DNA of 48,912 nucleotides from Actinomycetota bacterium (lineage in GTDB: Bacteria; Actinomycetota; Thermoleophilia; Gaiellales; Gaiellaceae). The stretch is taken from the NCBI GenBank assembly GCA_005883955.1, contig VAXH01000057.1, forward strand, positions 1-48,912. The letters run 5' to 3'. This document shows positions 1 through 48,912 of the stretch, in pieces. A model generated the notes under the pieces. It saw nothing but the letters and a program-made list of their open reading frames with translations, made no database searches and had not been told where the DNA came from. The stretch's first letter is position 1. Every line of letters starts with the position of its first letter. Position numbers and translations under genes: made by a program.

Positions 1-598
1 CCACGCTTCCCCGGCCGTTTCGGAAAGAGAGGATGTCGACGTTCAGCCGACGAGCGTCTGTCGCGACCGAGACAACCGCTGTCGCCCCCGGCGTGTACCT
101 AGGCCCGATCGAAACGTCGATTCGCTGAATGCGGACGACCGGAGCCTCGACGTGAACGCGGCCCGCGAGCGGGAGGTCGTTGTAGATTCGCCGCCGCCCC
201 TGGGCGTCGGTCACCGTCAGCTCGAGCACGTACGTGCCGCTCGGAACGGACCGTGCCGGTGTCCAGACCAGCCGATGCCTGCCGACGGAGAACGCTTGGT
301 GTTCGGACAGGATCGTCTGGACCGTGTTCTTTCCGTGCTTCACGTTCACCGTCTGGAGCACGTCCAGCTCGACCGTTGCGCTGACGGCGAGCCGGAAGCT
401 CACGATCGCGCGGTCGCGGAAGCCGTCGTCGTTCGGGCTCACGGTCGTCAGCAGTGGGCGATCGCCTGCGAATGGAGTCGAGCCGTTGCTCACGCTTAGG
501 TCGAGCAGCCTCGGAGCGCGCTCGATCCGGCCCGCGGGGGCGGCGCCCGCCACGACGGTGAGCGCGAGCAAGACCACTAGGGTGGCCCGAGTTGCCAC
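1..598 (-). CDS. Secreted protein with FlgD-like Ig domain, 3' end cut by window edge
   Basis: The reading frame is open from a GTG at 598 to the first base of the window (about 199 residues visible), so the C-terminus is missing. The N-terminus is a clear signal peptide: a basic start, a Leu/Val/Ala-rich core and an Ala-x-Ala cleavage region near residue 20. Residues about 50-70 carry SPNDDGFRDRAIVSF, the hallmark of FlgD-type Ig-like domains found in exported proteins. The sequence after it reads as alternating beta strands. An in-frame ATG at 619 is an alternative start giving seven more residues; neither start has a strong ribosome-binding site. The rest of the protein, and so its enzymatic role if any, cannot be seen. 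Divergent from the exported protein at 691. Confidence 0.75.
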   Translation of the reverse strand, partial: MATRATLVVLLALTVVAGAAPAGRIERAPRLLDLSVSNGSTPFAGDRPLLTTVSPNDDGFRDRAIVSFRLAVSATVELDVLQTVNVKHGKNTVQTILSEHQAFSVGRHRLVWTPARSVPSGTYVLELTVTDAQGRRRIYNDLPLAGRVHVEAPVVRIQRIDVSIGPRYTPGATAVVSVATDARRLNVDILSFRNGRGSV

Positions 599-690
599 GG
601 GGCAAGATATTCCCTGCATACGGACGCTAACGGACCCCTTACAATCCCCTCATCGAGGGCACACCTGCGGGATCGATACTACGCGCGTCG

Positions 691-1185
691 ATGAGGCGTC
701 TCGTCTTGATCAGCATGCTCGCTTTCGCCCTTGCCGTTCCGGCGGTGGGCTTCGCGCTGAGCGGCGACAACGACGGCACGCTCTCGGTCAAATCGGGTGT
801 CGGCAAGGTCTCGCTCAACTTCAACGGCTCCGCGGTCGGCAGGATGCAGCGCGGATCGATCCAGCTCACCGACCCGATTGCAAGCGACGGCCTCGGCCCC
901 GACTTCTCGGGTTGCGAGCACAAGGAGTTTGACAAGAGCACCTCGACCTGGCTCTGCCGCGGTACGAACCTCCGCTTTCGCGCGATCGGCGGCAAGTACC
1001 AGATCTCGATCAGGGGGGTCGGCATCTACCTCTCGGCGGTCGGCGAAGGTTCTGTAATCCTGGACGGCCGCGGTGAAGATCCCAACATCAACTCGGACGG
1101 CGCATACTCGCTCAACGACGGTCCGTACAAGTCGCTGCCCGACTTCGGGCAGACCTTCAAGCTCTCCGCGCCGGTCGGCGGCTGA
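691..1185 (+). CDS. Small exported protein of unknown function
   Basis: This 164-residue protein begins with a typical Sec signal peptide (MRRLVLISMLAFALAVPAVG, residues 1-20). The mature part is rich in Gly, Ser and Asp, looks like beta structure, and has two cysteines (in FSGC and WLCRG) that could form a disulfide outside the cell. No catalytic motif is recognised. It ends 21 bp before the response-regulator gene and may be co-transcribed with it, which would fit an envelope component controlled by or sensed through that system. This link is inferred from position only. A possible -10 element (TACAAT, 640-645) lies upstream, with no convincing -35. Confidence 0.75.
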   Translation: MRRLVLISMLAFALAVPAVGFALSGDNDGTLSVKSGVGKVSLNFNGSAVGRMQRGSIQLTDPIASDGLGPDFSGCEHKEFDKSTSTWLCRGTNLRFRAIGGKYQISIRGVGIYLSAVGEGSVILDGRGEDPNINSDGAYSLNDGPYKSLPDFGQTFKLSAPVGG

Positions 1186-1206
1186 TAGGCCTGGGATACT
1201 GAGGCC

Positions 1207-1914
1207 GTGGCAACGTCACAGGCCCAGACTGTGCTTGTCGTCGAGGACGAGGTCTCGATTGCATCGTTCATCTCGCTGTACCTGAAGAACGCGGGGTACA
1301 GGGTCAAGGCTGTCGGTTCCGGCGGAGACGCGCTCGCACAAGTGGAGCTGGAACAGCCGGCGCTGATCGTGCTCGACCTGATGCTCCCGGACATGGATGG
1401 GATCGACGTCTGCCGGCGGATCCGGCAGGGCAAGGACATCCCGATCCTGATGCTGACTGCACGCGACGAGGACGTGGACAAGATCATCGGGCTCGAGGTC
1501 GGCGCCGACGACTACCTGACAAAACCGTTCAACCCGCGCGAGCTCGTCGCCCGGGTGAAGTCGATCCTGCGCCGGTCGACGCCGGCTCGGCGAGCGTCCG
1601 AATCGGCGCAGATCCGCCACGGCGATCTCCACGTCGACTCTGGTCGCCGCGAGGCCCATGTCGGCGATGAGGAGATCCAGCTCGCGCCGAAGGAATTCGA
1701 TCTGCTCTGGGAGCTGCTCGACCACCGCGGACTCGTGCTCACCCGCGACCAGCTGCTCGAGCGCGTCTGGGGTTACACCTTCGCCGGCGACACCCGCACG
1801 GTCGACGTCCACGTTCGCCAGCTGCGCCGCAAGCTCGGCGACGCCTCGCCGATCGTGACGGTCTGGGGGGTCGGCTACAAGGTCAGTCCGGCGCGGGATT
1901 CGGTGAACGCCTAG
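1207..1914 (+). CDS. OmpR-family response regulator
   Basis: A 235-residue two-domain regulator starting at GTG. The receiver domain (residues about 7-120) has the acidic pair E13-D14, the phospho-acceptor Asp57 in IVLDLMLPDMDG, Thr84 in LTARD and Lys106 in TKPF, so it should be phosphorylated normally. The C-terminal winged-helix DNA-binding domain (about 135-230) has the usual LAPKEFDLL start, the RDQLLERVWG recognition segment and the RTVDVHVRQLRRKLG motif. It lies 13 bp upstream of a histidine kinase gene and forms a standard two-component pair with it. The target genes are unknown; the small exported protein upstream is a candidate partner. Confidence 0.93.
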   Translation: MATSQAQTVLVVEDEVSIASFISLYLKNAGYRVKAVGSGGDALAQVELEQPALIVLDLMLPDMDGIDVCRRIRQGKDIPILMLTARDEDVDKIIGLEVGADDYLTKPFNPRELVARVKSILRRSTPARRASESAQIRHGDLHVDSGRREAHVGDEEIQLAPKEFDLLWELLDHRGLVLTRDQLLERVWGYTFAGDTRTVDVHVRQLRRKLGDASPIVTVWGVGYKVSPARDSVNA

Positions 1915-1927
1915 CGAAGAGGCGAAC

Positions 1928-3325
1928 GTGTTCCGCTCGCTTCGCTTCCGGCTTCCCGCGCTCTTCCTCGCGGCGATCGTGCTCGCCGGCCTGGTCTCGA
2001 CCGCGGTCGCCGTCAGCGTCTCGAAGCGTTATGCGCAGACGACGCTCAGGAAGCAGGCGTTCCGTGAGCTCGGAACCGAGGCGCGTGGAATCAATCAGAT
2101 CTACAAGAAGCATGCAGGCGGCCAGCCACCTGACTCGCATGAGCTCGAGCGCGCGTCCGGCGACGAGATCTACTACGTCCAGCGCGCGAAGGGAATCGAC
2201 GTCTTCCCGGGCCCGACCACGGCCTTCACCCTGCTGCCGCGCTCGATTCTCGACTTCCGCCGGATCCTGGCCGGCGAGAGCGTCCAGTTCGTGTTCACGC
2301 CGCCGGCGCGCAAGACGCGCCTGCTCGGATTCGCCATGCCGGTCACGCTCGGCGACAAGGTTTTCGGCGCGCTCATCCTCGCGCGACCGACGACGCGTCT
2401 GAATCAGAGCTGGCTTCCCTTCGTCTGGCGCCTCCTGCCGGCGTTCTTTGCGGGAATCCTGGTCGCCGGCGCACTGGGCTGGTACCTCTCGCGGCGGATC
2501 ACGAAGCCCGTGCTCGCGCTCTCGGATGCGGCCGACGAGGTTGCGTCAGGACGCTTTGGGGTCGCCGTTCCGGAGGTGCCGGGGCACGACGAGATCAGCC
2601 ACCTCTCGGACCGGTTCCGCGAGATGGCGGTGGAGCTTCAGGCAGCCGACGCGCTCGAGCGAAACTTCCTGATGACGGTCTCCCACGAGCTGCGGACGCC
2701 GCTGACCGCGATCCGGGGCCACGTCGAGGCGCTGCTCGAGGGCGTGGTCGAGGACGAGGAGGCGCGCTCGTACTCGCTCGAGGTGATCAGGCTCGAGGCC
2801 GCGCGGCTCGAGCGACTCGTCGGGGACGTCCTCGACCTCGCGAAGCTCGACACCCACCGGTTTTCGCTGCTGCGGGAGGAGGTCGACCTGGAGCGGCTCA
2901 TCGACCGCGCCTATTCGGCCTTCGGCGAGGAGGCCCGCCGCCGTGGGATCGACTACAGCCGCTCGGTCACGGCCACGCCCGTCCTCGAGACCGACGGCGA
3001 CCGTGTGCTGCAGGTGATCTCGAACCTGCTCGAGAACGCGTTTCGGTGGACGCCCGACGGTGGCCACGTGGGCCTTGCGCTGACACAGGTGGACGGGACG
3101 ATCCGGATCGCGGTCGACGACAGCGGGCCGGGGATTCCGCCGGACGAGCAGGAGCGGATCTTCCGCCCCTTCTGGTCACGAGACGGACAAGGAACCGGAC
3201 TCGGCCTGGCGATCGCGAGGGAGTTGGCGGCCGCGCTCGGCGGGGAGATCGAGCTGCAGACGCAGGCCGGCAAGGGCAGCCGGTTCGAGCTGGTGCTGTC
3301 CGCCAGCCGAGCGCTCATTGAGTAG
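1928..3325 (+). CDS. Membrane sensor histidine kinase
   Basis: A 465-residue kinase, GTG start, 13 bp after the response regulator. Order of parts: short cytoplasmic tail, membrane segment about residues 8-30, extracytoplasmic sensor of about 130 residues without a recognised fold, second membrane segment about 165-187, HAMP linker, dimerisation/phosphoacceptor domain with His253 in VSHELRTPL, and an ATPase domain with N-box (SNLLENAFRWTPDG), G1 (DSGPGIP), F-box (ERIFRPFW) and G2 (GTGLGLAI). All catalytic motifs are intact. The signal sensed cannot be told from the sequence. The gene is followed by a tandem hairpin repeat that may stop or stabilise the transcript. Confidence 0.93.
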   Translation: MFRSLRFRLPALFLAAIVLAGLVSTAVAVSVSKRYAQTTLRKQAFRELGTEARGINQIYKKHAGGQPPDSHELERASGDEIYYVQRAKGIDVFPGPTTAFTLLPRSILDFRRILAGESVQFVFTPPARKTRLLGFAMPVTLGDKVFGALILARPTTRLNQSWLPFVWRLLPAFFAGILVAGALGWYLSRRITKPVLALSDAADEVASGRFGVAVPEVPGHDEISHLSDRFREMAVELQAADALERNFLMTVSHELRTPLTAIRGHVEALLEGVVEDEEARSYSLEVIRLEAARLERLVGDVLDLAKLDTHRFSLLREEVDLERLIDRAYSAFGEEARRRGIDYSRSVTATPVLETDGDRVLQVISNLLENAFRWTPDGGHVGLALTQVDGTIRIAVDDSGPGIPPDEQERIFRPFWSRDGQGTGLGLAIARELAAALGGEIELQTQAGKGSRFELVLSASRALIE

Positions 3326-3370
3326 CCGTTTCAGAAGCACTTGCCGAACCGACTTTGCGAACACGGTAAG

Positions 3371-3510
3371 ACGGACGTCCGGGCGAAGCCCGGCCGTCCT
3401 CCCGGTCGGCGGCGCAAGCGAGCGCCTTAGGTCCACCTGGGATTAAACGGACGCCCGGGCGAAGCCCGGCCGTCCTCCCGGTCGGCGTCGCAAGCGAGCG
3501 CCTTAGGTCC
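3371..3510. repeat. Two tandem copies of a two-hairpin repeat (copies A and B)
   Basis: Two 64-bp units, 3371-3434 and 3447-3510, differ at only two positions and are separated by 12 bp. Each has a first hairpin (arms GACG/CGTC and CCGGGC/GCCCGG around a GAA loop, one mismatch between them), a short CCTCCC spacer, and a second element GGTCGGCGTCGCAAGCGAGC that partly self-pairs, ending GCCTTAGGTCC. Copy B supplies the stop codon of the minus-strand gene that ends at 3503. Related copies occur at 9171, 40431 and 43429. The form resembles REP-type extragenic palindromes and could act as a two-way terminator or mRNA end stabiliser. No transposase is visible. Confidence 0.85.
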
Positions 3511-3952
3511 CGGAGCGGCGGTCTTCGATCCGGTAGACGATCGCGCCCTCGTCGGCGCCGAGCGCCCGCTCGAGTCGAGCCAGTCGTTCGTCTACTCCTT
3601 GCCAGCCCGAGACGATCAGGTCGACAACGAGTGCGAGGTCGTCCACGCGTGCGTGCCGCTCGGCGAGCAGGTCTCCTTCGAGTCGCTCGAGGCGTCGAAC
3701 GGTGTTTGCGGACAGTCCGCGCACCTCCGCGAGATGCTTCGCGACCGGCAGAACCTCCTGGCGGAGGCCGGTCTGCACCGCCTCGCCGACGCGGTCCGGG
3801 AGCGTCGCCTCGAGCTGCGCGGCGGTCTCGGCGAGGGACTCGACCTGGTGGCGGGCCCGCTCGAGCGCGGCCTCGACGACCGCCGGCTCGGTTCGCCCCT
3901 CGGCGGCTTGCCGCAACCGCTCGTTCGCCCGCTCGATCGCGAGTGGATTCAT
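3503..3952 (-). CDS. Coiled-coil protein of unknown function
   Basis: A 149-residue, soluble, highly charged protein starting at ATG 3952. Much of it (residues about 5-130) is heptad-like alpha helix rich in Leu, Ala, Glu and Arg, with no signal peptide, no membrane segment and no cysteine. It should form a coiled coil or helical bundle. The longer upstream reading frame is only the antisense of queA, so the ATG is the sensible start. Its TAA stop lies inside repeat copy B. It is divergent from queA, 27 bp apart. I do not recognise a family; polar-organising or phasin-like helical proteins are possible but unsupported. Confidence 0.65.
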   Translation of the reverse strand: MNPLAIERANERLRQAAEGRTEPAVVEAALERARHQVESLAETAAQLEATLPDRVGEAVQTGLRQEVLPVAKHLAEVRGLSANTVRRLERLEGDLLAERHARVDDLALVVDLIVSGWQGVDERLARLERALGADEGAIVYRIEDRRSGT

Positions 3953-3979
3953 GGCTCGCAACGCTAGCGTTTGCGTCGG

Positions 3980-4915
3980 ATGAAGCTCTCCGAACTCGAT
4001 TACGCGCTGCCGCCGGAGTTGATCGCGCAGCGTCCGCTGGAGCTCCGCGACGACTCGCGGCTGCTCGTCTACGACCGCGAGAGCGGCGAGGTCCGGCAGC
4101 GCCGGTTCTCCGAGCTGCCCGACGAACTCGCGACGGACGAGCTCGTCGTCGTCAACGACACACGGGTGATTCCGGCGCGGATCAGGATCGAGCGTCCGCG
4201 CGGCGAGGTGCTCCTGCTCGAGCGCACCGACACCGATGGGGTCTGGGAGGGGCTCGCCCGGCCGACGAAGCGGCTGCGGGCAGGCAGGCGTTACGGCCCC
4301 ATCGAGCTGCTCGAGCACCTGGGAGAAGGTCGCTGGCTGCTGCGGCTCGACGGCGAGCCCGCCGGCGAGATGCCCCTGCCCCCCTACATCACCGAGGCGC
4401 TCTCCGATCCGGAGCGGTACCAGACGGTCTACGCCCAGGAGGAGGGCTCGGCCGCGGCTCCGACCGCAGGTCTCCATTTCACTCCAGAGCTCCTGGCGCG
4501 GCTCGACGTCGAGCGCGTGACGCTCCACGTCGGCCTCGATACCTTTCGGCCCGTCACCGCCGAGGAGCTGGAGCGCCACGAGCTTCACAGTGAGCGCTAC
4601 GAGGTGGCGCCGGCCGCCTGGGAGCGGATCCGCGCGGCGCGGCGGGTGCTCGCCGTGGGCACGACCACGGTGCGGGTGCTCGAGTCGGCGGCACGCGGAG
4701 CGCCGCTGCGAGGCCGCACCGATCTCTTCGTCACGCCGGGCTTCGAGTTCCGGCGGGTCGACTCGCTGTTGACGAACTTCCACCTACCGCGGTCGACTCT
4801 GCTCGCGCTCGTGATGGCGTTCGCCGGCGTCGAAGAGACGAGGCGCCTCTACCGGCTGGCAATCGATGAGCGGTACCGCTTCTACTCCTTCGGCGACGCG
4901 ATGCTCGTCCGATGA
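3980..4915 (+). CDS. queA: S-adenosylmethionine:tRNA ribosyltransferase-isomerase
   Basis: QueA transfers and isomerises the ribosyl part of S-adenosylmethionine onto 7-aminomethyl-7-deazaguanine in tRNA, giving epoxyqueuosine. The family signature is clear from the N-terminus (LSELDYALPPELIAQRP, DDSRLLVYDR) through VVNDTRVIPARI, TAGLHFT and the C-terminal DSLLTNFHLPRSTLLALVMAF. The start is ATG 3980; a TTG nine bases earlier is less likely. At 311 residues it is somewhat shorter than the usual 340-350, the shortening lying in the middle. The stop overlaps the tgt start (ATGA), so the two queuosine genes are translationally coupled. QueC, QueD, QueE and QueF genes are not in the window. Confidence 0.95.
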   Translation: MKLSELDYALPPELIAQRPLELRDDSRLLVYDRESGEVRQRRFSELPDELATDELVVVNDTRVIPARIRIERPRGEVLLLERTDTDGVWEGLARPTKRLRAGRRYGPIELLEHLGEGRWLLRLDGEPAGEMPLPPYITEALSDPERYQTVYAQEEGSAAAPTAGLHFTPELLARLDVERVTLHVGLDTFRPVTAEELERHELHSERYEVAPAAWERIRAARRVLAVGTTTVRVLESAARGAPLRGRTDLFVTPGFEFRRVDSLLTNFHLPRSTLLALVMAFAGVEETRRLYRLAIDERYRFYSFGDAMLVR

Positions 4916-6042
4916 GCTTCCGCGTCACCGCGACCGAGGGGGCCACCCGGGCCGGGGTCCTGACGACCGCCCATGGCGACGTGCCGACGCCGGCTTTCAT
5001 GCCCGTCGGCACGAAGGCGACCGTCAAGACCGTCGACCCCGACGAGCTGCGGGCGCTGGGGGCGACGATCGTGCTCGGCAACAGCTACCACCTGCACTTC
5101 CGGCCCGGCGCCGACCTGATCGCCGAGCTTGGCGGCCTGCACGGGTTCATGGGCTGGGACGGTCCGATCCTGACCGACTCCGGCGGCTTCCAGGTCTTCT
5201 CGCTCCGGCACACGATTCTCCGGGCCGACGACGACGGCGTCGTCTTCCGGTCGGTGTACGACGGCGAAGCCGCGAGCTTCACCCCCGACTCGGTGGCTCG
5301 GATCCAGGCTCAGCTCGGCTCCGACATCGCCATGTGCCTGGATGCGGTTCCGCCCGCGGACGCTCCTCGCCAGGCGCTCGAGGACGCCGTCCGCCTGACG
5401 ACGCTCTGGGCCGCGCGTCAGCGTTCGGCCGAGCGGGCGCCGGGACAGCTGGTCTTCGCGATCGCGCAGGGTGGCACCGATGCGGAGCTGCGCGCGCGCT
5501 CGATCGACGAGCTCATGGCGCTCGATTTCGACGGCCACGCGCTCGGCGGGCTCGCGATCGGCGAGGACCGCGAGCTGATGTTCGAGACAGTCGGTTGGGC
5601 TGCGCCGCTGCTACGGAGTGACCGCGCCCGCTACTTCATGGGCATCGGCGATCCCCAGGGCGTGCTCGAGGTGATCGAGCGCGGGATCGACATGTTCGAC
5701 TGTGTGCTGCCGACGCGGCTCGGGCGGACCGGTTCGGCGCTGACCTGGTCAGGGCGGCTCAACCTCAAGAACGCCCGCTATGTGCGCGACCAGGCGCCGC
5801 TGCAGGAGGGTTGCGGCTGTCCGGCGTGCATGCGCTTCTCGCGCGCGTACATCCGCCACCTCGTCAACCAGCAGGAACTGCTCGGCCACCGGCTGCTGAG
5901 CCTGCACAATCTACGATTCCTCCTCGATTTGACGGGAGGCGCGAGGGCAGCGATCGAGCGGGGCGAGTTCGCCGTCTACAAACGCGAGGCGCTGGCGCGG
6001 CTCGGTGCCCCCGCAGAAGAGGAGGCATTACGAATTACCTGA
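4912..6042 (+). CDS. tgt: tRNA-guanine transglycosylase
   Basis: A 376-residue enzyme that exchanges guanine at position 34 of tRNAs with GUN anticodons for the queuosine precursor preQ1. Visible signatures: TPAFMPVGTKATVK, LGNSYHLHFRPG, the catalytic DSGGFQVFSL segment, FDCVLPTRLGRTG with the second aspartate region, and a C-terminal zinc site CGCPACMRFSRAYIRHL followed by a histidine in LLSLHN. Length and motif order are typical of bacterial Tgt. Overlaps queA by 4 bp at the start and the probable yajC start at the end, so it belongs to one transcription unit queA-tgt-yajC-secDF. Confidence 0.96.
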   Translation: MSFRVTATEGATRAGVLTTAHGDVPTPAFMPVGTKATVKTVDPDELRALGATIVLGNSYHLHFRPGADLIAELGGLHGFMGWDGPILTDSGGFQVFSLRHTILRADDDGVVFRSVYDGEAASFTPDSVARIQAQLGSDIAMCLDAVPPADAPRQALEDAVRLTTLWAARQRSAERAPGQLVFAIAQGGTDAELRARSIDELMALDFDGHALGGLAIGEDRELMFETVGWAAPLLRSDRARYFMGIGDPQGVLEVIERGIDMFDCVLPTRLGRTGSALTWSGRLNLKNARYVRDQAPLQEGCGCPACMRFSRAYIRHLVNQQELLGHRLLSLHNLRFLLDLTGGARAAIERGEFAVYKREALARLGAPAEEEALRIT

Positions 6043-6329
6043 TCGTGATCGTGGCGGTGTTCGCCCTGCTGTGGTTCTTCGTGCTGCGTCCGCAGCGGCG
6101 CCGGTCGATGGAGCAGCTGCAGATGCAGGACACGCTCAGCCTGGGCGACGAGGTGATCACGGCAGGCGGGATCCGCGGCTACGTGCGCCAGCTGGACGAG
6201 GAGGTGTTGAAAGTCGAGATCGCGCCTGAAGTCGTGGTGCGCCTCGACCGGCGCGCCGTCGCCGCCGTCGTGCAGGAGGAAGACGACGAGCCCCAGCCGC
6301 CAACCCAGAACGAGAGTGGTGAAGGCTAA
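6027..6329 (+). CDS. yajC: Preprotein translocase accessory subunit YajC
   Basis: About 100 residues: one N-terminal membrane helix (YLIVIVAVFALLWFFVL), the RPQRRR positive patch, then the conserved GDEVITAGGIRGYV and EVLKVEIAPEVVVRLDRRAV strands. YajC associates with SecDF at the SecYEG export channel. The start is uncertain. A strong AGGAGG at 6020-6025 is followed by ATT 6027 (rare start, spacing one base), CTG 6039 and GTG 6045, and no ATG is available. GTG 6045 would trim six residues and still keep most of the helix. The 5' end overlaps the tgt stop, suggesting coupling. The product is soluble and acidic at the C-terminus. Confidence 0.85.
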   Translation: MTNYLIVIVAVFALLWFFVLRPQRRRSMEQLQMQDTLSLGDEVITAGGIRGYVRQLDEEVLKVEIAPEVVVRLDRRAVAAVVQEEDDEPQPPTQNESGEG

Positions 6330-6347
6330 GCTTCCAGCCCTGCGCGG

Positions 6348-9170
6348 ATGACGAACCGCCGTTCGCACCTGATCCTTGTCGGCCTCATCCTCGCCGCTCT
6401 GGCGGGAGTGGTTGCGCTTGGCATTCCCGGATCGCCGGTCCACAAGAAGGTCACCCTCGGCCTCGATCTCCAGGGCGGCCTCGAGGTGGTCCTGAAGGCG
6501 CAGCCGGCGAAGGGACAGAAGCTCGACCCCTCGGCGCTCGACCGCTCCGTCTCGATCATGCGCCAGCGTGTCGACAAGCTCGGCGTCGCCGAGCCCGAGA
6601 TCAGGAAGCAGGGCTCGAACCAGATCGTGATCGAGCTCGCGGGCGTCCATGATCCGGCCAAGGCGGCGTCGATCATCGGCAAGACCGCCCAGCTCGAGCT
6701 TTACGACCTCGAGACGTCCGTGACCGGGCCGTCGCTGACCGCAGCCGGAAACCCGCAGGAGACGACCAGCCTCTACGGCCTGCTTTCCGCTTCCCAGTCG
6801 TTGGCGAAGAACGGCCAGCCCGAGGGCTACTACGCGTTCGGCAAGAACAAGGTGAAGTCGGTGGGGCCCGCGAACACGCGCGCCGCTGCCCTGAGACAGG
6901 CGAAGCAGGCGAACCTCAAGCGGCCGTTCACGGCCCTCGCCGTGCCCCACAACACGGTTGTCGTCACCTGCGACTCGACCGAGGTCGTCTGCCCCGGGAA
7001 CCTGCCCCAGCAGGGGAACGCGATCGGTCACCCGCCACCGGGCAAGAGCTACTACTACCTCTTCACCCACGACCCGAACAAGAAGGCCGTCGACAACGTC
7101 AAGGGCGTTCCGCAGCTGACCGGGTCGGATCTGAAGCTGTCCGGGACGCGCCAGGACTTCGACCCGACCACGAACGAGCCGGTCGTGCTGATGCAGTTCA
7201 CCGGCTCCGGCTCGCACAAATTCCAGGAGGTGACCTCGGAGGAGTACAACCGGGGCCACAACCGGAACGGCATCCCGCAGCACTTCGCGATCGTGCTCGA
7301 CCGTGAGATCAGGTCGTTCCCGCAGATCGACCCGACGAAGTCCGACCTCGCAGGCGGGATCAGCGGCAACGCGGAGATCTCGGGCATCGGTTCGATCGGA
7401 GAGGCCAAGGACCTCGCGCTCGTGCTCCAGACAGGCGCCCTGCCGGTCAACTTCGTCCAGATCGAGCGCACCGACGTCTCCGCCACGCTCGGAAAGGACT
7501 CGCTGAACGAGGCGAAGAAGGCGGCGCTGATCGGCCTGCTGCTGGTGGCGATCTTCCTGCTCGTCCTCTACCGGTTCCTCGGCCTCGTCGCGGTGATCGG
7601 GCTCGGCATCTACGCGGCCTTCCTCTACGCCGCGATCCTGCTCTTCAACGTGACGCTGACGCTGCCGGGCTTCGCAGGATTGATCCTGACGATAGGCGTG
7701 GCCGCCGACGCGAACGTCGTCGTCTTCGAACGGATCAAGGAAGAAGTGCGCGCCGGGAAGTCCGTGCGCGCGGCGATCGCCGCCGGCTACGCCAAGGGCT
7801 TCCACACGATCATCGACGCGAACGTCGTCACCGTGATCACGGCCCTGGTCCTGTTCGCGGTCGCGACCGCCGGCGTCAAAGGCTTCGCGCTGATGCTGAT
7901 GATCGGGACGGTGATCTCGCTCGTCACCGCGGTCGCGGCGACCCGGGCGATGCTGGGCCTGCTCTCAGGATTCACGTGGTTCGACAACCCGCGCTTCATG
8001 GGCGCGGCGGGCCAGCAGTCGGCGAAGTGGCTGCAGATCGACTTCATGCGCCGCCGCTATCTGTGGTTCGCGATTTCGGGCGTGATCATCATCGTCGGGG
8101 CAGCCTCGCTCGGCACCAAGGGACTGAACCTCGGGATCGACTTCAAGGGCGGCACCCAGGTGACCTTCAAGACGCCGAAGCCGGTCTCGCTGACGGACGT
8201 CCGCAACCAGGCAAAGGACATCGGCCAGAACGACGCGGTCATCCAGGGCCGCGGAAAAACCTTCGGCAGCGACAGCTACGAGAACTTCCAGATGCGGATG
8301 AAGTCGCTGTCGCGGGCTAACCAGAACAAGCTCGGACAGGATCTGGTCTCGCGCTTCCACGCGACGAACTCGGAGATCCAGAACGTCTCCTCGAGCTTCG
8401 GGAGACAGATCGCGCGCTCGGCGATCCTCGCGATCATCGTCTCGCTGCTCCTGATCGTGCTCTACATCGCGGTCCGGTTCGATCTCAAGTTCGCCTTACC
8501 CGTGATCGCGGCGCTGCTGCACGACATCGTGATCACGGTCGGCGTCTACTCGTTGACCGGGCGTGAGGTTTCGAACTCGACGGTCGCGGCCGTCTTGACA
8601 GTGCTCGGCTACTCGATCTACGACACGATCATCATCTTCGACCGGATGCGGGAAAACATCCCGCTGATGCGGCGCTCGTCGTTCGCGACGATCGCCAACG
8701 TCTCCCTCTGGGAGACGATCCGCCGCTCGCTGGCGACGACCTTCATCACGCTCCTACCGATCGGCGCCCTGCTCGTCTTCGGCGGTGCGACACTGAAGGA
8801 CTTCGCGTTCGCGCTGCTCGTCGGCATCACCTCGGGTGCGTACTCGTCGATCTTCATCGCCGCACCGTTGCTGACAATCCTGAAGGAGCGCGAACCTGAG
8901 TTCGCGCGGCGCAAAGGTGTCGACGGACGTGAAGAAGGGGCTGAGCCCGACGGCGGAATGCCCGCTCGCCGTCGTCCGAGGCGGCCGCGGACCGGTGCGC
9001 CGGCTGCCGATCCGGGCACGGTCGTGCTGGAGGAAGCCGAGCAGGCCGCCGCGGCCGAACCGACTCCTTCGCTCGGCGAGCTCGCCCCGAGTCCGGCTAC
9101 TTCGGCCGAAGCGAAGCGGGAGCGCCGTCGGCAGCGGCGCCGTGCGCGTCCGCATGGCAGAACCCGCTGA
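6348..9170 (+). CDS. secDF: Fused SecD-SecF protein-export membrane protein
   Basis: A single 940-residue polypeptide contains both SecD and SecF, as in Bacillus SecDF; in many actinobacteria they are separate. The SecD half (residues about 1-560) has an N-terminal helix, the D1 motif LGLDLQGGLEVVLKA, a large extracytoplasmic P1 domain with a roughly 150-residue insertion, and five membrane helices with IGVAADANVVVFERIKEE. The SecF half (about 565-860) has GLNLGIDFKGGTQVTF and helices with TVLGYSIYDTIIIFDRMREN. It uses the proton gradient to pull exported proteins through SecYEG. The tail of about 80 residues is Pro/Ala/Arg-rich and very basic (RRRQRRRARPHGRTR). The junction is in frame with no sign of a sequence error. 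Confidence 0.95.
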   Translation: MTNRRSHLILVGLILAALAGVVALGIPGSPVHKKVTLGLDLQGGLEVVLKAQPAKGQKLDPSALDRSVSIMRQRVDKLGVAEPEIRKQGSNQIVIELAGVHDPAKAASIIGKTAQLELYDLETSVTGPSLTAAGNPQETTSLYGLLSASQSLAKNGQPEGYYAFGKNKVKSVGPANTRAAALRQAKQANLKRPFTALAVPHNTVVVTCDSTEVVCPGNLPQQGNAIGHPPPGKSYYYLFTHDPNKKAVDNVKGVPQLTGSDLKLSGTRQDFDPTTNEPVVLMQFTGSGSHKFQEVTSEEYNRGHNRNGIPQHFAIVLDREIRSFPQIDPTKSDLAGGISGNAEISGIGSIGEAKDLALVLQTGALPVNFVQIERTDVSATLGKDSLNEAKKAALIGLLLVAIFLLVLYRFLGLVAVIGLGIYAAFLYAAILLFNVTLTLPGFAGLILTIGVAADANVVVFERIKEEVRAGKSVRAAIAAGYAKGFHTIIDANVVTVITALVLFAVATAGVKGFALMLMIGTVISLVTAVAATRAMLGLLSGFTWFDNPRFMGAAGQQSAKWLQIDFMRRRYLWFAISGVIIIVGAASLGTKGLNLGIDFKGGTQVTFKTPKPVSLTDVRNQAKDIGQNDAVIQGRGKTFGSDSYENFQMRMKSLSRANQNKLGQDLVSRFHATNSEIQNVSSSFGRQIARSAILAIIVSLLLIVLYIAVRFDLKFALPVIAALLHDIVITVGVYSLTGREVSNSTVAAVLTVLGYSIYDTIIIFDRMRENIPLMRRSSFATIANVSLWETIRRSLATTFITLLPIGALLVFGGATLKDFAFALLVGITSGAYSSIFIAAPLLTILKEREPEFARRKGVDGREEGAEPDGGMPARRRPRRPRTGAPAADPGTVVLEEAEQAAAAEPTPSLGELAPSPATSAEAKRERRRQRRRARPHGRTR

Positions 9171-9483
9171 GAGAGGCCGCGTCGGCAAAGCCGACACGGC
9201 CTCTGATCGGCGTCGCAAGCGACCGCCTTCGAAGCTCTCCGAGGCCGTCCAGCGGCTCGGGCGCGATGAGGCGAAGGCTCTCGCCGACGAGCTCCTGGCG
9301 GTGTGGCGCGGCGACTCGAGCGTCGGCGACCGTTTGGCGGCCAGGCTCGCGGGCGTCTTTCGCGAGGTCGGGCTCGTGACCCGCGAGGAGCTGGAAGAGG
9401 CCGAGCTCAAGATCGCGCAGCTCGAGCACCGCCTGCGGCTGCTGGAGGACAAACGGCCGCCCCTGTCGCCGCCGGTTCCGTGA
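9154..9483 (+). CDS. Small helical protein with C-terminal coiled coil (UbiK-like in outline)
   Basis: A 109-residue protein starting at ATG 9154, overlapping the end of secDF by 17 bp. The first 25 or so residues are basic and are encoded by hairpin repeat C. The conserved-looking part starts at KLSEAVQRLG and ends with a heptad helix (TREELEEAELKIAQLEHRLRLLE). In outline this resembles UbiK/BMFP accessory proteins, which have a C-terminal coiled coil and act with ubiquinone-biosynthesis proteins; the UbiB-type kinase two genes downstream makes that comparison interesting, but it is only an analogy. No other ATG, GTG or TTG exists between 9154 and 9301 in this frame, so the repeat must be translated if the gene is real. 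The stop overlaps the next start (GTGA). Confidence 0.7.
   Translation: MAEPAERGRVGKADTASDRRRKRPPSKLSEAVQRLGRDEAKALADELLAVWRGDSSVGDRLAARLAGVFREVGLVTREELEEAELKIAQLEHRLRLLEDKRPPLSPPVP
9171..9230. repeat. Two-hairpin repeat, copy C
   Basis: Starts at the base after the secDF stop codon. The first hairpin has arms GAGGCCG/CGGCCTC and GTCGGC/GCCGAC around an AAA loop with a single C-A mismatch (9173-9203). The second element CGGCGTCGCAAGCGACCGCC (9209-9228) pairs with one bulged base. It shares the GGCGTCGCAAGCGA core with copies A and B. Unlike the other copies it lies inside a reading frame, encoding residues 6 to about 25 of the next protein. Confidence 0.8.
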
Positions 9484-10193
9484 GCGCACCGCTGACGCGG
9501 CTCGGTCTGCCGAAGCTCTGGCACGAGGACCGGACACGCCTCTGGCGTTTCGCGCGGCAAACGGTCGTGCCGGTGACGCTTCGGCTTGCGCCGACCGCCG
9601 CCTATGGCGTCGAGCGGATCCCGCGCGATCGCGGCTGTGTCCTGGCGGCCAACCACTTCTCGGGCATCGACCATCCCCTGATCGGCGCCTTCGTTCCCGG
9701 GATCACCTACTTCCTCGCCAAGTCAGAGCTCTTCGAGATCCCCGTTCTCGGCGAGGCGCTTGCCTGGATGGGCGTGATCTCGATCCGTCGCGGCCAGAGC
9801 GACCGCGATGCGCTTCGCCTCGCGCGGAAGCACGTCCGCAACGGGGACGTCGTCTGCGTCCACATCGAAGGGACGCGGCAGCGGCTCGGCTACCCCGGAC
9901 CGATCCACACCGGCGGCCTGATGATCGCGATGCAGGAGGGCGCGCCGGTCGTTCCGCTCGGCCTCGACACCTTCGGCTGGTCGCCGCGGAACCGGCGTCT
10001 GTGCGCACTCGTCTTCGGCGAGCCGATCGAGCTCGACCACCTGCCACGGAACCGCTCCGGTTACGAGAGGGCCGGCGAGCTCGTCCGCGCTGAGATGGTG
10101 CGCCTCTGGCGGCAGGCAGCAGAGGCCGCCGCGGCGGGGCTGCCGCCGGAGCTGCCGGACGGAACGCTGCGCAACGAGGCCGTGTCAGACTGA
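9480..10193 (+). CDS. 1-acyl-glycerol-3-phosphate acyltransferase family protein (PlsC-like)
   Basis: A 237-residue member of the LPLAT/AGPAT superfamily. The catalytic HX4D motif is present as NHFSGIDH (His59, Asp64). The substrate-binding FIRRG-type motif appears as ISIRRGQSDRDA, and the third block as VCVHIEGTRQR with a slightly altered FPEGTR (HIEGTR). A fourth block, GAPVVPLGLDT, follows. It probably transfers an acyl chain to lysophosphatidate or a related lipid at the inner face of the membrane. Start GTG 9480 overlaps the stop of the upstream gene; a longer upstream frame is antisense-like noise. It lies 4 bp before the UbiB-like gene. Confidence 0.88.
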   Translation: MSAPLTRLGLPKLWHEDRTRLWRFARQTVVPVTLRLAPTAAYGVERIPRDRGCVLAANHFSGIDHPLIGAFVPGITYFLAKSELFEIPVLGEALAWMGVISIRRGQSDRDALRLARKHVRNGDVVCVHIEGTRQRLGYPGPIHTGGLMIAMQEGAPVVPLGLDTFGWSPRNRRLCALVFGEPIELDHLPRNRSGYERAGELVRAEMVRLWRQAAEAAAAGLPPELPDGTLRNEAVSD

Positions 10194-10197
10194 TCGC

Positions 10198-11862
10198 ATG
10201 GCCCGTCCGGCCACGCGCAACATCGGCCGCCTCTCCGAGATCGCGCAGGTCGCGGTCAAGCACGGCTTCGGCTACTTCTTCGAGCGCCACCGCCTGACCG
10301 ATCTCTTCCCCTGGATCAGCCGCGACGGCAGCTCCGACACGCCCTCGGACCGCGGACGCCGGTTGCGGGAGATGCTGGACGAGCTCGGGCCGACCTTCGT
10401 CAAGTTCGGCCAGCTGCTTTCCACGCGCCCGGACATCGTCCCGCCCGACATCGTCGTCGAGCTGCAGAAGCTGCAGGACGACGTCCGGCCGATTCCGTTC
10501 GTCGACGTCCGGCGCGTGATTCAGGAGGATCTCGGCCTGACGATCGAGCAAGCCTTCCTCGAGTTCGACGAGTACCCGACCGCCGCGGCCTCGATCGGTC
10601 AGGTGCACCACGCGCTGCTCCCGAACGGCGAGCGCGTCGCGGTCAAGGTCCAGCGCCCGAACGCGCCGCGCCAAATCGAGTCGGACATCGCACTGCTCTT
10701 CCAGGCCGCCCGCCTCGCCAAGGAGCGGGTCCGGGCGCTCGACTTCATCGACGCCGAGCAGGTGGTGGACGAGTTCGCCCGCTCGATTCGGAGCGAGCTC
10801 GACTACCGGGCGGAGGCGCGGAACGCCGAGATCTTCCGGCGCAACTTTTCGGGCCAGACCGACGTCAAGATCCCGCGGGTCTACTGGACCTATACGCGGC
10901 GGCGCGTGCTCGTGCTCGAGCTGCTCGACGGAACGCAGCTGGCCGATCTCGACTTCGGCGCGCTGAGCCAAGGGGAGCGCCGCGAGCTGGCATACCGGAT
11001 CGCCGAGACGTGGATGACGATGATCTTCCGCCACGGGTTCTTCCACGGCGACCCGCATCCCGCGAACATCTTCATCCTGGACGACGGCGCCGCGGTCGGG
11101 CTCGTCGATTTCGGTCAGGTGGGCAAGCTCAGCGACGAGGACATGTCGAGGCTGACCGGTCTCTTCATCGACGCCGCCAACGAGCGCGTCGAGGCGCTAC
11201 CGCGCCGGCTCGCAGAGCTCGGCGTTCGGTTCCCGCGCGAGCGCGAGGAGGAGTTCGCGGACGAGCTTCGGGACGTCTACTACCGCTACTACGGCGTCAG
11301 CCTCGCCGAGATCGACCCCCTGCAGGTGATCCGCGAGGCCTTCGACGTCATCTACCGGATGAATCTCCGGCTCCCTACGCGATTCGTCCTCCTCGACAAG
11401 GCGATCGCGACGCTCGCGTCGGTCGGAATCGAGCTCTATCCCGACTTCAACGTCTTCGAGGTCGCGAAGCCGTATGCGCGGAACCTGATGGTCGAGCGCT
11501 TCTCGCCCGAGCGGATCCTGGCGCGGGCGCAGAAGGAGTCCCGCGAGTTCGTCCGCATCGGGGCGACTTTGCCGTATCAGGTGCACGACTTCCTCGAGCA
11601 GATCCGCGACGGGCAGATCGAGGTCGGCTTCGTGCACAAGGGGCTCGACGAGTTCATGCACAAGGTCGATGTCGCCTTCAACCGGCTCGTCGTCGCGCTG
11701 ATCGTCGTCGGCGGCTTGATCGGCTCGAGCCTGATCGGGATCTTCGCGAAGCACGGGCCGTTCGTCTTCGGGGTCAACTTCCTCTCCTTCATCGGCTTCC
11801 TGCTCTCGGGCGCGCTCGGGATCTGGCTGCTTTGGGGCGTGATCCGTTCCGGACGGTTGTGA
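10198..11862 (+). CDS. ABC1/AarF/UbiB-family atypical kinase
   Basis: A 554-residue UbiB-type protein. Hallmarks are present in order: the KxGQ motif in FVKFGQLLSTRPD, which covers the active site in this family; the alanine-rich nucleotide loop AAASIGQVH, replacing the usual Gly-rich loop; the lysine in VAVKVQRP; the HGDPHPANIF catalytic loop; and the VDFGQVG metal-binding DFG-like motif. Two hydrophobic helices at the C-terminus (about 495-550) anchor it in the membrane. Family members are ATPases or kinases needed for isoprenoid quinone or lipid homeostasis. In an actinobacterium the quinone would be menaquinone. The PlsC-like gene upstream supports a membrane-lipid role. Last gene of the run; a terminator follows. 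Confidence 0.92.
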   Translation: MARPATRNIGRLSEIAQVAVKHGFGYFFERHRLTDLFPWISRDGSSDTPSDRGRRLREMLDELGPTFVKFGQLLSTRPDIVPPDIVVELQKLQDDVRPIPFVDVRRVIQEDLGLTIEQAFLEFDEYPTAAASIGQVHHALLPNGERVAVKVQRPNAPRQIESDIALLFQAARLAKERVRALDFIDAEQVVDEFARSIRSELDYRAEARNAEIFRRNFSGQTDVKIPRVYWTYTRRRVLVLELLDGTQLADLDFGALSQGERRELAYRIAETWMTMIFRHGFFHGDPHPANIFILDDGAAVGLVDFGQVGKLSDEDMSRLTGLFIDAANERVEALPRRLAELGVRFPREREEEFADELRDVYYRYYGVSLAEIDPLQVIREAFDVIYRMNLRLPTRFVLLDKAIATLASVGIELYPDFNVFEVAKPYARNLMVERFSPERILARAQKESREFVRIGATLPYQVHDFLEQIRDGQIEVGFVHKGLDEFMHKVDVAFNRLVVALIVVGGLIGSSLIGIFAKHGPFVFGVNFLSFIGFLLSGALGIWLLWGVIRSGRL

Positions 11863-11932
11863 CCGCGAAAAGTGCTGCGTACTTTCTGCGGGGTTAGTTT
11901 GTCGCCTCGCTTGGCTCGTGAGATTGGACGAG

Positions 11933-11970
11933 ACCGAGCTCGACAGCTGTCGAAAGCTCGGTGGATTTTT
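11933..11970 (+). terminator. Rho-independent terminator after the ubiB-like gene
   Basis: Arms ACCGAGCT (11933-11940) and AGCTCGGT (11955-11962) form an 8-bp stem. The apical part TCGACAGCTGTCGA is itself a perfect palindrome and can extend the stem. GGATTTTT follows, giving a short U-run. It lies 71 bp after the stop of the UbiB-like gene and 63 bp before the next gene, as expected for the end of the queA-to-ubiB transcription unit. Confidence 0.65.
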
Positions 11971-12033
11971 CGTTCCAGATTCGCGGCAAAGGACATCTAG
12001 CCGACGCGCAAAGGCCGCGCTACCGTCGCTGCC

Positions 12034-12708
12034 ATGAAGGCCGCCGTGCTGCTCGCCGAGCCGGAGCCGTCGACCAGGGAGTTCCTCCAGCGCCACCTCG
12101 CAGACGACGGCTTCGATGTGCTCGGCGCTGAGGCCGAGCGTGAGGCGCTAGAGCTTGCCGAGCGCCTGAAGCCCTCGCTCGTCCTCTCCTCACCCGACCT
12201 GTGCCGCCGCCTGCGCGAGGGTGAACCCGGGCGCTCGTGGGACCGCGAGGTACCGGTGATCGTGCTCGGCGGGACTGAGGCCGACACGGTCGACCGGGTC
12301 CGCGCGTTCGACCGCGGCTGCGACGACTACGTGCCGCGGCCCTTCCACTACGACGAGCTGCTGGCCCGGATCCGCGCCGTGCTCCGGCGCACTTCGCCGT
12401 CGCTGCGCGACCGCTTGGAGGCGGGGTCGATCGCCGTCGACCTCGTGACGCGGCGTGCCACCGTCCGCGGGCGCGCGTTGACCCTGCCGGCGAAGGAGTA
12501 CGACCTGCTCGCGAAGCTTGCGACCGAGCCCGAGCGCGTGTTCACCAAGGAGCAGCTGCTGCGCGAGGTCTGGGGTTATCTCTCGCTTGGTCGCACGCGC
12601 ACTCTGGACTCACACGCTTCGCGGCTTCGTCGGAAGCTGCGGCAGGCCGGAGCCGGCCCCTGCGTGGTGAACATCTGGGGCGTCGGTTACCGGCTGCTCG
12701 GAGAGTGA
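12034..12708 (+). CDS. Orphan OmpR-type regulator with degenerate (aspartate-less) receiver
   Basis: A 224-residue protein. Its N-terminal domain follows the receiver fold (AVLLAEPEPSTREFLQRHL at the start, CDDYVPRPF near the end), but the loop that should hold the phospho-acceptor is deleted: LVLSSPDLCRRL replaces the usual LVLLDLMLPDMDGIDVCRRI layout. The acidic pair is reduced to AEPE, the conserved Thr region reads LGGTE, and the conserved Lys of TKPF is Arg. The winged-helix domain (about 130-222: LPAKEYDLL, KEQLLREVWGY, RRKLRQAG, IWGVGYRLL) is intact. It therefore probably binds DNA without phosphorylation, controlled by another signal. No kinase gene is adjacent; the next gene is convergent and ends 7 bp away. 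Confidence 0.9.
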   Translation: MKAAVLLAEPEPSTREFLQRHLADDGFDVLGAEAEREALELAERLKPSLVLSSPDLCRRLREGEPGRSWDREVPVIVLGGTEADTVDRVRAFDRGCDDYVPRPFHYDELLARIRAVLRRTSPSLRDRLEAGSIAVDLVTRRATVRGRALTLPAKEYDLLAKLATEPERVFTKEQLLREVWGYLSLGRTRTLDSHASRLRRKLRQAGAGPCVVNIWGVGYRLLGE

Positions 12709-12714
12709 GCTGAG

Positions 12715-13125
12715 CTAGGACTTGAAGATGTTCAGCAGCTCCTGGAACACGTTCACCGTCGCGGTGTTCGGCTGGCGCACGATCGTGGGCGTCACGCCGG
12801 TGAATCGCTGCAGGTCGCTGCAGGCGTTGAAGTCGGCAACCGGGTTCGGCGCCGCCGTGTAGCCGGCGATCCCGGCTCCCGCGAGCGCGTCGGCCGTCAC
12901 GGCCGAGTTGCAGCCGCCGTAGAGCAGCGCCACGACCGCAACCGCCTCGGTCTGCAACAGCGTCGTGTTCGTCTTCTTGAGCGACTTCTGGAGTGTCTTC
13001 ACCTGTCCCTGCAGCGTCCGGATCTGAGCCGCCATCTTGGCCGGGCTCGGCGTCGCAGCAGTCGCAGGTACCGCGAGCGCTAGCGCGAGTGCGAGAGCAA
13101 AAAGGGCTGGAAGTGCCCGCCTCAT
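12715..13125 (-). CDS. Exported protein with short coiled coil, function unknown
   Basis: A 136-residue protein preceded by an excellent ribosome-binding site (AGGAGGGAATCAG before ATG 13125), which decides the start; the frame runs further upstream without need. Residues 1-24 are a signal peptide (MRRALPALFALALALALAVP, then ATA). Residues about 30-55 (KMAAQIRTLQGQVKTLQKSL) form a coiled coil. The rest has two cysteines (YGGC and NACSD) that may pair outside the cell. No family is recognised. Convergent with the aspartate-less regulator and upstream-adjacent to the ogt stop on the same strand, 62 bp apart. Confidence 0.75.
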   Translation of the reverse strand: MRRALPALFALALALALAVPATAATPSPAKMAAQIRTLQGQVKTLQKSLKKTNTTLLQTEAVAVVALLYGGCNSAVTADALAGAGIAGYTAAPNPVADFNACSDLQRFTGVTPTIVRQPNTATVNVFQELLNIFKS

Positions 13126-13187
13126 CTGATTCCCTCCTATGTCGTAGACCCCGTCTGAGAGTCGTATATCCGACCCCGCAGCAAGGG

Positions 13188-13754
13188 TCAAGCGAGGAGA
13201 GCGCCTTCGAGCCGCAGCAACTGCTGCTTCCGCTCGAGCCCGCCCGCATAGCCGACCAGCGAACCGTTGGCTCCGATCACGCGGTGGCAGGGCAGCACGA
13301 TCGGCACGGGGTTGCGGTTCATGATCGTCCCGACCGCCCGCGCCGCCTTCGGCTTGCCGGCCTTCGCGGCGAGGGCGCCGTAGGTCGTGACCTCGCCGAA
13401 CGGGACCCGTCTCAGCTCCTCGAGCACGGCGCGGCCGAAGTCGCGGGCGAGCCGCAGATCGACGTCGAGGTCGAACCGCTTGCGCTTGCCCGCGAAGTAC
13501 TCGTCCAGCTGGCGGCGAGCCGGGTCGACCGGCCGCGCCGAGCGGAGGACACGCGAACCGAAGCCGCGGGCGAGCCTTTCGATCTCGACATCGGGATCCG
13601 ACTCATAGGAGATGACGCAGAGGCCGCGCTCGGAGACGCCGACGAAGAGCTCGCCGAGTGGGGACTCCACCACGTCATAGGCGACATCGAGCAGACCTGC
13701 TTCGGCGGCTGCCGCGCGGAAGCGGGTGTCGAGCTCGGGGGAGACGCTGGTCAC
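13188..13754 (-). CDS. ogt: Methylated-DNA--[protein]-cysteine S-methyltransferase
   Basis: A 188-residue suicide repair protein that removes methyl groups from O6-methylguanine in DNA. The acceptor cysteine is Cys156 in the invariant VLPCHRV motif. The helix-turn-helix with the arginine finger region (FGEVTTYGALAAKAGKPKAARAVG) and the NRNPVPI Asn hinge precede it. The N-terminal domain (about 20-95) is the usual less conserved RNase-H-like part. The start GTG overlaps the stop of the ECF sigma factor gene by 4 bp (GTGA), so the two are co-expressed. There is no Ada-type regulatory domain. Confidence 0.94.
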   Translation of the reverse strand: MTSVSPELDTRFRAAAAEAGLLDVAYDVVESPLGELFVGVSERGLCVISYESDPDVEIERLARGFGSRVLRSARPVDPARRQLDEYFAGKRKRFDLDVDLRLARDFGRAVLEELRRVPFGEVTTYGALAAKAGKPKAARAVGTIMNRNPVPIVLPCHRVIGANGSLVGYAGGLERKQQLLRLEGALLA

Positions 13755-14212
13755 GATTCCTTGCTCCTTTCTCTCAGCCGGCGCACCCCGGATGAGGTGG
13801 CCTGGCGCGCCGCGTCCTCGGAAGAGCCGAGTGCGGTGGCGATCTCGTCGTAGGGAAGGTCGAAGCCGTAGCGCAGGACGACGGCGGCTCGTTCCTTCGG
13901 CGGCAGGTCATCGGTCAACGGGCCGAGCTCGGCGTGGGGGGGAAGGCTGTCCTCCACTGCCAGCTCCGGTAGCGCGCCGCGAGGCCGCGTCCGGCGCGTC
14001 TCGTCGATCGCGACCCGCGTAGCGATCGTGAATACCCAGGCTCGAAGGTGCCGTCCGTTCCGCAGCTCGGGATAGGCGCGGAGCGCCCGCAAGAACGTCT
14101 CTTGAAAGGCGTCCTCGGCACCCTGTCCGAGCAGTCGCCGCAGGTGGGCGAAAACAGGGTCCTTGTGCTCGGCGTAGAACGATTCGAACGGCGGAATGCG
14201 CACCGGCTCCAT
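13751..14212 (-). CDS. ECF-type RNA polymerase sigma factor
   Basis: A 153-residue sigma factor starting at ATG 14212; a TTG 48 bases upstream is weaker. Region 2 (about residues 8-75) shows FYAEHKDPVFAHLRRLLG, the AEDAFQETFLRAL promoter-melting segment and LRAWVFTIATRVAIDETRR. Region 4 (about 95-150) shows LPPKERAAVVLRYGFDLPYDEIATALG with its helix-turn-helix and ATSSGVRRLRER. It directs RNA polymerase to a special promoter set. No anti-sigma factor gene is adjacent; instead it is translationally coupled to ogt, which suggests a link with alkylation damage or a general stress response. Its promoter region is shared with the divergent mraZ gene. Confidence 0.9.
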   Translation of the reverse strand: MEPVRIPPFESFYAEHKDPVFAHLRRLLGQGAEDAFQETFLRALRAYPELRNGRHLRAWVFTIATRVAIDETRRTRPRGALPELAVEDSLPPHAELGPLTDDLPPKERAAVVLRYGFDLPYDEIATALGSSEDAARQATSSGVRRLRERSKES

Positions 14213-14271
14213 CTTCTGCTGAAACGGAGTGGCGCGCCGCGTTGTGAGATGTGGAGGCAAAGGGTTGCGAA

Positions 14272-14306
14272 GTGGGGATAAGTGGTTTAAAGTGGGCTGC
14301 AGTGGA
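14272..14306 (+). promoter_or_regulatory. Four MraZ-type operator boxes in 10-bp register
   Basis: GTGG boxes start at 14272 (GTGGG), 14282 (GTGGT), 14292 (GTGGG) and 14302 (GTGGA), each followed by five bases before the next. This matches the known arrangement of MraZ operators upstream of dcw clusters: direct repeats of a GTGG/TGGG core with a 10-bp period. The last box ends two bases before the mraZ ATG and covers the place where a ribosome-binding site would lie. Two more GTGG cores occur upstream at 14229 and 14251. Autorepression of mraZ and the cluster by its own product is expected from the family. Confidence 0.88.
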
Positions 14307-14308
14307 CC

Positions 14309-14743
14309 ATGCTGCTAGGTGAGTACGAGCATACGATCGATGACAAGAACCGCCTCACGCTCCCGGCCAAGTTTCGACAGGCATTCGACGAAGGCCTGGT
14401 TCTCACGCGGGGAATCGAGCGGTGCCTCTCCGCGTACCCGCGCAGCGACTGGGCCGAGAGCGTTGAGTCGAGGCTCCGGGAGCTCGACCCGCTCAGCAAG
14501 GAAGGCCGCGTGATGCAGCGCTATTTCTTCTCCGGGGCGGCCGAGGCGGAGCTGGACAAGCAGGGCAGAGTGATGGTGCCGTCGCCGCTGGGCGACTACG
14601 CCGGGCTGGGGAAGGAGGTCGTCGTGGTGGGGATCCGCGACCACCTCGAGATCTGGGACCGCGCCTCTTGGCGCGCGCACCTGGACGAGATCGAAGGGAG
14701 TGCCGAGGATGTTGCCGAGCGTCTTGCAACCAAGCGCGACTGA
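14309..14743 (+). CDS. mraZ: Transcriptional regulator MraZ
   Basis: A 144-residue protein with two tandem AbrB-like MraZ domains. The first begins MLLGEYEHTIDDKNRLTLPAKFR; the second contains AEAELDKQGRVMVPSPLGDYAGL and ends with EVVVVGIRDHLEIWD. The DK.R(L/V) DNA-contact motifs appear in both halves (DDKNRL, DKQGRV). MraZ forms ring oligomers that bind GTGG-type repeats, here seen immediately upstream. First gene of the dcw cluster, overlapping rsmH by 35 bp, so the two are tightly coupled. Length is normal for the family. Confidence 0.96.
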   Translation: MLLGEYEHTIDDKNRLTLPAKFRQAFDEGLVLTRGIERCLSAYPRSDWAESVESRLRELDPLSKEGRVMQRYFFSGAAEAELDKQGRVMVPSPLGDYAGLGKEVVVVGIRDHLEIWDRASWRAHLDEIEGSAEDVAERLATKRD

Positions 14744-15665
14744 TCACGTTCCCGTACTCGCCGACGAGGTTCGGCAGCTGCTTGCGATCGAGTCCGGCGA
14801 GACCGTGGTGGACGCGACCTTCGGGGCCGGCGGCCATGCCGCGCTGCTCGCCGCCGACCTACGCGGCGAGGGGCGGTTGATCGCCATCGACCGCGATCCG
14901 ACCGCACGCGCCTACTTCGACCGCTTTCGCAAGGAGACCGGTATTCAAGGCCGTTTTCTCCGCGGTGACTTCTCGATCGTGCTCGAGCAGCTCGCCGACA
15001 ACGGGGCTCGCGCCGACGCGATCCTCTTCGATCTCGGCGTCTCGTCGATGCAGATCGACCGCCCTGAGCGGGGCTTCTCCTACGCAGCCGACGCACCGCT
15101 CGACATGCGTATGGATCCCTCGGCCGACTACTCGGCCCGCGAGCTCGTCAACGAGGCCTCGGAGCGCGAGCTGACGCACATCTTCCGCCAGTACGGCGAG
15201 GAGCGCTACGCGAAGCAGATCACCCGTGCGATCGCGCGCCGGCGCAAGGATCAGCCCTTCGAACGGACCGGCGAGCTCGTCGAGACGATCAAGAACGCTA
15301 TCCCGGCTCCCGCCCGCTTTGGTGACGGACACCCGGCGAAGCGCGTCTTCCAGGCGCTCCGCATCGCCGTCAACGACGAGCTGACCGCGCTCGAGGACGC
15401 GCTCCCCGCGGCCGTCGACCTGCTGAAGCCGGGCGGCCGACTGGCGGTGATCAGCTTCCACTCGCTCGAGGACCGGATCGTCAAGCGCTTCCTCCGCGAC
15501 CAGGAGCACGGCTGCACGTGTCCGCCCGACTTCCCGGTCTGCGTCTGCGGTCAGGAGCCGGTGCTGCGCGCGACACCGCGTCGGGCGATTCGGCCGAGCT
15601 CGCGCGAGACCGCGAGCAACCCGCGGGCCGCGTCGGCGCGGTTGAGGGCCGCGGTCAAGGTTTAG
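14709..15665 (+). CDS. rsmH: 16S rRNA (cytosine1402-N4)-methyltransferase
   Basis: A 318-residue SAM-dependent enzyme (formerly MraW). Motif I is VVDATFGAGGHA, preceded by the substrate-side DHVPVLADEV. DLGVSSMQIDRPERGFSY, the PLDMRMDP segment, AKRVFQALRIAVNDEL and ISFHSLEDRIVKRF are all diagnostic. It methylates C1402 of 16S rRNA. ATG 14709 is chosen because a GAAGGGA sequence sits nine bases upstream; GTG 14700 is the alternative. The stop codon lies in the left arm of a hairpin that reaches to the ftsL start. A short insertion with several cysteines (CTCPPDFPVCVCG) near residue 275 is common in this family. Confidence 0.96.
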   Translation: MLPSVLQPSATDHVPVLADEVRQLLAIESGETVVDATFGAGGHAALLAADLRGEGRLIAIDRDPTARAYFDRFRKETGIQGRFLRGDFSIVLEQLADNGARADAILFDLGVSSMQIDRPERGFSYAADAPLDMRMDPSADYSARELVNEASERELTHIFRQYGEERYAKQITRAIARRRKDQPFERTGELVETIKNAIPAPARFGDGHPAKRVFQALRIAVNDELTALEDALPAAVDLLKPGGRLAVISFHSLEDRIVKRFLRDQEHGCTCPPDFPVCVCGQEPVLRATPRRAIRPSSRETASNPRAASARLRAAVKV

Positions 15666-15704
15666 TGGCCCATCCAGCGACACGGCATCACTGGAAGGGC
15701 CACT
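15664..15704 (+). promoter_or_regulatory. Hairpin enclosing the rsmH stop and the ftsL ribosome-binding site
   Basis: Arms AGTGGCCC (15664-15671) and GGGCCACT (15697-15704) pair perfectly; an inner CCAG/CTGG stem (15674-15677, 15691-15694) continues after a 2x2 internal loop. The left arm begins inside the rsmH stop codon TAG. The right arm contains GGAAGGG, the only good ribosome-binding site for ftsL, whose ATG follows after one more base. In RNA this would hide the site until ribosomes finishing rsmH open the stem, which is a classic way to couple translation. Confidence 0.6.
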
Positions 15705-15705
15705 G

Positions 15706-16116
15706 ATGGCTTCCTGGCACGCAGCCGCCGCACCGGCCCCGGCGCGCGCGCCGGCCCGAAAGCGTCCCCGTCCCGGGCCTGGCGCGCTCGATCACAAGCA
15801 GTCCCGGCCTGCGCCGAGGCGTCGGGAAAAGGCGAAGGCCGGGGTCGCCGGCGGGCTCGCCTGGATCATCGCCGCCGGCGTGCTGCTCGCCGGGATCGTC
15901 GCGCTCAACGTCGCCGTGCTGCGGCTGAACATCCGCCTCGACCACATGAACAACGAGCGGCAGCAGCTGCAGGCCGAAAACGCAGCGCTCGGCGCGAAGC
16001 TGTCCGGCGCCGTCTCGTCGCCGAGGATCCAGGCACTCGCCAAGTCGCGCGGTTTCGTTCCGGCCGATCCGACGACGATCGGCTATGTCGACCTCACAAA
16101 TCGTCGCGGGCGTTGA
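15706..16116 (+). CDS. ftsL: Cell division protein FtsL-like
   Basis: A 136-residue bitopic membrane protein. A basic, Pro/Ala/Arg-rich cytoplasmic region (residues 1-46) precedes one membrane helix (about 50-72, LAWIIAAGVLLAGIVALNVA). An extracytoplasmic leucine-zipper-like segment (LRLNIRLDHMNNERQQLQAE) and a short tail with IQALAKSRGFVPADPTTIGYV follow. This is the FtsL/DivIC pattern. FtsL joins the FtsQ-FtsB-FtsL complex, which activates FtsWI. Position between rsmH and ftsI is the canonical ftsL place. The stop overlaps the ftsI start (TTGA). Confidence 0.85.
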   Translation: MASWHAAAAPAPARAPARKRPRPGPGALDHKQSRPAPRRREKAKAGVAGGLAWIIAAGVLLAGIVALNVAVLRLNIRLDHMNNERQQLQAENAALGAKLSGAVSSPRIQALAKSRGFVPADPTTIGYVDLTNRRGR

Positions 16117-17798
16117 GCGGCCGGCTCGCGAACCGCCGGATCCGTCTGCTCCTCGCCGTTTTCGCGATCGTCTTCGGCGCCACCCTCTTTCGCGCGGTCT
16201 GGCTGCAGGGCGTGCGTGCCCAGTCGCTCGGCAGGATGGCGGCGAGCCAGCACCGGACGACGGTCGATCTCGCGGCCAACCGCGGGACGATTTACGACAG
16301 CACGGGCGTCCAGCTCGCGGTGGGCGAGCAGGCGATCACGGTCTACGCCGATCCGCTGCAGGTCCGGGACGCGACGAAGGCTGCGCCCGTGGTCGCGCGC
16401 ATCCTGAGGCTCGCTCCGAAACAGGTCTACGAGCAGTTGGCCGACCGAACACACGGCTTCGTCTACATCGAGCGGAAGGCGGACCCGGTTCGGGCCGAGC
16501 GGCTTCAGCGCCAGCACATCTCGGGCCTCGGCTTCTATCCAGAAGAGCGGCGCTTCTATCCACAGCACGGGATCGCCGCCCAGGTGCTCGGCTATGCGGG
16601 CGTTGACAACCACGGCCTCTCCGGTCTCGAGCTCGCCCTCGACAAGCGGCTGGCCGGCCGACCAGGACGAGAGACACTCGTCCGCGATCCGCTTGGCCAC
16701 GTGCTCGATTCGATCGTCTCGAAGGCCGCCCTCAACGGCAGTGACGTCTCGCTCACGATCGACCACAACATCCAGGCGACGGCGGATCAGGTCCTGCGCC
16801 AGACCGTCCAGAGATGGCATGCGAAGGACGGCACAGCGATCGTGCTCGATCCACACACAGGCGCCGTCCTCGCGATGGCCGTCGCTCCCGCCTACGACGC
16901 CAACAACTTTCCCGCCGTCTCGAAGGACGTCCAGCGCAACCGGGCGGTGACCGATACGTACGAGCCGGGTTCGACCTTCAAGCTCGTCACGGTTGCCGGC
17001 GCGCTTTAGACCGGGCTCGTCACGCCGCAGGAGAAGTTCGTCCTACCGTACGAGATCCAGATGGCCGACCGCCGGATTCACGACGCGGAGCTGCGCGGGA
17101 CCGAGACGATGAGCGTCGCGCAGATCCTTTCGAAGTCCTCCAACGTCGGCGCGATCACGCTCGCCCGCCTGCTCGGCAAGAACCGCCTCATGTCCTGGAT
17201 CTCGCGCCTCGGTTTCGGCCGCGCGACCGGGATCGACTTCCCCGGCGAGAGCCGGGGGATCGTGCTCCCGGCAGACAAGTGGTCGGGCTCGACGATCGGA
17301 AACGTGCCGATCGGCCAGGGAATTGCGGTGACGCCGATCCAAATGGCCTCGGCGTACGCCGCAATCGCCAACGGGGGGATCTGGACGCGGCCGCATCTCG
17401 TCGAGCGGGTCGGAGACGGGCTGCCCAGGCCGGTGGCCCGGCACCGGATCGTGACCCGCTGGATCGCGCGCGAGCTGACCTCGATGCTCCAGAACGTCGT
17501 TCTCGACGGCACGGGGACGCTTGCGCAGATTCCCGGCTACCACGTCGCCGGCAAGACCGGCACCGCGGCGAAACCGGACTCGCACGGTGGCTATTCGACC
17601 TCGAAGTACGTCGCCTCGTTCGTCGGGTTTGCGCCGGCGACGCGGCCTCGGATCGTCGTGCTCGTAACGATCGACGAGCCCCAGGGCGCGATCTGGGGCG
17701 GCGTGGTCGCCGCGCCGGCCTTCAAGGAGATCGCGCAGCAGACCCTGCAGTACCTGTCGGCGCCGCCGGATGCGCCGCGGACCGCTACTTCGCCTTGA
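16113..17798 (+). pseudogene. ftsI: ftsI (penicillin-binding protein 3) interrupted by one in-frame TAG
   Basis: The frame reads as a complete 561-codon class B PBP except for a TAG at 17007-17009 (codon 299). Before it lie a short cytoplasmic tail, a membrane helix (about 9-30), the dimerisation domain (RGTIYDSTGVQLA) and the SxxK motif STFK (Ser287). After it, in the same frame, come the SSN motif (342-344) and the KTG motif (Lys481). Homologues usually have Glu after the Ala-Leu, so a single GAG to TAG change explains the stop. The truncated product would lack two of three catalytic motifs. FtsI makes septal peptidoglycan and is normally essential, so a sequencing error, readthrough or a recent mutation must be considered. 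Start TTG 16113 overlaps the ftsL stop. The 3' end overlaps the opposing PBP2 gene by 14 bp. Confidence 0.85.
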
Positions 17799-19833
17799 CC
17801 CCGAAGTAGGCGGAGTAGATCTCCTTCGCTGCCGGAGCCGCGGCCTCGGCGCCGAAGCCGCCGTGCTCGATCATCACGACGACGACGAGCTTCGGGTTGT
17901 AGGCCGGCGCCCAGGACGCGTACCAGGAGTGGTCGCTGCCGGGCGGGGCTTCCGCGGTTCCGGTCTTGCCGGCGACCTGGATCGGGAAGGTGCCGAAGAC
18001 GGCGCCGGACGTGCCCGAGTGGGCACCGGCGATCAGACCGTCCCTGATCGTAGAAACGTCGGTGAGGCGGAGGTGCCGCCGGGCCCGAAAACGAAGCTCG
18101 CGGACGATCTGCCCGCTGGAGTTGAGCACGGCCTTGCCGACGTGCGGGCGGACGACCGTGCCGCCGTTCGCGAGCGTCGAGTAGGCGACGGCGAGCTGGA
18201 GCGGTGTGATCGCGAGCTGGCCTTGCCCGACGGCGAGGTTGACCGAGTAACCCTCGTACCAGATCCGCTGCCAGGGCTGCTTGAAGGTCCGCTTCAGCCA
18301 CGCCGGGGTGGGGACGAGGCCGGGGGCCTCGCCAGGGACGTCGAAGCCGGTGGGATGCCCGACGCCGAGGCGACTCGCCCAATCCTGCATGTAGAGATGC
18401 CCCCTCTGCTGCTCGGCGTAGAACATCGAGCCGAGGCGGTAGAACCAGGTGTCGCAGGAGATCGAAAGCGCCTCGGGCAGCGTCAGGCTCGCGTCGACAT
18501 GAGCCTCGACGTTATGGAAGACATGGTTGCCGACGGTGTAGGTGCTCGTGCAGGGCAGCGTCGAGTACGGACTGATCAGACCCGACGCGAGTGCCGCCTC
18601 GGCGACGATCGGCTTGAAGGTCGAGCCCGTCGGATAGACGCCCTGCGTCGCCCGGTTGACGAGGAGGCGGCGAGGATCGTTCGGGTTGAGCAAGGAGCGA
18701 AGGTACTCAGGGTCGGTCGCCGCGCGCGCCTGGTTGAAGCGCGGATAGCTTGCAAGCGCGTAGACGGAGCCGTCGCGCGGGTTCATCACGACCGCGGCCC
18801 CGGCGTGAGCGTCGTAGTGGCCGTTGGCGTGCGCGAGCGCGATTCCGTCCCGAATCGCCTTCTCGGCGGCGCGCTGCAAGCGCAGGTCGACCGTGAGCTG
18901 AAGCCCGTTGGCAGGGCGCGCCACGCGGACGACGCGGGCCGGCCCGATCGGGCGCCCCTGGGCGTCGACCACGACACGGGCTTTGTCGAGTCCGCCGTTC
19001 AGCAGCCGGTCGTAGGCTTCCTCGGCGCCCGACTGACCCACGATCGCACCGGCGCGGAGACCGGGACGCGTGTGGGCGGCGAGTTGGCTCGGGCCGATCT
19101 CGCCGAGCAGGCCGAGGAACTCAGCGCCGATTGAGCCGCTGGGGTAGCTCCGCTCCGGCAGGGCCACGACGCGGATCCCCGGAAACTCGCGGGCGTGCTC
19201 GTCGAGGAAGAAGCCGAGGTCCCGGGTGATGCGCGGCAGGACGACCGCCGAGGAATACGGCGACTTGAATTCGCTGTGGCGGATCCGTTGGAGAAAGCGT
19301 GCCGGCGGAACTCCGGAGAGGTAGCTGAGCCGCCGCAGGAGCATGCGGCCCTGGTGGGTCGGCCACCAACGGCCGTGCTGGTCGATCAGACCGAGAACCG
19401 AGGAGTCGACGGAGACGGCGAGCCCGCCGCTCGTCCCCGCCAGGACCCGGCCTTTCGCGTCGACGATCTGACCGCGTGGGGCGGGAAGATCGATCAGCCG
19501 GAAGGTCTGGCGCTGGGCTGCGAGCGCGAAGTGCGGCCCCCGCACGACCTGGAGAGACCAGAGCCGCAGCGCCAGCAGCCCGAACAGGCCGAGCGTGACG
19601 AGCCCGATCATCCCGACGCGGAGGAAGAAGCCGCCGCTGCCGTGGAAGTCCGCGGCGGCGACCGAGACCGGTCGCACCCCGAGCCGCCGCGGAATGCGGA
19701 CGCTGCGCCGGCCACGCCCTGGCTGAGAGACGAAATCGCTCAGCGCGCGCGGTCCAGTTCGGCTCCGGGCGCGAACGCCCTCAGGTTCGCTGGGGGAACC
19801 TCCCACTCGCTCCGCGTCAGTTTCCCCTTCCAC
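17785..19833 (-). CDS. mrdA: Penicillin-binding protein 2 (elongation-type transpeptidase, MrdA-like)
   Basis: A 682-residue class B PBP on the strand opposite to the rest of the dcw cluster. After a low-complexity basic N-terminus of about 65 residues comes a membrane helix (MIGLVTLGLFGLLALRLWSL), the APRGQIVDAKGRVLA dimerisation block and the ERSYPSGSIGAEFLG segment. The transpeptidase motifs are GSTFK (SxxK), SCD in SISCDTWFY (the SxD variant typical of PBP2 rather than FtsI) and AGKTGTAE. It cross-links peptidoglycan during wall elongation with a RodA partner. The GTG 19833 start has no ribosome-binding site and sits beside two small hairpins, so the true start may be downstream; the first 50 residues are doubtful. 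Convergent with ftsI. Confidence 0.92.
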   Translation of the reverse strand: MEGETDAERVGGSPSEPEGVRARSRTGPRALSDFVSQPGRGRRSVRIPRRLGVRPVSVAAADFHGSGGFFLRVGMIGLVTLGLFGLLALRLWSLQVVRGPHFALAAQRQTFRLIDLPAPRGQIVDAKGRVLAGTSGGLAVSVDSSVLGLIDQHGRWWPTHQGRMLLRRLSYLSGVPPARFLQRIRHSEFKSPYSSAVVLPRITRDLGFFLDEHAREFPGIRVVALPERSYPSGSIGAEFLGLLGEIGPSQLAAHTRPGLRAGAIVGQSGAEEAYDRLLNGGLDKARVVVDAQGRPIGPARVVRVARPANGLQLTVDLRLQRAAEKAIRDGIALAHANGHYDAHAGAAVVMNPRDGSVYALASYPRFNQARAATDPEYLRSLLNPNDPRRLLVNRATQGVYPTGSTFKPIVAEAALASGLISPYSTLPCTSTYTVGNHVFHNVEAHVDASLTLPEALSISCDTWFYRLGSMFYAEQQRGHLYMQDWASRLGVGHPTGFDVPGEAPGLVPTPAWLKRTFKQPWQRIWYEGYSVNLAVGQGQLAITPLQLAVAYSTLANGGTVVRPHVGKAVLNSSGQIVRELRFRARRHLRLTDVSTIRDGLIAGAHSGTSGAVFGTFPIQVAGKTGTAEAPPGSDHSWYASWAPAYNPKLVVVVMIEHGGFGAEAAAPAAKEIYSAYFGVKAK

Positions 19834-20223
19834 TGGTCCGCTTCGCGGACAGGCCCTTCGGGCCGGCGGCGGCGGCGCACTACCTGGGCATCGTTATGTT
19901 CGGTCGGGACGGGTGCCATTTGCCGTTCGTGTTACTAAGGATGCCCGCTTCGGAATTCGATTGCCAGGTGAAAGGCCTCACTTCAGCCATTGCGTTTTGG
20001 TCGGCGGAGAACTTCCGCCGCCCCTGACCCGCACCGCGTCCAGCCCGGCCCAGGGCTGCCGGCCGCTCGTAAGGTTCGCCCGGCCTCCTCCCCACGGCGA
20101 GCATAACCGCGAGGGTGTGCCGTCGCCAGGTGTCCTTTGTGCCGAAAATGCTGCAAATGCAGATCTTTTGGCATAGCGACGCCCGCAGCGGCGGCTGGGC
20201 CCATTGGTAGACTCGCCGCGCAG
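19834..20223. other. 390-bp divergent intergenic region between PBP2 and murE, with small hairpins
   Basis: No convincing gene. Near the PBP2 start two tandem perfect mini-hairpins occur: 19836-19850 (GTCCGC TTC GCGGAC) and 19852-19864 (GGCCC TTC GGGCC); on the minus strand the first contains GCGAAGC, a sequence known to form very stable hairpins. A third stem, 20096-20127, has arms GGCGA/TCGCC and GCATA/TGTGC. The region must hold promoters for PBP2 and for the murE-to-ftsQ block, but no clear -35/-10 pair can be assigned. TATGCT on the minus strand at 20099-20104 is a weak candidate -10. Confidence 0.5.
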
Positions 20224-21672
20224 ATGAACCTGGAGCGCGTCATCGCAGCGCTCGCCCCAACGGACGTCGTGCAGCGCGCTCCGGTCGAGATCTCCGACCT
20301 CGCCTACGACACGCGCGCCGTCGGGCCTGGAGCGCTCTTCTTCTGCGTCCCCGGCGAACGGCACGACGGCCACGCCTTCGCCCGCGAAGCGGTGGAACGC
20401 GGCGCGGCAGCGCTCGCGGTCGAGCGCGTGCTCGAGCTTGACCTCGCCCAGCTTGTCGTGCCTGACGTGCGACGGGCGATGGCTCAGGCCGCTGTTGTCT
20501 TCTTCGAGAACCCGACGCGCGAGCTCGAGGTCGCCGGCGTCACCGGCACGAACGGCAAGACAACGACCACATTCCTCCTCCACTCGATCCTCGCAGCGGC
20601 CGGCCGCCGGCCGGGACTGCTCGGCACGATCGAGAGCCGGATCGGGGGCGATCCCCGGCCGGCGATCCGCACGACGCCTGAGGCAATCGACCTCCAGCGC
20701 GCCTTCCGTCAGATGCTCGACGCCGGAAATCGGAGCTGCGCGCTCGAGGCGACCTCGCACGGCTCCGAGTTGGGCCGGCTCGACGGAGTTCGCTTCAGCG
20801 CGCTCGCCTTCACCAACCTCGGCCAGGACCATCTCGACTTCCACGGGACCTTCGAGCGCTACTTCGACGCGAAGCGCCGGCTCTTCGTCGAGGGCGAGCG
20901 GCCTCCGGCCGCGGTCAACGTCGGCGACAGCTACGGCCGCCGGTTGGCCGAGGACCTGCGGGCCCTCGGCCATCAGCCTCTCGTGACCTTCGGCACCGCC
21001 GACGAAGCGGATATCCGGGCCGAGCAGCTCGAGCTCGACGGCAACGGCGCTCGCTTGCGTGCCGGCGGAATCGCGCTGCGGACGAGGCTGCGCGGCCGCT
21101 TCAACGTCGAGAACGTCCTCGCGGCGGTTGCGGTCTCACGGCTGCTCGGAGTCGACAACGACGCGATCGCGGCCGGAGTCGAGGCGCTCGAGGGCGTCCC
21201 CGGGCGCTTCGAGGCGGTCGACGCGGGCCAGCCGTTCACGGTCGTCGTCGACTACTCCCACAAGCCGGACGCGCTGGAGAACGTGCTCCGCACCGCGCGT
21301 GAATTCGCTCGCAACCGGGTCATCTGCGTCTTCGGCTGCGGCGGCGACAGAGACCGGGCCAAGCGCCCGCTGATGGGACGGATCGCGAGCGAGCTTGCCG
21401 ACGTCGCGATCGTCACCTCGGACAATCCGCGCAGCGAGGATCCCGAGGCGATCATCGCCGAGGTGGTCGCCGGAGGGGGCGCGAGCCTGGAGGTGGAGCC
21501 CGACCGGGCGGCTGCGATTGAACGAGCGCTCGCGCTCGCGGCGGACGGCGACGTGGTCGTCATTGCCGGCAAGGGCCACGAGCAGGGACAGGAGTTCGCA
21601 GGCCGGGTGATCCCGTTCGATGACCGTGAGGTCGCCCGGGAGGCGCTTCGCCGCCTCGGGGCCGCCTTGTGA
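20224..21672 (+). CDS. murE: UDP-N-acetylmuramoyl-tripeptide synthetase, meso-diaminopimelate-adding
   Basis: A 482-residue Mur ligase. The ATP-binding loop is GVTGTNGKTTTTFLLHSIL; ATSHGSELGRLDGVRFSALAFTNLGQDHLDFHG, cut here to its key parts ATSHGSELGR and NLGQDHLDFH, holds the metal and carbamate region. The DNPR motif in TSDNPRSEDPEAI is the signature of enzymes that add meso-diaminopimelate, which tells the peptidoglycan type. It adds the third amino acid to UDP-MurNAc-L-Ala-D-Glu. The start is ATG 20224; the upstream extension with several cysteines is not homologous. Its stop overlaps the murF start (GTGA). Confidence 0.96.
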   Translation: MNLERVIAALAPTDVVQRAPVEISDLAYDTRAVGPGALFFCVPGERHDGHAFAREAVERGAAALAVERVLELDLAQLVVPDVRRAMAQAAVVFFENPTRELEVAGVTGTNGKTTTTFLLHSILAAAGRRPGLLGTIESRIGGDPRPAIRTTPEAIDLQRAFRQMLDAGNRSCALEATSHGSELGRLDGVRFSALAFTNLGQDHLDFHGTFERYFDAKRRLFVEGERPPAAVNVGDSYGRRLAEDLRALGHQPLVTFGTADEADIRAEQLELDGNGARLRAGGIALRTRLRGRFNVENVLAAVAVSRLLGVDNDAIAAGVEALEGVPGRFEAVDAGQPFTVVVDYSHKPDALENVLRTAREFARNRVICVFGCGGDRDRAKRPLMGRIASELADVAIVTSDNPRSEDPEAIIAEVVAGGGASLEVEPDRAAAIERALALAADGDVVVIAGKGHEQGQEFAGRVIPFDDREVAREALRRLGAAL

Positions 21673-22907
21673 TCCCCCTCGCGCTCGACGAGATCGCGGC
21701 GCTCGCGCCGGGCCGCCTCGACCGTGCTCCGTGGGCGTCCGAGGTGACCGGCGTCCAGGTCGACTCCCGCCGAATCGCCGAAGGCGATCTCTTCGTCGCC
21801 GTCGGCGGCGGGGCAGACTTCTGCAAACACGCCTTCGCGCGAGGCGCGGCGGCCACACTCGTCCCGGACGACGCGTTTTCCGCGCTCGGCGCGATCGGCC
21901 TAGCCGTGCGCGACCGCGCCGCGGCGACTGTCGTCGGCATCACCGGCTCGATGGGCAAGACCTCAACCAAGGATCTACTCGCCGCTCTCTGCGCGCCCTC
22001 GGCGAGGACGGTTGCCAACGAGGGGAACTTCAACAACGAGATCGGCGTCCCGTTGACGCTCTGCCGGCTCGAGCCCGATACCGAGGTCTGCATCCTCGAG
22101 CTCGCGATGCGGGGGCTCGGACAGATCGCCGAGCTCTGCGAGATCGCGCGGCCCGAGATCGGTCTCGTCACCAATGTCGGGCCCGTTCACCTCGAGCTCG
22201 TCGAGTCGCTCGACGGCGTCATTCGCGCGAAGAGCGAGCTCATTGCCGCGCTGCCGCCCGGCGGCGTCGCGATCGTGCCCGAGGATTTCCCGGTTGAGCG
22301 CGAAGACATCCGCGTGATCAGGCTGGGCGAGCCGGCCGCAGAGGTGAGCGACGGTCGAACGTCGGTCGGCGGCGTCAGCTTCAACTTCGTCGCCGAGCAC
22401 CAGGCGGCCAACGCGGCAGCCGCGCTGGCGGCGCTGGACGCGCTCGGGCTGCCGCGTCCAGAACGCGTCGACGTCGACTTCTCCCGCTGGCGCGGCGAGG
22501 AGCGGGAGCTTCACGGAGGCGGCCTGCTGATCAACGACGCCTACAACGCGAATCCGGTTTCGATGCGAGCGGCCCTGGGCTACCTGGCCGCGCGTGCGGG
22601 AAACCGTCGCCGCATAGCGATTCTCGGCGACATGGCCGAGCTCGGCCGGACGGCGCCGGCGTACCACTTGGAGGTTGGCGAGGCTGCGGCGGAGCTGGAG
22701 GTCGACGAGCTCCTCGCTGTGGGAGAGCTCGCGCGCGGCTACGTCGACGGAGCCGTGGGCGTTTCCTCGCGCTGGACGCCGAACGTCCACGAGGCTCTGC
22801 GGCAGCTCGACGAGCTCGTCCGGCCCGGCGATGCCGTGCTCGTGAAAGGCTCGCGGGCGATGGGGCTGGAAGCGGTGGCGGAAGCGCTGGCTGCGGTGAA
22901 CGCCTAA
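21669..22907 (+). CDS. murF: UDP-N-acetylmuramoyl-tripeptide--D-alanyl-D-alanine ligase
   Basis: A 412-residue Mur ligase that adds D-Ala-D-Ala to UDP-MurNAc-tripeptide in the cytoplasm. Seen: GVQVDSRRIAEGDLFVAVGG in the N-terminal domain, the P-loop GITGSMGKTSTKDLLA, NEGNFNNEIGVPLTL, the ELAMRGLGQIAELC and NVGPVHLE blocks, and LINDAYNANPVSMRAAL in the C-terminal half. These identify MurF rather than MurC, D or E. Starts at GTG 21669, overlapping murE by four bases, and ends two bases before mraY. Slightly shorter than the usual 450 residues. Confidence 0.95.
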   Translation: MIPLALDEIAALAPGRLDRAPWASEVTGVQVDSRRIAEGDLFVAVGGGADFCKHAFARGAAATLVPDDAFSALGAIGLAVRDRAAATVVGITGSMGKTSTKDLLAALCAPSARTVANEGNFNNEIGVPLTLCRLEPDTEVCILELAMRGLGQIAELCEIARPEIGLVTNVGPVHLELVESLDGVIRAKSELIAALPPGGVAIVPEDFPVEREDIRVIRLGEPAAEVSDGRTSVGGVSFNFVAEHQAANAAAALAALDALGLPRPERVDVDFSRWRGEERELHGGGLLINDAYNANPVSMRAALGYLAARAGNRRRIAILGDMAELGRTAPAYHLEVGEAAAELEVDELLAVGELARGYVDGAVGVSSRWTPNVHEALRQLDELVRPGDAVLVKGSRAMGLEAVAEALAAVNA

Positions 22908-22909
22908 CC

Positions 22910-23914
22910 GTGGTCCGGGTCCTGATCGCGGGGCTGGCCGCGATGCTGATCTCGATCCTCGCCGGGCCGCGCTTCATTGCCTTCCTGCGCCGCAAGGAGT
23001 ACGGGCAGACGATCCGCGAGGAGGGTCCGGAGCACCACGTGACCAAGCAGGGCACGCCGATCATGGGCGGCCTGCTTATGCTGGGCGCCGCAACGGCCGC
23101 GTACCTCGCGGTCGCGCGCTACACGGTGCCGGCGCTGACGGTGCTCTTCGTGACCCTCGCCTGTGGCGCAATCGGGTTCATCGACGACTTCATCAAGCTG
23201 ACCCACCGCCGCTCCCTCGGCCTCAACGCCCGCTGGAAGCTGCTCCTGCTGGGAGCGATCACGGTCGGTGTCGGCATCGCCGCGCGGCACCAGCATCTGC
23301 CGACGAACGTCTACGTCCCGGGGGTCGGGCACCTCGAGCTCTCGTGGGCCTGGTATGGCCTGCTCTTCCTCGTCATCGCCGGCGCGGCGAACGGCGTCAA
23401 TCTCACCGACGGTCTCGACGGGCTCGCGGCCGGCACCGGAATCATCGCGCTCTTCACCTACAGCGCGATCAACGTGATCGCCTGGATCCGATCCGGGCCG
23501 CCCGGCCACCGCTTCGAGACGAAGCTCGACCTCGCGATCATCGGGGCCGCGCTGATCGGAGGGCTGATCGGATTCCTCTGGTACAACGCGTTCCCGGCCG
23601 AGGTCTTCATGGGCGACACTGGATCGATGGCGATCGGCGGTGCGCTTGCGGCCTTCGCGATCATGACGAAGACGATCTTCTTGCTGCTCCTCGTCGGCGG
23701 CATCTTCGCGATCGAGGCGCTTTCCGTGATCCTGCAGGTCTTCTCGTTCCGCTACTGGGGCCGGCGGATCTTCCTGATGACGCCGATCCACCACCACTTT
23801 GAGATGAAGGCCTGGTCGGAGACGAAGATCATGGTCCGCTTCTGGATCGTCACGGGCCTTCTGTGCGCGGCCGCCTTCGCGCTGTACTACCGCTACTTCC
23901 GCGGGTTCCGCTGA
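22910..23914 (+). CDS. mraY: Phospho-N-acetylmuramoyl-pentapeptide-transferase
   Basis: A 334-residue polytopic membrane enzyme with about ten helices that transfers phospho-MurNAc-pentapeptide to undecaprenyl phosphate, making lipid I. Diagnostic motifs: HVTKQGTPIMGGL, the first Asp pair in GFIDDFIKL, NLTDGLDGLAAGT, FMGDTGSMAIGG and the histidine cluster TPIHHHFEMKAWSETKI. All metal-binding and catalytic residues appear present. The start is GTG 22910, three bases after the murF stop. The next gene, murD, starts within 20 bp of its stop. Confidence 0.96.
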   Translation: MVRVLIAGLAAMLISILAGPRFIAFLRRKEYGQTIREEGPEHHVTKQGTPIMGGLLMLGAATAAYLAVARYTVPALTVLFVTLACGAIGFIDDFIKLTHRRSLGLNARWKLLLLGAITVGVGIAARHQHLPTNVYVPGVGHLELSWAWYGLLFLVIAGAANGVNLTDGLDGLAAGTGIIALFTYSAINVIAWIRSGPPGHRFETKLDLAIIGAALIGGLIGFLWYNAFPAEVFMGDTGSMAIGGALAAFAIMTKTIFLLLLVGGIFAIEALSVILQVFSFRYWGRRIFLMTPIHHHFEMKAWSETKIMVRFWIVTGLLCAAAFALYYRYFRGFR

Positions 23915-23931
23915 GCGGGCTGGTTCAACGC

Positions 23932-25095
23932 GTGCTCGTGCTCGGGCTCGCGCGCTCAGGGCTCGCGGCGGCGGCGGCGCTCGAGCGGTGGAGCGTGGAG
24001 GTCGTGCGCGCCGACCGGGAGCTCGGCAACGACAAGGACATCTCGCTGCTCGCCGGCGTCGGTCTGCTCGTCAAGAGCCCTGGAGTTCCGGCCGAGGCGC
24101 CGCTCGTCGTCGCGGCCCGGGAGCGCGGCGTGCCCGTCTGGAGCGAGATCGAGCTCGCCTCCCGTCTGCTTCCGAATCCGATCCTCGGAGTCACCGGCAC
24201 GAACGGGAAGACCACGACGGCCGAGTGGCTGGGCTTCTTGCTCGGCGCGCCTGTGGCCGGAAACGTAGGCCGGGCGCTGTCAGAGCTCGACGGCGAGGTC
24301 CCGCCGAAGCAGCTCGTCGTCGTCGAGTTGTCCTCCTTTCAGCTCGAGGACATCGATCAGTTCCGGCCGCGGATCGCGGTGCTGCTCAACCTCGAGCCCG
24401 ACCACCTCGACCGGCACGGCTCCTTCGAGGCCTACCGCGGCGCGAAGCTGCGGATCTTCGAAAACCAGACCGAGGCCGACACCGCGGTTGTTCCGCGTGG
24501 CCTGGATCACGAGGTTCGGGCGCAGCGGGTCGAGTTCGCGTCCGACGACCCGCTGCCGGCCGAGCCCGCGCTCCGCGGCGTGCACAACCGGGAAAACGCG
24601 GCTGCAGCCACTGCGGCCGCGCGTGCGGCGGGTGCGACCGAGGAGCAGATCGCGCGCGGCCTGCGCGACTTCAGAGGCGTGCCGCACCGGCTCGAGCTCG
24701 TTGCCGAGCGAGACGATGTGACCTACGTGAACGACTCGAAGGCGACGAACGTCGCGGCGACGCTGCGGGCGCTCGCGGCCTACGAGGACGAGCCGGTGCG
24801 CCTGATCCTCGGCGGCTCCCGGAAGGGCGAGGATTTCGCGCCGCTCGCGGCGGCGGTCGGTCCGAACGTCCGCGCCGTCTACGTGATCGGCGAGACCGCG
24901 GACGAGCTGGCCCGCGCGATCCCGGACACAATCGCCGCCGGCGACCTTGCGACCGCCCTCGAGCGGGCGGCGGCGGCAGCCCAGCCCGGCGAGGTCGTGC
25001 TGCTCTCACCCGCCTGCGCGAGCTACGACCAGTTCCGCGACTTCGAGGAGCGAGGCGAGGAGTTCAAGCGGCTGGTGGCGAACCTGCCCATGTGA
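23932..25095 (+). CDS. murD: UDP-N-acetylmuramoylalanine--D-glutamate ligase
   Basis: About 387 residues. The N-terminal dinucleotide-like domain starts VLVLGLARSGLAAA, followed by LVKSPGVP, the P-loop GVTGTNGKTTTAEWL, VVVELSSFQLEDI and NLEPDHLDRHGS, and the C-terminal YVNDSKATN and LSPACASYDQF, all MurD features. It adds D-glutamate to UDP-MurNAc-L-Ala. The start is unsure: GTG 23932 places the conserved VLVLG at the very N-terminus, while CTG 23911 would overlap the mraY stop and add seven residues. The stop overlaps the ftsW start (GTGA). Shorter than the usual 440-450 residues, mostly in the N-terminal domain. Confidence 0.94.
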   Translation: MLVLGLARSGLAAAAALERWSVEVVRADRELGNDKDISLLAGVGLLVKSPGVPAEAPLVVAARERGVPVWSEIELASRLLPNPILGVTGTNGKTTTAEWLGFLLGAPVAGNVGRALSELDGEVPPKQLVVVELSSFQLEDIDQFRPRIAVLLNLEPDHLDRHGSFEAYRGAKLRIFENQTEADTAVVPRGLDHEVRAQRVEFASDDPLPAEPALRGVHNRENAAAATAAARAAGATEEQIARGLRDFRGVPHRLELVAERDDVTYVNDSKATNVAATLRALAAYEDEPVRLILGGSRKGEDFAPLAAAVGPNVRAVYVIGETADELARAIPDTIAAGDLATALERAAAAAQPGEVVLLSPACASYDQFRDFEERGEEFKRLVANLPM

Positions 25096-26327
25096 CGAAA
25101 GGGCAGTTCGAGGCCAGGCTCCTGCTGCTGGTCAGCTTTGGGCTGGTCGCGTTCGGCCTGGTGATGGTCTACAGCGCGACCTCGGCGTCCGCGGCGCTCG
25201 AGAACGGGGACCCGGCCTATTACGTCAAGCGCCAGGCGATCTATGCCGTGCTGGGGCTGGCGCTGATGTTCGTATTCGCGCGCTTCCGATTCCAGGCGCT
25301 CCGCAGGCTCGCTCCGGTCCTCGTGACGACCAGCCTCGGGCTGCTCGCGGCGGTGCTCGTGCTCGGCTCGACGGTCAACGGCGCCCGCCGTTGGCTCACC
25401 TTCGGCCCCGCGGTCTTCCAGCCCTCCGAGCTGGCGAAGCTGGCGCTCGCGGTCTGGGCAGCGGCCTACCTGGCCCGCCGCCGGCCGCCCGCGACGCTGA
25501 AGGAGCTCTGGCGCCCGGTCGGCGCGCTCGCCTGCGTCTTCGCTGGCCTGCTGATGCTCGAGCCTGACCTGGGAACGACGATCGCGATCTTCGTCATGCT
25601 CGCCGGGATGCTGCTCGTCGCCGGGACGCCGGTGCGCGTGCTCGGGGCCGGCCTCTCGATCGCGACCGCGCTGGGGGTAGCGGCGATCTGGTTCGAGCCC
25701 TACCGGCGGGCGCGCATCTTCAGCTTCGTGAACCCGTGGCACGACGCCCAGGGTGCGGGCTTCCAGATCGTCCAGGCGATGATCGGCCTCGGCTCCGGCG
25801 GTATCTTCGGCCGCGGGCTGGGCCAGAGCATCGAGAAGGCGAACTTTCTACCGGAGGCCCACACGGACATGATCTTCGCGATCATCGGCGAGGAGCTCGG
25901 GCTCGTCGGCGCAACGGCGTTGATCGCCGCCTACGCGACCTTCGCCTACGTCGGTCTCCGGATCGCGCTGCGCTGCCGCGATCCGTTCGGCAAGGCGCTC
26001 GCGACCGGCGTCACGATGCTCGTCTGCGGCCAAGCGGCGATCAACATCGCTGCGGTAATGGGGCTGGCGCCACTGACCGGAATTCCGCTGCCGTTCGTCT
26101 CCTACGGCGGCTCGAGCCTGATCGTCGCTCTCGCCGGGGTCGGCATCCTCCTTAACATCGCGGTCGGGCATGGCGGAGAAGCGAGAGCTCAAGTGCGTGA
26201 TCGCAGCCGGGGGCACGGCGGGACACGTGCTGCCGGCGCTCGCCGTCGCCGAGGAGCTGCAAAGGCGCGGCGTCCGGGTGAGCTTCGCCGGGTCGCAGGA
26301 TCGCGTCGAGGCTCGGCTCGTTCCTGA
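25092..26327 (+). CDS. ftsW: Cell division SEDS glycosyltransferase FtsW
   Basis: A 411-residue SEDS-family membrane protein with about ten helices. It polymerises lipid II at the septum together with FtsI. Markers: VMVYSATSASAAL, the STVNGARRWLTFGPAVFQPSELAKLA block, LLMLEPDLGTTI, the AGFQIVQAMIGLGSGGIFGRGLG and LPEAHTDMIFAIIGEELGLVG segments, and PLPFVSYGGSSLI near the end. The last helix ends near residue 360; the frame then continues for about 50 Arg/Gly/Ala-rich codons inside murG, an overlap of 158 bp. That tail may be real or may simply reflect the lack of a stop in this frame. Start GTG overlaps the murD stop. Confidence 0.93.
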   Translation: MTKGQFEARLLLLVSFGLVAFGLVMVYSATSASAALENGDPAYYVKRQAIYAVLGLALMFVFARFRFQALRRLAPVLVTTSLGLLAAVLVLGSTVNGARRWLTFGPAVFQPSELAKLALAVWAAAYLARRRPPATLKELWRPVGALACVFAGLLMLEPDLGTTIAIFVMLAGMLLVAGTPVRVLGAGLSIATALGVAAIWFEPYRRARIFSFVNPWHDAQGAGFQIVQAMIGLGSGGIFGRGLGQSIEKANFLPEAHTDMIFAIIGEELGLVGATALIAAYATFAYVGLRIALRCRDPFGKALATGVTMLVCGQAAINIAAVMGLAPLTGIPLPFVSYGGSSLIVALAGVGILLNIAVGHGGEARAQVRDRSRGHGGTRAAGARRRRGAAKARRPGELRRVAGSRRGSARS

Positions 26328-27240
26328 GGCCGGCTTCGAGTTCGACGCGTTCCGCAGCGCAGGGCTGCCACGTCAAGCCGGTGTCGCGCTGGTGCGCGCC
26401 CTGGCGACCGCGGCGGGCGCTCCAGCCGCGTGCCTGAGGATCCTGCGACGGCGCCGGCCGGACGTCGTGCTTGGAGCCGGCGGTTACGTTTCCGGCCCGA
26501 TGGTGCTCGCGGCCGCGCTGCGGCGGACGCCGACCGCGCTGCTCGAGGCTGACGCGCATCTCGGTCTCGCGAACAGGCTCGCGGTTCCGTTCGCGAGGCG
26601 CGTCTTTCTCGCGGTGCCGGTCGACGGCGATGACGGCGTGAAGTTCCGCGTTACCGGACGACCGGTCCCGGTGCGATCGCAGGTCGTGCCCACCGCCGAG
26701 GCGCGGCGCGTCTTCGAGCTCCCGGGAGCGGGGGCGGTGCTCCTTGTGCTCGGAGGGAGCCAGGGCGCCCTGCGGCTGAACGAGCTCGCGGTCGAGTGTT
26801 GGGGCGCGGCGGGGCCTGTTGTCCTGCATCTCTGCGGCGAGCGGGACTACGAGGCGCTTCGCGACCGCGTCTCCCGAGCCGACTACCGCCTGCTTCCCTT
26901 CACGGACGAGATCGGCGCGGCCTACGGTGCGGCCGACCTGGCCCTCGCTCGCGCGGGCGGCTCGGTTTGGGAGCTCGCAGCGGCGGGGTTGCCGGCGGTG
27001 CTTGTCCCGTATCCGCACGCGACCGCAGATCACCAGACCAAAAACGCACGGCGCCTCGAGGCTGCTGGCGGCGCAGTCGTCGTCCCCGAGGTCGAGCTCG
27101 ATCGGGTTCCACCGCTGGTCGACGAGCTTTTGAGCGACGCACCGCGCCGGGAGCGCATGCGACGCGCGATGCTCGAGGTCGCTCGTCCCGACGCAGCCGC
27201 CGAGATCGCAGACGAGCTGGTTGCCCTTGCCTCCGCTTGA
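26170..27240 (+). CDS. murG: UDP-GlcNAc:undecaprenyl-pyrophosphoryl-MurNAc-pentapeptide GlcNAc transferase
   Basis: A 356-residue GT-B glycosyltransferase that turns lipid I into lipid II at the inner membrane face. The N-terminal glycine loop CVIAAGGTAGHVLPALAVAEEL and the second loop GAGGYVSGPMV are present, as are LLVLGGSQGALRLNE and the donor-binding ARAGGSVWELAAAGLPAVLVPYP, here recorded by its parts ARAGGSVWELA and PAVLVPYP. ATG 26170 follows the codons of the last FtsW helix, so the gene begins inside ftsW. Its end overlaps the murC start by up to 20 bp. Order murG-murC-murB-ftsQ is common in Gram-positive dcw clusters. Confidence 0.95.
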   Translation: MAEKRELKCVIAAGGTAGHVLPALAVAEELQRRGVRVSFAGSQDRVEARLVPEAGFEFDAFRSAGLPRQAGVALVRALATAAGAPAACLRILRRRRPDVVLGAGGYVSGPMVLAAALRRTPTALLEADAHLGLANRLAVPFARRVFLAVPVDGDDGVKFRVTGRPVPVRSQVVPTAEARRVFELPGAGAVLLVLGGSQGALRLNELAVECWGAAGPVVLHLCGERDYEALRDRVSRADYRLLPFTDEIGAAYGAADLALARAGGSVWELAAAGLPAVLVPYPHATADHQTKNARRLEAAGGAVVVPEVELDRVPPLVDELLSDAPRRERMRRAMLEVARPDAAAEIADELVALASA

Positions 27241-28405
27241 CGGCCGCCGCATCTGGTTCGTCGGCATCGGCGGGGCCGGGCTGTCCGGATATGCGCTCCT
27301 CGCGCGCGCCTGGGGCGCCGAGGTGGGGGGCTGGGACCGGGTCGAGACGCCCTACCTCGCGGCGCTCGGCGGCGTCCCCGTCGAGCTCGCGTCCGAGCCG
27401 GTCGTTCCCGAGGGCTGGGACGAAGTCGTGGTTTCGACCGCCTATCGCGACCAGGTCGAGGGCAGGCCGCGCGCGGAGTTCCTCGCCGAGCTCGTCTCGT
27501 TGCAACGCTCGATCGTCGTCGCGGGCGCGCACGGGAAGACGACGACCGCGGCCATGATCGCGTTCTGCCTCGACCGGCTCGGGGACGACCCGGCCTTCTT
27601 GATCGGCGGCGAGATCCCGCAGCTCGGCGGCAACGCGCGCGCGGGCGACGGCTGGCTCGTCGTCGAGGGAGACGAGTCGGATCGCACCATCGCCGCCCTT
27701 CGAGCTGAGATCGCGGTCGTCACAAATGTCGATCTCGACCACCACGCGGAATTCGCTTCGCGGGCCGAGGTCGCGTCGCTGTTCGCGGACTGGTTGGCGG
27801 CCGCTCCGAAAGCCGTGCGCGGAGACGAGCTCGAGCCCGTGCAGATCGAGCTGGCTGTACCAGGGGAGCACAACCGGCAGAACGCCGCAGTCGCCCTGGC
27901 CGCGGTCGAGCTCGCCGGCCACTCGCGCGACGAGGCCGCCCGCGAGCTGAGTGGGTTTCGCGGCGCCAGCCGGAGGCTCGAGACGCGCGGCCGGGCCGGC
28001 GGCGTCGACGTCGTCGACAGTTACGCGCATCACCCCCGGGAGCTCGCCGCCGACATCGCGGCAGCGCGCGACGGGGGCCGCATCCTCGTCCTCTTCCAGC
28101 CCCACCTGTACTCGCGTACGCGCCACCTCGCCCGCGAGTTCGGCGTCGCGCTCGCGTCGGCCGACGTCGTTGCCGTCACGGACGTCTATCGCGCCCGTGA
28201 GCAGCCCGTAGAGGGCGTGACCGGGAAACTGGTCGTCGACGCGGTCGCCGAGACGCGGCCCGGGATGGAGATCGGTTGGACGCCGGCCGTTGAGGACGGC
28301 GCTCGTTTTCTCGCGCGCCGGGCGCGCTCCGGCGACCGTGTGCTGACGCTCGGTGCGGGCGACATCGACCGGGGGGCCGCGCTGATTCTCGAGGCGCTCG
28401 CTTGA
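27221..28405 (+). CDS. murC: UDP-N-acetylmuramate--L-alanine ligase
   Basis: About 394 residues. The N-terminal Rossmann motif is FVGIGGAGLSGYALLA, the ATP loop VVAGAHGKTTTAAMIAF is of the HGKT type specific to MurC, and LVVEGDESDRT, NVDLDHHAEFA, GEHNRQNAAVALAA and DSYAHHPRE complete the set. It attaches L-alanine to UDP-MurNAc. Start is TTG 27221 or TTG 27227, both inside the end of murG. It is about 60 residues shorter than typical MurC, mainly in the N-terminal part. The stop overlaps the murB start (TTGA). Confidence 0.94.
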   Translation: MPLPPLDGRRIWFVGIGGAGLSGYALLARAWGAEVGGWDRVETPYLAALGGVPVELASEPVVPEGWDEVVVSTAYRDQVEGRPRAEFLAELVSLQRSIVVAGAHGKTTTAAMIAFCLDRLGDDPAFLIGGEIPQLGGNARAGDGWLVVEGDESDRTIAALRAEIAVVTNVDLDHHAEFASRAEVASLFADWLAAAPKAVRGDELEPVQIELAVPGEHNRQNAAVALAAVELAGHSRDEAARELSGFRGASRRLETRGRAGGVDVVDSYAHHPRELAADIAAARDGGRILVLFQPHLYSRTRHLAREFGVALASADVVAVTDVYRAREQPVEGVTGKLVVDAVAETRPGMEIGWTPAVEDGARFLARRARSGDRVLTLGAGDIDRGAALILEALA

Positions 28406-29286
28406 AGTTCGAGCAGGCCGTACGGCTCGGTCGCTACACGACGCTTGGCGCGGGCGGCGAGGCCCGCGCGTTCGCAATGCCGTCGACCCTGGCGGAGGTG
28501 GATGAAGCGCTGGCTTGGGCGCGCGAGCGAGAGCTTCCGATCGTCACGATCGGGCTTGGCTCCAACTTGCTCGTCGCGGACGAGGGTGTCGAGGCGCTCG
28601 TTCTCAAGCTGAGCGGAGAGCTCGCCTCGGCCGAAATTCGCGGTGACCTGCTGGCCGCCGGAGGCGGGGCGCCGAATGCCGTCTGCCTGCACCGGGCACG
28701 CGCGGCCGGCCTGGGCGCGTTCGAGTTCGCCTGCGCGATCCCGGGTACGGCCGGCGGAGGCGTCCGTATGAACGCCGGCGCCTATGGAAGCGACTGGTCC
28801 GAGATCCTCATGCGGGCGCTCGTCGTCGACGAGCAGGGCTCTCGCTGGCTGACGCCGGACGAGCTCGGCCTCTCATACCGCCAATCGAAACTCGGGCAGG
28901 GGCATGTCGTCGTGCGGGTCGAGTTCCGGCTCGAGCGGCGCGATCCCGACGAGATCAAGGCGAAGGTCGCCGAGCTCCAAGCGCGGCGCAAGGCCGCGCA
29001 GCCGACGAACAAGCGGACTTTCGGAAGCGTCTTCAAGAACCCCGACCACGAGCTGACGGCCGGGCTGATGCTCGAGGCGTGCGGCTTGAAGGGCTACCGA
29101 ATCGGCGGCGCACAGATCTCTCCTCGGCACGCGAACTTCATCGAGAATGCCGACGGAGCGCGCGCCGCCGACGCGATTGCGCTGATGACCGAGGCACGGC
29201 GCCGGGCGCACGAGGAGTACGGCGTCGAGCTCGAGCACGAGGTGCAGTTCGTAGGCCCGCTGGTGCTGCCCCCGCTCGCTTCCTGA
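28402..29286 (+). CDS. murB: UDP-N-acetylenolpyruvoylglucosamine reductase
   Basis: A 294-residue FAD-dependent enzyme that makes UDP-MurNAc. FAD-binding parts: TTLGAGGEARAFA, IGLGSNLLVADEG and IPGTAGGGVRMNAGAYG. Catalytic and substrate parts: SYRQSKL, RTFGSVFKNPDHE, and the C-terminal GLKGYRIGGAQISPRHANFI with a conserved Glu in VELEHEVQFVG. The short form with this C-terminus resembles type II MurB (Bacillus/Staphylococcus). Start is TTG 28402, overlapping murC. A 207-bp gap with an unusual GTAC motif follows before ftsQ. Confidence 0.95.
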   Translation: MKFEQAVRLGRYTTLGAGGEARAFAMPSTLAEVDEALAWARERELPIVTIGLGSNLLVADEGVEALVLKLSGELASAEIRGDLLAAGGGAPNAVCLHRARAAGLGAFEFACAIPGTAGGGVRMNAGAYGSDWSEILMRALVVDEQGSRWLTPDELGLSYRQSKLGQGHVVVRVEFRLERRDPDEIKAKVAELQARRKAAQPTNKRTFGSVFKNPDHELTAGLMLEACGLKGYRIGGAQISPRHANFIENADGARAADAIALMTEARRRAHEEYGVELEHEVQFVGPLVLPPLAS

Positions 29287-29391
29287 TTGGCACACACTCG
29301 GCGCATCCCGGTCACGCACCTGTGCGCATTTGCGAGCTAGGCTCGCCTGCAGAGGGAGGTGGGAAGGAGCCCCTCCCAATATGAGGGCGGG

Positions 29392-29409
29392 GGTACGCGT
29401 ACGTGTACC
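29392..29409. promoter_or_regulatory. Triple GTAC palindromic element upstream of ftsQ
   Basis: GTAC occurs at 29393, 29399 and 29405, exactly six bases apart (GTACGCGTACGTGTAC), and the whole is bounded by GGTAC and GTACC, an inverted repeat. It lies 84 bp before the ftsQ ATG in the only sizeable gap between murE and ftsQ. A C/G-rich hairpin-forming stretch (29356-29376) is just upstream. The regular spacing and symmetry suggest a protein binding site; no regulator is known to me for this sequence. Confidence 0.4.
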
Positions 29410-29493
29410 TCGTAGCGGTCGGCAGTTGAGCGGCGCCGCGCGCCCTCCGGCCGGGCGGTAGGAGGCGGTCACGAGGCGGCGAAGGGACTGCCG

Positions 29494-30312
29494 ATGGCTG
29501 CGGTCCCGAGATCGCGCCGCGCACGCGCGGCGGTACTGCCCCTCCCGGGCTCCGGCCAACTTCGCGGTTTCACGCTCACGCAAAGCTTGCCGTCGGGCCG
29601 GGCGCTTCTGCTCGGTTTCGCTCTCCTCGGCGCCGGAGCGCTCGCGTACATCGGCGCGCGTGAGACCTCTCTCTTCGCGTTGCGAACGGTCCAGATCACC
29701 GGCGCGCCGCCGCGTGTGGCCGCACACGTCGAGCAGGCGCTCGCGCCGCTGCGCGGCCGCAGCCTGCTCGCGCTGAACGGGGGCGAGATCGAACGGCGGC
29801 TCGCCTTGCTTCCGGACGTCGCCTCCGTTTCGTTCGATCGCGACTTTCCCCACACGCTGCGGTTGGTCGTGACACCGGCTCACTCGATCGCCGTCCTCCG
29901 CCGTGGCATGTCAGCCTGGATCGTCTCGAGCGACGGGCGAGTGATTCGATCGGCGGGCCTCTTCGCAGCACCCAAGCTGCCACGGATCTGGGTTCCGCGG
30001 AGCGCAAGCATCGATGTCGGCACGTCCGTTGCCGATCCCGACGCAGCGCGAGCCGTTCGGGCACTCGCGCTCGTGCGACGTGCCGGGTTCGCGAGACGGA
30101 TCGCGGCCGTTCGGGCCGCCGACGGGGAACTGACCCTCGTGCTCGACCAGGGGCCAGAGCTTCGGTTCGGCGACGCCACGTCGCTGAGTCTGAAACTGGC
30201 GGTTGCGAGCCGCATGCTTCCGCTCGTCGCAAGGACGAGCGGCTATGTCGACGTGACGGTTCCGGCCCGTCCGATCGCGGGCGGTAACCCTAAAGTCTCA
30301 GGTCGAGGTTAA
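29494..30312 (+). CDS. ftsQ: Cell division protein FtsQ-like (POTRA domain)
   Basis: A 272-residue bitopic protein: basic cytoplasmic N-terminus (1-35), one membrane helix (about 36-55, ALLLGFALLGAGALAYIG), a POTRA domain (about 63-135: LRTVQITGAPPRVAAHVEQAL, key part VQITGAP; ALLPDVASVSFDRDFPHTLRLVV, key part LPDVASVSF), and the FtsQ beta domain (about 136-265). It links FtsL/FtsB to the rest of the divisome. ATG 29494 has GAAGGGA eight bases upstream. Position between murB and ftsZ is canonical, and ftsA is absent, as usual in actinobacteria. Confidence 0.88.
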   Translation: MAAVPRSRRARAAVLPLPGSGQLRGFTLTQSLPSGRALLLGFALLGAGALAYIGARETSLFALRTVQITGAPPRVAAHVEQALAPLRGRSLLALNGGEIERRLALLPDVASVSFDRDFPHTLRLVVTPAHSIAVLRRGMSAWIVSSDGRVIRSAGLFAAPKLPRIWVPRSASIDVGTSVADPDAARAVRALALVRRAGFARRIAAVRAADGELTLVLDQGPELRFGDATSLSLKLAVASRMLPLVARTSGYVDVTVPARPIAGGNPKVSGRG

Positions 30313-30416
30313 GCCGTTCGGCTGTGCTTCGGCGTTGACAGGGCTGTAGAAGCCGCGTACTCTCCTGCGACGAATGGGGCGAACAAGCAGAGGCTCCACT
30401 AAAGCTTCAGGTCGAG
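30290..30416. repeat. 18-bp direct repeat bracketing the ftsZ promoter
   Basis: CTAAAGTCTCAGGTCGAG at 30290-30307 and CTAAAGCTTCAGGTCGAG at 30399-30416 match at 16 of 18 positions, 109 bp apart. The first lies in the last codons of ftsQ, the second just after the ATG at 30374 and before the TTG at 30422. The ftsZ promoter sits between them. Such a layout fits a pair of operators for looping or a repressor, but it could also be a chance duplication. Confidence 0.5.
30335..30363 (+). promoter_or_regulatory. Sigma-70 type promoter of ftsZ
   Basis: A perfect -35 TTGACA (30335-30340) and a -10 TACTCT (30358-30363) are separated by the ideal 17 bp. Transcription should begin near 30370. The ATG at 30374 would then be almost leaderless, whereas the TTG at 30422 would leave a 5' leader of about 50 bases. 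This is the clearest housekeeping promoter in the window and lets ftsZ be expressed apart from the rest of the dcw cluster. Confidence 0.75.
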
Positions 30417-31516
30417 CACCCTTGAGCGTCAGAGATCAAACCGGAAATTTCCTTGCCGTGATCAAAGTCGTCGGAGTGGGCGGCGGTGGCACGAATGCGG
30501 TCAACCGCATGGTCGATGCAGGGCTGACCGGCGTCGAGTTCATCGCGGTGAATACCGATGCCCAGGCGCTGTTGATGTGCGATGCCGACGTGAAGATCCA
30601 CATCGGCTCGCAGGCGACGCGTGGCCTCGGAGCCGGTGCCGATCCGGCGGTCGGAAAGGCCGCAGCACAGGAAAGCCGGGACGAGCTGAAAGAGGCGCTG
30701 AAGGGCGCTGACATGATCTTCGTCACGGCCGGTGAGGGTGGCGGCACCGGCACGGGCGGGGCCCCGATCTTGGGCGAGCTCGCCGGCGAGGAGCTCGGCG
30801 CCCTCACCGTGGGTGTCGTCACGAGGCCCTTCTCGTTCGAAGGGCGCAAGCGGGCGCAGCAGGCCGAGCGCGGGATCGAAGATCTGCGCGACACGGTCGA
30901 CACGCTGATCGTGATCGAGAACGACCGCCTGCTCCAGGTGGTCGAGAAACGGACATCGATCGTCGATGCGTTCAAGCTCGCCGACGACGTCCTCAGGCAG
31001 GGCGTCCAGGGCATCACCGACCTGATCACGATTCCCGGCCTCGTCAACCTCGACTTCGCGGACGTGCGCACGATCATGCGCGGCGCAGGCTCGGCGCTGA
31101 TGGGCATCGGCGCGGCCTCCGGCGAGAACCGTGCCACCGAGGCGGCACAGGCAGCTGTATCTTCGCCGCTGCTCGAAGCGTCGATCGAAGGCGCGACCGG
31201 GATCCTGCTCAATGTGACCGGCGGCAGCGAGATCGGACTGTTCGAGGTGAACGAAGCAGCCGAGGTGGTAACCGGGGCGGCCGACCAGAATGCGAACGTC
31301 ATCTTCGGCGCCGTCATCGACGAATCGCTCGAGGACGAGGTCCGCGTCACCGTGATCGCAACTGGGTTCGGCCCTCACCGGAAGCGCAGGCGACGCCCGA
31401 CGCAGGCCGCGGAGTCCGAACAGCTTCCCAGCGAAGAGCCGCAGCCCGCCAGACGCGAAGGCTTCGACGTCCCGGACGACGTCCTCGAAGTTCCTTCGTT
31501 TCTGCGCGACTCGTAA
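30374..31516 (+). CDS. ftsZ: Cell division protein FtsZ
   Basis: A 380-residue tubulin-like GTPase that forms the division ring. Seen: [30 protein letters not shown], the tubulin signature [20 protein letters not shown], the T7 loop [11 protein letters not shown] that completes the GTPase site of the next subunit, and the C-terminal peptide [11 protein letters not shown] that binds partner proteins. The linker between core and peptide is short (about 40 residues). The start may be ATG 30374, which gives 24 non-conserved residues before NFLAVIKV, or TTG 30422, which fits known FtsZ N-termini better. Last gene of the dcw cluster; no sepF or wag31 follows. Confidence 0.97.
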
Positions 31517-31568
31517 CGCGACAGGTTTAGTGCCGCGGCTCTTGCGGAATGTTCGCGCTTGCCCTCTC

Positions 31569-31643
31569 GGGCTACTGCTAAGCAGCAGCCCGCGATGACC
31601 CGGTCCGGCCGTCCCGGCCCCTCCGATTGATGGGGGGACCGGG
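31569..31643 (+). terminator. Two stem-loops between ftsZ and gcvT
   Basis: The first (31569-31591) pairs GGGCT/AGCCC and CTGC/GCAG with one mismatch and a TAA loop. The second (31613-31643) has a 12-position stem CCCGGCCCCTCC against GGGGGGACCGGG with one mismatch, one G-U pair and a 7-base loop. Neither is followed by a T-run, so they are probable factor-assisted or structural ends of the ftsZ transcript, or part of the gcvT leader. I looked for glycine riboswitch core sequences in 31517-31670 and found none. Confidence 0.45.
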
Positions 31644-31670
31644 GCGGCTTCCTTTACCATCAGCCGCCAA

Positions 31671-32738
31671 ATGCAGACGCTTCTGCGGACGCCGCTCTTC
31701 GATCGCCATCTTGCGCTCGGCGCACGAATGGTCCCGTTTGCGGGGTGGGAGATGCCGGTGCAGTACGAGGGCGTGATTCCGGAGCACATGGCCGTGCGGA
31801 CGGATTCCGGCGTCTTCGACGTCTCGCACATGGGCGAGCTCGAGGTCGAGGGGCCGCGTGCGTTCGAGCTCCTGCAGTCGACGCTCTCGAACGACCTCGG
31901 CCGGGTCGCGGACGGTGGCGCTCAGTACACGCTGCTGACGAACGAGTCGGGCGGAATCGTCGACGACCTGATCGTGTACCGGCTGAGTCCGTTTCGCTTT
32001 CTGCTGATCGTCAACGCGGCGAACCGCGAGGCCGATTTCAAGTGGCTCAGGGAGCGCGAGATCGCCGGCTCCGACGTGCGCGATCTCTCCGAGGAGTACG
32101 CATTGCTGGCTGTGCAGGGCCCTCGGTCCCTCGAGCGCCTCGGTCTCCCGGAGGCAATGGCGTTCACGTTCTCCGAGGGCGAGATCGACGGCATCGCGTG
32201 CATGATCAACCGCACCGGCTACACGGGCGAGCAGGGCGTGGAGCTAATGGTGCCCGCCGAGGATGCCCCCCAGCTCTGGGACCGAGTCGTGGAGCGCGGC
32301 GTCACGCCTGCGGGGCTGGGTGCGCGCGACACGCTCCGGCTCGAGGTCTGCTACCCGTTGCACGGGAACGACATCGGGCCCGAGACCGATGCGATCTCGG
32401 CCGGCCTCGGCTGGGTCTGCGCACTCGACAAGGAGTTCACAGGTGTCGAGGAGCTCCGGCTCGTCAAGGAAAACGGCCCACAGCAACGGCTCGCGGCGTT
32501 CGTGATGGAGGAGCGCGCGATCCCGCGGCAGGGAATGCCGATCGAGGGCGGGGGTGAGGTCACATCCGGCACTCACTCGCCGATGCTCGATAGCGGCATC
32601 GGCATGGGTTACGTGCCGGCCGGACGTGCCGCGCCGCAATCGGAGCTGACGATCGATGTTCGCGGCAAGCCCAGGCGGGCGCGTGTCGTCAAGAAGCCGA
32701 TCTACAAGAGGGAGGCTGACCCGAGTGGCGGCGACTGA
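31671..32738 (+). CDS. gcvT: Glycine cleavage system T protein (aminomethyltransferase)
   Basis: A 355-residue protein that moves the methylene group from the lipoyl-bound intermediate on GcvH to tetrahydrofolate, releasing ammonia. Clear family marks: [24 protein letters not shown] (key FAGWEMP), [63 protein letters not shown] (key ARDTLRLE) and [18 protein letters not shown]. Length is typical. Starts the operon gcvT-gcvH-gcvPA-gcvPB and overlaps the gcvH start by 14 bp. Confidence 0.97.
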
Positions 32739-33120
32739 GATCTACCCCGACGAGCTCCGCTACCACTCAGAGCACGACTGGGCTCGGATCGAGGGCGACG
32801 AGGCGACGCTCGGCATCACCTGGTTCGCCCAGGACTCACTCGGGGAACTCGTTCACTTCGAGCCTCCTGACGCGGGGGCGACAATCGCGAAGGACGCCGC
32901 TTACGGCGAAGTCGAGTCCGTCAAGGCCGTGTCCGACCTGATCACGCCCCTCTCCGGCGAGGTGATCGAGATCAACCAGAAGGTGGTCGACGCTCCGGAG
33001 ACCGTGAACGAGGACCCCTACGGCGAGGGCTGGCTCGTGCGGATTCGGCTCTCGGACCCGGCTGAGGCCGAGTCTCTCCTCGACGCCGCCTCCTACCGGC
33101 AACTCCTCGAAGACGCGTAG
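32725..33120 (+). CDS. gcvH: Glycine cleavage system H protein
   Basis: A 131-residue lipoyl carrier that shuttles the aminomethyl group between GcvP, GcvT and the lipoamide dehydrogenase. The lipoyl-lysine is Lys67 in GEVESVKAVSDL. The preceding LGITWFAQDSLGELV and following LSGEVIEINQKVVDAPETVNEDPYGEGW (key INQKVVDAPE, EGWL) are diagnostic. GTG 32725 is preferred because GGGAGG lies ten bases upstream and the protein then begins just before the conserved region; the longer frame upstream is in gcvT. A lipoate-attaching enzyme is not in the window. Confidence 0.96.
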   Translation: MAATEIYPDELRYHSEHDWARIEGDEATLGITWFAQDSLGELVHFEPPDAGATIAKDAAYGEVESVKAVSDLITPLSGEVIEINQKVVDAPETVNEDPYGEGWLVRIRLSDPAEAESLLDAASYRQLLEDA

Positions 33121-33136
33121 GGGCCTGCCGGATCAC

Positions 33137-34468
33137 GTGAGCTTCCTGTCGTTGACCGAGCAGGACCGCGAGCAGATGCTCGAGACGATCGGGATCGATT
33201 CGATCAATGAGTTGCTCGAACAGATCCCGGAGCGTGTGCGCCTCGGCCGTGCCCTCGACCTCGAGCCCGCCCTCTCGGAGCCCGAATTGGTCGCTCACCT
33301 GACCGAGCTTGCCGCGCGCAACGTCGACACCGGCCGCGAGGTCTCGTTCCTCGGCGCAGGGATCTATGACCACTACGTTCCGGCCGTCGTCGACGCGGTG
33401 CTCGCCCGCGGAGAGTTCCTGACTGCATACACGCCCTACCAGCCGGAGATGAGCCAGGGGGTGCTGCAGGCGATTTTCGAGTACCAGACCGCGATCTGCG
33501 AGCTCACCGGCATGGACGTGTCGAACGCCTCTGGCTATGACGGGACAACCGTGGCCGCCGACGCCTGCTACCTGGCCAAGCAGGCGACCGGACGCTCGAA
33601 GGTCGTGCTCACCGAGGCTCTGAACCCGCAGGTGCGCCAAGTCGTCAAGACGTACGCACCCGGATTCGGGCTCGATGTCGTCGAGGTTCCGCACCGCGGT
33701 GGAACAACGGATCCCAACGAGCTGCGCACAGCGGCCGGCGAGGCGGCGTGCGTGATCTTCCAGCAGCCGAACTTCTTCGGCTGCCTGGAGCCGGCACCGG
33801 AGCTTGCTGCCGCGGTCAACGACGCGGGCGCCTTGGCGGTCGCCCATGTCGATCCGGTCTCGCTCGGGATGCTCGAGGCTCCAGGCGCCTACGGCTGCGC
33901 GCTGGCGATCGGCGAGGGCCAGTCCGCCGGCAACTACCAGTCCTACGGCGGTCCGCACTATGGATTTTTGGCGGCGCGGTCCGAGTTCATTCGGCGGATG
34001 CCGGGCCGGATCTCCGGCGAGACGGTGGACTCCGAGGGCAAGCGCGGCTTCGTGCTGACGCTGCAGACGCGGGAGCAGCACATCCGTCGCGAGAAGGCCA
34101 CCTCCAACATCACGACGAATCAGACCTTGCTCGCGCTGGCCGGCCTCGTCCACCTTTCGTGGCTGGGACCGCAAGGGCTGCGCGAACTGGGGGAGACCTG
34201 CCTCGCGCTCTCGCGCTATGCAAAGGAGCGTCTGAGCGATGCCGGCTTGGAACTTGTGTTTCCAGACAAGACAACGTTCAAGGAGTTTGCCGTACGGGTC
34301 GGACGGCCCGCAAAGGATGCGATCAGCGACGCGCGGGCAGCCGGCATCCATCCCGGTTACGCGCTCGGACGCGACTACTCGGGCCTGGACGACGCACTGC
34401 TGGTGGCGCTGACAGAGAAGCGAACGATTGCGGAGGTCGACCATCTCGTCGAGGTGCTCGCGGCATGA
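33137..34468 (+). CDS. gcvPA: Glycine dehydrogenase (decarboxylating) subunit 1
   Basis: A 443-residue protein matching the N-terminal half of the P protein. In many Gram-positive and thermophilic bacteria this enzyme is split into GcvPA and GcvPB, which act as a heterotetramer. Signatures: SFLGAGIYDHYVPAVV, TAYTPYQPEMSQGVLQ, NASGYDG, the QPNFFG segment, SYGGPHYGF and REQHIRREKATSNI. It has no PLP lysine; that is on subunit 2. GTG 33137 is 16 bp after gcvH. The stop overlaps the gcvPB start (ATGA), matching the equal stoichiometry of the two subunits. Confidence 0.97.
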   Translation: MSFLSLTEQDREQMLETIGIDSINELLEQIPERVRLGRALDLEPALSEPELVAHLTELAARNVDTGREVSFLGAGIYDHYVPAVVDAVLARGEFLTAYTPYQPEMSQGVLQAIFEYQTAICELTGMDVSNASGYDGTTVAADACYLAKQATGRSKVVLTEALNPQVRQVVKTYAPGFGLDVVEVPHRGGTTDPNELRTAAGEAACVIFQQPNFFGCLEPAPELAAAVNDAGALAVAHVDPVSLGMLEAPGAYGCALAIGEGQSAGNYQSYGGPHYGFLAARSEFIRRMPGRISGETVDSEGKRGFVLTLQTREQHIRREKATSNITTNQTLLALAGLVHLSWLGPQGLRELGETCLALSRYAKERLSDAGLELVFPDKTTFKEFAVRVGRPAKDAISDARAAGIHPGYALGRDYSGLDDALLVALTEKRTIAEVDHLVEVLAA

Positions 34469-35961
34469 AGCTCGTCTACGAAAAGTCCAAGCCGGGGCGA
34501 CGCGCCTCGTCGTTGCCACGGCCCGAGCTTCCTCCCGCGGAGGTGCCGGAGGAGCTCCGCCGCGCGAGCCCGCCGAGGCTGCCCGAGCTCTCCGAGCCGG
34601 AGCTCGTGCGGCACTTCACCGCCCTTGCCGACCGCACCTTCGGCGTCGACACGGGCTTCTACCCGCTCGGGTCGTGCACGATGAAGCACAACCCGCGCGT
34701 GAACGAGCGCGTCGTCAGCCTCCCGGGGTTCCGGGACCTCCATCCGCTCCAAGAAGAGGACGCCTCGCAGGGCGCACTCGAGCTGATGTGGCGGCTGCAG
34801 GAGATCCTCGCCGAGATCGTCGGCCTGCCGGCAGTGTCGCTGCAGCCGGCAGCGGGCTCACAGGGCGAGCTGACCGGGCTGCTGCTGATGCGCGCGTATT
34901 TCGCCGACCGCGGCGAAGGCGACCAGCGGTGCGAAATCGTGATCCCCGACACCGCGCACGGGACGAATCCCGCCAGCGTAACGATGGCCGGCTACGAGCT
35001 CGTCGGGGTCAAGACCGATCCGCGCGGGAACGTCGACCTCGACGACCTGCGGGGGAAGGTCGGCCCGCAAACAGCGGGTCTGATGCTGACCAACCCCTCG
35101 ACGCTCGGGCTCTTCGACGAGGGGATCGAGGAGATCACGCGGATCTTCCACGAGGCCGGAGCGCTCATGTACTACGACGGTGCGAACCTGAACGCGATCT
35201 GCGGGATCGCGAGACCCGGCGACTTCGGCTTCGACATCGTCCACTTCAACCTGCACAAGACCTTCTCGCAGCCGCATGGCGGTGGTGGCCCCGGCGGCGG
35301 GCCGATCGCCGTGCGGGAGCGCCTCGAGCCCTATCTCCCGGTGCCGGCTGTCGTGCGCGAGGGGGAGACGTTCCGGCTCGACTACGAGCGGCCGAAAACG
35401 ATCGGCAAGGTCCGGGGCTTCTGCGGGCCCTTCGGTGTCTTTGTCCGCTCCTACGCGTACATCCGTTCCTACGGTCCGGCGCTTCGCGAGATGTCCGAGA
35501 TCGCCGTCCTGAACGCGAACTACCTGCTCGCGCGGCTGAAGGATGCCTACGAGGCTCCCTTCGACCGGCTCTGCATGCACGAGTTCGTGCTCTCGGGGCG
35601 CCGGCTGAAGCGCGAGCACGGCATCACGACGCTCGATGTCGCCAAGCGACTGATGGACTACGGATTCCACCCGCCCACGATCTATTTCCCGTTGATCGTT
35701 CCTGAGGCGCTGATGATCGAGCCGACGGAGACCGAGGCGAAGGAAACGCTGGACGCTTTCGCCGATGCGATGCTCGAGATCGCGCGCGAGGCGGCCGACC
35801 AGCCCGAGGTGTTGAAGGAGGCACCGCACGTCCGGCCGGTCAAGCGGCTCGACGAGATTCGCGCCGTGAAACAGCCCGTCGTGCGCTATGGCTTCGACGA
35901 GCACGACGACCCGCAGGGTGCGGGCGAGGCGCGCCAGCTCGAGGCGCAGAAGGGCGCCTAG
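34465..35961 (+). CDS. gcvPB: Glycine dehydrogenase (decarboxylating) subunit 2
   Basis: A 498-residue PLP enzyme, the catalytic half of the P protein. It decarboxylates glycine and passes the aminomethyl group to the lipoyl arm of GcvH. The PLP lysine is Lys265 in HFNLHKTFSQPHGGGGPG. Other blocks: YPLGSCTMKHNPRVNE, LQPAAGSQGELTG, DTAHGTNPASVTMAGY, TNPSTLGLFD and VLNANYLLARLK. Length is normal. It ends three bases before the convergent rlmN stop, so little room exists for a terminator. Lipoamide dehydrogenase (L protein) is not encoded nearby. Confidence 0.97.
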   Translation: MKLVYEKSKPGRRASSLPRPELPPAEVPEELRRASPPRLPELSEPELVRHFTALADRTFGVDTGFYPLGSCTMKHNPRVNERVVSLPGFRDLHPLQEEDASQGALELMWRLQEILAEIVGLPAVSLQPAAGSQGELTGLLLMRAYFADRGEGDQRCEIVIPDTAHGTNPASVTMAGYELVGVKTDPRGNVDLDDLRGKVGPQTAGLMLTNPSTLGLFDEGIEEITRIFHEAGALMYYDGANLNAICGIARPGDFGFDIVHFNLHKTFSQPHGGGGPGGGPIAVRERLEPYLPVPAVVREGETFRLDYERPKTIGKVRGFCGPFGVFVRSYAYIRSYGPALREMSEIAVLNANYLLARLKDAYEAPFDRLCMHEFVLSGRRLKREHGITTLDVAKRLMDYGFHPPTIYFPLIVPEALMIEPTETEAKETLDAFADAMLEIAREAADQPEVLKEAPHVRPVKRLDEIRAVKQPVVRYGFDEHDDPQGAGEARQLEAQKGA

Positions 35962-35964
35962 AGG

Positions 35965-36945
35965 CTAGGCGGAGACGGCGAGCTGCCCGCAGGCCGCGGC
36001 GATGTCTCGGCCGCGGGTGAGGCGGACAGTGGTGGGAATCCCATTGCGCCTCAGCTCCGATTCGAAAGCGGCGATCGCCTTCGGCGACGAGCCGGTGAAT
36101 CTTCCGGTGGGGTTGTACGGGATCAGGTTCACTTTGAAGATCCTCGGATCGAGAACCTTGGCGAGCGTCCGTGCCTGCTCGACGCGGTCGTTCACGCCCG
36201 CGAGCATCACGTACTCGACGAAGACCTTGCGCCGCCGCAGCTCGAAGTAGCGCCGGCATTCGGCGAGGACATCCGCGAGCGGATAGCGGTCGTTGACGGG
36301 CATCAGCTGCGATCGCAGCGCCGGCTCGGCCGCGTGCAGCGACAGCGCGAGCCGCACCGGTTCTTCGACCTCGTCCACGAACTTCCGCAGCCCCGGCAGC
36401 CAGCCGACCGTCGACACGGTTGTGCGGCGGTGCGTGACGCCGAGGTCGGGTAGACGCCGAGCCGCCGCGATCACCTCGTCGACGTTCAGCATCGGCTCGC
36501 CCATGCCCATGAAAACCACATGGTCGATCGGCTCCAGACGGCGGAAATGGAGCGCCTGGTCGAGCATCTCGGAGGCGGTCAGATTGCGCCGGAACCGCAT
36601 CTGGCCGGTGGCGCAGAACGTGCAGGTGAGCGGGCAGCCGCTCTGCGAGGAGACGCAGACCGAGCGTCTCCCGTCGCGGAATCGCATCAGGACGGCTTCC
36701 AACGGCAGACCGTCGCCGGTGTGGAACAAGGTCTTGACGGTTCCGTCCCGTGACCGAGCCTCGTGCGCGGCCTCCAGTGTCGAGATCGGCAGCCTCTCCG
36801 CCAGCCGCGCTCGAAGCGGCGCCGGCACGTCAGTCATCTCGTCGTAGCCGCTTGCGCCGCGCGCCACCCAGGCCCAGATCTGTCGGGCCCGAAAGGCCGG
36901 CTCGCCGTGCCGCTCGAGCGTCTCCTGGAGAGCCGTGATGTCCAC
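35965..36945 (-). CDS. rlmN: Dual-specificity 23S rRNA/tRNA adenine-C2 methyltransferase RlmN
   Basis: A 326-residue radical-SAM enzyme that methylates A2503 of 23S rRNA and A37 of some tRNAs. The iron-sulfur CxxxCxxC motif is CPLTCTFC. Other marks are AVLMRFRDGRRSVCVSSQSGC (key SVCVSSQSGC), FMGMGEPMLNVDEV, STVGWLPGL, LALSLHAAEPALRSQLMPVN (key LALSLHA) and FEYV-like VEYVMLAGVND. The C-terminal catalytic cysteine falls in AAACGQL. Start GTG 36945 is the most upstream sensible one; its 5' neighbour ltaE starts only 18 bp away in the other direction. Convergent with gcvPB. Confidence 0.95.
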   Translation of the reverse strand: MDITALQETLERHGEPAFRARQIWAWVARGASGYDEMTDVPAPLRARLAERLPISTLEAAHEARSRDGTVKTLFHTGDGLPLEAVLMRFRDGRRSVCVSSQSGCPLTCTFCATGQMRFRRNLTASEMLDQALHFRRLEPIDHVVFMGMGEPMLNVDEVIAAARRLPDLGVTHRRTTVSTVGWLPGLRKFVDEVEEPVRLALSLHAAEPALRSQLMPVNDRYPLADVLAECRRYFELRRRKVFVEYVMLAGVNDRVEQARTLAKVLDPRIFKVNLIPYNPTGRFTGSSPKAIAAFESELRRNGIPTTVRLTRGRDIAAACGQLAVSA

Positions 36946-36963
36946 CGACTGCAGAATACGGGC

Positions 36964-38007
36964 GTGATCGACCTCCGTTCCGACACGAAAACGCAGCCGA
37001 GCCGCGGCATGCGCGAGGCGATGGCGAGTGCCGAGGTCGGCGACGAACAACGGCGCGAGGATCCAACCGTCCTCGACCTCGAACGGCGCGTCGCCGACCT
37101 GCTCGGGCAGGATGAGTCCGTCTACGTCCCGACCGCGACGATGGCGAACGAGATCGCTCTTCGGACGCTGTCCGAACCGGGCGACGAGCTGATCGCCGAG
37201 GAGAATGCCCACCTGTTGCTCTCCGAGCTCGGGGGGCCGGCAGTCCATGCCGGTCTGATGACGCGGCCGGTCCGGAGCCGAACAGGTCGGTTCGGGCCGG
37301 CCGAGGTGCAGCGGATGATTCGCCCCGGCGACGACACGCACACGCCACGGACGCGGATCGTGGCGATCGAGAACACGCATAACGCCTCCGGCGGCCGGGT
37401 CTGGCCGCTCGAGGAGATCCGAGAGCTGGTTGCGACGTGCCGCGAGCTCGGGCTGACCATTCATCTCGACGGTGCGCGTGTCCTGAACGCCGCGGTCGCG
37501 AGTGGCGTTCAGGCGGCTGTGATCGCCGAGCAGTTCGACACGGTCACGCTTTGTCTGTCAAAGGGGCTCGGGTGCCCGCTCGGGGCGCTCGTCGCCGGCT
37601 CGCACGACTTGATGCGGCGGGCACGTCGTTTCAAGCACCAGTTCGGCGGAGCGATGCGGCAGGCCGGAATCGTTGCGGCGGCCGGCGTTTACGCCCTCGA
37701 CCACAACGTCGAACGGCTCGCCGAGGACCACGCCCGGGCGCGGCAGCTGGCCGAAGGTTTGCAGGCCGCAGGCGTGCCGGTCGATCTCGAGCAGGTGGAG
37801 ACGAACTTCGTCCAGATCAACGTCGGCGCACTCGATCTCGATGCGAGCGACGCTCTCGCCCGGCTCGCGGCTGAAGGAGTCGGACTCTCGATGACTGCCC
37901 ATCCGGGCGTTCTACGCGCGGTAACGCACCTCGATGTCGACGGCGACGACATCGAGCAGGCGATCGAGCGCGTGCCGCGGGCGCTCGGCGTGCTCGCTCG
38001 CGCCTGA
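36964..38007 (+). CDS. ltaE: Low-specificity threonine aldolase (PLP-dependent)
   Basis: A 347-residue fold-type I PLP enzyme that cleaves threonine or allo-threonine to glycine and acetaldehyde. N-terminal IDLRSDTKTQPSRGMREAM and VGDEQRREDPTVLDLE match the family; the PLP lysine is Lys200 in TLCLSKGLGCPLGA, preceded by HLDGARVLNAA with the cofactor-binding Asp and Arg. GTG 36964 puts the conserved IDLRSDT at the N-terminus. Producing glycine beside the glycine cleavage operon makes functional sense, though the genes are not in one operon. Two stem-loops follow the stop. Confidence 0.95.
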   Translation: MIDLRSDTKTQPSRGMREAMASAEVGDEQRREDPTVLDLERRVADLLGQDESVYVPTATMANEIALRTLSEPGDELIAEENAHLLLSELGGPAVHAGLMTRPVRSRTGRFGPAEVQRMIRPGDDTHTPRTRIVAIENTHNASGGRVWPLEEIRELVATCRELGLTIHLDGARVLNAAVASGVQAAVIAEQFDTVTLCLSKGLGCPLGALVAGSHDLMRRARRFKHQFGGAMRQAGIVAAAGVYALDHNVERLAEDHARARQLAEGLQAAGVPVDLEQVETNFVQINVGALDLDASDALARLAAEGVGLSMTAHPGVLRAVTHLDVDGDDIEQAIERVPRALGVLARA

Positions 38008-38013
38008 CGCCAA

Positions 38014-38041
38014 CCGCGAAGCCGTCCGGCTCGCTTCGCGG
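38014..38041 (+). terminator. Stem-loop after the threonine aldolase gene
   Basis: Perfect 9-bp arms CCGCGAAGC (38014-38022) and GCTTCGCGG (38033-38041) around a 10-base loop, starting seven bases after the stop codon. CGCGTTGTTAA follows, a weak T-containing tail. It probably ends the ltaE transcript. Confidence 0.55.
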
Positions 38042-38069
38042 CGCGTTGTTAAGGCGGCGAGCCTATCGA

Positions 38070-38100
38070 GCAGGCGCGCACGGGTGTGAAACGCGCCTGC
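38070..38100. terminator. Stem-loop between convergent ltaE and the antiporter gene
   Basis: Perfect 9-bp arms GCAGGCGCG (38070-38078) and CGCGCCTGC (38092-38100) with a 13-base loop, 19 bp from the stop of the antiporter gene on the minus strand. No T-run on either side. Together with the stem at 38014 it probably separates the two convergent transcripts. Confidence 0.5.
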
Positions 38101-38119
38101 GCCGGAAGAGTGACTTCGC

Positions 38120-39169
38120 CTAGCGGTCGCCCGCGAAGCCGAAGCCGGCGACGAGCGCCGCGTAGACGCCGACCAGCGCCACCCCTTGCCAGCGCCTCGA
38201 GGAGCCGTCGAACACGACCACGGCTACCAGGACCGTCGCCAGCGCCATCGCACCAAGCTCCTCCCAGCGGAAGGTCAGCGGCAACGACGGTGTCACGATC
38301 CAGGAAAGAAGCGCGACCGCGGGTGTCACGAAGAGCGCCACCTGGGCGCTCGAAGAGACTGCGATCTCGGTCGCCAGCCGCATCTTGCCGCGGCGGGCGA
38401 TCACGATCGCACCGCCGTGTTCGGCCGCGTTGCCGACGACCGCGACGATCACGATCGAGATGAAGAACTGCGAGAGCCCGGCGGCCTTCGCGAAGCCGTC
38501 GAGCGAGTGGACGAGGATCTCGCTCGTGACGGCGGTCGCGGCCGTTGCGAGCGCGAGCGCGACGAGCGCACGCCGAAACGGCCAGGCGCCGGCGCGTTCC
38601 GCGTAACCGGATGCGGCGTGTGTTTGCCGGAAGCTGCGAAGCTGGATCGTCTGCACGACGACGTAGAGGACGAGCAGGACAGCTGCAAGCGGAGCGGTCA
38701 AGACGGCGAGCGAGTGTCGCTCGGGGTTGCCGTGCCAGCCCGCCACCGACGGGGCGAGGAACACCAGCACCGCCGCCGCGACGAGCCCGAGTTGCAGGAG
38801 GAGCGAGTTTCTGTTGATTGGCTTGCCCGTCTCGCCGGTCGCCATCGCGACGCCGAGCACGAGCAGCAGGTTCGAGATGACGCTGCCGGCGAGCGAGCCG
38901 CGAACGACGTTGGGCAACCCGTCCGCTACCGCGAAGAGGGCGATGATCAGTTCCGGGGCGTTGCCGAAGCTCGCGTTCAGGAAGCCGCCGATCCCGGGGC
39001 CGGTGTGCTCGGAAGCCTGCTCGGTCGATTCTCCGATCAGCCAGGCCAGCGGGACGAGCGAAGCCGCGGCGAGCACGAACAGCGTGACGTCTCCCGGATG
39101 GAAGGCGAAGTCGATGACGAACGTGATCGGGGCGAGCGCGAGAGACGCCCAGAGGAGCTTCCGCGCCAC
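38120..39169 (-). CDS. Calcium/proton antiporter (CAX family)
   Basis: A 349-residue membrane protein with about eleven helices arranged as two related halves. Each half carries the ion-binding signature: GGFLNASFGNAPELIIALFA in the first (key GNAPELI) and VGNAAEHGGAIVIA in the second (key GNAAEH). These alpha repeats with acidic residues define CAX-type Ca2+/H+ exchangers. It should export calcium using the proton gradient. GTG 39169 is the start; the divergent HAD gene starts 17 bp away. An acidic regulatory helix between halves is not obvious. Confidence 0.93.
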   Translation of the reverse strand: MARKLLWASLALAPITFVIDFAFHPGDVTLFVLAAASLVPLAWLIGESTEQASEHTGPGIGGFLNASFGNAPELIIALFAVADGLPNVVRGSLAGSVISNLLLVLGVAMATGETGKPINRNSLLLQLGLVAAAVLVFLAPSVAGWHGNPERHSLAVLTAPLAAVLLVLYVVVQTIQLRSFRQTHAASGYAERAGAWPFRRALVALALATAATAVTSEILVHSLDGFAKAAGLSQFFISIVIVAVVGNAAEHGGAIVIARRGKMRLATEIAVSSSAQVALFVTPAVALLSWIVTPSLPLTFRWEELGAMALATVLVAVVVFDGSSRRWQGVALVGVYAALVAGFGFAGDR

Positions 39170-39186
39170 GCCGATACCCTAACGGC

Positions 39187-39912
39187 GTGCCGGCGGCGGT
39201 CCTCTTCGATTGGGGCGACACCCTGATCCGCTTCGTCTACGACGAGGCTCTCGTCGAGGCCGGCCACCGCGCCGGACTCGAGGCGCTCTGGCGTGACGAC
39301 CTGCCGGAGGTCGAGCGCATGGCGGCGCATTTTCGCGAGCGCTACGAACCGCTCTTCTGGGCGCCGGGGACCGTTGAAGAGCTCGAGTACCCGGGCCTCG
39401 TCCGCCAGCTGCTCAGTGACTTCGGGGTCGAGGTGGACGACGAGGAGCTGACCCGTTTCCTCGAGGCCGAGCACGCGGCCTGGGATCCGGCGCGGCAGGC
39501 CGCGGCAAACACACCCGCGCTGCTGGAAGCCCTGCGGGCGCGCGGGCTCAAGCTCGGACTCGTCTCGAACGCGTTCGATCCCGGTTGGCTACTGCACCGC
39601 GATCTCGAGCAGATGGGGCTCTCCGAGCGGCTCGACTTCTCCGTCTTCTCGTCCGAGGTGGGCAAGCGCAAGCCTCATCCGGCGATCTTCGAGCGGGCGC
39701 TGGACGCGCTCGGGGTCGCCGCTACCGACACCGTCTTCGTCGGCGACCGCCTCTACGAGGACGTCCGGGGCGCCGGCGAACTCGGGATGACAACCGTGCA
39801 GGCACTCTGGTTCCGAGCCGACGAGCATCCCGAGGGCGGTGAGCCCGATTTCCAGGCCTTTACGCAGATGGACGTCCTCAACGTCGTCGACCGGCTCGCA
39901 GCTGCGGCGTAG
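39187..39912 (+). CDS. HAD-superfamily hydrolase
   Basis: A 241-residue protein of the HAD superfamily with a helical cap (about residues 15-95). Motif I is VLFDWGDTL, so the nucleophile Asp is present but the residue two further on is Gly rather than the acidic residue of most phosphatases. Motif II is LGLVSNAF, motif III is GKRKPHPAIF, and motif IV is VFVGDRLYEDVRGA. The substrate cannot be told; sugar phosphates or nucleotides are usual, and a haloacid dehalogenase-like reaction is possible given the altered motif I. GTG start. Confidence 0.85.
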   Translation: MPAAVLFDWGDTLIRFVYDEALVEAGHRAGLEALWRDDLPEVERMAAHFRERYEPLFWAPGTVEELEYPGLVRQLLSDFGVEVDDEELTRFLEAEHAAWDPARQAAANTPALLEALRARGLKLGLVSNAFDPGWLLHRDLEQMGLSERLDFSVFSSEVGKRKPHPAIFERALDALGVAATDTVFVGDRLYEDVRGAGELGMTTVQALWFRADEHPEGGEPDFQAFTQMDVLNVVDRLAAAA

Positions 39913-39940
39913 CGCAGCATGACGACCCAACGCCCTAGCC

Positions 39941-39961
39941 CTTGACAGCGTGCTTGTCAAG
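39941..39961. promoter_or_regulatory. Perfect palindrome with -35-like core upstream of the cysteine-rich gene
   Basis: CTTGACA (39941-39947) and TGTCAAG (39955-39961) are perfect inverted arms with a 7-base spacer; TTGACA at 39942-39947 is also a consensus -35. No convincing -10 can be picked at 16-18 bp. The symmetry and position, 38 bp before ATG 40000, suggest an operator for a dimeric regulator overlapping the promoter. A terminator role for the HAD gene is less likely because no T-run follows. Confidence 0.5.
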
Positions 39962-39999
39962 TCTTGCGGAGGGTGCGTCCGTTCACCCAAAATTCCGAC

Positions 40000-40428
40000 A
40001 TGGAGACCAAGCGCGACCTCGTCACCCGGGCCAGCGAGCTGCCTCTACACCCGCAGGACGAGGTCGAGTGCCGCCGCTGCGGGGTCTACTGCGACAAGGT
40101 CGTCCATCCATCGGCCTGCGTTGAGCGGGACTGCGCTTTCCTCTACTCGTACGAGGAGTTCGGCCATACCTACGTCGGCTGCATGCAGAAGATCTTCGAC
40201 GTCGAGATCGACCTCGACTTGCTGCGCGCCGCCGAGGCGACCGGTGAGTTTGGCGCCGTCAAGGCGACCCGCAGGCCGCTGCCGATCTGCCGCGCCGAGG
40301 TCGAGAGCTGCTACGACAGCCGCACCGAGGACGTCGGCTGCCTCAACCCCGAGTTCTACGAGCTGCCCGTGGGTGAACCCAGCTTCCGGGTCTTCGCCGT
40401 CTTGCGTTCTAATCCCGAGCCTGCTTAG
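40000..40428 (+). CDS. Cysteine-rich cytoplasmic protein of unknown function
   Basis: A 142-residue protein with nine cysteines and no signal peptide or membrane segment. The N-terminal cluster is Cys24, 27, 31, 40, 45 and 61 (ECRRCGVYC then SACVERDC then VGC); a second cluster is Cys97, 104 and 114. The spacing C-x2-C-x3-C could bind zinc or an iron-sulfur cluster. Between the clusters is a helical, acidic stretch (FDVEIDLDLLRAAEATGEFG). ATG 40000 is chosen over the upstream GTG-like extension, which is not cysteine-patterned. The gene has its own palindromic promoter region and is followed directly by repeat copy D. I do not recognise the family. Confidence 0.7.
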   Translation: METKRDLVTRASELPLHPQDEVECRRCGVYCDKVVHPSACVERDCAFLYSYEEFGHTYVGCMQKIFDVEIDLDLLRAAEATGEFGAVKATRRPLPICRAEVESCYDSRTEDVGCLNPEFYELPVGEPSFRVFAVLRSNPEPA

Positions 40429-40430
40429 CC

Positions 40431-40489
40431 GGCCGCGCCGGCAAAGCCGCCGCAGCCTCCTTGGTCGGCATCGCAAGCGATGCCTAGGC
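40431..40489. repeat. Two-hairpin repeat, copy D
   Basis: It fills the whole space between two convergent genes: it starts two bases after the stop of the cysteine-rich gene and its end covers the nfo stop codon. The first hairpin has arms GGCCGCGCCGGC and GCCGCCGCAGCC around AAA, with two mismatches. The second, GGCATCGCAAGCGATGCC, is a perfect 7-bp stem with a CAAG loop. It would form the same structure on both strands, as expected of a bidirectional terminator. Confidence 0.85.
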
Positions 40490-41380
40490 CGACTTTCCGG
40501 GTTTTTGCGCAGATCCGCCCCGCGACTTCTTCGTAGTCGCACGGGCGTGTAGCTCCTTCAGCTTGCGGATCTGCTCCGCGTCGGGGCCGTGGCCGTCCGT
40601 GCCGGGAACCTCGAGGTAGGCAGGCAGCTTCTGCAGTTTCGGGTGCGTGAGGAAGACGCCGAGCTCCTCCCCGAGCAGGCCCTCGCCGATGTTGTCGTGG
40701 CGGTCTCGGTTCGACCCGAGTGGGGCTTTCGAGTCGTTCACGTGCAGCGCCCGCAGGCGCTCGAGGCCGATCCTCTCGTCGACCTCGGTCAGCACGCGGT
40801 CGAGTTCCTTGCGCTTCGTGATGTCGTAGCCGGAGGCGTAGAGATGGCAGGAGTCGAGGCAGATCCCGAGCCGCTCGTGGGCGCCCAAGGCGTCATAGAG
40901 TGCTGCGAGTTCGTCGATGGAGCGGCCGATCGTGCCGCCGGCGCCGGCCGTGTTCTCAATCAGCAACCAGGTCGTCTCCGAGCAACGCTTCAACGCCTTG
41001 CGTAGCGCCGGCACCGTCCGCGTCAGGCCGGTCTCGAAGCCGGCGCCCTGATGAGAGCCGACGTGGAAGACGACCCCGTCGGCCTCGATCGTGCACGCGA
41101 CGTCGACGGTGTTCTCAAGCGCCGCGACCGACTTCTCGTAGATCTCGTCCTTCGGGCTCGCGAGGTTGATCAGGTAGAGGGCGTGACAGATGACGCCGCC
41201 GATCCCGGCCTCCGCGCGTCGCTCCTTGAAGTGCTCGAAACTGGCGGGGTCGTGGTTCGTCGGCCGCCAGGTGCGCGGACTCTGCGTGAAGATCTGGACG
41301 CAGTCGCCGCCGAAGGCCTCGATCCGGTCGATGGCGGTGTGGATACCGCCGGAGGTCGAGACATGGGCGCCGAGCTGCAT
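40484..41380 (-). CDS. nfo: Endonuclease IV (AP endonuclease)
   Basis: A 298-residue TIM-barrel, zinc-dependent enzyme that cuts DNA 5' of abasic sites. Marks: MQLGAHVSTSGGIHTAIDR, FTQSPRTW, VICHALYLINLASP, HVGSHQGAG, LIENTAGAGGTIG, GICLDSCHLYASGYD and HVNDSKAPLGSNRDRHDNIG, which together carry the His, Glu and Asp metal ligands. ATG 41380 begins exactly at the family's N-terminus; the longer frame runs into gltX antisense. The tail (ATTKKSRGGSAQKPGKSA) is basic and its last codons lie in repeat copy D. Divergent from gltX, 52 bp apart. Confidence 0.95.
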   Translation of the reverse strand: MQLGAHVSTSGGIHTAIDRIEAFGGDCVQIFTQSPRTWRPTNHDPASFEHFKERRAEAGIGGVICHALYLINLASPKDEIYEKSVAALENTVDVACTIEADGVVFHVGSHQGAGFETGLTRTVPALRKALKRCSETTWLLIENTAGAGGTIGRSIDELAALYDALGAHERLGICLDSCHLYASGYDITKRKELDRVLTEVDERIGLERLRALHVNDSKAPLGSNRDRHDNIGEGLLGEELGVFLTHPKLQKLPAYLEVPGTDGHGPDAEQIRKLKELHARATTKKSRGGSAQKPGKSA

Positions 41381-41432
41381 CCGCCTGACGCTAGCGCCTG
41401 GAGCTCCCTGGGCACCGCAGTACGCTACTGAG

Positions 41433-42716
41433 GTGGCCGTCCGAGTCCGCTTTGCGCCGAGTCCGACCGGCTTCCTCCATATCGGCAGCGTCCACACGGC
41501 GCTCTTCAACTGGCTCTTCGCGCGCCACAAAGGCGGCGAGTTCTTGCTGCGGATCGAGAACACCGACACCGGCAGGGAGGTCGCGGCCGCAACCGAGCAG
41601 ATCCAGGAGTCGCTGCGCTGGCTCGGTCTCGACTGGGACGGGGACGTGACCTTCCAGCTCGACCGGATGCCAAAGGCGCAGGAGGTCGCGAACCAGCTCG
41701 TCGTAGAGGAGAAGGCCTACGAGGACGAGGGCGCGATCCGCTTTCGCATGCCCGACGAGGGCACCACCGCCTGGGACGACCTGATTCTCGGTCCGATCGA
41801 ATATCCGAACGAGAAGCTCGAGGACGTCGTCCTCGTCCGCTCGGACGGCCGGCCCACCTACAACTTCGTTTCGCCGCTCGAGGACCTGCTCGACGAGATC
41901 ACCGATGTGATCCGCGGCCAGGATCACGTCTCGAACACGCCGAAGCAGCTCCGGATACTCGCTGCGCTCGGGGCGGAGCTACCCCGGTACGCGCACGTGC
42001 CGCTCCTGAACGGGCCCGACGGGAAGAAACTTTCGAAGCGCCACGGCGCGATCACCGTCGAGGAGTTCCGCGCCGCCGGGTTCATCCCGGAAGCCCTCGT
42101 CAACTACCTCGCACTGCTCGGGTGGAGCTACGACGACCACACCGAGGTGATGAGCCGCGACGAGCTGATCGAGCGGTTCTCGCTCGACCGCGTCGGCAAG
42201 AGCGCCGCCACGTTCGACTACGAGAAGTTGACCCACATGAACGGGCTCTACCTGCGGGCGCTGCCGCCCGGTAAGTACGCCGACCGTCTGGTCGCCTACC
42301 TGCGGGAGCAGGGCTACGAGTGGCACGAGGACCTCGTTCGCAAGGTTGCGCCGCTCGTGCAGGAGAAGATCGCGACGCTGGGGGAATTCCCGAGCTTCGC
42401 CCGCTTCTTCTTCGAGCGGGTGCCGCCCGAGGGGCCGCTCGAAGACGGCGCCGTCCTGCCGGCTGCGGCCGAAGTGCTTGCCCGGGTGGAGCCCTTCGAA
42501 GCGGCGGCGATCGAGGCGGCGCTGCGTGAACTGGCTGAACGGCTGGGTCTGAAACCGCGTCAGGCCTTCCAGCCCATCCGTCTTGCCCTGACGGGGTCGA
42601 CGGTCTCGCCGGGCCTCTTCGAGAGCCTCGAGGTGCTGGGGAAGGACGAGTCGATCGCGCGGATCAGCGCGCCGGGAAGCGGCTTGGGCGGCGCGAGGGG
42701 ATCGAGCGCTCGCTGA
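41433..42716 (+). CDS. gltX: Glutamyl-tRNA synthetase, short form
   Basis: A class I synthetase of 427 residues that charges tRNA with glutamate. HIGH-type motif: FAPSPTGFLHIGSVHTALFNW (key HIGS); KMSKS-type motif: GKKLSKRHGA; in between are RIENTDTGR, RSDGRPTYNFVSPLEDLLD (key GRPTYNF) and VIRGQDHVSNTPKQL. It is shorter than the usual 470-490: VVEEKAYEDEGAIRFRMPDEG joins directly, missing about 40 residues that normally follow the KAY position and include a cysteine-bearing, tRNA-contacting segment. No frameshift is visible, so this is a true deletion. The anticodon-binding domain (about 285-415) is present. GTG start. Confidence 0.93.
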   Translation: MAVRVRFAPSPTGFLHIGSVHTALFNWLFARHKGGEFLLRIENTDTGREVAAATEQIQESLRWLGLDWDGDVTFQLDRMPKAQEVANQLVVEEKAYEDEGAIRFRMPDEGTTAWDDLILGPIEYPNEKLEDVVLVRSDGRPTYNFVSPLEDLLDEITDVIRGQDHVSNTPKQLRILAALGAELPRYAHVPLLNGPDGKKLSKRHGAITVEEFRAAGFIPEALVNYLALLGWSYDDHTEVMSRDELIERFSLDRVGKSAATFDYEKLTHMNGLYLRALPPGKYADRLVAYLREQGYEWHEDLVRKVAPLVQEKIATLGEFPSFARFFFERVPPEGPLEDGAVLPAAAEVLARVEPFEAAAIEAALRELAERLGLKPRQAFQPIRLALTGSTVSPGLFESLEVLGKDESIARISAPGSGLGGARGSSAR

Positions 42717-42842
42717 AACTCGAGCCAGGCGCGGCGGCGAAACTGCGTGGTCGGACGTGGCAGCAGGTCATCCATCGAAAGGCCGGTCCGCGGAGCGACG
42801 TTTACGACTTCTGAATAATAAACGCCCCGCGTCGCGATGTAG

Positions 42843-43340
42843 TTACGGCCGCGGCGAGTAAACCAGGAGGCCGCTCGCGACGAGCGCGAGGCCCAGAGCC
42901 CAGACCGGCCAGAGCTGGAGCGTCGCCCCGGCGGCGAAGACGGTTGCGCCGCCCAGAGCGAGCAGGGTGGCCGCCAGCGCGTCGCCGCGCGCGGGCGGCT
43001 CGGGCTCGGTCGCCGGCTCGGCGGGCAGCGACTTCGGAGTCGCCACGCGCAGCCGGGCGAGCCGCACTCTGAACAATGCTCCGCGCCACTCCGGCAGCAG
43101 CGGCTCTGCTGCGATGCCGCCACCGTGCTCGAGCACCTCGGCGATCTCCGCAGTCGCGTCCCGTGCGCCGGCGAGAGCCGCCGCGAGCTCGGCGTGCGCG
43201 ATCTCGGCGCCGGCAGGAGGCCGCAAGCCGAGCGCGAGCTCGCTCGCAGCGTGCAATGCGTACTGCAGGGAGGGAAGCCGTTCGAGCACGCTGTCCTCGT
43301 CGAAAAGTTCACGCTGCGCGCTCGCGACGCCCGGTCTCAC
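42843..43340 (-). CDS. Hypothetical membrane protein
   Basis: A 165-residue protein. The first 100 residues are soluble and helical (ASAQRELFDEDSVLERLPSL; LPEWRGALFRVRLARLRVATPKSLP, key LPEWRGALF), followed by a Pro/Glu linker and two adjacent membrane helices at the C-terminus (about 118-136 and 139-160), ending YSPRP. No catalytic motif or family is recognised. GTG 43340 start; the neighbouring 203 bp toward the stand-alone receiver gene contain repeat copies E and F. The 126 bp between this stop and gltX hold no gene that I can support. Confidence 0.6.
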   Translation of the reverse strand: MRPGVASAQRELFDEDSVLERLPSLQYALHAASELALGLRPPAGAEIAHAELAAALAGARDATAEIAEVLEHGGGIAAEPLLPEWRGALFRVRLARLRVATPKSLPAEPATEPEPPARGDALAATLLALGGATVFAAGATLQLWPVWALGLALVASGLLVYSPRP

Positions 43341-43428
43341 AGCGCGATCTTACAGCCGAAACGTTCGTCTCCGTCCCATTCGGGGTCGACGTCCCAGCGC
43401 CGTTTCAGCGGTCGCGCCGCGCAGCAGG

Positions 43429-43519
43429 CGGCCTCACCGGCAAAGCCGGCACGGTCTTCAAGCGGCATCGCAAGCAATGCTGGCGCCGCGGCCTCTTCGT
43501 CGGCATCGCAAGCGAGGCC
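43429..43519. repeat. Two-hairpin repeat, copy E, plus partial copy F
   Basis: Copy E (43429-43481) has first-hairpin arms ACCGGC/GCCGGC around AAA, then GGTCTTC and a decayed second element GGCATCGCAAGCAATGCT. Partial copy F (43490-43519) repeats GGCATCGCAAGCGAGGCC and is bounded by GGCCTC/GAGGCC, a self-complementary pair. They lie in the divergent region between a membrane protein gene and a receiver gene, unlike copies A-D, which are at gene ends. Confidence 0.75.
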
Positions 43520-43543
43520 TCGGCGCTACAGTGACTGTCGGCC

Positions 43544-43885
43544 ATGGGGGGAGCCGGACACACTGTGCTCGTCGTCGACGACGACGACAGCCTGCGAATG
43601 CTCTGCCGCGTCAATCTCGAGCTCGAGGGATACCGCGTGCTCGAAGCGCCGACGGTCGAAACCGCCCAGGAGCTGCTCCGCGACGAGAGGGTCGACGTCG
43701 TGCTCCTCGACGTGCATGTCGGCTCCGGCGATGGGTTCAAGGTGCTCGGCGAGCTGACCGGCGAGCGCGTCGCTCTCTTCACCGGCAGCTTCGAGGTCGA
43801 CGCCGTGCTGCGGAAGCCTTTCACGCTCACCGACCTCTCGGAGACGGTCGGCAGGCTCGCGGCCGGCGATTCTCGGTTGCGCTAG
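43544..43885 (+). CDS. Stand-alone receiver domain protein, compact
   Basis: A 113-residue single-domain response regulator. Intact: the acidic pair in VVDDDDS, the phospho-Asp in VVLLDVHVGSGDG, the Thr in LFTGS and the Lys in LRKPF. Between the Thr and Lys only about eight residues remain, so the alpha-4 helix and the GADDYL segment are missing. It has no output domain and may pass phosphate or bind a partner, as CheY or Spo0F do. No kinase is adjacent. It lies 13 bp upstream of a peptidase gene, so the two may be co-transcribed. Confidence 0.85.
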   Translation: MGGAGHTVLVVDDDDSLRMLCRVNLELEGYRVLEAPTVETAQELLRDERVDVVLLDVHVGSGDGFKVLGELTGERVALFTGSFEVDAVLRKPFTLTDLSETVGRLAAGDSRLR

Positions 43886-43897
43886 ATTCCTCGGCCC

Positions 43898-45409
43898 ATG
43901 AGTGTCGCCGCCGTTCGCACACCTGCCGAGTACGAGTCCCAGCTCCGCCGCTATCTCTATGACCGTTCCGAGGAAGGGCGCGCGGTTCGGGTCGGCGAGA
44001 AGGAGGTCTCGGAGCGGGCGGAGATCGTCGCGCGTTATCGGGATCTCTTCAGCCGAGAGCAGCTCGGCGCACTCCACGCGGCCGAGCAAGAGGCCTCGGA
44101 TGACGACGACCGTGAGCGCCTCTACCGGCTGCGGAAGACCTGCGAGGCCGGCGTCGTCTCGGCGGAGCTGGCCGAGCGCGAAGATGCGCTCGAGAACGCG
44201 ATTCTCGCCGCCCGGGTCGAGTTCAAGGGCGAAGAGCTTCCGATTCGCTCGGCGCAGGCAAAGCTCGCTGTGCTCGCGGAATACGGCGACCGGGAGGTTC
44301 TCGGCGAGGTGACGGCCGTGCGGTCGGCCGAGTTCAACGCCGAGCGGCTCGAAGTGCTGCGCGCTGCCGAGGAGCTCGAGGCCGAGATCTCGGGCCAGCC
44401 CGATCCCGTCGCCCGAAACGAAGAGGAGAAGGGGATCTCGCTTCGTGACCTCGAGGCCGTCCTCGCGCAGGCAAGCGAGCGCTCGACCGGCGCGTACATG
44501 CTCCTCCGCGAGCGTTGGTTCGAGGGGCTGCTCGGCCCGGAGCGCGAACAGGTTCCGTCCTCGTACCACGTCGCCTATCTGCGCCGGCTCTCGCCCCTTG
44601 CGTCGACTTACACGAAGGACCGCGCCGTCGAGGTCTGCATGGACACGGTCAAGCGCCTCGGCTTCGATCTCGAGAACGAGCCGAACATCCGCCTCGACCT
44701 CGACGACCGGCCGCAGAAGTCTCCCCGCGCCTGTGTGATCCCCTCGGACCCCCCGAGCGTCGTGCACCTGATCACGCGCGCCCAGGGCGGACTCCACGAC
44801 TACCAGGCGTTCCTGCACGAGGCCGGGCACGCGCTCCACTACGCGGGCGTCGACCCGAACCTGCCCTACACGTTCCGCAACATCTCCCGCGACCACGCGC
44901 TGACCGAGATCTATTCGTACATCCTCGAGGCGATCACGCGCGAGCCCGAGTGGCACGCCCACTACTTCGGCCTCTCAGACGACGATGCGGCCCGGAATGC
45001 GGAGACGACGAGCTTCCTCGAGGCCGTTCTCTTCCGCCGCTACACGGCCAAGCTGCAGTTCGAACTCGACTTCTGGGGCCGGTTCAACGAGGACGGCGGG
45101 CGGCCGGAGGGCTACGAAGAGCGCCTCACGGAGGCGACCGGCGTTCGCTATCGCGCCGACGCCTACCTCGCCGACATGGACGGGGGCTTCTACTCGGCCG
45201 ACTACCTGCGGGCCTGGATCCGCTCGGCGCAGCTCCGTGACTATCTCGTCCGCGAACTCGGCGAGGACTGGTGGCGGAATGCCGAGACCGGCGAGCGCTT
45301 GCGTGCGCTGTTCGCCGAGGGGACCCGGCCCTCCAGCGAGGAAATCGCCGCGCGGCTCGGCTATCAGCCACTGGACACGGCGCCGCTGCTGCGCGAGCTC
45401 AGCGGCTAG
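43898..45409 (+). CDS. M3-like zinc metallopeptidase
   Basis: A 503-residue, mostly helical protein without signal peptide. The zinc site is HEAGH (His307, Glu308, His311) in AFLHEAGHALHYAG, with a downstream Glu in HALTEIYSYILEAI 26 residues later, the spacing of M3 and related gluzincins. The C-terminal region (DADLADMDGGFYSADYLRAWI-like; key GGFYSADYLRAW) resembles the substrate-covering helices of oligopeptidases. It probably degrades peptides in the cytoplasm. The N-terminal 200 residues are coiled and Glu/Ala/Arg-rich. Its stop overlaps the stop of the convergent lipoprotein gene by four bases. Confidence 0.8.
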   Translation: MSVAAVRTPAEYESQLRRYLYDRSEEGRAVRVGEKEVSERAEIVARYRDLFSREQLGALHAAEQEASDDDDRERLYRLRKTCEAGVVSAELAEREDALENAILAARVEFKGEELPIRSAQAKLAVLAEYGDREVLGEVTAVRSAEFNAERLEVLRAAEELEAEISGQPDPVARNEEEKGISLRDLEAVLAQASERSTGAYMLLRERWFEGLLGPEREQVPSSYHVAYLRRLSPLASTYTKDRAVEVCMDTVKRLGFDLENEPNIRLDLDDRPQKSPRACVIPSDPPSVVHLITRAQGGLHDYQAFLHEAGHALHYAGVDPNLPYTFRNISRDHALTEIYSYILEAITREPEWHAHYFGLSDDDAARNAETTSFLEAVLFRRYTAKLQFELDFWGRFNEDGGRPEGYEERLTEATGVRYRADAYLADMDGGFYSADYLRAWIRSAQLRDYLVRELGEDWWRNAETGERLRALFAEGTRPSSEEIAARLGYQPLDTAPLLRELSG

Positions 45410-46758
45410 CCCGAGCCCACCAGCCCGGAGGTTCCCACGCCGCCGGTCGATCCGAGCGCTCGGACCTGGAAGAGCTTCGCGGCGGTCTTCAGCTCGACAG
45501 CAGTCTCGAACCCCGTTCGCTGCACGGTTCGGAGCGGCTTCATATCGGCGGAGGACGCGCCGCCGAGGACTTGCCAGCGCGAGACGTCGGTGGCGCCGTT
45601 CCAGCTCACGTAGACCGTGACGCGTCCGTCGCCCGCCTTGCGAGCGACGACGGTGGGGCGGCCCGCCGGGTGGCCGTGCCAACCGAACTTGTAGGCGCGG
45701 TACGAATCGGCGCCCTTGGCGAAATGGCCGTCGAGAACGACCTTGCCATCGGCGGCGAACTCGGTGAACCACGGCTCGGCTCCCCAGCCGACGAAGACGT
45801 GCCCGTCCGGGAGGACTTGCATGTTGCCCTGGCTCCCCGAGAGGAGGTGCTTCGGATGTGTGTACGCGTGCAGAAGCGTCACCTTCCGCCGCCCGAAATC
45901 TACGTGCAAGAGTAGTGCGCGGGACTGCTTCTCGACGGCCGGTGCGGCACCGTCGTCGAACAGGGAGATCGTCGTCGGCGAGCGCCAGCGCGCGTCGTGC
46001 TGCCAGGCGAACGTCGTTCCGGCCCCCATCCCGAAATCGCTTCGCTTGCCGCCGAGGCGCCAGACGACCGCTCCCGTCCGCCGGTCGATCTCGTAGATCG
46101 CGTGGGTGTTTCGCGCCGAGACCAGGAGGTTGCCGTTGGCGCCTGACTCGACGGAGTTGATGTGGAAGTAGTCGAACGGCGCCTTGCCTCTCCGCTTGGC
46201 GTAGGACTCCGAGAGCGCGATGTGGCCGAGCGCGTGCCACTCGAACAGCACCCGTCCCGTGGCGATGTCGAGCTCCTGCAAGCCCGAGTCGATCACGTCG
46301 CCCCGCTGCTCGTAGAAGGTGATCAGCCCGGTATTCCGCGGCGTGATCGTGAACTCGTGCTCGTCCCCTGCGAGTCCGTTGCCGGCGCGAACGAGGGCGA
46401 TCTGCCGGTAGGAGCTGTTCATGATCACGTAGTTGCCCCGTCCACGGCCGAACTTCGAGTGCCCCTGCCACCAGGTCAGGACGGGGCGGCCGCGATACTG
46501 CTGCACTCGGAAGTCGGCGACGCCGAGCGTGCTCGGATGGAACCAGACGACCCGGCCGCGGTCGTCAAGGACGAGCGGCCCCTCTTGGCGTACGGCCTTC
46601 TTCGGCGCGATGAAGACGTAGCCGGGGGCGGCAGCATCGCCGGGGACGTCGATCGTGATCGGAGGCGGCCTGAGCTCGGGCTGCGAGACGAAGTGCTGGA
46701 ACTGTGGCCCCGAGTCGGCCCTCTTGCCGCCACCGCAGCCTGCGGCGGCGATCGCCAA
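45406..46758 (-). CDS. Arylsulfotransferase-like beta-propeller lipoprotein
   Basis: About 450 residues of repeated beta strands typical of the bacterial arylsulfotransferase (ASST) family: FHPSTLGVADFRVQQYRGRPVLTWWQG (key YRGRPVLTWWQG), NSSYRQIALVRAGNG, DEHEFTITPRNTGLITFY (key HEFTITPRN), DYFHINSVE, LVSARNTHAIYEIDR, WRLGGKRSDF and WQHDARW. The catalytic histidine of the family would be in one of the HEF, FHIN or QHD segments. A lipobox (AIAAAGC) follows a hydrophobic stretch that begins upstream of TTG 46758, so the true N-terminus lies before it; yet no ATG, GTG or TTG exists between that TTG and the in-frame stop at 46816-46818. It should be lipid-anchored outside the cell. Substrate unknown. 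Confidence 0.85.
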   Translation of the reverse strand: MAIAAAGCGGGKRADSGPQFQHFVSQPELRPPPITIDVPGDAAAPGYVFIAPKKAVRQEGPLVLDDRGRVVWFHPSTLGVADFRVQQYRGRPVLTWWQGHSKFGRGRGNYVIMNSSYRQIALVRAGNGLAGDEHEFTITPRNTGLITFYEQRGDVIDSGLQELDIATGRVLFEWHALGHIALSESYAKRRGKAPFDYFHINSVESGANGNLLVSARNTHAIYEIDRRTGAVVWRLGGKRSDFGMGAGTTFAWQHDARWRSPTTISLFDDGAAPAVEKQSRALLLHVDFGRRKVTLLHAYTHPKHLLSGSQGNMQVLPDGHVFVGWGAEPWFTEFAADGKVVLDGHFAKGADSYRAYKFGWHGHPAGRPTVVARKAGDGRVTVYVSWNGATDVSRWQVLGGASSADMKPLRTVQRTGFETAVELKTAAKLFQVRALGSTGGVGTSGLVGSG

Positions 46759-46900
46759 GCCGACGAGCGCGGACGCGGACCATTTGCGCGGAGCTCCGCC
46801 CGTTGTCGGCGGAGACTAACCGTGCACGGTTGCAGTGCGCGCCGCGATGACCGGCGGGTTGTGTCCCGCTGTTCGCGCGTCCCCCTCGAGAACGGCTGAG

Positions 46901-46950
46901 AGGCGCATACGGGATTCGAACGCGCCTGCAAATCGACTGTTTTCTAGGGC
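46901..46950 (-). other. tRNA 3'-end-like fragment, possible attachment-site remnant
   Basis: On the minus strand the sequence reads like the T-arm and 3' acceptor strand of a tRNA: GCGCG TTCGAAT CCCGT (T-stem with one mismatch) followed by ATGCGCC. No matching 5' acceptor strand (GGCGCAT or similar) and no D-arm are found in the preceding 100 bases, so it is not an intact tRNA gene. The arms AGGCGC (46901-46906) and GCGCCT (46922-46927) also make a short perfect hairpin, an alternative reading. Integrative elements often leave such tRNA 3' ends as attachment sites. Confidence 0.35.
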
Positions 46951-47013
46951 TGAGGTGGCACCTGGGTAGGCACCGCGCGGTCACTTGGGAAGCGGAAACT
47001 GCTCGCGAACCCG

Positions 47014-47232
47014 GTGAAGCCGTCCCTGCATCTGGGGCATGGCATCGCGCACATAGTCCCTTCCGATGATGTCGCCAACTGCGCAGTCGAGCGCGGCTTC
47101 CGCGACGAGATCCGTCGTGTCCGCAAGATCGACGAGCGAAAGCCGATCGACGCGGTGCCGGCGATGGCGCTCGCGGTCTGGCGGGCGACGCAGGCCGAGA
47201 CCTCGGACATCCCACTGGCGACGTTCATCTGA
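47014..47232 (+). pseudogene. Possible phage terminase large-subunit C-terminal remnant
   Basis: A 72-residue frame from GTG 47014 ends VRKIDERKPIDAVPAMALAVWRA plus a short tail (key RKPIDAVPAMALAVWRA). Basic residues, then IDA and a hydrophobic AMA helix with Trp/Arg-Ala, is the usual end of phage terminase large subunits, where the nuclease domain closes. The preceding residues (VPSDDVANCAVERG) are less convincing and the upstream frame has stops. If right, it is a decayed prophage fragment beside the tRNA-like site. Family assignment is by eye only. The 210 bp after it (47233-47442) and the 80 bp before the tRNA-like fragment contain no gene I can support; a short frame MNDNPATPVQTPEPPAR (47304-47357) is unremarkable. 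Confidence 0.35.
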
Positions 47233-47442
47233 TGGCGGCGGGCCGCGTGAGCGACACAAACGGCGAACGCGGAGATGGCCGAGGCGGGACCAGATCATTG
47301 CCTATGAACGACAATCCGGCGACGCCCGTCCAGACTCCTGAGCCGCCGGCTCGATGATGTGGATCTATCACGGCGGCATCTGAGGCGCTCAAGCGTCGGA
47401 AAGGTCGCTCGACGACACAGCTTGGGCCAGTTGTTACACGGT

Positions 47443-47769
47443 TCAACCAAAGGATTCGGCGCAGTACGGGCAGTGAGCAGCGCCGCCCACAACCCACCGT
47501 CTGCAGCCCGGACAGTTTCTCTCGGGCTCGCGCCTGCGGCCGATCAGCGCGATCAATCCGAGGCCAACTAACCAGATCGCAACGAGAAGGAAATACCAGA
47601 GCGGCCTCAAGTTGTAGTTGAAGCAGAGGCCGGAGTCGTCGTTCGGCGGGCAGCCCGACGACGACACCGGCCTCGCGAACGTGAAGCGGGCCACGATTAC
47701 CACCCCGGCCATGAGTAGCGTCCACGCGATGAAGACCCACGTCCGGAAGCCCCACTCAGGCACCCGCAA
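47443..47769 (-). CDS. Small membrane protein with C-terminal zinc ribbon
   Basis: A 108-residue protein starting at TTG 47769 (or GTG 47763). Two membrane helices (about residues 10-30, TWVFIAWTLLMAGVVIVARF, and 52-74, LWYFLLVAIWLVGLGLIALI) flank a loop with two cysteines (SGCPPNDDSGLCF). The C-terminus is a zinc ribbon, CPGCRRWVVGGAAHCPYC. The frame extends upstream to 47949, but that part has no membrane or homologous character. Zinc-ribbon membrane proteins of this size are common and uncharacterised. Codon use is less GC3-biased than in the housekeeping genes, in line with the other genes of this end. Confidence 0.6.
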   Translation of the reverse strand: MRVPEWGFRTWVFIAWTLLMAGVVIVARFTFARPVSSSGCPPNDDSGLCFNYNLRPLWYFLLVAIWLVGLGLIALIGRRREPERNCPGCRRWVVGGAAHCPYCAESFG

Positions 47770-47952
47770 GGAGTTAACGTACGTGCGTAAGCGTCGGATA
47801 GCACAAACTACTCGAGCGAGTCCGCGCGCAGCCTGCGTTGCGGATGAAACTCGCCGCCGGGGCGCTACCTGCTGCGGGCGCGGACGGAAGGTCGGCAGCC
47901 GGTCTAAAGCCTTAGGGTGAACACGGAAAAGCCCGCTCCCTTCTAGCAAGGT

Positions 47953-48224
47953 ATGGAACCCGACCGCAGCCAGGCAGCTCGTGCGCCTGTGGCTCGGCTG
48001 CTCGTTCTATTCGCAGGCCTTTTCATCGGCCTCGTGGTGGGGGCATCTTCGGGGAGGCCACTACTTCGTCCGATACTTGGTCCGATTTCTACGTCATCGT
48101 CTACGCGATCTTCGGCGCCGGACTAGGCGTCGCTGCCGTTCTTGTCGGAGAATTACTTTGGTGGCTTTTCCGCCGCTGTCGACGCAGACCGGACGATCCC
48201 GGTCGGGATGAGAGCAAGCCTTGA
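47953..48224 (+). pseudogene. Two-helix membrane protein gene with a frameshift in a G tract
   Basis: From ATG 47953 (AAGG just upstream) the first frame gives MEPDRSQAARAPVARLLVLF and a first membrane helix ending GLVVG near 48043. It then runs to a stop at about 48125 with unlikely sequence. In another frame the continuation is good: FGEATTSSDTWSDFYVIVYA, a second helix GAGLGVAAVLVGELLWWLF, and a basic tail ending DESKP at 48224. Adding one G to the GGGGG run at 48039-48043 joins the two parts into a protein of about 90 residues. It is either a recent frameshift or a homopolymer sequencing error. Function unknown. Confidence 0.55.
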
Positions 48225-48273
48225 AACGCGTGCCACGAAGTCCTAGCGTGACCTCGTAGCAATCGTCACTGCC

Positions 48274-48729
48274 ATGACTGGTGATCCACACTCACGCGGG
48301 GGTGCCGCCGACAAAGGGGACTGGATGACCGTCCCCGGCGGCATCGACCATCGACGCGAGGGCGGCGGTCAGCGCTTGTTGGGGCGGCTCGTCGTATTCG
48401 TCCTCTGGCTGATCGCCGTGCTGCTCTTCGGCCTTGTCGAATGTTCCATCTTCTGGCTCTCGGCGATCGACGGAAGCGGGTGTCCCAGCGGCGGCAGCCT
48501 CGATATCTTCGGCCCCACACGAACGGGCGGCGCCGCGAGCGGCGGTGCGCTCCTCACGGCCATCGTGAGCGGCCTGTCGTTGTGGCTCGCGGCGGGGTTC
48601 CTCGCGCTGTGGCTCCGCGGCAGGCTTGGTTTCGTCATGTTCGGCTTCGTGGCCGTCTACGGCCTCAGCCTCCTTGCCCTCTGGCCGATTGCGTCGCTGA
48701 TCTGGGGCCCGCGGCAGTGCGGTTTTTGA
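48274..48729 (+). CDS. Hypothetical membrane protein
   Basis: A 151-residue protein: a charged N-terminus (1-38), then membrane helices at about 39-62, 92-112 and 118-142. An extracytoplasmic loop between helices 1 and 2 contains one cysteine in GSGCPSGGS, a pattern like the SSGCPPND loop of the zinc-ribbon protein nearby. No family is recognised. ATG 48274. Its stop overlaps a TTG start of the next frame, so they form a pair of membrane proteins. Confidence 0.6.
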   Translation: MTGDPHSRGGAADKGDWMTVPGGIDHRREGGGQRLLGRLVVFVLWLIAVLLFGLVECSIFWLSAIDGSGCPSGGSLDIFGPTRTGGAASGGALLTAIVSGLSLWLAAGFLALWLRGRLGFVMFGFVAVYGLSLLALWPIASLIWGPRQCGF

Positions 48730-48912
48730 TCGACCGCAGCCAAGCCGCGGTGGGCGCTTTCAAGAAGGCGCGGCTGAAGCTTGCCGCCGCAGGCGTCCTC
48801 GCGGTTAGCGGAATCGGGTGGGTCGTCTTCTCGACTTCGTCGGACGACTCGTGGTCCTACGCGCTCGTCGTCGCCGGCTTCTGGGCCGCCGCGGGATTGA
48901 TCGGCTGGTACG
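48726..48912 (+). CDS. Membrane protein, 3' end cut by window edge
   Basis: An open frame from TTG 48726 (overlapping the previous stop as TTGA) to the window end, 62 codons. It starts LIDRSQAAVGAFKKARLKLA, then a membrane helix (about 19-37), a short Ser/Asp-rich loop (STSSDDSW) and the start of a second helix. The DRSQAA start resembles the N-terminus of the frameshifted gene at 47953 (PDRSQAARA), hinting that these small membrane genes are related. Too little is visible for a function. Confidence 0.5.
   Translation, partial: MIDRSQAAVGAFKKARLKLAAAGVLAVSGIGWVVFSTSSDDSWSYALVVAGFWAAAGLIGWY

Follow-up and report, generated by a model that had tools for sequence, protein, structure and literature searches.

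An in-frame TAG in the division gene ftsI of a draft actinobacterial genome, probably a consensus, assembly or minority-strain base

Assembly from low read coverage is documented to create spurious internal stops in bacterial genomes (PMC11017572), and bacterial genes commonly carry in-frame stops as polymorphisms that are short-lived (PMC7918605). Mutants of FtsI and FtsW have been made in Streptomyces coelicolor, to judge from titles cited in PMC4282423, and one of these titles (Bennett et al. 2009) speaks of medium-dependent phenotypes for the ftsI mutants. Here we describe an ftsI with an in-frame stop in the window, the whole stretch of 48,912 nucleotides that was analysed, which forms contig 124 in the 2.56-Mb draft genome (126 contigs, 85.8% complete) of an uncultured soil actinobacterium; three drafts of uncultured Actinobacteria from the same genus (G001, G002 and G003) served for comparison. 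Like the spurious assembly pseudogenes of PMC11017572, this ftsI has a single-base internal stop, is a conserved gene that is otherwise intact and lies in a fragmented draft with a few other such lesions, and it differs from them in that the cause is here deduced from the assembled sequences. With the short-lived polymorphisms of PMC7918605 it shares a dN/dS that stays far below 1 both before and after the stop and a stop that is private to one genome, although that study focused on stops shared by at least two genomes and the ftsI TAG is shared by none.

The gene itself is most likely an ordinary, single-copy ftsI, encoding the class B penicillin-binding protein (PBP) that acts as division transpeptidase, in the division and cell-wall cluster of a Thermoleophilia-like organism. 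It occupies positions 16113-17798 of the forward strand, starts with a TTG that overlaps the stop of ftsL, ends in TGA, and is 86-90% identical to the intact ftsI of the three same-genus genomes. As expected of the FtsI/PBP3/PbpB proteins of the dcw cluster, it combines the Pfam domains PBP_dimer (PF03717) and Transpeptidase (PF00905) with the SxxK, SxN and KTG motifs, and it follows, on the same strand, mraZ (14309-14743), rsmH/mraW (14700-15665) and an ftsL-like gene (15706-16116, a match below the curated cut-off). Downstream lie Mur ligases, one of them in the position of murE (20212-21672, forward strand), and an FtsW. In NCBIfam, ftsI matched spoVD_pbp and FtsI/PenA models best, none of them reaching its curated cut-off, and no actinobacterial FtsI model was among the matches. 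Between ftsI and the murE position, on the reverse strand, stands a PBP2/MrdA-like class B PBP (17785-19833) that is convergent with ftsI in all three same-genus genomes as well; the two genes overlap by 14 bases at their 3' ends (17785-17798), and the genus preserves their convergent order.

Across its 561 codons the ftsI frame is open except for one TAG at codon 299 (17007-17009, forward strand), an interruption found in this draft only, the frame being unbroken in all same-genus relatives. The motif EPGSTFK (codons 284-290, 16962-16982), with the SxxK serine at codon 287, lies upstream of the stop, and SSN (codons 342-344, 17136-17144) and KTG (codons 481-483, 17553-17561) lie downstream. 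The sequence-only reading was thus correct in describing a gene that is whole in a single frame but for one TAG between SxxK and SxN, and with X in place of the stop both Pfam domains match the chain across the TAG; the label "essential" that it attached to the gene is better put as presumably essential. No other stop among the genes of the window falls within a conserved domain at a site that is a sense codon in every aligned relative, and for that reason this TAG is more than a chance overlap of reading frames.

Evolutionarily, codon 299 is a sense codon in each of 29 relatives, which carry Ser in 16 cases, Glu in 6, Thr in 3, Asp in 2, and Gln and Ala in one each. The comparison with related genomes that had been proposed therefore settles which base differs, and it does so against the original suggestion that homologues normally have Glu here and that a single G-to-T change (at 17007) accounts for the stop. 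Position by position, T-C-G in G001, G002 and G003 stands against T-A-G in the draft; since all the same-genus genomes have TCG (Ser), the stop implies a C-to-A change at 17008. TAG counts in five relatives (G009, G011, G012, G025 and G031) at first sight hinted at a shared stop, an idea that was rejected, because these counts arise where alignments run over gene ends and the site is a sense codon at all loci.

Selection on the two parts of the gene was compared through dN/dS against each same-genus genome. The values were 0.155 before the TAG and 0.104 after it (codons 300-561) against G003, 0.091 and 0.117 against G002, and 0.135 and 0.141 against G001, with 0.10-0.16 for pairs of intact ftsI genes. 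A pseudogene test thus found no relaxed selection downstream of the TAG, where dN/dS was 0.10-0.14, and the 3' part of ftsI is under normal purifying selection, with no decay. It follows that the stop is recent, or is read through, or is absent from the cells.

Beyond ftsI, we ran a codon-usage scan for stops that have strong same-frame coding on both sides, covering a sample of about 1.1 Mb of the 2.56-Mb draft and, from G001 and G002, about 0.9 Mb; gene boundaries among the matches were removed by eye and with family searches. Three clear mid-domain nonsense codons emerged in the draft: the ftsI TAG, a TAA inside an ABC solute-binding protein (contig C20, position 20978, where all three same-genus relatives have TAC) and a TAA inside a DUF4331 domain (contig C11, position 7833). 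No clear nonsense codon was found in the sampled 0.9 Mb of G001 and G002; three against none (about two expected) are too few to prove the draft worse than those of its relatives, and counts as small as these are compatible with error and with genuine young mutations alike. Random substitutions at about 1e-4 per base would account for three nonsense changes in the sample. Two of the three are C-to-A relative to the relatives, and an oxidative-damage or mutator signature was considered and rejected: over 10.2 kb, C>A/G>T made up 10.4% of the draft's substitutions, the same as in G003, whose spectrum the draft resembles, and with no such excess there is no general damage signature in the draft. 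A further candidate, a TGA in a peroxiredoxin (G000:C7:4172; L185:1173), was removed from the count as a likely selenoprotein. This TGA occupies the position of the catalytic Cys (WSST-TGA-TSEM) and is followed by a hairpin, GCTCCTG-CGTGA-CAGGAGC (z -2.4), and the draft has a tRNA-Sec gene (contig C38), so that the gene is a probable selenocysteine peroxiredoxin.

Taken together, we favour, with a probability of roughly 0.66, the view that the private TAG in an ordinary ftsI is a consensus, assembly or minority-strain base. A single draft base (17008, A for C) would turn the Ser codon into TAG; that base may be a consensus or assembly error, or may come from a minority strain or a minority read, and FtsI would be intact in the cells themselves. 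We infer that it is not the base of the majority of the living population. In favour of an error are the single base that separates the TAG from the TCG of the same-genus genomes, the lack of a stop in the 29 relatives, the undecayed 3' part, the unchanged use of TAG as a stop, the single copy of ftsI and the comparable isolated lesions elsewhere in the draft, among them a deletion in another class B PBP, and sequencing or assembly error, which the sequence-only reading had listed as one alternative among several, thereby becomes the best-supported reading. Against an error stand the small counts of the survey and the lack of a general damage signature, and a real, recent nonsense allele predicts nearly the same picture. 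Such a mutation would be very recent, segregating or fixed in part of the population, and its product would be an inactive FtsI of 298 aa that retains SxxK and lacks SxN and KTG, leaving its carriers impaired, or alive because septal FtsI is conditionally dispensable or partially covered by PbpA/PBP2. We regard this as unlikely, though second in probability. The frequency of short-lived stop polymorphisms in bacteria and the making of the S. coelicolor mutants, as cited by title, speak for it, as does the presence in the draft of both a PbpA-type PBP (contig C30, adjoining an FtsW/RodA protein, a PP2C phosphatase and FHA proteins) and the PBP2-like neighbour of ftsI; the lack of decay in the 3' part speaks against it. 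So does the situation in the relatives, with a whole ftsI and the PBP2-like neighbour in G001, G002 and G003 and a PbpA-like gene also in G001 and G002: relatives that keep ftsI beside the other PBPs indicate that the lineage has not come to dispense with it. The related proposal that another PBP has taken over the role finds no support for the same reason, as the intact relatives keep the same other PBPs beside a working ftsI. In addition to the two already named, the draft encodes a class B PBP (contig C26) and class A-like PBPs (contigs C11, C20 and C119), and these other PBPs have counterparts in relatives with a whole ftsI; a search of the draft for a second ftsI, as had been suggested, found none. 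The C26 gene for a class B PBP (4540-6347) is whole in G001 and G002 and carries in the draft a frameshifting deletion of 88 nt near position 5001, which is either a misassembly or a true loss; being itself broken, it cannot replace ftsI.

Explanations in which the TAG is present and still yields a working protein fare worse. Readthrough, by a suppressor tRNA or in programmed form, would give full-length FtsI at a reduced level and would fit the purifying selection on the 3' part; moreover, prfA and several tRNAs are missing from the draft, which leaves room for a suppressor in one of the gaps. We nevertheless consider it improbable. Among the tRNAs found in this 86%-complete draft none has the anticodon CTA, the suppressor search proposed from the sequence thus giving a negative result, and the pyrrolysine ligase PylS was not found in the draft either. 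Where prfA is missing, the assembly has a gap between contigs C70 and C104, the ftsI TAG is the only in-frame TAG inside a conserved domain in the roughly 1.1 Mb sampled, and the draft's other nonsense lesions, being TAA, would be out of reach of an amber suppressor. Programmed use is likewise not supported, a stop being conserved at this site in 0 of 29 relatives. A stronger version, in which the TAG is fixed in the living population, regulated or suppressor readthrough supplies full-length FtsI and amber decoding limits septation, appears to us very improbable. Even less credible is an FtsI made in two pieces, in which the product of codons 1-298 and that of a restart at ATG 17061 together form the transpeptidase. 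No in-frame start codon lies between the TAG and this ATG, which is present in the draft where the three same-genus relatives have GTC (17061-17063) and which opens a frame of 245 aa (17061-17798, forward strand); the resulting piece, however, would lack SxxK and, having neither signal nor membrane anchor, would remain cytoplasmic, whereas FtsI acts outside the membrane, the break would fall inside the transpeptidase domain, and no convincing ribosome-binding site lies at the usual distance from ATG 17061. General recoding of TAG in this organism, finally, can be given next to no weight. One in-frame TAG and the failure to find RF1 in the draft could be read in its favour, but stop-codon usage refutes it, as had been anticipated from the sequence: TAG ends 281 of 728 genes on the sampled contigs of the draft (38.6%), much as in G001 (94/268, 35.1%) and G002 (62/183, 33.9%), and most of the alignable TAG gene ends of the window are also TAG, at the same place, in the relatives. 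If the base is an error, the lesson is that a single broken essential gene in a draft should be compared with relatives and with reads before biological conclusions are drawn from it; were the stop real and fixed, it would exemplify in nature a division transpeptidase that is lost or made by readthrough.

The RF1 locus bears on both readthrough and recoding. While prfA was not found in the draft, G001, G002 and G003 all have it, and the DNA around the G001 prfA matches the very end of C70 (10991) and the very start of C104, so that, measured against G001, about 2.2 kb including prfA is missing between the two contigs. Because the gap lies exactly at prfA, its absence is an assembly gap and no evidence of loss, and the loss of RF1 was accordingly rejected. 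In the same comparison, many short stretches (about 50-80 b) on many contigs of the draft, often about 110 b apart, match two spots of the G001 prfA neighbourhood (query 6511-6596 and 13669-13756), which suggests a dispersed or tandem repeat family in the draft. As a separate observation on the tRNA genes, a tRNA-Phe gene on contig C45 is flanked by two weak, shortened tRNA-Phe-like copies of 35 bits each (the three stretches lie at 5755-5821, 6748-6820 and 6938-7004), which are perhaps the marks of an integrating element.
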